IMG/VR virus record: IMGVR_UViG_3300008267_000249
Coordinates: 1 to 29,535 of that record
DNA from: a virus
Strand: one strand, 5' to 3'
DNA: 29,535 bases
A model generated the notes under the pieces. It was not told the DNA's origin, did no database searches, and saw only the letters and a program-made list of their open reading frames with translations. Made by a program: the position numbers and the translations under genes. Positions 1 to 29,535 of this stretch are shown piece by piece (the first letter of the stretch is position 1; each line of letters begins with the position of its first letter).

Positions 1-987
1 GCCCGCGTAGATCACCCGCTTGGAAATACTCAATGCTTTGAGTAAAGGAAAGAATACCCGGTCATTGAAGTTGTTGGAGTCAATGACTTTACCCCGGGGA
101 CCCGGGAAGACCAGATCCTCTGGTTTTTTACAGAAGATATGCTGCGCCAGATCCTGACAGAGTTCCGGGGAGAGCTGTACCAGTCGTCTGCTGAGCTCTG
201 TCTTGGTTTCTTTGAATACTTTTTTATCACCGTGACGTGCCGGGTCTTTGCCCCATGCTACATGAATGTTAGCACGACCTATGGACAAGTCCAGGTCTTT
301 AACCCGCAGGGCAATGGTTTCTCCGACACGGGCACCGGTGTGAAAAATGAATTTAACGAACAGGTAGTAGTAAGAATGCTTAAACGCGTTTTTGCTGGAG
401 CAATGACTGTTGGTACGGAGCGCTTCCAGGATACGCGTCATTTCCTCCATGGACAATGGTTCCCTGGTGGAAGGACGTTTGTCGCTTTTTTTGGGACGAA
501 TGTCCCGGATAGGGTTCTCCAGGATCTTCCCGGTACGGATCAACCAGTCGCAGAAGTTAAGCAGATGGGTACGACGTCTGTTGAAACTGCTGGCGCAACA
601 GGTCAGCAGGATCAGGTTACGCGCAATATGATCAGGGGTAGCGGGGTTCCACTCCAGTAACAACTCATGGGTCTTGGAGTAATGTTGGTTATGTGTCAGG
701 ACAATACCCTGTCGCAACGTCCAGTTAACAAACAGTTCTGCAAAGCTGGTACGTACCACTGGTGGTTTAAATGGCAACAACGCTTGTTTCAGCTTGAATT
801 CTGACCTGTACCGGTCTAGTGTAGTATCAAGGGTCTCAGCAAGGATGTCTGCTGTAATGAGCGCAGAAAGCGTCTCCAGAAGGGTCTTGTTCTTGTGGTA
901 TTCGGAAGGAATGGTTAGAGCATAACGCTCACCAGCGTATCGAAACCGCAGACGAAGTGTATTACCGTTCCAGGAGGTCGTGACCAT
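1..987 (-). CDS. int: Tyrosine recombinase (phage integrase), C-terminus cut by window edge
   Basis: An open frame on the minus strand starts at ATG 987 and is still open at base 1, giving 329 visible residues. Residues 1-30 are a basic beta-rich segment (NGNTLRLRFRYAGERY) like the arm-DNA-binding domains of phage integrases. Residues 80-165 look like the SAM-like core-binding domain. The catalytic domain begins near 178 and shows the first catalytic Arg in HTGARVGE (R220) and the likely beta-hairpin Lys in ETKTE (K262). DLVFPGPRGKVID (291-303) is the usual stretch before HxxR. The HxxR, H/W and Tyr motifs should lie just off the left edge. An in-frame ATG at 999 would add MGTS; 987 is preferred because the 10-bp repeats lie directly upstream of it. 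The neighbouring tRNA-like attachment core and the repeats fit an integrase next to its attP. The family call is firm; intact activity cannot be judged from this fragment. Confidence 0.93.
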   Translation of the reverse strand, partial: MVTTSWNGNTLRLRFRYAGERYALTIPSEYHKNKTLLETLSALITADILAETLDTTLDRYRSEFKLKQALLPFKPPVVRTSFAELFVNWTLRQGIVLTHNQHYSKTHELLLEWNPATPDHIARNLILLTCCASSFNRRRTHLLNFCDWLIRTGKILENPIRDIRPKKSDKRPSTREPLSMEEMTRILEALRTNSHCSSKNAFKHSYYYLFVKFIFHTGARVGETIALRVKDLDLSIGRANIHVAWGKDPARHGDKKVFKETKTELSRRLVQLSPELCQDLAQHIFCKKPEDLVFPGPRGKVIDSNNFNDRVFFPLLKALSISKRVIYAG

Positions 988-988
988 G

Positions 989-1048
989 CTCGTACCCATT
1001 TGTACCCAAACCCCAGGTCTCGTACCCGTTCGTACCCACTCGTACCCA
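989..1048 (-). repeat. Five phased 10-bp repeats, probable integrase arm-type sites
   Basis: On the minus strand the consensus is TGGGTACGAG. Copies occupy 989-998, 999-1008 (TGGGTACAAA), 1019-1028 (CGGGTACGAG), 1029-1038 (TGGGTACGAA) and 1039-1048. Starts fall on an exact 10-base register (989, 999, [1009 degenerate], 1019, 1029, 1039), so all copies face the same side of the helix. They sit between the int start codon and the attachment core, where arm sites bound by the integrase N-terminal domain are expected. Binding there could also repress int. Function is inferred; the repeats are seen directly. Confidence 0.8.
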
Positions 1049-1088
1049 AAATTGTGACTGGAACTTTCGTCTAACTGTCTGATTCTCT

Positions 1089-1139
1089 GAGCCGTTAAAG
1101 GGAATTGAACCCTTGACCTCTTCCTTACCAAGGAAGTGC
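1089..1139 (-). other. attP: Attachment-site core: 3' half of a tRNA-Thr(GGU) gene (attP candidate)
   Basis: Read on the minus strand, this segment matches a tRNA from the end of the D-stem onward: GCA, anticodon stem CTTCC, loop TTGGTAA (anticodon GGT, Thr), stem GGAAG, variable AGGTC, T-stem AAGGG, loop TTCAATT, stem CCCTT, acceptor strand TAACGGC and discriminator T. The sequence on the 5' side (1140 upward) has no D-arm or matching acceptor strand, so it is not a complete tRNA gene. Temperate phages commonly carry such a block so that integration restores the host tRNA. Repeats and phage genes on both sides favour attP over attL or attR. The anticodon stem-loop is the likely strand-exchange region. 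Confidence 0.82.
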
Positions 1140-1180
1140 AAGAGGTTCATTACCATACAGTTACACTCTAACTCACCCTT

Positions 1181-1203
1181 CTCGTACCCAATTTTCGTAC
1201 CCA
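1181..1203 (-). repeat. Two further copies of the TGGGTACGA repeat (opposite attP arm)
   Basis: Copies at 1181-1190 (TGGGTACGAG) and 1194-1203 (TGGGTACGAA, minus strand) lie on the far side of the tRNA-like core, 13 bases apart and in the same orientation as the five copies at 989-1048. Arm sites on both sides of the core are the hallmark of attP in lambda-type integration systems. Confidence 0.72.
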
Positions 1204-1277
1204 GGTTACTATTTTAGTCCTGCGTTTGGGGTGGCAAATGTACAGTAAAACGGATCAATAATGACAAATTTTTATGG

Positions 1278-1285
1278 TATATTTG
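1278..1285 (+). promoter_or_regulatory. Possible Bacteroidota -7 element upstream of the HTH gene
   Basis: TATATTTG is a perfect TAnnTTTG -7 box in an AT-rich stretch, 117 bases before the HTH gene at 1402. No TTTG lies at the expected 19-20 base spacing upstream, so the -33 element is missing and the promoter would need an activator or is weak. The inverted repeats at 1306-1394 lie downstream of it, in the transcribed leader. Confidence 0.4.
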
Positions 1286-1305
1286 CAACAAAATTTTTAA
1301 AATCC

Positions 1306-1329
1306 GGTACCTGTCACGTACAGGTTACC
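1306..1329. promoter_or_regulatory. Operator-like inverted repeat before the HTH gene
   Basis: GGTACCTGT (1306-1314) and ACAGGTTACC (1320-1329) form an almost perfect inverted repeat around CACGT. The octamer GTCACGTA at its centre (1313-1320) recurs at 1394-1401, touching the start codon at 1402. Three TTCTTAA-type elements lie between them (1334-1342 inverted; 1366-1373; 1386-1394). This arrangement suggests binding sites for a regulator, perhaps the HTH protein itself. Confidence 0.5.
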
Positions 1330-1401
1330 ACCTCTTAAGAAGAACCACTTTATCCTGTTGAAGATTTCTTAACCAGATTTCTCACCTTCTTAAGTCACGT
1401 A

Positions 1402-1758
1402 ATGAAATATAAGCGTTTGAGTAAAGCCGAGATCGAGGAAATGAAAGTAATGGTACAGAAAGGTACCGCTCCTGAAGATCTTGCACGACATTTTGGTATC
1501 GCTATCTCCAGTGTACACAACTACAAAAAACAGTTCAAAGCTGACGGAGTAGAGTTTCCAAATGTCAAAGGTAAGCGACCGACCGGGATGGCTAAACCGT
1601 CCGGGGTAGTCGCTGGCAAAAACCAGGTCGCAAAGACCGATACACCGCAACCTATACACAGCGGGTATAAGTTTGTTGTCAACGGGGTCAGCGTCCAGGT
1701 GGACGGGACCGCCAAGAATGTGGTCATCGGAAACGGTACCATACAGATCGACTTTTAA
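1402..1758 (+). CDS. Small HTH DNA-binding protein, candidate regulator
   Basis: 118 residues. Residues 5-48 form a homeodomain-like helix-turn-helix (SKAEIEEMKVMVQKG, then DLARHFGIAISSVHNYKKQF), of the type found in transposase N-termini and small regulators. A Lys/Pro/Gly-rich linker follows, and the last 35 residues are beta-strand-like (YKFVVNGVSVQVDG). There is no catalytic domain, so a transposase is unlikely. It is the first rightward gene beyond attP, divergent from int, with inverted repeats in its leader and its own terminator. That is where a lysogeny regulator or recombination directionality factor often sits. HTH assignment is fairly sure; role is inference. Confidence 0.72.
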   Translation: MKYKRLSKAEIEEMKVMVQKGTAPEDLARHFGIAISSVHNYKKQFKADGVEFPNVKGKRPTGMAKPSGVVAGKNQVAKTDTPQPIHSGYKFVVNGVSVQVDGTAKNVVIGNGTIQIDF

Positions 1759-1764
1759 ATACAC

Positions 1765-1791
1765 AAGACCTGGTTTCGACCGGGTCTTTTT
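1765..1791 (+). terminator. Rho-independent terminator after the HTH gene
   Basis: Stem AAGACCTGG (1765-1773), loop TTTCGA, stem CCGGGTCTT (1780-1788) with one G-T pair, followed by a short T run. It begins 7 bases after the stop codon. Confidence 0.8.
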
Positions 1792-1820
1792 ATACATTAC
1801 CCTACTAAACTATTTAGCAA

Positions 1821-1982
1821 ATGATCGCGTGGATCAAGAATTTACTGTGCGGTAGTACTATAAATAAACTCCGCGAAGAAAACGAACAACTCCGTCTTAA
1901 GCTCCAGGAACGCCAGGAGCATATCAATAAGACCAACTCCTACTGGAAAGGCGTAGTGCGCAACCTGAAGAAACGGGCATAG
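1821..1982 (+). CDS. Small coiled-coil protein, unknown function
   Basis: 53 residues: a hydrophobic start (MIAWIKNLLCG), then a charged helix with heptad-like Leu spacing (INKLREENEQLRLKLQERQEHI) broken into short segments, and a basic end (NLKKRA). It fills most of the gap between the terminator at 1765 and the promoter at 2013. Codon use resembles the neighbouring genes. A short coiled coil could mediate dimerisation; no family recognised. Confidence 0.6.
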   Translation: MIAWIKNLLCGSTINKLREENEQLRLKLQERQEHINKTNSYWKGVVRNLKKRA

Positions 1983-2012
1983 CTGTATACTGCGCGGTAT
2001 TTCTCCGGAAAA

Positions 2013-2043
2013 TTTGTAGAGGTTGTTATTATGGGTAGATTTG
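2013..2043 (+). promoter_or_regulatory. Bacteroidota-type promoter for the 2060 gene
   Basis: TTTG (2013-2016), 19 bases, then TAGATTTG (2036-2043), an exact match to the TTTG/TAnnTTTG pattern of Bacteroidota primary-sigma promoters. Transcription should begin near 2050, about ten bases before the ATG at 2060, so the leader would be very short. Confidence 0.7.
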
Positions 2044-2059
2044 AGTATAAGACGTACCC

Positions 2060-2281
2060 ATGCTATACAGCTTACCCAATGGTAAGGTTATTGAAATGTC
2101 GGTAGAGCAGTACCTGGATATCACGGACGAAGACTTCGAATACCTGATGTCCATCAACTACGGGGAAAGTGTTGAAAACCCGTTCTTTGGCTCTATTATC
2201 TCGCACCAGTCCCCGGTTATTCCCGATGATACTGTGGAAGAATCGGACGATGCGGTAGACATTCCTTTTACCGACGAATAA
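2060..2281 (+). CDS. Small acidic conserved phage protein, unknown function
   Basis: 73 residues. The N-terminal half (LPNGKVIEMSVEQYLDITDEDFE) resembles a small protein seen in several Bacteroidota phages, followed by INYGESVENPFFGSII and a very acidic tail (DDTVEESDDAVDIPFTDE). No enzyme motif. It is the only gene between its own promoter (2013-2043) and a strong terminator (2325-2358), so it is probably a monocistronic early unit. Family resemblance is from memory and unverified. Confidence 0.7.
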   Translation: MLYSLPNGKVIEMSVEQYLDITDEDFEYLMSINYGESVENPFFGSIISHQSPVIPDDTVEESDDAVDIPFTDE

Positions 2282-2324
2282 TCCTTAGTTATTTACTTAC
2301 CTCTTAGTTATCTAGTCACATACT

Positions 2325-2358
2325 TAGGGGGCAGGCACCGTCTGCTCCCTATTTTTTT
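2325..2358 (+). terminator. Strong rho-independent terminator
   Basis: Stem TAGGGGGCAG (2325-2334), loop GCACCGT, stem CTGCTCCCTA (2342-2351), then seven T. It separates the 2060 gene from the operon starting at 2420. The gap 2282-2419 also holds two copies of CTTAGTTA and AT-rich sequence suited to a promoter (CTAATTTG at 2383-2390), but no clean -33/-7 pair. Confidence 0.88.
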
Positions 2359-2419
2359 GTGTCAAAGTTGTAGATGTTACTCCTAATTTGTATAACTTCA
2401 CCTGTCTAAATTAAACCCC

Positions 2420-2941
2420 ATGCATAACCAACACAAGACAATTAGCGTGAGCGCTAAATCAATGAGTGTCCAGTACATGGACACCAACAAACACTTCGTG
2501 TACCCCCTGGAATTCAGTCCTAACCGGGAGATCATTGTGTTTGGAAAGAGTTTTAAGGGAGTCAAGGCAAGCGAGGTCAAAACCCGCAGTCTGAACTACC
2601 GGTCCCGCGAAGTCCTGCACGATGTGCTTTACGGACGACTGCGTTACACCCCGGAGCAGATTGCTGAGATGCCACTGATCCGTCAGTACTATATCCTGGA
2701 TATAGCACGACGGGCAGAACGCGCACTGTACTCCTGGAAAAGAGACCTGGTGACCAATACCGTGGACAGCTGGCTGACCGTGCTGTTTCCCAAAAGCAAG
2801 CTGGTGCAGCACATGGTAGATGTCTCCGAGGACAAAAGAACCGGTATGGATGTCACCCGCATTGACATTCGCTCTTTGGTGAGCGACGCGGAAATCATCC
2901 GGTTCCTGCAAGAGCGCCACATACTCCCACAACATATATGA
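2420..2941 (+). CDS. Hypothetical protein, first gene of the 2420-6379 operon
   Basis: 173 residues. The N-terminal 60 are beta-rich (KTISVSAKSMSVQYMDTNK, FVYPLEFSPNREIIVFG); the rest is helical and basic (QYYILDIARRAERALYSWKR). It ends with a motif (SDAEIIRFLQERHIL) similar in style to the start of the next protein (NAEIVFLYLVSKSI). An ATG at 2463 is an alternative start. Its stop overlaps the next start (ATGA), so the two are translationally coupled. Not recognised; no catalytic motif seen. Confidence 0.75.
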   Translation: MHNQHKTISVSAKSMSVQYMDTNKHFVYPLEFSPNREIIVFGKSFKGVKASEVKTRSLNYRSREVLHDVLYGRLRYTPEQIAEMPLIRQYYILDIARRAERALYSWKRDLVTNTVDSWLTVLFPKSKLVQHMVDVSEDKRTGMDVTRIDIRSLVSDAEIIRFLQERHILPQHI

Positions 2942-3246
2942 GTTATCACAATCTGAGCAACGCGGAAATCGTGTTCCTGTACCTGGTCTCTAAATCTATT
3001 CGGGACCAATACGAAACTGCTTACAACCAGAAGTCGATCGAACAGACCATTCCTACTGACTATGGGGTGGTCCGGGTAGAAACACCGCTACCCAACGAGA
3101 TGATCGAGACCCTGATTAAAAGCAGGCATTACCTGTACATGAAGGACATCAACGAAAAGCTTCACCCCCTATACATCCTGATCCAGGAAGCGGAACCTGA
3201 AGTGGTCGAAGATGTCCAGTCCATATTCATTCATCAAAAAGACTAA
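2938..3246 (+). CDS. Hypothetical protein
   Basis: 102 residues, mostly helical, acidic C-terminus (EAEPEVVEDVQ). It starts in an ATGA overlap with the gene before and stops one base before the next ATG. No family recognised; placement in the operon and coding-like composition support it. Confidence 0.7.
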   Translation: MSYHNLSNAEIVFLYLVSKSIRDQYETAYNQKSIEQTIPTDYGVVRVETPLPNEMIETLIKSRHYLYMKDINEKLHPLYILIQEAEPEVVEDVQSIFIHQKD

Positions 3247-3247
3247 C

Positions 3248-3466
3248 ATGGAAACCATATTTATCTCTAACGGAGAAACCAAACTGATCCTTATCCCCGA
3301 ACGGGAAACCGAAAAACAACTGGTCGCTGAACTCATGAGTCAGGGTACTATTACCGTAGACTTTGTACGCGGACCCGTTGATGTCCTGGGGACACCCGCA
3401 CAAGGCGGCATCTTATTACGTGCTACAACTGCAGTTAATGATAAAGCAGAAACTCAAGACGTGTAA
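3248..3466 (+). CDS. Hypothetical small protein
   Basis: 72 residues from ATG 3248 (METIFISNGETKLILIPERE). An in-frame start at 3212 exists but would overlap the previous gene by 35 bases, so 3248 is preferred. Predicted alpha/beta; ends in a polar tail. The next gene starts inside its end at 3438. Function unknown. Confidence 0.65.
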   Translation: METIFISNGETKLILIPERETEKQLVAELMSQGTITVDFVRGPVDVLGTPAQGGILLRATTAVNDKAETQDV

Positions 3467-3866
3467 TGGTTGTCAGCAGGATAAAGTTATCTGGAAATCC
3501 CTGGGTAAACAGAAGTTCTGTAAAGACTGCTGGATGCAACAGGTCCCGGGTAAAACCCTGAAGACTACGGTAAACCTTCCCCGCTTCAGTGACAAACGCA
3601 AAAAAGAAATGCCGGTCTACGACAAACGCAGGCTGGCGTTTCTTTCCCTGCACAAGTTCTGCCAGGCAAAACTCACAGGATGTACCGGGTACGCTACCGA
3701 AGTCCACCACAAAAAAGGACGGGTCGGTGAAGACTACCTGAACATCTCTACCTGGCTGGCGGTTTGTCACAACTGTCATCACTGGATCGAAATGCACCCG
3801 GAGAAAGCTAAAGAACTGGGACTATCAGAGTCCAGACTAATCAAGCAAGATGAAACCGGATTATAA
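3438..3866 (+). CDS. Zinc-ribbon plus HNH-type nuclease-like protein
   Basis: 142 residues from ATG 3438. An N-terminal zinc ribbon uses C9, C12, C28 and C31 (CNGC, FCKDC). The C-terminal half has an HNH layout: C75 and C82, EVHHKKGR (H90/H91), N102 in YLNISTWLAVCHNC (C110, C113), then H114/H115 before WIE. Such proteins occur beside phage recombination genes and resemble NinG-type or HNH endonucleases. A longer frame opens at 3363 but would overlap the previous gene by over 100 bases. It could process branched or nicked DNA; that is inference, the metal-binding residues are seen. Confidence 0.75.
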   Translation: MIKQKLKTCNGCQQDKVIWKSLGKQKFCKDCWMQQVPGKTLKTTVNLPRFSDKRKKEMPVYDKRRLAFLSLHKFCQAKLTGCTGYATEVHHKKGRVGEDYLNISTWLAVCHNCHHWIEMHPEKAKELGLSESRLIKQDETGL

Positions 3867-4113
3867 AATCCTTGGTATCAAACCAGGTTACTACCTGCTG
3901 GTATTCCCGGACTACTGGGAAGACCTGTGGGCACTGTACCAGGACGAATATGGTAACTGGTTTGCGGGTTGTATGACCTGCGAACATGTCTACCAGGAAT
4001 TCGAAGACCGTACCAAAAACGGTCTGATCAAACAACTTCAACAACATTACCTACAAAAAATCAACCATGAAGACATTACTGACCCTGATGCTGACCCTGG
4101 TTCTATCGATTAG
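3850..4113 (+). CDS. Hypothetical protein
   Basis: 87 residues, rich in aromatics (YYLLVFPDYWEDLWALYQD, WFAGCMTCEHVYQEFED), with a CMTC pair but no second pair to bind zinc. It overlaps the HNH gene by 17 bases and the signal-peptide gene by 47 bases, typical of this packed operon. No family recognised. Confidence 0.65.
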   Translation: MKPDYKILGIKPGYYLLVFPDYWEDLWALYQDEYGNWFAGCMTCEHVYQEFEDRTKNGLIKQLQQHYLQKINHEDITDPDADPGSID

Positions 4114-4492
4114 CTACGCACAGGACCGCGTTGAGTATAGATGCTACCGCAGTAAGACTACGTACTACAGTGAAAAACAAAAGTCCTGGATTACCCAGCG
4201 GGTTAACGAAGACCTGGATATACGGATATCCATGAACAAAAATATTTTTTACATCAATGCGAAAGCACCCCTGATGATCGAGGTTTACCCCAACACAGAT
4301 CAGGACATCAAAAATGACCAGATTGACGCTACCCGTTTTGAAGGTATGATGTTTACAACACAAACCATCAAGTGCTTTGTCACCATTGCAGCATTTAAAC
4401 TATCCAAAGAAACAGCGATCGTGGTAAATTTTACTGATGACGGGGTCCTTTATGGTATTCATTACTACATTGAAAAACTAGGAGATGAGTAA
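4067..4492 (+). CDS. Secreted or periplasmic protein with signal peptide, unknown function
   Basis: 141 residues. It begins with a classic type I signal peptide: MKTLLTLMLTLVLSISYA with a likely cut before QD. The mature part is beta-rich and small, ending ITIAAF-like strands and YGIHYYIEKLGDE; two Cys (near 27 and 105) could pair in the periplasm. There is no lipobox Cys, so not a lipoprotein. It lies between unknown early genes and the helicase gene, overlapping both, which is odd for an exported protein. A role at the host envelope, such as superinfection exclusion, is possible but only inferred from export and early position. Confidence 0.72.
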   Translation: MKTLLTLMLTLVLSISYAQDRVEYRCYRSKTTYYSEKQKSWITQRVNEDLDIRISMNKNIFYINAKAPLMIEVYPNTDQDIKNDQIDATRFEGMMFTTQTIKCFVTIAAFKLSKETAIVVNFTDDGVLYGIHYYIEKLGDE

Positions 4493-5603
4493 ACGTGAAC
4501 TCATACAACAAGAAGCTATAGATACCGCACTAAAGTATAAACGGTGCGGACTGGCGATCTCCATGGGGGTGGGTAAAACCCTTATTGGTCTTCGCTACCT
4601 GGAGCATCAACTCAACCAGGAAGAAATGACCACCGCGCTGGTGGTGGCTCCCAAGGTGAGCATCTTTGAAAGCTGGAAAGAAGATGCTGTCAAATTTGAG
4701 ATCAACCCGCTGGTGATGAACAGTGTTTATTTCAGTACGTATCTGTCCTTAGGTAAACACGATCTGAATGACTACGACGTGATCATCCTGGATGAGTGTC
4801 ATAGTCTGCTGGATAGTCACCTGCTGGCGCTGCAAGGATACCAGGGTAAGATCCTGGGACTGACCGGCACACCCCCGCGTCACCGTAACTCTGAAAAAGG
4901 TCAGATGGTGGAGCGTTTCTGTCCTATTGTCTACCGTTATATCACTGATGATGCGGTAGATGACAAGATCTTAAACGACTACAAGATCCAGGTGCATTAC
5001 CTGCCACTCAGCACAGACAAGACCATGCGGGTAGAAAACAAAGGCAGGGTCTGGTATACCTCAGAGCGTGACAGCTACGAGTACTGGACCCGCCGGGTTA
5101 ACGAAGCCAAGACGGTCAAGGAAAAACAGATCACCAGCGTTATGCGCATGAAAGCAATGATGGACTTCCCTTCTAAAGAACAGTATGCTACATTTCTGCT
5201 GGACTGTACCAAGGACAAGTGCATCATCTTTGCAAACACCATCGCGCAGGCACGCAGGCTTTGTTTCTATACCTATGACTCGGAGAACTCCAGCAGTGAA
5301 GAAAACCTGCTGCTATTCAAGGAAGGTAAACTGAGACGCCTGAGTTGTGTACTGCAACTTAACGAAGGTATCAACGTACCGGACCTGAAAGCAGGGATCA
5401 TCCTGCATGCCTATGGTAACGAACGCAAAAGTTCCCAGCGCATCGGACGACTCTTGCGGTTAAACCCGGACGACTGTGCTACCGTGCACATCCTTTGTTT
5501 CAAGGACACCGTAGATGAAAAATGGGTCAACCAGGCACTCTCTGACTTTGACCCAGGTAAAATCGAACACCTTAAAAACTTTCAGCAAACCCTAAACTTC
5601 TAA
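4485..5603 (+). CDS. SF2 helicase of SNF2/DEAD type
   Basis: 372 residues. Motif I MGVGKT (27-32, K31), motif Ia VVAPKVSIFESWKED (53-67), motif II LDECH (102-106), motif III GLTGTPP (125-131), then the second RecA fold with IIFAN (247-251) and motif VI QRIGRLLR (318-325). Size and compact layout match the small SNF2-type helicases carried by many Bacteroidota phages. ATP-driven DNA translocation during replication or recombination is the expected role. It starts in an overlap with the secreted-protein gene and is followed after one base by the 5605 gene. Confidence 0.93.
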   Translation: MSKRELIQQEAIDTALKYKRCGLAISMGVGKTLIGLRYLEHQLNQEEMTTALVVAPKVSIFESWKEDAVKFEINPLVMNSVYFSTYLSLGKHDLNDYDVIILDECHSLLDSHLLALQGYQGKILGLTGTPPRHRNSEKGQMVERFCPIVYRYITDDAVDDKILNDYKIQVHYLPLSTDKTMRVENKGRVWYTSERDSYEYWTRRVNEAKTVKEKQITSVMRMKAMMDFPSKEQYATFLLDCTKDKCIIFANTIAQARRLCFYTYDSENSSSEENLLLFKEGKLRRLSCVLQLNEGINVPDLKAGIILHAYGNERKSSQRIGRLLRLNPDDCATVHILCFKDTVDEKWVNQALSDFDPGKIEHLKNFQQTLNF

Positions 5604-5604
5604 C

Positions 5605-5991
5605 ATGAGAGCGATTAAAATTGACGTAGCTCAGCAGAAGATATATGAAGTGGATATGCCAGCAGGACTGGATGCTATGTATGAGCAGACTGAGTGTGAG
5701 AACCTCAGCCTTCCGTATGTGTACTATAATGAAGACGGGTTGTATGTAGACGACGAAGCGCTCCTCAAAGATGTCAAAGACATCCCAGGAGCGTTTGCTA
5801 TTGAACAGTTTCCTCACCAGGCATTTATGGGTCATGGACTGATCCAGGGTGCTGACCATTTTGGAGAACCCTGCGATGCCAAAAGCACGCTGCAGGAAAT
5901 TATAGACAGTACCGTGTTCTTGACGCGCGAGCAAATGGAACAGGAGTACGAACGTTTACGCAATAAACCCTTTGAAATCCATGTCTGGTAA
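5605..5991 (+). CDS. Conserved hypothetical protein, DUF3846-like
   Basis: 128 residues. N-terminal strand and helix (MRAIKIDVAQQKIYEVD, GLDAMYEQTECENLSL), then LYVDDEALLKD and a hydrophobic stretch with GHGLIQG. This pattern resembles DUF3846 proteins, short phage and plasmid proteins of unknown function; the match is by eye and weak. It follows the helicase by one base and overlaps the next gene. Confidence 0.68.
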   Translation: MRAIKIDVAQQKIYEVDMPAGLDAMYEQTECENLSLPYVYYNEDGLYVDDEALLKDVKDIPGAFAIEQFPHQAFMGHGLIQGADHFGEPCDAKSTLQEIIDSTVFLTREQMEQEYERLRNKPFEIHVW

Positions 5992-6379
5992 ACATTTTAC
6001 AGGACTATTCAGAAAGCAGCAGGACCAGCTTATCTACTCGTCCCCCAAGGACAAACAAAAGTATGAGCTGTTCCTGCAGCGACTGGGTGATGATCACCTG
6101 GTCGAAGTGTATATGGAAGAACAGCGCGATGATGGTACCCTGGCACAGCTTGCAAAGGTCCACGCGATGGTACGGGAACTCGCCTTACATATCGGAGAAA
6201 CCTTTGAGGACATGAAACTGCTGGTCAAACGCAAAGCAGGACTCTGTATCGAAAAAGAAGTCGGGGGAGAGAAATACCTGTACTGTAAAAGCCTGGGTAA
6301 ATGCTCCAAAGAAGAGCTTGCGCTATGTATTGAAGCAATGAAACAGATCGGTTATGATCTGGACTACCCTATTGAGTAA
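5981..6379 (+). CDS. Conserved hypothetical phage protein, possibly NinB-like
   Basis: 132 residues from ATG 5981 (a TTG at 5972 is in frame but less likely). The core (AQLAKVHAMVRELALHIGE, then FEDMKLLVKRKAGLC, then YCKSLGKCSKEELALCIEAM) resembles a protein found next to replication genes in many Bacteroidota phages, with some likeness to the NinB/Orf recombination family. If so it would bind ssDNA at recombination forks. It ends the operon and overlaps by 11 bases with the convergent gene at 6369. Confidence 0.68.
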   Translation: MSGKHFTGLFRKQQDQLIYSSPKDKQKYELFLQRLGDDHLVEVYMEEQRDDGTLAQLAKVHAMVRELALHIGETFEDMKLLVKRKAGLCIEKEVGGEKYLYCKSLGKCSKEELALCIEAMKQIGYDLDYPIE

Positions 6380-6656
6380 GGGGTACCTCTATAATTTCGG
6401 TTAACCCTTGTGCTTTTGCGGTCTCCTCGATCTCTATGCACAGGATCATTATGGTTTGCATAACCTGTTCCCATTCTTCAAGCTTTTCTGCAGCCACCTC
6501 ACTGTTGATCTTACTGACAAAAGCATCGATCTCTTCTTTGCTCTTTAGATCCGTGAGGTAAACCAGGACCTGTTGCAGGGACATATAAAATTCCCCGCTG
6601 ATTTGAAGGTCCACCATAGCGGAGGGCTTGAGTTTTTCTAACTGTATTTTTTCCAT
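6369..6656 (-). CDS. Small acidic helical protein, leftward singleton
   Basis: 95 residues, helical and acidic, with SGEFYMSLQQVLVYL in the middle and a C-terminal amphipathic helix. It is the only leftward gene between 2420 and 7767; its 3' end overlaps the preceding rightward gene tail-to-tail. Its start is 28 bases from the ung start, so the two are divergent and share a very short control region. The composition is coding-like and the rightward frames here are closed, so it is accepted as real. Function unknown. Confidence 0.7.
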   Translation of the reverse strand: MEKIQLEKLKPSAMVDLQISGEFYMSLQQVLVYLTDLKSKEEIDAFVSKINSEVAAEKLEEWEQVMQTIMILCIEIEETAKAQGLTEIIEVPLTQ

Positions 6657-6684
6657 ATTACAAATTGACTAAACTAAACTCGTT

Positions 6685-7404
6685 ATGGTCGCAGAACAAT
6701 CCACAATTATTCAACAGACCCAGGACAAACTGATCCAGCGACTGGAACCCTCCGGGTGGAGTCAGAAACTGGGACTGCTATTACAAAGCCAGGACTTTAG
6801 TACGATCCTGGAAACCCTGTTCCAGTACGCTCAGCACGGTAAACATTTTACCCCGGGTCTGAAACATGCTTTCCGGGCTTTTGAATGCTGTCCTTTTGCA
6901 GATACCCGGGTAGTCATCCTGGGTCAGGACCCCTACCCTTTTCCGGGAGTAGCAGACGGACTGGCGTTCTCCTGCTCACTGACCGGTAAAGTACAGCCAT
7001 CCCTGCGGTATATGTTTGAAGGTATTAACCGACTGTTTCCCAGTGAAACACCCGCGGAACAAAACCCGGATCTGCTCCGGTGGGCAAACCAGGGAGTGCT
7101 GCTTCTTAACAGTGCCCTGACCTGCGAAATCGGTAAACCAGGCAGCCACCAGGAGATCTGGAGAGACTTTATGATCTACGTCATTGATAAGCTCTGCACG
7201 GAAAAAATGGACCTGGTCTTTGTACTAATGGGTAAACAGGCACAGACTTTTGTGCATCATATCCGCAACGCCAAGGTCATCAATACCACCCACCCGGCTT
7301 CTGCAGCGTATGCGAAAGCAAAACAATGGCAGGGAGCAGACGCTTTTGTAGAAGTAAACAAGTACCTGGAGTCCATTGGAAGTACCCCGGTTTCCTGGAA
7401 GTAA
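6685..7404 (+). CDS. ung: Uracil-DNA glycosylase, family 1
   Basis: 239 residues, normal length for Ung. The water-activating motif GQDPY is at 80-84 (D82), followed by PFPGVADGLAFS where bacterial enzymes usually have HGPGQAHGLAFS. LLLNSALT (139-146) forms the uracil pocket, and the second catalytic His is in TTHPASAAYA (H203), a variant of HPSPLSAY. The enzyme removes uracil from DNA; in a phage this protects newly made DNA or supports base excision during replication. The family is sure; the altered loops are typical of divergent phage copies and may change DNA contact. Confidence 0.95.
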   Translation: MVAEQSTIIQQTQDKLIQRLEPSGWSQKLGLLLQSQDFSTILETLFQYAQHGKHFTPGLKHAFRAFECCPFADTRVVILGQDPYPFPGVADGLAFSCSLTGKVQPSLRYMFEGINRLFPSETPAEQNPDLLRWANQGVLLLNSALTCEIGKPGSHQEIWRDFMIYVIDKLCTEKMDLVFVLMGKQAQTFVHHIRNAKVINTTHPASAAYAKAKQWQGADAFVEVNKYLESIGSTPVSWK

Positions 7405-7479
7405 CCTAGTTACAGGAAATATTTTTGGTACTACACATAATCACTGACTCGTATTAATTTGAGCACTAAAATCTCCACG

Positions 7480-7767
7480 ATGAAAAGAAAAACTAATCAG
7501 CAGAAACCCTCTGCAAAAACGTATGACTACACCGTTGAAAAGAATGTACAAATCAACGGTTCGAGAGAAACTGGTTTTCTTGACAAGTTTCCTTTTGAGA
7601 TCATGCAACCCGGTGACAGTTTTTTGATTCCCGCAAAAGACAGCAGGTCAAAAAACCCCAACACCCTGCATTATGCAGCTAAACAGTATGCAAGAATACG
7701 TCCTGGGTTTACCATCACCACGCGTCAACAGCTTGATAAGTCACGACGTGTGTGGAGGATCAAGTAA
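7480..7767 (+). CDS. Conserved small phage protein, unknown function
   Basis: 95 residues from ATG 7480 (a TTG start at 7459 would add seven). The middle, FPFEIMQPGDSFLIPA, followed by AAKQYARIRPGFTITTRQ and a final VWRIK, is a pattern seen in many small phage proteins near replication genes. It looks like a DNA-binding fold without enzyme residues. It lies alone between ung and a bidirectional terminator. Confidence 0.75.
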   Translation: MKRKTNQQKPSAKTYDYTVEKNVQINGSRETGFLDKFPFEIMQPGDSFLIPAKDSRSKNPNTLHYAAKQYARIRPGFTITTRQQLDKSRRVWRIK

Positions 7768-7772
7768 ATAAG

Positions 7773-7799
7773 AAAGGGTCCTTGTTATGAGGACCCTTT
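7773..7799. terminator. Bidirectional terminator between convergent genes
   Basis: Perfect 10-bp stem AAAGGGTCCT / AGGACCCTTT (7773-7782, 7790-7799) with a 7-base loop. T runs on the plus side and A residues on the other side let it work in both directions. The stop codon of the leftward DUF5522 gene (7785-7787) lies in the loop. Confidence 0.9.
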
Positions 7800-7970
7800 T
7801 TCTTTTAACTTTTTGTTCCCTCGCTCTGCTTTGGGATCATACGGACAGTGTTTGCAACCAGACCCGCAACAACTACCGCGCAGTTCATGAAAGCGCTCGG
7901 TGAAGATAACCCGGTTACCTTCCCGGTAGTAATGTACGCCTTCTACCAGGTCAAAGTGATCATACTTCAT
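7785..7970 (-). CDS. DUF5522 family cysteine-rich small protein
   Basis: 61 residues. The motif RGSCCGSGCKHCPYDP (31-46) with a preceding VIFTERFHEL is the DUF5522 signature: four closely spaced Cys and one His, suited to zinc or iron-sulphur binding. DUF5522 is otherwise mostly a small chromosomal protein of unknown function. It is the last gene of the leftward block, overlaps the previous gene by ATGA, and ends inside the terminator hairpin. Confidence 0.82.
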   Translation of the reverse strand: MKYDHFDLVEGVHYYREGNRVIFTERFHELRGSCCGSGCKHCPYDPKAERGNKKLKEKGSS

Positions 7971-8083
7971 CCCTGACCGCGGTACTTGGAAACTTTCTTT
8001 GCTTTAGGACCACGCGACTTGGTGGCTTTACCACCTTTGCGTCGACCAAATGTGACTTTACGGGCATCAGTTCCTTTTTTCAT
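7967..8083 (-). CDS. Very small basic protein (38 residues)
   Basis: 38 residues with about one third Lys or Arg: MKKGTDARKVTFGRRKGG, then KATKSRGPKAKKVSKYRG. Similar tiny basic proteins occur near structural genes of Bacteroidota phages. It starts six bases after the gene before and its stop overlaps the DUF5522 start. The charge suggests DNA or RNA binding, perhaps packaged with DNA; this is inference. Confidence 0.7.
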   Translation of the reverse strand: MKKGTDARKVTFGRRKGGKATKSRGPKAKKVSKYRGQG

Positions 8084-8089
8084 AATTTA

Positions 8090-8290
8090 TTATTCAACAG
8101 GTGCTTGAGGAATAACTACAAATACATCTCCGTTTGTATGGTATAATTGACCAGGTACAAGACCTCCTGCTAAAGCAGCGTCGTTATCAGCATATTCAGG
8201 GAGACTTGAAAAATCTAGTTTGCAGCAAAGCTGATTAACCTTTTTGGTCAGCCAGTCCAGCTGTTCGTATATACCGTTAGGGTAGTTCAT
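8090..8290 (-). CDS. Small phage protein, probable tail or baseplate accessory
   Basis: 66 residues. A helical start (NGIYEQLDWLTKKVNQLCCKL) is followed by YADNDAALAGGLVPGQLYHTNGDVFVV. That 'ALAGGLVPGxLY' ending is a recurrent module at the C-terminus of virion or tail-associated proteins of Bacteroidota phages. It lies in the leftward late-type block between two other small genes. Confidence 0.65.
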   Translation of the reverse strand: MNYPNGIYEQLDWLTKKVNQLCCKLDFSSLPEYADNDAALAGGLVPGQLYHTNGDVFVVIPQAPVE

Positions 8291-8301
8291 AGGTTATGGT
8301 A

Positions 8302-8706
8302 TTAGTCTGCGAAGATTTCAAATGACAGATATCCATCAGGACACCACTCTTTTACATTGTCTGCTTTGATTGTTAATGTTAAAGTACCATCTGTTATGTA
8401 AGCAAAAGTTCCGTACTGAGCTCCAAATTGCTCATTAAGAATAGCGGCTAAACTATCTCCATTTGTAGAATTTTCACTACTATAACTATCATCTACCAAA
8501 GTACTATTACAAAGTAATCTTACTGATACATTATTAATCGCTGTATCATTTACTTGTGTACTAATTGTTATAGTTTCACAACATAGGTCTGCTGGAACTT
8601 CTTTCCATAGCGCTGACCCTTGAGGGTATGAACCCGCAGTGAGAACCAGGCTTCCCGGTACAATCTTGCCTTGCTTAGAGTACCGTACAAATGCGCGTTT
8701 TTTCAT
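8302..8706 (-). CDS. Probable virion-associated protein
   Basis: 134 residues. The N-terminal 40 (MKKRAFVRYSKQGKIVPGSL, then VLTAGSYPQGSALWKEVPADLCC) match a motif recurrent in structural proteins of crAss-like and related phages, from memory. The remainder (residues 45-134) is Ser/Thr/Asn-rich beta sequence like a fibre or adhesin-type domain. Base composition of the 3' half is more AT-rich than its neighbours, which can indicate a recently exchanged domain. Confidence 0.66.
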   Translation of the reverse strand: MKKRAFVRYSKQGKIVPGSLVLTAGSYPQGSALWKEVPADLCCETITISTQVNDTAINNVSVRLLCNSTLVDDSYSSENSTNGDSLAAILNEQFGAQYGTFAYITDGTLTLTIKADNVKEWCPDGYLSFEIFAD

Positions 8707-8725
8707 AGGATATTGGGTTGTTTAG

Positions 8726-9370
8726 TTATAAAGACTTGAGCATTGCAATAAGTTTAGGATGGGGGTAGACATCCACTTTATCAGTTCTGACCGAGTTGTG
8801 AGTATACACACCGGCTTCTCCTTTGAGCGCCCGGGTAGTCACACCCCAGATGTCTTCTTTATAGGTCAGCGGAATACCGTAACGATCTTTCCATAACTGC
8901 AGTAACTCTTTTACCGATGCGATCTGTGCGTCAGAGTAGTTGTGGAAATAACTGAAACCTTTATAAGGGGTATTCAGTTTGATAACATCTGCTGCTGGCA
9001 CTTCTCCGTTTACGTAGTTATAAAACTTACCATTCTTTTCGGTAAGCTGACCCCAGTTACAGATCTCAATACCGATCGAGATCTTATCCAGGGACTGGTA
9101 CGGAAGTCCGTACTTATCAAACGTAGATTCTTTCAGTCCTAGGTGGTACGCCCAGTACTTGGAAGAAAAACCCTGTACAATCTGTCCGTCATTTGCTCCC
9201 GGTCCTGAAATTGCAACACAAGTAGCAATACGCTCCGGTGTAGACGCCCACCATTGAAATGTGTTAATACCAGAAGATCTGCCGGCTGTGTGATGCAGGT
9301 AGATCTGTTTTTTTGGATGTTCTTCCTTGATGTATTGACTTAGCGGAAAATCAACTTGGATCAGGTTCAT
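8726..9370 (-). CDS. N-acetylmuramoyl-L-alanine amidase (endolysin)
   Basis: 214 residues, an Amidase_2/PGRP-type domain. Seen: the first zinc His in IYLHHTAG (23-30), IGIEICNW (99-106), and the last zinc-ligand region YTHNSVRTDKVDVYPHP (189-205), with H191, K198 and D200 in the places of the conserved His, Lys and Asp/Cys. The enzyme cuts the bond between MurNAc and L-alanine in peptidoglycan. No signal peptide, so it needs the holin candidate encoded just upstream, whose gene it overlaps by 20 bases. Confidence 0.93.
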   Translation of the reverse strand: MNLIQVDFPLSQYIKEEHPKKQIYLHHTAGRSSGINTFQWWASTPERIATCVAISGPGANDGQIVQGFSSKYWAYHLGLKESTFDKYGLPYQSLDKISIGIEICNWGQLTEKNGKFYNYVNGEVPAADVIKLNTPYKGFSYFHNYSDAQIASVKELLQLWKDRYGIPLTYKEDIWGVTTRALKGEAGVYTHNSVRTDKVDVYPHPKLIAMLKSL

Positions 9371-9563
9371 CTGTAAAGAAGTTTGAAATGAATTTTCCTA
9401 CGACACCTACAATCATAATGATGGTACCCGCTACAGGATGTCCGTTAAGAACTACAATAGCAGCACCAAACGTTCCCGCAGCAGCCAGACTATCTCCAAA
9501 TACACGGAGTCGTTTAGGCGTAGGAGCGAAATAATGTTTCCAACCAAAGTTTATATTAGACAT
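9351..9563 (-). CDS. Holin candidate
   Basis: 70 residues with a polar start containing APTPKRLRVFGD, two hydrophobic segments (about 24-40 and 45-62) separated by NGHP, and a short acidic tail. This matches small two-segment holins of Bacteroidota phages, which often share the PTPKxxRxxGD start. It precedes and overlaps the amidase gene. Confidence 0.78.
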   Translation of the reverse strand: MSNINFGWKHYFAPTPKRLRVFGDSLAAAGTFGAAIVVLNGHPVAGTIIMIVGVVGKFISNFFTDEPDPS

Positions 9564-9578
9564 AGCATACCGTTTTAA

Positions 9579-9929
9579 TCAGACATCATCGTCGTTACAG
9601 ACTTTGCAGTTCTCTGCGAATACTTGTTCTCCCACCTCGATTTGCTTTAACCAGAACTCGTAGATATATTGGGGAAACTTGGAGGTCATCAGCAGCTCCC
9701 GGAGCTCCTGGATCTTAGCGTTAATTCCTTTACAGCTCAGTCCTTCCCAGTCAATGGGGTCTGGAAAATCAGGTAATGCCGGAGGATCCAGTACAAAAGG
9801 TTCCGGGGTAACCGGAGGTTCTTCCGCGTCTACCGGTTCTGTTTCAATGCTGGCAGGGTCGCTTAGTTTATTAATGACCGCTACCCCCAGTAGTGCAGAG
9901 GCGATTGCTATAACAATGGTAAGGATCAT
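9579..9929 (-). CDS. Membrane-anchored small protein of the lysis block
   Basis: 116 residues. Residues 1-19 are one hydrophobic helix (MILTIVIAIASALLGVAVI). A Pro/Glu/Asp-rich spacer follows (about 28-58), then a helical domain ending CKVCNDDDV. The layout (N-in anchor, extended spacer, periplasmic helix) would suit a lysis accessory protein. It sits two bases from the spanin-like gene. No family recognised. Confidence 0.65.
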   Translation of the reverse strand: MILTIVIAIASALLGVAVINKLSDPASIETEPVDAEEPPVTPEPFVLDPPALPDFPDPIDWEGLSCKGINAKIQELRELLMTSKFPQYIYEFWLKQIEVGEQVFAENCKVCNDDDV

Positions 9930-9931
9930 GA

Positions 9932-10552
9932 CTACTTGAGTTTAATTTTCCAGTAGGATTGCAGACCGTAGGTAAGTTGTCCCTGCTGGTTAAACCCGGC
10001 ATTGACACCCAGGATATGGTCCCGCTTACTTTTGTAGAGTAGACCAGCATTCATCTGGTTAACCGGTTGTTCTTTGCTGCCACCCACCATACCTCCTACA
10101 AAAAACTGCCGCTTCAGTGGGGCGGGGAGTATCTGTGTTTCTTTGATGATGGGGTACTTCAGGTTGTAGGTATAGCCTCTACCGGTTACCCGGTTTCTGC
10201 TCACCGTATCGGTCACCTTGACCCAACCGGTGCTATCGATCTTTAAGCTGTCGAGCTGAATATTTTTACTAAGCAGCTCGGTGATAGTGTTTTGATACTG
10301 CACTACCAGTCTTGCATAGTTTGTATCAGGTAAATATTCCCGAACCGTGGAATCATGGTAAATATTGACTGGTATGGTCTTAATCACCTGCGGTTTACTG
10401 TAAACTGTAGAGTCTTTAATTACCCAGGTAGTATCCCGGATGATTGTTGGACCCTCAGGAGATCCTGCGGGTTTACATTCCTTGAGTAACAGGACAACCA
10501 CCAGCACCAGGATGACCAGGGTGGTAAAATGTTTTTGTACAAATACGTTCAT
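9932..10552 (-). CDS. Membrane-anchored periplasmic protein, spanin-like (Rz-type) candidate
   Basis: 206 residues. One transmembrane helix at about 9-24 (LVILVLVVVLLL), a Ser/Thr/Asp-rich extended region, a helical segment at about 85-110 (ARLVVQYQNTITELLSKN), then beta-strand repeats and a C-terminal part ending YGLQSYWKIKLK that looks like outer-membrane-type hairpins. Proteins of this build occur in lysis modules of Bacteroidota phages and could span the periplasm. No lipobox is seen, so it is not an o-spanin. Its start overlaps the previous stop by four bases. Confidence 0.6.
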   Translation of the reverse strand: MNVFVQKHFTTLVILVLVVVLLLKECKPAGSPEGPTIIRDTTWVIKDSTVYSKPQVIKTIPVNIYHDSTVREYLPDTNYARLVVQYQNTITELLSKNIQLDSLKIDSTGWVKVTDTVSRNRVTGRGYTYNLKYPIIKETQILPAPLKRQFFVGGMVGGSKEQPVNQMNAGLLYKSKRDHILGVNAGFNQQGQLTYGLQSYWKIKLK

Positions 10553-10869
10553 AAAGTATTGTAATACTGAGTCTTAGAAAACTTTCGTTTGTTCTGAGTC
10601 AGTATAAATTCCTTAGGTGCTAGAAAAGCTGTCTGTATAGGATCAGACCCCCCGTTGAGTGGGGAACCCAGCGTTCGCTGATTAATCAGGTCTACCTGTT
10701 TTTGCAGGTTATCAATACGGGTTTTATCGATATTGCTTTGCGCAAGCAACTGCTTTACGTCGTTTTTCAACTCAGTGACGTCCATCCAGATGATGGTCGA
10801 GAGAACCGTAACAATAGCTGGAAACAACCAGGTCTTAATAGCCTGGACGGAATCACCTTTACGCTCCAT
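10549..10869 (-). CDS. Membrane protein with coiled coil, first gene of leftward block
   Basis: 106 residues: one hydrophobic segment at about 13-30 (WLFPAIVTVLSTIIWMD), a heptad-patterned coiled coil at 31-66 (VTELKNDVKQLLAQSN and RIDNLQKQVDLINQR), and a polar basic tail. It opens the leftward lysis block, divergent from the replication operon at 11032. Likely a lysis accessory or inner-membrane anchor; no known family. Confidence 0.65.
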   Translation of the reverse strand: MERKGDSVQAIKTWLFPAIVTVLSTIIWMDVTELKNDVKQLLAQSNIDKTRIDNLQKQVDLINQRTLGSPLNGGSDPIQTAFLAPKEFILTQNKRKFSKTQYYNTL

Positions 10870-10915
10870 TTTTTTTCAGATTACATCGGGTAAACGGACA
10901 GCTGGTCCAAAATAA

Positions 10916-10947
10916 TTTGTGGGTAAATCTGTAGACCTCTATATTTG
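10916..10947 (+). promoter_or_regulatory. Bacteroidota-type promoter of the replication operon
   Basis: TTTG (10916-10919), 20 bases, TATATTTG (10940-10947): a full match to the Bacteroidota consensus. Start of transcription is expected near 10954, about 78 bases before the ATG at 11032. The leader holds TTCTATAGA and a very AT-rich run at 10973-10995. Confidence 0.75.
10918..10926 (-). promoter_or_regulatory. DnaA-box-like site in the divergent gap
   Basis: On the minus strand this reads TTACCCACA, one base from the DnaA box TTATCCACA. It overlaps the promoter at 10916 and is 50 bases from an AT-rich run (10973-10995). The downstream gene encodes a DnaA domain-IV protein. A single near-match can occur by chance. 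Confidence 0.35.
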
Positions 10948-11031
10948 TAGTTCTATAGATTCTCTCGGTCCTCTACAATATAATATACTATTTTTTAGTC
11001 AATCCCCCAGTTTCAAACCTTTAAACTTTAA

Positions 11032-11502
11032 ATGTTTATGATCAGTACGGAAGTGTACCAACGACAGTTGGCAGAGAAGATGATCCGAAGTTTTGCGGAC
11101 GAGTTCCGTCACAAGACCGGTCTGCGTATAACCATTAACCTGGACCGTTTTGTAGCGGAAAACGTCATTGAAAATCCCAGTCTGTCCATTATGAGCCTGG
11201 ACGTACTGAAAAAACATTTTATGGACAGTCTTCCTGAAGACTTTCGCCTGCAGAACCTGGACGTCTTGGAGACCCGTAGTCGCAAACGAGACCTGGTGGA
11301 TCTGCGCAGTATGTTTTGTTACATCGCAGTCAGCATGAACTTTACCCTGGTCTCGATTGCCCGGTTTATTAACCGTGACCATACTACGATTATCCACCTG
11401 AAACGAAAAGCGGAAGACCTGTTAAAAGTAGATCCTGCTTACCGCAGCCGGTACAACTATATATTAGATAACATAAAACAGTTACATGCGACTACTGTTT
11501 GA
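11032..11502 (+). CDS. DnaA domain IV-like replication initiation protein
   Basis: 156 residues. Residues 79-135 match the DNA-binding domain IV of DnaA: TRSRKRDLVDLRSMFCYIA, then VSIARFINRDHTTIIHLKRK, with the DHTT signature at 116-119. The AAA+ domain of DnaA is absent; the N-terminal 75 residues are a separate helical region. Bacteroidota phages, including crAss-like ones, carry such stand-alone domains. It probably binds DnaA-box-like sites at the phage origin or recruits the host initiator. It opens the rightward replication operon and overlaps the next gene by 17 bases. Confidence 0.85.
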   Translation: MFMISTEVYQRQLAEKMIRSFADEFRHKTGLRITINLDRFVAENVIENPSLSIMSLDVLKKHFMDSLPEDFRLQNLDVLETRSRKRDLVDLRSMFCYIAVSMNFTLVSIARFINRDHTTIIHLKRKAEDLLKVDPAYRSRYNYILDNIKQLHATTV

Positions 11503-12082
11503 CAAAATCGTTTCGGAAGAGATCAGTCCGACCGGGTATTATATTCTGCTTTGTCTTTGTAACGGATTTAAACCAGAGAATTCAGTGATCACCGCAGCGG
11601 ACTACCGCCAGCTGGAGATCAATGAACTGCTGGACAACAAAACACCTACTCCCAAGGCATACAAACTGCTGGAGCGGGTATCCAGTGAATTTCAGTTTGA
11701 TGACACTATTGGTAAGCTTAAAAAGACAAAGGAGCTGCCTAAAAAAGACCTCAAGTTTATTGAGGAATACCGGGAGATCTTTCCCAAGGGAATGCTTCCT
11801 TCCGGACAACCTTCACGGGTCACGGTTAAAGAACTGGAAAAAAAGTTCCAGTGGTTCTTTTCCAACTATAAGTACGACTGGGAAACCATTCTGAAAGCCA
11901 CCCGACACTACGTAGAAAAGTATAAACAGGAGAACTATATGTACATGAAGACCTCCGGGTACTTCATCTCTAAAACAGAACGCGGAGTACTGACCTCTGC
12001 ACTGGCGACCTATTGCGACATGATACTGGACGGTGGATGCGAACCGGACAGACCCGCTTATTCCTCACATACTGTTATATGA
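11486..12082 (+). CDS. Conserved replication-region protein, possible helicase loader
   Basis: 198 residues. The first 85 are winged-helix-like (EEISPTGYYILLCLCNGFKP, AADYRQLEINELLDN); the C-terminal part, KKFQWFFSNYKYDWETILKA and YMKTSGYFISK, is helical and resembles proteins encoded just before DnaB in Bacteroidota phages. No P-loop, so not a DnaC ATPase. Position between the DnaA-like protein and DnaB suggests an adapter or loader for the helicase; that is inference from context. Confidence 0.7.
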   Translation: MRLLFDKIVSEEISPTGYYILLCLCNGFKPENSVITAADYRQLEINELLDNKTPTPKAYKLLERVSSEFQFDDTIGKLKKTKELPKKDLKFIEEYREIFPKGMLPSGQPSRVTVKELEKKFQWFFSNYKYDWETILKATRHYVEKYKQENYMYMKTSGYFISKTERGVLTSALATYCDMILDGGCEPDRPAYSSHTVI

Positions 12083-12390
12083 CAAAACCCATGCTTCATG
12101 TGTACCCTGCTAAATACTGGCAGGACACGGTCCTTATTGTCGGTACCAAAGCCGGACTTGAGGACCTTAAAACGTGTATAGAAAAATGTCTGCAAAACCC
12201 CCAGCTGGGGTTCCATACAGACCTGCCTAAATCTGACCACACTCCCTACCAAGTGGGAGTGACATGTATCCCGGAGGACGTATTTGTTGCTGCTACTGAA
12301 GATCTACCTCCCCCGTACGAAGATGATGAAGAAGTTAACGAATCCGAGATGCGCGACATGTTGACGTTCATCTCACAATATGCTGATTAA
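12079..12390 (+). CDS. Hypothetical protein
   Basis: 103 residues from ATG 12079, in an ATGA overlap with the previous stop; the frame opens further upstream but that would overlap by 70 bases. N-terminal part alpha/beta (AKYWQDTVLIVGTKAGLEDL), then an acidic, Pro-rich stretch (EDLPPPYEDDEEVNESE). Function unknown. Confidence 0.68.
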   Translation: MTKPMLHVYPAKYWQDTVLIVGTKAGLEDLKTCIEKCLQNPQLGFHTDLPKSDHTPYQVGVTCIPEDVFVAATEDLPPPYEDDEEVNESEMRDMLTFISQYAD

Positions 12391-12391
12391 T

Positions 12392-12592
12392 ATGCCATTA
12401 TGGGTACACCGCTTTTTCTTAGCGGCAGTATTTACGGTCATGACCTGGTTATTTGTAGACCGGGTCATTATAGACATCGGTTTCCTGCAATATTTTTTTG
12501 TAGAGGTAACCTATCTAATTTCTCTAAAGTTGTATATCTTTATTCTCCAACTTCAATTTCCTGACGATGATTCCCGGAATGGTATCGAGTAA
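12392..12592 (+). CDS. Possible small membrane protein
   Basis: 66 residues from ATG 12392, with two hydrophobic segments (HRFFLAAVFTVMTWLFV and LQYFFVEVTYLISLKLYIFI). It overlaps the next gene by 26 bases. AT-rich intergenic DNA readily gives such hydrophobic frames, and this stretch also carries a hairpin (12439-12467) and TTTGTAGA at 12452 and 12497, so it may instead be a control region. Kept as a tentative gene. Confidence 0.35.
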   Translation: MPLWVHRFFLAAVFTVMTWLFVDRVIIDIGFLQYFFVEVTYLISLKLYIFILQLQFPDDDSRNGIE

Positions 12593-12797
12593 CAAAGACC
12601 TTATAGAAGTATCTACGATTTCGCTTGCAGATGTATTTGGTGTCCCTGATAAAGAGGACATGCTGATTATCTCCCGTGAACAACTGAACAATTTACTGGA
12701 TGACTGTCGCATGGAAGGGTTTAACCTGGGTATGGACAAAGCAAGGTCCATTATAATGAAAAGTTCCCTATATCCTGAGACAGAAACATTCAAGTAA
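12567..12797 (+). CDS. Hypothetical protein before DnaB
   Basis: 76 residues, acidic, with short predicted helices (SLADVFGVPDKEDMLIISRE, QLNNLLDDCRMEGFNLGMD). Its stop codon overlaps the DnaB start by one base, so translation is coupled. Unknown function; perhaps a partner of the helicase. Confidence 0.68.
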   Translation: MIPGMVSSNKDLIEVSTISLADVFGVPDKEDMLIISREQLNNLLDDCRMEGFNLGMDKARSIIMKSSLYPETETFK

Positions 12798-13735
12798 TGA
12801 GCGGAGGTTTTATCCATATTAGCAAAGCTTACCAGGACGCACTGGAGTATATCAAAAAACGCCGCAGTGGTGAAGAGGTATCACTCAAGACTCCCTGGAA
12901 CAAGATCAACGAAAGTGTACTGAACGGATTGGAGTGGAATACCATGGTCGTGGTTGCCGGTAGACCCGGTAGCGGTAAGACCCTGTTTACTTCCATGATC
13001 ACCCGGGAAGCACACAAACTTAACCCAGACCAGGACTTTGTGGTTCTGGACTTTCAGTTTGAGATGCTTGCCCGACAGGTAGCGATGCGTGAGATCTCTG
13101 CGAACACTGGTATTAAAACCAAAAGACTCGCTAGTGCTTTTGACCCGCTGGAAGACCAGGAACTGGCAGCGGTGATGAAGTACGTCGAGGCAAACAAGAA
13201 CAAACCAATCTATACGATCGAGAACGTGTGTACGGTCAAGCAAATGAAAAGCAAGATCGAGACCGCACTGGTAGAGTTTAACAAACCCCTCATCGTTACC
13301 ATCGACCACTCCGTGCTGATCGCCAAAGACGCTTCTGAAAGAGATGTCTTTGAGACCCTGCACACACTGGCAAAGATGATGACGGAGATGAAAAAGTACA
13401 AGATCATTTTTATTGTGCTCAGTCAGCTGAACCGGGATGTCGAAAGTGCCGACCGTCAAAAGTCAGGTACCTACGGCAACTACCTGTTCGACTCTGATAT
13501 CTACGGTGGTGACGCCCTGCTACAGCACGCTGATCTGGTACTGGGAATTAACAACCCTACGAAGTATAACCTGACGCAGTATGGTCCGGAGAAATACATC
13601 ATCGACAAAAAGAACATGCTTGCTATTCACTTCCTGAAGAACCGGCACGGGGAAGCTTCCGTGCTTACGTTCATGCAAGCAGACTTTGAGCGATTGACGA
13701 TGTATGAAATACCGCATCCTCCTAAAGTCAAATAA
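12797..13735 (+). CDS. dnaB: DnaB-type replicative helicase (RecA-fold domain)
   Basis: 312 residues, corresponding to the C-terminal ATPase domain of DnaB without the N-terminal domain. Walker A GRPGSGKT (55-62, K61), a helicase motif with FVVLDFQFEM (81-90), Walker B PLIVTIDH (164-171, D170) and the sensor motif VLSQLNRD (207-214). It should form a hexameric ring that unwinds DNA 5' to 3' at the fork. Loss of the primase-binding N-domain is common in these phages. It lies with primase, SSB-like and polymerase genes in the same orientation. Confidence 0.93.
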   Translation: MSGGFIHISKAYQDALEYIKKRRSGEEVSLKTPWNKINESVLNGLEWNTMVVVAGRPGSGKTLFTSMITREAHKLNPDQDFVVLDFQFEMLARQVAMREISANTGIKTKRLASAFDPLEDQELAAVMKYVEANKNKPIYTIENVCTVKQMKSKIETALVEFNKPLIVTIDHSVLIAKDASERDVFETLHTLAKMMTEMKKYKIIFIVLSQLNRDVESADRQKSGTYGNYLFDSDIYGGDALLQHADLVLGINNPTKYNLTQYGPEKYIIDKKNMLAIHFLKNRHGEASVLTFMQADFERLTMYEIPHPPKVK

Positions 13736-13743
13736 CTACATCT

Positions 13744-14313
13744 ATGATAGACACAGCACCCAGAAAAATGGACAGACAAGAAGCAATCAGCTCGTTAAAA
13801 AGAAAACACGAAGACTACTTCCGGTCTCAGGGAATCTCCAATCCCTACTTTACCCTGAAGTATCCCTATGTTCCCAAGAACCGGGACAACGGGGTCATGG
13901 TAGTAGGTATGTTTCCCTCTGAAATCAAAAAAGGAGACGACGTGTACATTGAGCTGACAGACCTGAACAACATTCCGGTTCATGCTACTCCTGTCCTTTA
14001 CAAACTCCGCTACAATCCCTGGCACCAGGAAGAGTTCGAGATGATCTCAGACCCCAGCAAGGGCAGTTCATCTGAGCGTTACCTGGTACCGGTATCTGAG
14101 CTGGAACTGGTATCGGGTAACCCGGACACCGGGTTTTCCAAACCGGACCCGCTACCTAAACCCAGCACCTTTATTAAAGAGATCGAATACGAAGACTGTC
14201 ACCAGTCAGAACTGACTGCGCGTGACTGGGCTTGTATTCATCTGGCAACCCCGCAGAGCAACAAAAAGTGGTTAAACAAATTAATACAATCTACATCCCG
14301 ACAACACAAGTAA
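13744..14313 (+). CDS. Hypothetical protein of the replication operon
   Basis: 189 residues: a basic helical start (DRQEAISSLKRKHEDYFRSQ), a beta-rich centre (VMVVGMFPSEIKKGDDVYIE, YLVPVSELELV), a Pro-rich linker and a short C-terminal helix (LTARDWACIHLATPQSNKKW). An internal ATG at 13768 is an alternative start. One base separates its stop from the ATPase gene. No family recognised. Confidence 0.7.
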   Translation: MIDTAPRKMDRQEAISSLKRKHEDYFRSQGISNPYFTLKYPYVPKNRDNGVMVVGMFPSEIKKGDDVYIELTDLNNIPVHATPVLYKLRYNPWHQEEFEMISDPSKGSSSERYLVPVSELELVSGNPDTGFSKPDPLPKPSTFIKEIEYEDCHQSELTARDWACIHLATPQSNKKWLNKLIQSTSRQHK

Positions 14314-14314
14314 C

Positions 14315-14998
14315 ATGGCACAATCAATTTTAGTCATTGCAGAGTCCGGTTCCGGTAAGTCTACCGCAATAGAAAACCTGGACCCTAAGGAAACATTCAT
14401 TATCAACGTCGCCAACAAACCCCTCCCGTTCAAAGGCTGGAAGTCTAAGTACCAACTGTACGACCCCCAGACTAAGAAAGGGAACATGGCACCCGCGTCC
14501 AAACCACAGGACATTGAGAACATGCTGAAGATCATTAACAATGAACTCAAGCATGTCAAAAATGTCGTGATCGATGACTTCCAGTACATGAGTGCGTTTG
14601 AGTATTTCAACCGCGCTGCAGAGAAAGGTTTCGAGAAGTTCACCCAGATGGGTGCAGCGCTGGCACACATTGCCAAAGTTCCCATCCTGATGCGCGAAGA
14701 CCTGCTGGTGTTCTACCTGACCCATGCAGAAGAATCCACTGACCTGGAAGGACGCCGCCGCGTAAAAGCAAAGACCATCGGTAAACTGGTGGACGACAAG
14801 CTGACACTGGAAGGACTGTTCTCTATCGTACTGTTTGGTAAGGTCAAAAAAGACAAGGACGGAAATCTCCGGTATGTCTTTGAGACCCAGAACAACGGAG
14901 AGAATACGTGCAAGTCTCCACGCGGGATGTTCGAAAAGTTTGAGATCCCCAACGACCTGCAACTGGTTCGCCAGGCAATTATCAATTATGAAAATTAA
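14315..14998 (+). CDS. P-loop ATPase, Sak4/RecA-like phage recombination protein
   Basis: 227 residues. Walker A AESGSGKST (9-17, K15) directly at the N-terminus; Walker B KNVVIDDFQYM at about 82-92; then a long helical region and a RecA-like core end (VFYLTHAEES, FSIVLFGKV). This is the AAA_24 / phage nucleotide-binding family, to which Sak4 single-strand annealing recombinases belong. The following SSB-like gene supports the recombination role, since Sak4 works with a phage SSB. It could also be a helicase accessory. Confidence 0.83.
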   Translation: MAQSILVIAESGSGKSTAIENLDPKETFIINVANKPLPFKGWKSKYQLYDPQTKKGNMAPASKPQDIENMLKIINNELKHVKNVVIDDFQYMSAFEYFNRAAEKGFEKFTQMGAALAHIAKVPILMREDLLVFYLTHAEESTDLEGRRRVKAKTIGKLVDDKLTLEGLFSIVLFGKVKKDKDGNLRYVFETQNNGENTCKSPRGMFEKFEIPNDLQLVRQAIINYEN

Positions 14999-15021
14999 TC
15001 ACAACGTAAAAAGTAAACCCC

Positions 15022-15729
15022 ATGTTAAGTACTAAAGACCTCGCCACCTCGAAAGCCAAAGTCTCCAAGACCATTAAACCCGGCAATGTAAAAGCAAAGA
15101 TCAACTCGATCGCCCTGCAACCCCAAAAGACCAACCCGGACGGACTGTTCCTGGTCCTGAACCTGGAAGGTGAAGACCTGGGTCAGGAGTTTGAAGGCTT
15201 CCTGTATGACAGCGATAAACCCCAACTGGGACGTGCAAAAGGACAAGTGGGTCGTGTGCGTTTCTCCCAGTACCCTTATAAAGATATGACTACCAAGAGT
15301 GGTTATTTTGTACCGCGTGACCGTCAGATCCTCCGTGACCTGGCATCCCTTGCAGACACGCTTGGTGTACGTGATCAACTCGACCAGATCCAGGAAAAGG
15401 ATATTGCTCCTTTTGTAGCAGCTGCCGGTCGCATCCTTGCTAACGGACGCTTCCTGTACTGGTGTATCGGTGGTAACTGTTACCAGAAAGATGATGGTAA
15501 CAAGGACTACACCCTGCACCTGCCCAAGTATGACCGCAACGTGGTGACTCTGAATTTTTCTGCTAATCCTGATGCCGTGACACCGTTTAAGTACGATACG
15601 CACGTACAGGATGATATCAAGAAAACCGAAGAGGCTGCTCCCGTCAGTGGTTGGGGTGCTGAACCTACTACCACTACTGCACCTGCTGCAGCAACCGGAG
15701 GCTGGAAACCCAGTGGTTTTGAAATGTAA
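15022..15729 (+). CDS. ssDNA-binding-like protein
   Basis: 235 residues. The central region is beta-rich (LFLVLNLEGEDLGQEFEGFL, KGQVGRVRFSQYPYKD, ILANGRFLYWCIGG), as in OB folds. The C-terminal 40 residues are low complexity (TTTTAPAAATGGWKPSGF) and end in an aromatic/acidic tip, as in SSB proteins that recruit partners by their tail. Position after the Sak4-like ATPase and before the primase supports it. The role is inferred from layout and context; a strong terminator follows. Confidence 0.68.
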   Translation: MLSTKDLATSKAKVSKTIKPGNVKAKINSIALQPQKTNPDGLFLVLNLEGEDLGQEFEGFLYDSDKPQLGRAKGQVGRVRFSQYPYKDMTTKSGYFVPRDRQILRDLASLADTLGVRDQLDQIQEKDIAPFVAAAGRILANGRFLYWCIGGNCYQKDDGNKDYTLHLPKYDRNVVTLNFSANPDAVTPFKYDTHVQDDIKKTEEAAPVSGWGAEPTTTTAPAAATGGWKPSGFEM

Positions 15730-15747
15730 TTTCTGCTGATTAAAACC

Positions 15748-15777
15748 GGGGGTAGTTAACGCTACCCCCTTTTTTTC
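15748..15777 (+). terminator. Rho-independent terminator after the SSB-like gene
   Basis: Perfect 8-bp stem GGGGGTAG / CTACCCCC (15748-15755, 15762-15769), 6-base loop, eight T. It lies directly before the primase ATG at 15780, so primase expression depends on read-through or on an unseen promoter. Confidence 0.9.
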
Positions 15778-15779
15778 CT

Positions 15780-16760
15780 ATGCTAACGACGAAGTACCTG
15801 ATGCAGTCCTGTAAGGACGTGCCAGACACCTGGATCTTTGAGCATTACTGCAACACCGGTGAAGCATTGACAGGTCAGGATATAAAGATCACTTCTGTAT
15901 TTAACACCAAAGAGCGGACCCCGAGCATGTGCATCTTCTACTCGCAAGAGAAGTCGCGCTATATGTTCAAGGATTTCTCCACGGGTAAGGGAGGTTCTGC
16001 TATACGCCTGGTCCAGGACCTGTTCAACGAGTCATTCCATGAAGCGTCACAGCGCATCCTGGGAGACTATAACCGGTTCATCCTGCTCAATAACGGCACG
16101 CACCACAAGATCACTGAGTTCAAGGTACGCAGCAAGTATAAGGTCACCGAGCAACAGGTCCGCAGCTGGAATACCCGGGACAAATACTTCTGGCAGCAGT
16201 TTCATATTGGAAGCAAGCTGCTGGAGTATTACCAGATCCGCCCGCTGCAGTCCTACAAGATGACCAAGGAAGAAGACGGTGAAACCAAAAGTTTGACTAT
16301 TGAAGGACCGTTTCTATACGGGTACTTTAAAAAGGATGGTACGCTCTACAAGATCTACCAACCCATGGTCAAGACCCATAAGTTCATCAAGGTACGCGAC
16401 TACCTGCAAGGCTCCGAACAACTGGAAGGAAGTCCGCTGCTGATCATTGCCTCTTCCCTGAAAGACTCGATGGTAATTAAAAGTCTGGGCGTACAGGCAG
16501 ATTTCCTGGTACCTGACTCAGAGAATACCACGATCAAACCAGAGAAGATCAAAGAACTGCAGCAACAGTACTCCCGTATCCTGACCCTGTTCGATAACGA
16601 TGATGCAGGTATTGCTGCTATGCAGAAGTACAAAGAACTCTACGGAATTCAGTACGTCTATTTCCACATTGAAAAGGACGTAGCTGATGCCGTTAAAGCA
16701 CACGGACCAGACAAGATCAGAACAGTACTGGTCCCCCTGATCAATAAAAAAATCAACTGA
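15780..16760 (+). CDS. DnaG-type primase with TOPRIM domain
   Basis: 326 residues. The N-terminal region (NTKERTPSMCIFYSQEKSRY, FKDFSTGKGGSAIRLVQ at 65-80) is a CHC2-like fold lacking the zinc Cys/His. The TOPRIM domain shows LLIIASSLKDSMVIKSLG (220-237) and the metal-binding TLFDNDDAG (269-277). The usual Glu of the first TOPRIM motif (EGxxD) is replaced by Ser (SSLKD), as I recall for other Bacteroidota phage primases. It makes RNA primers for the phage polymerase. It follows a terminator and is separated by three bases from the nuclease gene. Confidence 0.86.
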   Translation: MLTTKYLMQSCKDVPDTWIFEHYCNTGEALTGQDIKITSVFNTKERTPSMCIFYSQEKSRYMFKDFSTGKGGSAIRLVQDLFNESFHEASQRILGDYNRFILLNNGTHHKITEFKVRSKYKVTEQQVRSWNTRDKYFWQQFHIGSKLLEYYQIRPLQSYKMTKEEDGETKSLTIEGPFLYGYFKKDGTLYKIYQPMVKTHKFIKVRDYLQGSEQLEGSPLLIIASSLKDSMVIKSLGVQADFLVPDSENTTIKPEKIKELQQQYSRILTLFDNDDAGIAAMQKYKELYGIQYVYFHIEKDVADAVKAHGPDKIRTVLVPLINKKIN

Positions 16761-16763
16761 CCT

Positions 16764-17207
16764 ATGTGGTATTACCAAGACCAAGTTATCAATAACATTG
16801 ATGACCTTCCCAATCATGAGCACCTGGAAGGATTTGTGTACGTGATCACCAATCTTACTACGGGTAAGTTCTACATTGGTAAGAAGTCTTTTCGTCATAC
16901 CCGCAAAAAGAAGATCTCTCAGCGGGTAAAAAAATCTACCGGAACCCGTAAGACCTACGAGCGCACGGTCAAAGAGTCGGACTGGAAAGATTACTACGGG
17001 TCCTGTAAAGAACTGCTGAGCGATGTGCAAAAGCAGGGTAAGCGATTTTTTTACCGCGAGATCCTGGAACTGTGCTGTACCAAAAAGTACCTGTCCTTCT
17101 GTGAGATCAAATACCAGATGAAACTGGACGTGCTGAAAACCCAATCGTATAACGGAAATATCCTGGGACGTTACTACTCCCGCGATATGGAAAATTGTAA
17201 ACCATGA
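16764..17207 (+). CDS. GIY-YIG-type endonuclease-like protein
   Basis: 147 residues. VYVITN (25-30) and KFYIGKK (35-41) form the two strands of a GIY-YIG core; DWKDYYGSCKELLSDV and FFYREILELC follow as in Seg-like phage nucleases; FCEIKYQMKLDVL holds the metal-binding Glu candidate, and NGNILGRYY the usual terminal Asn. It may be a homing-type or repair nuclease. It overlaps the next gene by four bases, so it is an integrated part of the operon rather than a free-standing insertion. Confidence 0.8.
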   Translation: MWYYQDQVINNIDDLPNHEHLEGFVYVITNLTTGKFYIGKKSFRHTRKKKISQRVKKSTGTRKTYERTVKESDWKDYYGSCKELLSDVQKQGKRFFYREILELCCTKKYLSFCEIKYQMKLDVLKTQSYNGNILGRYYSRDMENCKP

Positions 17208-17416
17208 CTATATACTTAATCAAATACCGTTTTAAAGAAGACGGTGACAGCAGGGAATACTTTGCCTGCAGTTCTGTGACCGACGCGGAAAAGAAGCTGC
17301 GTCAGCTTTCCAAGGACAACAACATCCAGGTGGAAGTTGACGAAGAGCAGGGACCTATCCGTGTGCTGCGTCCCAAGACTCAAAAAGATGTGATCAACCT
17401 GATCAACGAACTATAA
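17204..17416 (+). CDS. Hypothetical small protein
   Basis: 70 residues with a strand-helix-strand pattern (MTIYLIKYRFKEDG, VTDAEKKLRQLSKDN, IQVEVDEEQGPIRVLRP). It starts in an ATGA overlap with the nuclease gene. Possibly a small partner or regulator; not recognised. Confidence 0.65.
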   Translation: MTIYLIKYRFKEDGDSREYFACSSVTDAEKKLRQLSKDNNIQVEVDEEQGPIRVLRPKTQKDVINLINEL

Positions 17417-17419
17417 ACT

Positions 17420-17653
17420 ATGGAAGGAGATATCCTGATGCGGGAGATTACCGCACTACATCAAAAGTATACAGAGGCAGTACGCAATGCTATGCAACTG
17501 TCTGAAATTACTCTGGAAGAACGCAAGAACCTGGTAGAGTTTATCGAATACCTGGAAGCGACTACACAAGACCCCCTCACTTCTCAAAAGATCCGGATGT
17601 TCCTGGAAGGTGCAGGCATCTGGAAAACCACAACTGATCCGCATGTCAACTGA
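17420..17653 (+). CDS. Hypothetical small helical protein
   Basis: 77 residues, almost all helix, with heptad-like spacing. An internal ATG at 17438 is possible. It overlaps the start of the PD-(D/E)XK gene by 11 bases. Unknown function. Confidence 0.62.
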   Translation: MEGDILMREITALHQKYTEAVRNAMQLSEITLEERKNLVEFIEYLEATTQDPLTSQKIRMFLEGAGIWKTTTDPHVN

Positions 17654-18680
17654 AATGTTAACTACGCAACCCCTGACCCAGGAACTGGAGAGTAGTTTTT
17701 ACGAACGTAAATTCTATTTCTCTTACAGTTCGCTCAACCGGTTGCTGTATTGTCCGGAGATCTTTTATAAAGAGTATGTACTGGGTAACAAAGAAGAAAA
17801 GCTGGAGAGTTACCTGACCGAAGGAAAGCTGATCCACTGTCTGCTGTTAGAACCCGAAAAGTTTGACCAGCAGTTTGTGACTATGACCACCAAGCTGCCG
17901 GGAGAAAACGCCCGGCTGGTTGTAGACCGCGTATTTGCTCACCACCAGGAGCTCTTACGTAACGGAGCTACGGACCGCACCCTGCTGCAAGATTACGGAG
18001 ACGCGATCCTGGATATCCTGCGCGACATTAATCTCTACCAGACACTCAAGACCGACCAGCAGCGTATCGATAAGCTGATCACCCCAGAGACTGTCAACTA
18101 CTGGACCTTCCTGCACAACAGCCAGGGAAAACTCCTGGTAGACTTTGATACCCTGGAAAAGTGCAAAGCGATCGTTGCCAAGTTCAGTGTCGACAGCAAG
18201 CTCAAAGACCTGCTAAAGGTCAGCACCAGTGATGAATGGTGGAGTACCGAAGAGGTATTCAGTGAGTTACCGCTGCAAATGGAACTCAAGAAGTTTCAGT
18301 TTGGACTGAAAGGTATCGTTGACCGGGTGGTCATTGATGCAGGTGCTGGCGTAATCCGGGTTATGGACCTAAAGACCAGCTCAAAGACGCTTAAGGAATT
18401 TACAGAGTCGGTCAAGACCTACCGGTATAATCTGCAGGCAGCGGTCTATAATCTATTGATAACCAACCACTACAAAGACCTGTTGAAACAGGGGTATAAG
18501 ATCGAGTTTTATTTTGTTGTAGTAGATAAGTTCCAGCAGATCTACCCTTTCCGGGTATCTGAGGAGTCCATGAAAACCTGGACCCAGGAGCTGCAGGAAG
18601 CGCTTAAGAAAGCCGACTACCACTACAGCAATAAAGACTATTCTTTACCTATCGAGTTCATCGAGGGTGTAGTATTGTAA
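17643..18680 (+). CDS. PD-(D/E)XK nuclease, Cas4/RecB-like exonuclease
   Basis: 345 residues from ATG 17643 (the frame opens 11 codons earlier but would overlap more). Seen: SSLNRLLYCPEIFYKEYVLG (29-48), GKLIHCLLLEP with the motif His H65, GLKGIVDRVV (221-230, D227), VMDLKTSSK (240-248, D242 and K244) and YNLQAAVYN (262-270, Q265 and Y269). This order is that of RecB/Cas4-type exonucleases. The Cys cluster of iron-sulphur Cas4 proteins is absent. It probably degrades DNA ends for phage recombination with the Sak4-like ATPase, or recycles host DNA. Confidence 0.88.
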   Translation: MSTEMLTTQPLTQELESSFYERKFYFSYSSLNRLLYCPEIFYKEYVLGNKEEKLESYLTEGKLIHCLLLEPEKFDQQFVTMTTKLPGENARLVVDRVFAHHQELLRNGATDRTLLQDYGDAILDILRDINLYQTLKTDQQRIDKLITPETVNYWTFLHNSQGKLLVDFDTLEKCKAIVAKFSVDSKLKDLLKVSTSDEWWSTEEVFSELPLQMELKKFQFGLKGIVDRVVIDAGAGVIRVMDLKTSSKTLKEFTESVKTYRYNLQAAVYNLLITNHYKDLLKQGYKIEFYFVVVDKFQQIYPFRVSEESMKTWTQELQEALKKADYHYSNKDYSLPIEFIEGVVL

Positions 18681-18690
18681 ACACCGATGA

Positions 18691-19218
18691 ATGCAAAAAG
18701 TAAGACAGCTGGAAGCTATTCCAGTGGAGCAGTTTCAGAAGTCTACTTTTTTTCTTTACCCTTTACTAAGAACTCCCAGGTTGGTACTACCCCGTAGTAC
18801 CTACATTGCCTGGGGGGAATATAAAGCGCGGGATAATTTTTTTATCTGTGTCTATGACAAGACCACAGACCCCCGCTTAAAGGACCTGGAAAAAAATAGC
18901 TTACTGAGAACCGAGCGGTTCTATGAGTTTGCTGAACGGGAAAAACATCTGATCTACGTGTTTGATTTCAACGACTATTCCTATACCATCGAGCAGTTTT
19001 TAGCGGGTGAGTACTCTACCTTTAGCGACTATGCCAAGCGCATGATCATTAAAGCGTACGAAGAAGAACCTGAACGACAGCTGATGGCACATGTCTACCT
19101 CTATCCCGAACTGTACTATGACCGGTACAGCGAGATCCTGCAGGTAGACCGGGGACTTTTCTATGAAGGCACCCAGTTGATCCGACCCCCGGACATCGAC
19201 CAAGAAACCCTCAAATAA
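18691..19218 (+). CDS. Conserved hypothetical phage protein
   Basis: 175 residues, rich in Tyr and Phe, alpha/beta. Segments such as STYIAWGEYKARDNFFICVY and HLIYVFDFNDYSYTIEQFL suggest a compact fold without catalytic motifs. It is the last gene before the promoter at 19220. Similar proteins occur before polymerase genes in related phages, as far as I recall. Function unknown. Confidence 0.7.
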   Translation: MQKVRQLEAIPVEQFQKSTFFLYPLLRTPRLVLPRSTYIAWGEYKARDNFFICVYDKTTDPRLKDLEKNSLLRTERFYEFAEREKHLIYVFDFNDYSYTIEQFLAGEYSTFSDYAKRMIIKAYEEEPERQLMAHVYLYPELYYDRYSEILQVDRGLFYEGTQLIRPPDIDQETLK

Positions 19219-19219
19219 A

Positions 19220-19251
19220 TTTGGAGACCTTTACTACAAAGTAGATATTTG
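19220..19251 (+). promoter_or_regulatory. Bacteroidota-type promoter for the 19273 gene
   Basis: TTTG (19220-19223), 20 bases, GATATTTG (19244-19251): seven of eight bases of the -7 box. Start of transcription is expected near 19258, 15 bases before the ATG at 19273. TTGTAGA occurs twice here (19249-19255 and 19262-19268). Confidence 0.62.
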
Positions 19252-19272
19252 TAGAAATTAATTGTAGACCTT

Positions 19273-19680
19273 ATGTCAAAGAACATGCGCCTTTATACCA
19301 CCGCGACGGGTGGTCAAAAAACCTTTGGGCTGATGCCTGTGACCGACGATTGTCCCTTTAACGAGGCGATCTACATGCCAACGCTCGAAGCGCTGGCGGT
19401 CCTGGGTAAGAACACCCGTGACACCTTCACTATGATGGAACGCCTGGACGAAAACGGAGAACCCTCCGCTACTCCGGTGAAGACCAAAGAAGGTAACCGC
19501 CTGGTTAAAAAACAGCAGCGGGTACAAGTGTCCAGTCCCTGGGAATATTTTATCCATGAAACAGACGAGATCCGTGAGTTCGTAAAGACCCACGCGATCA
19601 ATGCTGACGAATTTGACTGGTTTAAGTTTACCACCAAGCTTGAAACCGTCGAAGCTCCGAAGATTATAACAAGCGAATAA
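19273..19680 (+). CDS. Conserved hypothetical phage protein upstream of PolB
   Basis: 135 residues. The core FGLMPVTDDCPFNEAIYMPT followed by EALAVLGKN resembles a small protein recurrent in Bacteroidota phages; the C-terminus (WEYFIHETDEIREFVKTHAI, EFDWFK) is helical and acidic. It has its own promoter and is followed by a hairpin at 19696, so it may be expressed more strongly than its neighbours. Function unknown. Confidence 0.72.
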   Translation: MSKNMRLYTTATGGQKTFGLMPVTDDCPFNEAIYMPTLEALAVLGKNTRDTFTMMERLDENGEPSATPVKTKEGNRLVKKQQRVQVSSPWEYFIHETDEIREFVKTHAINADEFDWFKFTTKLETVEAPKIITSE

Positions 19681-19695
19681 CCCACACTGACCAGC

Positions 19696-19721
19696 GTACG
19701 GCTCTTTTCTAAGAGCTGTAC
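19696..19721 (+). terminator. Hairpin in the gap before PolB, possible attenuator
   Basis: GTACGGCTCTT / AAGAGCTGTAC (19696-19706, 19711-19721) form an 11-bp stem with one G-T pair and a TTCT loop. No T run follows, so it is not a standard terminator. It could protect the upstream mRNA end or attenuate PolB expression. Confidence 0.45.
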
Positions 19722-19775
19722 CACCTGGTCTGTATTTACTCTTACCCGAAGCCTAAAAGCTTAAACAGTTATTTT

Positions 19776-21710
19776 ATGCAGAATCATTGGGTAATGGACT
19801 ATGAGACCATTACAAACTGCTTTGTTGCAGTTTTTGAACATTATAAGGAACAGCGACGTAAGGTCTTTGTTGTACACCACCTGGCAGACCGGTCCCAGTT
19901 TGATGACCTGGTCAGCTTTTTGCTGGATAACCAAAGCAAAGAAGAGTGGCACATCTCTTACAACGGTCTGGCATTTGACGCACAGATCACCGAGTTTATC
20001 CTGGCAAACTACGAGAACTGGCGCGACCTTTCTAACGAAGAGATCGCAGCTACTATTAAACGATACGCGACGTACGTAATCAACCGTCAGCGCGACGAAC
20101 TACCGGACTACCCGGAGTGGAAACTCTCCATCAAGCAGATTGACCTGTTCAAAATGAACCACTGGGACAACGTTGCCAAGCGCAGCGGTCTGAAGTGGAT
20201 CCAGTACGCTATGGACTGGGGTAATGTCGAGGACATGCCGCATCCGCACGACCAGGATGTAACCACCCTGGAAGTACTAGAACAGGTAGTGAGCTATTGT
20301 ATCAACGACGTACAGTCCACCAAACAGATCCTGGTTCAAAGCAAGGAACAACTGGGACTTCGTAAAGCACTTACCGAAGAATATGGTATTAACCTGTTCA
20401 GTGCTTCCGAGACCCGTATCTCTAAGGAACTGTTTGCTCATTTCCTTTCCCAGCGTACCGGTATATCCAAGTATGACCTGAAGAAGATGCGTACCTCCCG
20501 CACCCACGTGGCACTGGAGGAGTGCATATTTGACTATGTTCAGTTTGATACCCCTGTATTCAATGACCTGCTTAGTTTTTTCAGGGGTAAGGTAGTCACC
20601 GAGACCAAAGGTGCCGTGAACTATAAGCTGACCTACAAAGGTATGGACGTGTACTACGGACTAGGCGGGGTGCACGGGGCAAAAGACCCTGGTATCTATG
20701 AAGCCAAAGAAGGGTACACCATTATGACCTCAGATGTTACCAGCTTCTACCCCAACCTGGCGATCCGCAACAAACTGGCACCCGCGCACCTGAACCGTGA
20801 TCATTTCTGTGACCTGTACGAATGGTTCTTTGAAGAACGCAAGAAGTATCCCAAGAGCGATCCCAAGAACTACGTGTACAAGATCATCCTGAACTCTACG
20901 TACGGGCTGAGTAATGATGAGAACTCTTTTCTCTATGACCCTAAGTTTACCATGTCAATCACCATTAACGGACAGCTGCTCTTAAGTAAACTGTTCGAGA
21001 TGCTGGCAGAAGGTATCCCGGGTGCGGTTCCCATTATGATCAACACCGATGGTCTGGAGATGATGATCCCCACCTGCTTTAAGGAAAAGTACATGGAGAT
21101 CTGTAAGGAGTGGGAACAGATGACCCGGCTGGAGCTGGAACATTCCCAGTACCGCAAGATCATCCTGGCAGACGTGAACAACTACATTGCTGTCTTCGAG
21201 AACCCGGACAAAAAACCCAAGTGCAAAGGACGTTTTGAGTGGGAGGACCTGCATGATAAAAAGGTCGCTTCCCTACACAAGAACAAATCCTTCCTGGTGA
21301 TCCCCAAAGCGATCTACCAGTATTTTGTACACGGGGTGATGCCCGAGGACTTCCTGGATCAGAACCAAAGTATCTATGATTACTGTGGTGGGGTCAAGGT
21401 CAAAAGCAACTGGACTCTTTATGGTATTACCACGGAAGGGGGTGCCTTGAGCGAACACGAACTGCAAAAGGTTAACCGCTATTACATTTCCTACGGAGGT
21501 TACAAGCTGGTCAAGCGCAACAGAGACGATGGTCGCGAAATCCAGATAGAGTCCGGTAAGTGGATGCAGACGATCTTAAACCAGATCACCGAGACCACTA
21601 CCGATCACTATGACATCAACAAAGAATATTACCTGCAACGCATATACAAGGAGATCAACAATATCTCCCGCGTAGCAGAACGATCCTTCACACAACTATC
21701 CCTTTTTTAA
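19776..21710 (+). CDS. DNA polymerase, family B, with 3'-5' exonuclease
   Basis: 644 residues. Exonuclease motifs: MDYET (D8, E10), ISYNGLAFD (N63, D68) and YCINDVQ (Y174, D178). Polymerase motifs: A TSDVTSFYPNL (D320), B KIILNSTYG (K369, N373, Y376) and C MINTDGLEM (N423, D425). Motif C has Asn where most family B enzymes have the first Asp of DTD; I recall the same NTDG in PolB of crAss-like phages. At 644 residues it is compact. It copies the phage genome with proofreading; protein-primed use is possible given the size, but a separate primase is encoded at 15780. Confidence 0.93.
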   Translation: MQNHWVMDYETITNCFVAVFEHYKEQRRKVFVVHHLADRSQFDDLVSFLLDNQSKEEWHISYNGLAFDAQITEFILANYENWRDLSNEEIAATIKRYATYVINRQRDELPDYPEWKLSIKQIDLFKMNHWDNVAKRSGLKWIQYAMDWGNVEDMPHPHDQDVTTLEVLEQVVSYCINDVQSTKQILVQSKEQLGLRKALTEEYGINLFSASETRISKELFAHFLSQRTGISKYDLKKMRTSRTHVALEECIFDYVQFDTPVFNDLLSFFRGKVVTETKGAVNYKLTYKGMDVYYGLGGVHGAKDPGIYEAKEGYTIMTSDVTSFYPNLAIRNKLAPAHLNRDHFCDLYEWFFEERKKYPKSDPKNYVYKIILNSTYGLSNDENSFLYDPKFTMSITINGQLLLSKLFEMLAEGIPGAVPIMINTDGLEMMIPTCFKEKYMEICKEWEQMTRLELEHSQYRKIILADVNNYIAVFENPDKKPKCKGRFEWEDLHDKKVASLHKNKSFLVIPKAIYQYFVHGVMPEDFLDQNQSIYDYCGGVKVKSNWTLYGITTEGGALSEHELQKVNRYYISYGGYKLVKRNRDDGREIQIESGKWMQTILNQITETTTDHYDINKEYYLQRIYKEINNISRVAERSFTQLSLF

Positions 21711-21712
21711 TT

Positions 21713-22570
21713 ATGCAAACCGCACTAGACTTTGCAGCAGATATGCCTGCAGTTACAGACACCGCGTTATACAAACTACAGACCGCTCCCATTCCGGAGC
21801 GTACAGACAGCTACACCCCGATTGCCCACGGGACTATTATTGAATCAACTCAGCAGTTGCTGAAAAACATGAACTTCAAAATCACCCGCACCCAGTACCG
21901 CGCTTCCACAGACGGGATGATTGGTCAAGGTGAGTACCACATCCAGTACGGTAACGACACCGAAATGGGACTGATGCTTGCCTGGCAGAACTCCTACAAC
22001 AAAACCACCTCGTTTAAGTATGCCATCGGAGCGCACGTGTTTGTCTGCGCCAATGGTATGGTTGCAGGTGACCTGGCGTCTTACCGTCGTAAGCATACCG
22101 GGAGTGCGGACCAGGAAGCCTTTGAACAAATCTACATGCAGATCACTGAAGCCAAAAGCATCTTTGATAAACTCATTACAGACCGCGAGCAGCTCAAGCC
22201 CATCGGACTATCTGAGCGCGAGATCGCAGAGATCATGGGACGCTTGTATGTAGAAAAGCAGATCATCACCTCCACGCAGCTCAACATCATGAAGCGCGAA
22301 CTGGAAAAACCCAGCTTTGACTACGGGGTACCTGGTAACAGTGCCTGGTCGCTGTATAACTACGCTACCCACTCGTTTAAAGAGGACAACCCGCGTAACT
22401 GGATCAAACGCCACGTAGACCTGCACGATTTCTTTGGTGACCATTTCCAACTGGAAGGGTATACACCAGCTGACCCACAGCCCCAGGTATTTACCATGGA
22501 ACAACCCATAGGTGAACTGGTACTTGCTGGTTCCAGAGATTCGGTAGACGATATGCTCGACATGTTTTAA
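21713..22570 (+). CDS. DUF932 family protein
   Basis: 285 residues. YRASTDGMIGQGEYHIQYG, LMLAWQNSYNKTTSFKYAIG and AHVFVCANGMVAGD match the core of DUF932 (phage/plasmid-like protein, related to TIGR03299). C-terminal segments SAWSLYNYATHSFKE, RNWIKRHVDLHDFF are also typical. Function unknown; members often sit beside replication or recombination genes. Two bases follow PolB's stop and a hairpin ends the unit. Confidence 0.85.
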   Translation: MQTALDFAADMPAVTDTALYKLQTAPIPERTDSYTPIAHGTIIESTQQLLKNMNFKITRTQYRASTDGMIGQGEYHIQYGNDTEMGLMLAWQNSYNKTTSFKYAIGAHVFVCANGMVAGDLASYRRKHTGSADQEAFEQIYMQITEAKSIFDKLITDREQLKPIGLSEREIAEIMGRLYVEKQIITSTQLNIMKRELEKPSFDYGVPGNSAWSLYNYATHSFKEDNPRNWIKRHVDLHDFFGDHFQLEGYTPADPQPQVFTMEQPIGELVLAGSRDSVDDMLDMF

Positions 22571-22576
22571 TATCAA

Positions 22577-22612
22577 GAGGGTGCTCTTACAGACCGGAGC
22601 ACCCTCCTATTT
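22577..22612 (+). terminator. Terminator after the DUF932 gene
   Basis: Perfect 10-bp stem GAGGGTGCTC / GAGCACCCTC (22577-22586, 22597-22606) followed by CTATTTATTT, a poor T run. Probably a terminator; the next gene begins eight bases later. Confidence 0.75.
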
Positions 22613-22619
22613 ATTTGTT

Positions 22620-22958
22620 ATGGTTGAAAGTCAAGAAAGACTTGGAGAACTAGTACAATACCTGTTATACCACTTTAAAAGTATACAGGTCCGCATGCTG
22701 TGGTCTACCCATGATTTTAAGGGAGACAGTAAACAACGCATAAACAAAGCAATCAACAAGGTTAAGCTGGCTATTGATGACGTGTGTAACCTGACCGACA
22801 ACCAAGAAGTGATCCGTAAGATCAAGCAAGAACTGGACAAAGCAGACCTGGTCTATTACATGACCCTGACTGAGCAATTATTCGATCTGCCTGCAGACGA
22901 TCTGCAGGAGGTCACCGACATTATTGACGAATACCTAAAAAACAAATACAATATGTGA
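22620..22958 (+). CDS. Helical hypothetical protein
   Basis: 112 residues from ATG 22620; the frame opens at a GTG upstream inside the terminator, which is less likely. Almost all helical with charged heptads (KQRINKAINKVKLAIDDVCN, KIKQELDKADLVYYM). It ends in a TGATG overlap with the next gene. Not recognised. Confidence 0.66.
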   Translation: MVESQERLGELVQYLLYHFKSIQVRMLWSTHDFKGDSKQRINKAINKVKLAIDDVCNLTDNQEVIRKIKQELDKADLVYYMTLTEQLFDLPADDLQEVTDIIDEYLKNKYNM

Positions 22959-23278
22959 TGAACACCGAGCGAGTAAAATGTAGTGCTACCGGTAAACGCC
23001 GTTTTGCTACCCAAGGGGAAGCAAAGTCTGCCATCGTAGCAATACACGCTTATAATTCAGGGTCGCATCGCAAGCGACACAAGGGTAAATCTACCCTTTC
23101 CCGGGTATACCGCTGTGCACATTGCAAGGGATACCACCTGACATCTATGGAATACCGGTCTCACCGCCGCTATACCAAAGACAAACAATCCAAAGAGTTC
23201 CGTGAACTGGTAATCACCCCAGAGCAGGCGCAAGAATGGAAAAAAGATTCTTTACCCTTTCCAAATAAAGACCTATGA
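22958..23278 (+). CDS. Small zinc-ribbon protein
   Basis: 106 residues from ATG 22958 (a GTG at 22955 would add one residue). C8 in VKCSATGKRRFAT and the later pair in YRCAHCKGYHLTS, with His in the same segment, form a likely zinc site. The region between is basic (SGSHRKRHKGKS). Short proteins of this 'CxxxGKxxFxTxxEA' type are common in phages and probably bind nucleic acid. It is coupled to the kinase gene by an ATGA overlap. Confidence 0.75.
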   Translation: MNTERVKCSATGKRRFATQGEAKSAIVAIHAYNSGSHRKRHKGKSTLSRVYRCAHCKGYHLTSMEYRSHRRYTKDKQSKEFRELVITPEQAQEWKKDSLPFPNKDL

Positions 23279-23973
23279 TTATTGCACTAAACGGTTATGC
23301 AGGCAGCGGTAAAGACACCGTTGCTGCTATCATCCAGTACTTAAAGTGTGCCAACCGGGGTGCTCTTACCCTGGACGATGTACTAAAAGAATATTCCTCC
23401 CACGAGTGGTGGCTAGAAGACCAGTCCGGGTGGGAGATCAAAAAGTTTGCAGGTAAACTAAAACAAATTGCTGCACTGCTTTTAGGAGTATCTGAAGACA
23501 AGTTCGAGGACCAGGAGTATAAACACCGGGTACTCGGTCACGAGTGGTGGACACATTGCGATGAAGGGTATACTCCTATGACTGTACGGGACTTCCTGCA
23601 AAAGCTGGGTACTGATGGACTACGCACCGGGCTGCACACGGATACCTGGGTCAACGCCCTGATGGCAGACTACAAACCCAAAGAGACCTGGTATGTCCGC
23701 AAAGACACCGGTAATATGGAACGCTATGTAGATGATACCCTTCCTAACTGGGTCATCACGGACTGCCGGTTTCCCAACGAAGCTAAAGCAGTTAAAGACA
23801 AAGGTGGTCTGGTCATTCGCATCGACCGGCTGGGAGTAGGTCCGGTAAACGGACATGTCTCTGAGACGGCGCTGGACGACTATGCCTTTGACTACAAGAT
23901 CTGTAACGGGTCTGACTTGGAAGCCCTGGCATTTACTGTACAAAATATCCTACTTAAAGAAAGACTATTATGA
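23275..23973 (+). CDS. Deoxynucleoside monophosphate kinase
   Basis: 232 residues. P-loop NGYAGSGKDT at the N-terminus (6-15, K13), KFAGKLKQIAALLLG at about 60-74, DFLQKLGTDGLRTGLHTDTW in the middle and WVITDCRFPNEAKAV near 155-175. These match the T4 gp1-type dNMP kinase family. It phosphorylates dNMPs from degraded host DNA to dNDPs for phage DNA synthesis. Confidence 0.87.
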   Translation: MIIALNGYAGSGKDTVAAIIQYLKCANRGALTLDDVLKEYSSHEWWLEDQSGWEIKKFAGKLKQIAALLLGVSEDKFEDQEYKHRVLGHEWWTHCDEGYTPMTVRDFLQKLGTDGLRTGLHTDTWVNALMADYKPKETWYVRKDTGNMERYVDDTLPNWVITDCRFPNEAKAVKDKGGLVIRIDRLGVGPVNGHVSETALDDYAFDYKICNGSDLEALAFTVQNILLKERLL

Positions 23974-24254
23974 TCACTGTAGAACTATCTGAAGACCTGA
24001 TCCTGTCAACTGGTAACGATGCAGACCTGGGTGCTATGGTACGCACCTTGTACTACGCTAAAAAAGAACCCAGTGTTAAAATGATCGACCCACCAGCAGG
24101 TTGGCGGTACGGGTTTCCCAAACCAATACCTGAGGAAGTAACGGACACTACCCAGTGGTTGTTGAACAACGGCTATCCGCAGGAAGAAATTGACCGGTAC
24201 GCAGAACATTTCTTCTGCCGCTACTGGTTTGAACCCGTCAAACTATCATCATGA
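23970..24254 (+). CDS. Hypothetical phage protein
   Basis: 94 residues, acidic start, with GWRYGFPKPIPEEVTDTTQW in the centre, a motif recurrent in small phage proteins from memory, and a helix-aromatic end (YAEHFFCRYWFEPV). It overlaps both neighbours by ATGA. Unknown role. Confidence 0.68.
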   Translation: MITVELSEDLILSTGNDADLGAMVRTLYYAKKEPSVKMIDPPAGWRYGFPKPIPEEVTDTTQWLLNNGYPQEEIDRYAEHFFCRYWFEPVKLSS

Positions 24255-24478
24255 GCAACACAAGTATTTTTATAGAACCGGAAGCTTTTTCTTCGACCCA
24301 CTTTTATGCGGGTCAGTACACCGAAAACAACCAGGAGTATGGTTTTACCCTGGCGGTCACCCACGACATGGACAACGGGATGGTTCTTTCTACGGAAATC
24401 ACCTGGATCGATGACACACCCGACAACACCGCAGAAGCAGAAGAAAAAATCTTAGAAGACTACTACACATTTATCTGA
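24251..24478 (+). CDS. Hypothetical small acidic protein
   Basis: 75 residues, beta-rich start then an acidic helix (DNTAEAEEKILEDYYTFI). Coupled to the previous gene by ATGA and one base from the DUF6915 gene. No family recognised. Confidence 0.62.
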   Translation: MSNTSIFIEPEAFSSTHFYAGQYTENNQEYGFTLAVTHDMDNGMVLSTEITWIDDTPDNTAEAEEKILEDYYTFI

Positions 24479-24479
24479 T

Positions 24480-24875
24480 ATGTCACACCCCTACCATCAT
24501 TCCATCTCCTCCGCGCGCAAGTTCGGAGGCAGATGGGAAGACTATATAAAGATTCACAGCTGGTTCGATGAAACCAAAGCACACTACCCTGACATGCGCC
24601 ACCGCGCTCTTCGTCACCACGCAGAAGGTATCTTCTGGTGCGAGAAGGAATTCGGGTACGTCATCACTAACTCAGACGGTAAACAAATACCGGTCCGCGC
24701 GATCGGTGAGCAACACCTTACTGAAGACATCGGACACATTCCTACCATCAAAGACTACCTGGACTGTATGGACCAGAAAGGCTGGATGTTTAAACCCGGC
24801 GAGGGACGTAAGATTCTTCGAGACATCAACGAACAAAAATTAGACTACGTAAAAACTTTAGAACATGTCAACTAA
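24480..24875 (+). CDS. DUF6915 family protein
   Basis: 131 residues. HPYHHSISSARKFGGRWEDY, IHSWFDETKAHYPDMRHRAL, RHHAEGIFWCEKEFG and IGEQHLTEDIGHIPTIKDYL fit the DUF6915 pattern, a His-rich protein of unknown function in many bacteria and phages. The many conserved His, Asp and Glu suggest a metal site. It overlaps the next gene by 11 bases. Confidence 0.82.
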   Translation: MSHPYHHSISSARKFGGRWEDYIKIHSWFDETKAHYPDMRHRALRHHAEGIFWCEKEFGYVITNSDGKQIPVRAIGEQHLTEDIGHIPTIKDYLDCMDQKGWMFKPGEGRKILRDINEQKLDYVKTLEHVN

Positions 24876-25578
24876 AACTAAGGGGAAAACCAAAAAAATA
24901 CTGACTCCCCCTCAAAACATCATTGAATACTTTAACAAGTTAGACGAAGAAGGAAAAGAAATACACCTGCACTGGGACGGTGGTGGTGACTCCGGGTGGG
25001 TCACCTTAAATATAGACGGTAAAGAGTTTGACGATTACGGGAGCAGAGAAGGCAGCTTTGAACGCCAGCTGATCGACTTTTGCTACGATGTACTAGACTA
25101 CGGGTCTTGGGCAGGAGAGTTTTCTGCAAACGGTGATGCACACTACGACCGCAACCAGCAGGCTTTTATAGGTACCGACTATTACAGTGAAGATGATACT
25201 GATCAAACACCTTGTAATATAGAAATTGCTATCCCCGAAGCTATCTGGTTTGACTCCCTGGAGATTAGTATTGAAGACGAAGGAACGGTTACTGCTGACC
25301 TGGTAGTCAAAAATGGTTTTACCACCCCTGAACACGAGCAGCAAATCTCAGAACTGGAAGACAGCATCCACGAAAAAGTACAGGACGAAATTGATAAGTA
25401 TAGTGACGAGCATGAGTTTCGTTCGCTGTATGAAGAGTTTGATATTGCCCGTCACCTTTTCCAGAAAAAAGGGGACATGCTGGTATATACCATCACCTCT
25501 TTACCAATGGGTACTACCCAAACCACAGAAAAAGACATATTCATTGACCTAACTGAAATAGCAGATGTCCAAGACTGA
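24865..25578 (+). CDS. Hypothetical acidic protein, DUF6878-like
   Basis: 237 residues, very acidic. The segment IHLHWDGGGDSGWVTLNIDG followed by VLDYGSWAGEFSANGDAHYD recalls DUF6878-type proteins ('DGGGDSG'). The centre is beta-rich, a helix follows at about 170-205 and the end is again strands (MLVYTITSLPMGTTQTTEKD). Function unknown. Overlaps the next gene by 14 bases. Confidence 0.68.
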   Translation: MSTKTKGKTKKILTPPQNIIEYFNKLDEEGKEIHLHWDGGGDSGWVTLNIDGKEFDDYGSREGSFERQLIDFCYDVLDYGSWAGEFSANGDAHYDRNQQAFIGTDYYSEDDTDQTPCNIEIAIPEAIWFDSLEISIEDEGTVTADLVVKNGFTTPEHEQQISELEDSIHEKVQDEIDKYSDEHEFRSLYEEFDIARHLFQKKGDMLVYTITSLPMGTTQTTEKDIFIDLTEIADVQD

Positions 25579-26314
25579 TACCTCCGTATATAAAGATTTT
25601 TCAAACTACACCTACAATGTAAACGGTACTTCAAAATTGTCGCTGACCGAAGCGCTTCGTCTTTGGAAAGCCAAGTACCCGGAGTTTATAGACTTTAAAA
25701 AAGACGTGATCACGCACCCCGGACTTCATGAGTTCGGGGACTTTGTCCGCGAAATGTGGGACAGTATAGAACCTGTCAATGTAAAAGAAGCACTGAGCCA
25801 GACCAACACAGAGACCCGCCGGTTGTACTTTGACTGCATCGGGGTACGTAAACTGTTTGCAGAACTTGAACCGGAGCTGATGGACCGGCAGGTCATAAAA
25901 AAGAAACGTACCCGCTGGGACGACAACAACGACCCTTACGAGTACGAGTTCGAGGATGTCTACGAACTCTACCGGATCAAGGGCACCAAGATGTTTGACA
26001 AGAACCGCTGGGGACAGGAACCCAACGATGTTTACGCGGTGCGCTGCTGGTGTACGACCACTAACCGGGAGTACTGGCTCTATGTAAACATGGAAGCAGC
26101 TACCGGTCATCGCTGGTTATCGGACATCCAAAAGGCTCAGTGGGACGCTATCCGCGCTATTGCCTGGACTATTCGTATCGATGTAACCAACCCGGAAAGA
26201 ATCTACCGTCAGGGTGACATCATTGTAGTCAAGGAGGGTAAAGACTCCAAACACAGCAGCACTTACCACCTGGATAAAGAACAGTACCTGCAGCTGATGT
26301 ACTCAGAAACATAG
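25565..26314 (+). CDS. Conserved hypothetical protein, paired with the 26387 gene
   Basis: 249 residues. Helical first half (SLTEALRLWKAKYPEFIDFK, VREMWDSIEPVN) and a mixed second half (YAVRCWCTTTNREYWLYVNM, AIAWTIRIDVTNPE) ending RIYRQGDIIVVKEGK and HLDKEQYLQLM. The 'RQGDxxV' ending next to a small 'GExxGHxH' protein is a recurring arrangement in phages and bacteria, as far as I recall. No catalytic motif. The call rests on length, composition and operon position. Confidence 0.68.
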   Translation: MSKTDTSVYKDFSNYTYNVNGTSKLSLTEALRLWKAKYPEFIDFKKDVITHPGLHEFGDFVREMWDSIEPVNVKEALSQTNTETRRLYFDCIGVRKLFAELEPELMDRQVIKKKRTRWDDNNDPYEYEFEDVYELYRIKGTKMFDKNRWGQEPNDVYAVRCWCTTTNREYWLYVNMEAATGHRWLSDIQKAQWDAIRAIAWTIRIDVTNPERIYRQGDIIVVKEGKDSKHSSTYHLDKEQYLQLMYSET

Positions 26315-26336
26315 TCCACAGCTTACTCACAGCAGA

Positions 26337-26350
26337 TCTACAAGTGTAGA
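26337..26350. promoter_or_regulatory. Perfect inverted repeat TCTACA-AG-TGTAGA
   Basis: TCTACA (26337-26342) and TGTAGA (26345-26350) form a perfect inverted repeat, extended by AG/CT outside one mismatch. It lies in the 72-base gap before the 26387 gene and shares TGTAGA with other gaps (2015, 10930, 12454, 12499, 19263). A regulator site or a small hairpin is possible. Confidence 0.4.
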
Positions 26351-26386
26351 CCTTTCACTAATTTAGAAACCTCTCAAGCAAACCTC

Positions 26387-26632
26387 ATGAAAAAAGCAAA
26401 ACGCATTGTGCTGGGCGAAGGAGAAATCGTCGGGCACAAGCACATCCTGGAATCTTCCCGGGACATCAGTTACAAAGAAGAAAACGACAGCATCAGCTTT
26501 ATGTTGAACAGCATGGGTATCCTTACTCATGACGAGCATGACCGCATGGTACTGGAACCCGGTAGCTACCGGTCCTACAACCAGGTCGAGTTTAACCCGT
26601 TTGACCAAACCGTCAGCCGGGTATTTGACTAA
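26387..26632 (+). CDS. Small 'GEIVGHKH' protein, conserved hypothetical
   Basis: 81 residues. LGEGEIVGHKHILE at the start, SMGILTHDEHDRMVLEPGSY in the middle and an end with FNPFDQTVSRVFD. The pattern (GHxH, then THxEHxxxxLxPGxY) recurs in small proteins encoded next to genes like the one at 25565. Several His, Asp and Glu could bind metal. A terminator follows. Confidence 0.75.
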   Translation: MKKAKRIVLGEGEIVGHKHILESSRDISYKEENDSISFMLNSMGILTHDEHDRMVLEPGSYRSYNQVEFNPFDQTVSRVFD

Positions 26633-26650
26633 TAACCAAACCAACAAAAA

Positions 26651-26680
26651 AGGGAGGGGGCGCAATCACCCCTCCCTCTT
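26651..26680 (+). terminator. Terminator after the 26387 gene
   Basis: Perfect 9-bp stem AGGGAGGGG / CCCCTCCCT (26651-26659, 26669-26677), then CTTTT. An A run before the stem would also give a T run on the other strand. Confidence 0.85.
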
Positions 26681-26687
26681 TTACACT

Positions 26688-26900
26688 ATGAAGCTAGACG
26701 TATTTGGATTTGACGACCTATGTGTTAAGGTCTATGACCCTGCTACGAAAACACTGCTGAAGACCTATAAAACCAAGACCCAGGCAGCCAACTACCTGGG
26801 ACTTACTATGGACCAGGTCAGCAAGGCTTGCAGAAGCCGGACCCGGCGTTATTCCCCTACCCTTCAAAAGGAGGTTGCTTTACGCATCTCCAAAAACTAA
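26688..26900 (+). CDS. Small HTH-like DNA-binding protein
   Basis: 70 residues from ATG 26688; the frame opens much further upstream but across the terminator and the previous gene. VKVYDPATKTLLKTYKTKT is followed by QAANYLGLTMDQVSKACRSR, a helix-turn-helix like NUMOD1 or MerR-style modules that occur in phage nucleases and regulators. The end is basic. Probably a small regulator; its target is unknown. Confidence 0.68.
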   Translation: MKLDVFGFDDLCVKVYDPATKTLLKTYKTKTQAANYLGLTMDQVSKACRSRTRRYSPTLQKEVALRISKN

Positions 26901-26903
26901 CCC

Positions 26904-27113
26904 ATGAAAATAGATGTTGAGTTTGTACTGCTGGACCCCAGTAAAGTATTGCTGGGATTGTCTTACCAAAAGTCAATGATGTTCGAATCCATCCACGACG
27001 AGGAAAATGTCCCCATCGATGAGCAAAACGAGGTGGTTTACCGCGCTCACGTCTACTCCATCGGGTTCTTCTTTTTCTATATCAACCTGATGTTCTTTAC
27101 GGAGCTGGACTGA
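26904..27113 (+). CDS. Hypothetical protein ending the rightward early region
   Basis: 69 residues, beta-rich (MKIDVEFVLLDPSKVLLGLS) with a hydrophobic, aromatic C-terminal segment (SIGFFFFYINLMFFTELD). Its stop codon abuts the stop of the leftward giant gene with no spacer. Small 'GxSY...' proteins of this kind are frequent in Bacteroidota phages. Function unknown. Confidence 0.66.
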   Translation: MKIDVEFVLLDPSKVLLGLSYQKSMMFESIHDEENVPIDEQNEVVYRAHVYSIGFFFFYINLMFFTELD

Positions 27114-29535
27114 TTACTTGATGTAGAAGGATTTCAGTTCCTCAAAGCTGTCCCACTTATTGAAGATATTGGTAACGGGCAGTACGTCTCCCCATTCTTT
27201 TAAGAACTTCAGTTCTCCTTTATTGACACCCCGTTGGAACCGCTCACTCTCGGTACCGTAAGGAGGCAGTCCATACACAAAGGTTTCACTAAACGCTTCC
27301 CATACATCTTCGGTGAAACCGATAATGGCAATGGGGTTTTTAATGAACTGACCGATCTGTGTAGGGTCTACCGCCAGCGATAATTCCGACATGATCCGGT
27401 CACTCTGGTAGACAAAGAAGTTGATAAGCTTCTTTTTTACGATCTCGTCATCATCATCGTCGTCATGCAAGAGCTGAATCAGGTGATTGAACAGCAAGCT
27501 CAGCATAAAAAACCCAATGTTCACGTTAAGTCGTACAATGTTTGACTTCTGATAATCGGTCAGACTATCCCAGGCACTGGTAAATACCTGCTTCCCATTA
27601 ATGGTTTGTACCTGACGAGCGGTGCGCATAGCACCCACAAGCTTGAACAGCGAAGTCATAATACCTTCGGTCTCTCCCAGGTTCTCATCGTGGTAAGGTT
27701 TACCCCAGACACGGCGGTAATACGGATATACCCACTTATGGAACTGTGCTGCCATCTCTCCCAGCAGGGTTTGCTGTAGGACCATCCGGTCTTCCCAGGC
27801 ATAGTTACCGTGCAGTCGTTTATTGGTCTCGTAGATCTTATTGGTCAGGTCAAAGCGCATGTCATCGGTTTCTTCATAGAGCGAAGTGTCCAGCGTTACC
27901 TCACCGGTCTTTTCATCATAGGTATGCGCATCGTAGACGCTGACCTTTTCCCCGGTTTTTTTATTGACAAAGGTCTGTGTCATAGTCACCGCGACACCGG
28001 TCTTAGTCTGCAAGGAATATTCCACCCCGTGCTGCATCATAAACATCATCTCCATCGCCTGGCTTTCAAAACCTTCGATACCGTCACGACTCATCATGGG
28101 TCGCATCATCCGGTACTTTTTGACGATAGCATCGTACTTGCTATACCCGCGTGGAAGACTATAGTAGTCCCCGTTCTTATCGCTCCCTTTAGAAAACTTC
28201 AGGATCTTTCTAAAACTCATGAAACTAGGTAGAAACTCCGTATTGAATTCCTTGGAGGCACGCAAGTAGGACTTCCCACTGTAAATGGTACCCCCGGCTG
28301 CTTCCACGTTGTTTTCAATACGACCACGCACGTAGTTATTTACCTGTCCAAAGGGGTTTAATCCGACTCCCTTGATAGACATAAAGAGCTTGACCTTTTT
28401 AACGATCTCCCCCATCCGACTGCGGTACGGGTTCTTGGTATTGTAAAACACCATGTCCATCCACTTTTGCAGACGCTGTACCACGTACGCATCTTCCCCG
28501 TTGGGGTCTTTACCCTTGAACTTAGCGACCGCTTTGGTAATAGAGTTCTTGATCACATTACCATCCGCGTCCGTCTTAGTGATCCGGCGTTCCCGGAGTG
28601 TACGCATAACCGCTACCACGGTGGACTCAAACTCACTCATGATATTGTAGTTGTACGCCATGTGCGCAAACTGAATCAGGTTGGAGGTCATCTCCTTACT
28701 GATCTCGTCGGTCCCTACTTTTTTGTTCTCGATCTTCAGTGCCTTAGTGAGTCCTGCCAGTTTTGTCTTGTATTCATCCGCGGTCAATACCTTTCCGGTA
28801 TCATCGGGAGTCTGTTTTGCCCACCGCTCCTGCAGTTCCAGGATACGCTCTTTGATCTTTTTGATCTTGTACTCGCTTTTTACATCCCCGGTATAAAACA
28901 CTGGTATGCTATTGACTACGTTCCCGTCTTCATCGAGGGCTACCTGTTCGGTATAGGTGTTCAGGGTAAAGGGGTTAATTGCACTTAGACCCTTCATCAT
29001 ACCCTTAAAGAACCCGTCTCCCGCTTTTTTCATCTGTGCCATCGCAGTACTGCGGATCACCGGTAAGCGGTTCTTCATCTTGTTACCACCAGGTATCAGG
29101 TTATTGAGGTCCTCATAGAGCCTGCTCCAGGTTTCAAAGTATTCTTTCTGCGCCTGACCCAACTCAGTAGTAGGGTTCATCAGTTCCGCATAACGCGGGT
29201 TGATCATACTTTCCCCGCTTTCGGTCACCTCACGGATCTCTACGTATTCCGGACGCACAAATCGACCACTGGTCTCTTCTACCCGTCCTTTGAACACGTA
29301 CTGTCCTTTCTCGTATTCAGATACTGGACGCAGGTAGGTACGCTCTGCGGTATAGTACTTACGCTCAAACTCTTTAAACTCTTTGCTTTCTGCGTTTTTA
29401 GGTACCCATTCAAAGTTTACGGGGTCCCCGTCGCTGTTACGCTTGATACGCAGACGCATTACTTTCTTACGGGCTTCCTTGAACTCATCAGAGTATTTAT
29501 GGTAAGGTCCGTCTACCAGCTCTCCCTGTTCGTTT
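27114..29535 (-). CDS. C-terminal part of a very large virion-type protein
   Basis: The frame is open to the right edge: besides the 781 residues after the ATG at 29459, another 25 codons upstream are open (NEQGELVDGPYHKYSD and on), so this is an internal part of a larger gene and 806 residues are visible. The visible part is mostly helical and charged, with GTIYSGKSYLRASKEF and AMEMMFMMQHGVEYSLQTKT in the middle. One hydrophobic segment, NIGFFMLSLLFNHLIQLLH, is followed by six Asp and a long helical end (DVLPVTNIFNKWDSFEELKS, FYIK). This end is like those of the giant internal virion proteins of crAss-like phages, some of which carry the virion RNA polymerase. No polymerase motif is visible here. 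The family call is inference; the size and open frame are seen. Confidence 0.7.
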   Translation of the reverse strand, partial: NEQGELVDGPYHKYSDEFKEARKKVMRLRIKRNSDGDPVNFEWVPKNAESKEFKEFERKYYTAERTYLRPVSEYEKGQYVFKGRVEETSGRFVRPEYVEIREVTESGESMINPRYAELMNPTTELGQAQKEYFETWSRLYEDLNNLIPGGNKMKNRLPVIRSTAMAQMKKAGDGFFKGMMKGLSAINPFTLNTYTEQVALDEDGNVVNSIPVFYTGDVKSEYKIKKIKERILELQERWAKQTPDDTGKVLTADEYKTKLAGLTKALKIENKKVGTDEISKEMTSNLIQFAHMAYNYNIMSEFESTVVAVMRTLRERRITKTDADGNVIKNSITKAVAKFKGKDPNGEDAYVVQRLQKWMDMVFYNTKNPYRSRMGEIVKKVKLFMSIKGVGLNPFGQVNNYVRGRIENNVEAAGGTIYSGKSYLRASKEFNTEFLPSFMSFRKILKFSKGSDKNGDYYSLPRGYSKYDAIVKKYRMMRPMMSRDGIEGFESQAMEMMFMMQHGVEYSLQTKTGVAVTMTQTFVNKKTGEKVSVYDAHTYDEKTGEVTLDTSLYEETDDMRFDLTNKIYETNKRLHGNYAWEDRMVLQQTLLGEMAAQFHKWVYPYYRRVWGKPYHDENLGETEGIMTSLFKLVGAMRTARQVQTINGKQVFTSAWDSLTDYQKSNIVRLNVNIGFFMLSLLFNHLIQLLHDDDDDDEIVKKKLINFFVYQSDRIMSELSLAVDPTQIGQFIKNPIAIIGFTEDVWEAFSETFVYGLPPYGTESERFQRGVNKGELKFLKEWGDVLPVTNIFNKWDSFEELKSFYIK

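Follow-up and report, generated by a model that had tools for sequence, protein, structure and literature searches.

A probable phage attachment site on a tRNA-Thr 3' half, with direct repeats that form the integrase start codon

A truncated tyrosine integrase gene, a row of short direct repeats and half of a tRNA lie side by side at the left end of a viral DNA of 29,535 nucleotides (IMG/VR record IMGVR_UViG_3300008267_000249, here called the window). An earlier note, made from the sequence alone, had taken this locus for a full attP in its phage form, whose integration would restore a host tRNA-Thr. Is it indeed an attachment site, in which bacteria would it find its target, and what might the repeats around it do?

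Results

The tRNA-Thr block and its probable bacterial target

The putative attP core (1088..1139, minus strand) comprises 52 nt and reaches from the anticodon stem-loop to the 3' end (+1 nt) of a tRNA-Thr(GGU). The block begins 3 nt before the anticodon stem, stops 1 nt past the tRNA end and is 100% identical to the 3' halves of tRNA-Thr(GGT) in most of 22 genomes. These are the genomes, out of 84,980 species genomes, that contain an exact match to a 37-nt probe, and nearly all of them belong to Chitinophagaceae or other Bacteroidota. In each, the probe site lies inside a complete tRNA-Thr(GGT), usually within a tRNA cluster Thr(TGT)-Tyr-Gly-Thr(GGT) (ARAGORN on host loci). Genes for tRNA-Thr(GGU) with exactly this 3' half, which the earlier note had proposed to look for, do exist in Chitinophagaceae, and the insertion target is most likely a tRNA-Thr gene of Chitinophagaceae-like bacteria.

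A complete tRNA at this site would speak against an attP. ARAGORN called no tRNA in the window and no phage-encoded tRNA in the contig, which is a fragment of the genome. The Rfam tRNA model matched positions 1096-1157 just above its threshold (31.6 bits, threshold 29) and only in part, from model position 6 to 65 of 71; since this match lacks the outer acceptor stem, it is not a complete tRNA. When the host 5' half and the phage 3' half were joined in the anticodon loop, ARAGORN recognized the simulated attL as a complete tRNA-Thr, and neither simulated attR nor attP alone gave a tRNA. This result supports the proposed restoration of the host gene. The crossover likely falls in the anticodon loop, with its centre at 1128. 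The block is flanked on either side by phage genes that are collinear with those of relatives; the window therefore holds the attP of the free phage. Sequence comparison lends strong support to the attP reading.

Further IMG/VR contigs that share the tRNA-Thr core were discarded, as they carry unrelated integrases or whole tRNA genes. In the phage-like contigs L026, L030, L032, L033/L037 and L036, unrelated tyrosine integrases adjoin tRNA-Thr(GGU) or its 3' half; these contigs have direct repeat pairs of their own (11-12 bp) just before or at the int start, for example CTGATATTTTTCTGATATTTTTATG in L033. Several Chitinophagales genomes have tandem tRNA-like pseudo-copies beside their true tRNA-Thr(GGU) and tRNA-Ala genes (L011:6430-6760; L003, L005, L007, L010; L181/L211; L225), with a GC-rich hairpin (GAGC[A/G]TCCCG...CGGGAAGG) in place of the anticodon arm. 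Two of them in Agriterribacter humi, repeated every 96 bp, are called tRNA-Stop(UUA) by ARAGORN. Such pseudo-copies may be decayed duplications, att decoys or something else.

The integrase gene and its surroundings

The tyrosine integrase gene (1..999, minus strand) has its ATG at 999-997 and is transcribed away from the attP; 333 aa are seen, the C-terminus being cut by the contig end. The product matches PF00589 (E 1.7e-8) and the phrog_1 integrase (E 1e-29). Its N-terminal region is short and arm-binding-like, with a weak match to PF12167 Arm-DNA-bind_2 that stays below the cut-off (E 0.018). A match to PF12167 was obtained for six of eight integrases of this group, and it is clear in the relatives described below, with E values down to 9.4e-7. 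A TGAR motif holds the arginine of aligned column R224, the first catalytic Arg of tyrosine integrases; the rest of the active site, with the C-terminal His/Arg/Tyr residues, lies beyond the contig. Used as sole query, the window integrase found no relative in IMG/VR.

On the other side of the core, a small helix-turn-helix-like protein is encoded (1402..1758, plus strand). It has weak DNA-binding PHROG matches and no match in the closest relatives, and may be regarded as a candidate excisionase or regulator. Two IMG/VR contigs of 62 and 127 kb, G982 and G985, which represent the same virus (99.99%), are for the most part collinear with the window from about 1.8 kb rightwards to its end. Matching genes show roughly 36-83% protein identity. 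Neither of these two contigs has a PF00589 protein, and in G982 other genes occupy the place of int, attP and the HTH gene. Within 27 related contigs searched, a PF00589 protein occurs in only two. Most likely, then, this branch of a large phage lineage has acquired the integrase module or most other branches have lost it, a reading limited by the incompleteness of the contigs. The remainder of the window (1821-29535) is replication-rich, encoding a family B DNA polymerase (19776-21710), a DnaB-like helicase, an exonuclease and an amidase. The related contigs measure up to 131 kb and for the most part lack an integrase; a close relative among cultured phages was not found.

Direct repeats flanking the core

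Along the minus strand, two TGGGTACGAR sites precede the core and five follow it, leading to the integrase ORF. The distal pair (1181..1203) consists of TGGGTACGAG at 1181-1190 (0 mismatches) and TGGGTACGAA at 1194-1203 (1 mismatch). The integrase-side row consists of TGGGTACGAG at 1039-1048 (0 mismatches), TGGGTACGAA at 1029-1038 (1 mismatch), CGGGTACGAG at 1019-1028 (1 mismatch), TGGGTACAAA at 999-1008 (2 mismatches) and again TGGGTACGAG at 989-998 (0 mismatches). The exact 10-bp register claimed for this row holds for all five copies, one slot of the grid (1009-1018, ACCTGGGGTT) containing no copy, and the single orientation holds for all seven. Since the integrase ORF begins within the two closest copies (989-1008), the block of repeats and tRNA is not purely intergenic.

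In 500 dinucleotide shuffles of 989-1203 (215 bp), the best 10-mer reached at most 5 copies (mean 2.6; copies of any 10-mer counted, <=2 mismatches) against the 7 observed. Repeats of this type stand on both sides of the core in the window as well as in integrated relatives, and they are very probably arm-type sites to which the integrase would bind.

The GGGTAC-type motif alone is not diagnostic, because IMG/VR contains 57 generic triple arrays with 10-bp spacing, few of them near integrases and none at an int start. A search with the arm-triple pattern matched two contigs, both of which were rejected: the integrase of L122 ends towards the repeats and no integrase was detected in L121. The latter, an unrelated viral contig, contains at 190-270 a row of in-register TGGGTACGAA-like copies and an inverted pair.

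Integrated relatives in Chitinophagales

The family to which Agriterribacter belongs, taken to be Chitinophagaceae, supplied seven close relatives of the window integrase (E 8e-28 to 2e-48) from 296 genomes, and further ones were recovered when 398 genomes of the order were searched with a profile. A phylum-wide draw of 395 Bacteroidota genomes yielded two relatives and no more, and the Chitinophagales draw had already included both. Identity to the window integrase is 28-37%, others being recognized by profile search. Nearly all of the 15 relatives examined adjoin a tRNA gene (Ala(GGC), Pro, Gly, His or Met); no tRNA was called beside the integrase of L187, and the tRNA-like sequence upstream of that in L225 is broken by masked bases.

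The elements of these relatives are bounded by a repeat of half of the adjoining tRNA and have arm-like repeats at both ends. A second att copy was found in seven, at distances of 4.4 kb (G106), 8.2 kb (G233), 10.3 kb (G604), 10.9 kb (G576), 12.6 kb (G552), 16.4 kb (G539) and 20.6 kb (G165). The far end of all seven elements carries a TGGGT-type pair, spaced by 11-12 bp, oriented as the integrase-side copies and homologous to the distal pair of the window; the int start of all seven carries a TGGGT pair or trio. By this comparison the relatives display, after insertion, the same order as the window (distal pair, core, integrase-side repeats, int). In some, the integrase-side and distal repeats differ by two bases (GGGTCAC versus GGGTATC). 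The idea that prophages flanked by the tRNA half should exist was borne out in part: related integrases do reside in elements bounded in this way, but the genomes searched held no lysogen of this very phage, that is, no prophage with the window's exact integrase.

Two loci of this group deserve mention in their own right. At L224 (G539:C12), the integrase and tRNA-Ala(GGC) lie on opposite strands, the integrase facing the 5' side of the tRNA. Since the distal att copy of G539 is the tRNA-Ala 5' half (nt 1-43), it is apparently from the 5' end that this element restores the tRNA. The viral contig L234 (IMGVR_UViG_2757320416, 650-850) encodes a related integrase and has kept a tRNA-Pro 5' half next to int, with the 3' half scrambled; its start-codon repeat, TGGTCGTAAATGAGTCGT, is a diverged form of the repeat-junction ATG treated below.

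Spacing of the repeats

The distal pair of the window starts 75 nt (TGGGTACGAA) and 62 nt (TGGGTACGAG) before the anticodon centre. The first distal repeat accordingly lies at -75, compared with -85, -85, -86, -97, -118, -118 and -118 in the relatives. All eight distances are approximately whole helical turns apart (resultant 0.97 at 10.7-10.8 bp), with P about 0.003 for the four distinct distances in a post hoc test. The integrase-side offsets of window and relatives share no common helical phase. Distal spacing is 13 bp in the window, 42 nt from the core block, versus 11-12 bp and further out in the relatives, and the repeat period is 10 bp versus 11-12 bp.

The start-codon sites of the window lie at +120 and +130, those of the relatives at +121 to +223. 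Three contiguous sites (1019..1048, at +80, +90 and +100) are additional to the pair present in relatives. As the start-codon pair falls at the near edge of the relatives' range and these three copies are extra, the five-site row is an expansion of a conserved pair (two to three sites in relatives).

A start codon at the repeat junction

The integrase ATG is composed of the A of TGGGTACAAA and the TG of the adjacent TGGGTACGAG (989..1008). The same junction is found in 14 of the 15 relatives, as TGGGTCACAAA-TGGGTCAC with variants GGGTATC, GGGTCAG and GGGGTAC. The pattern TGGG-N5-7-ATGGG stands at the integrase start of 15 of 16 genes; in 620 kb of both-strand sequence taken from five of these loci it occurs only 8 times, and five of these occurrences are presumably the integrase starts. 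The two start-codon copies usually vary together among relatives and the encoded start follows (MGH, MGI, MGQ, MGT), as would be expected for a protein-binding site.

Conservation of this junction suggests self-repression of the integrase. As the last two integrase-side repeats form the start codon, the integrase probably blocks its own gene. The junction goes beyond what had been observed before in the window, and no family in which arm sites consistently make up the integrase start codon was found in the open papers searched.

Discussion

We consider it highly probable that a temperate phage of Chitinophagaceae-like bacteria has its complete attP at this locus, with an arm-bound intasome and a probable self-block of int. 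The integrase would bind inverted core sites around the anticodon stem-loop and cut in the anticodon loop of the host tRNA-Thr(GGU), whereupon the phage copy would replace the 3' half of the host gene; the host would keep a working tRNA because this copy is identical. Meanwhile, the N-terminal domain would hold the TGGGTACGA direct repeats, two distal and five on the integrase side, and such arm binding would bend and fold the DNA into a lambda-like intasome. Bound integrase would block its own gene in attP and, after insertion, at the junction of tRNA and integrase.

The repeats might instead be sites of an excisionase (RDF) or a repressor, with the HTH protein at 1402-1758 as one candidate, the core still being an attP. 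Direct repeats near int are indeed typical of RDF sites too, the HTH gene adjoins the attP, and arms lying over the int start would suit a repressor operator. We nevertheless hold this to be very unlikely: the same repeats flank the core, pairwise and in the same orientation, at both ends of seven relatives, as expected for Int arms; they track the integrase family and not any single neighbouring gene; and the integrases possess arm-binding-like N-termini, with PF12167 in most of them. It is also highly improbable that a chimeric assembly of an integrative element and an unrelated lytic phage has produced the left end (1-1.8 kb). Collinearity with the closest relatives, themselves without integrase, covers only 1.8-29.5 kb, and the int module stops just before this conserved part. 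However, the module is a complete attP whose HTH gene leads on into the row of phage genes, int is commonly gained as a module, and two of the 27 related contigs do have a PF00589 integrase.

Extremely unlikely, in our view, is that the tRNA block represents a decayed phage tRNA or the leftover of an old integration, with the real site elsewhere or with tRNA-dependent lysogeny, in which a short core does not restore the tRNA and a phage-encoded tRNA is used instead (PMC10865867). The partial Rfam match barely above threshold and the short cores of some phages (PMC10865867) would fit this. Yet identity is complete over 52 nt from the anticodon stem on, the acceptor 5' strand is absent, the repeats frame precisely the 1088-1139 block, and the integrases of relatives adjoin tRNA genes whose other half is duplicated. 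The tRNA-dependent scheme in particular does not fit a 52-nt core that restores the tRNA in the simulated attL, nor a contig, itself a fragment, in which no phage tRNA was called.

In phage lambda, P'1-P'3 make up a tandem row about 10 bp apart; unlike in the window, its int is transcribed toward attP, the core is not a tRNA and the arms lie at the int 3' end. A bivalent integrase with arm sites on both sides of the core is common to lambda and to our reading of the window (PMC4880445). In the attP of mycobacteriophage Pixie (Subcluster K3), according to passages of its report, the core overlaps a tRNA gene and a pair of arm sites on one side is accompanied by three on the other, against five in the window, all direct (PMC3203893). 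It differs in its tRNA-Lys, one extra inverted site and another integrase, and in those passages no sites are described that make up the int start codon (PMC3203893). As excerpts of its description tell, the 283-bp attP of ICEMlSym R7A has, like the window, five arm-type sites; their consensus TGKTGGTATC resembles TTGGGTATC of some relatives, and IntS represses its own gene (PMC11963761). This is a Mesorhizobium ICE with a known excisionase, RdfS, which sets it apart from the window, and the same excerpts report no ATG-in-arm junction (PMC11963761). The earlier note had called five sites in one row unusual, which stands insofar as related integrases usually have two to three; the layout as such is not foreign, given Pixie and ICEMlSym R7A.

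In KplE1, as in the window, the integrase (IntS) is transcribed away from the tRNA core, and the intS promoter, overlapping attL and arm sites, is negatively self-regulated, which is stated to be widespread among tRNA-inserted prophages (PMC2951348). Att and arm sites overlap the int start in the window in the manner of the KplE1 kind, with the difference that in KplE1 the overlap concerns the promoter (-10 box), whereas here the sites form the start codon and enter the coding region (PMC2951348). Already published are direct pairs and trios of arm sites (Pixie), a set of five arm sites (ICEMlSym R7A) and int promoters that overlap att sites and are self-repressed (KplE1).

A further proposal is tentative, and we give it somewhat less than an even chance. 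In this Bacteroidota integrase group, an arm-type site would be fused with the gene's own translation start, bound integrase would shut its own gene at transcription and/or initiation, and the five-site row might act as a graded, cooperative sensor. If true, the first residues of the protein (MG-T/H/Q/I) would be dictated by the binding site, and the row in the window would present five sites on one helical face, a possible cooperative sensor of the integrase level.

The attP ties an uncultivated phage to Chitinophagaceae-like hosts and to a single tRNA gene, and its attB, attL and attR are closely predicted. The module suggests the gain of an integrase in a large phage lineage otherwise mostly without one. 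The start-codon junction makes integrase self-repression directly testable, and the constant att layout of this small Chitinophagales integrase group (pair, core, pair on the int ATG) provides a rule for recognizing the ends of its elements.
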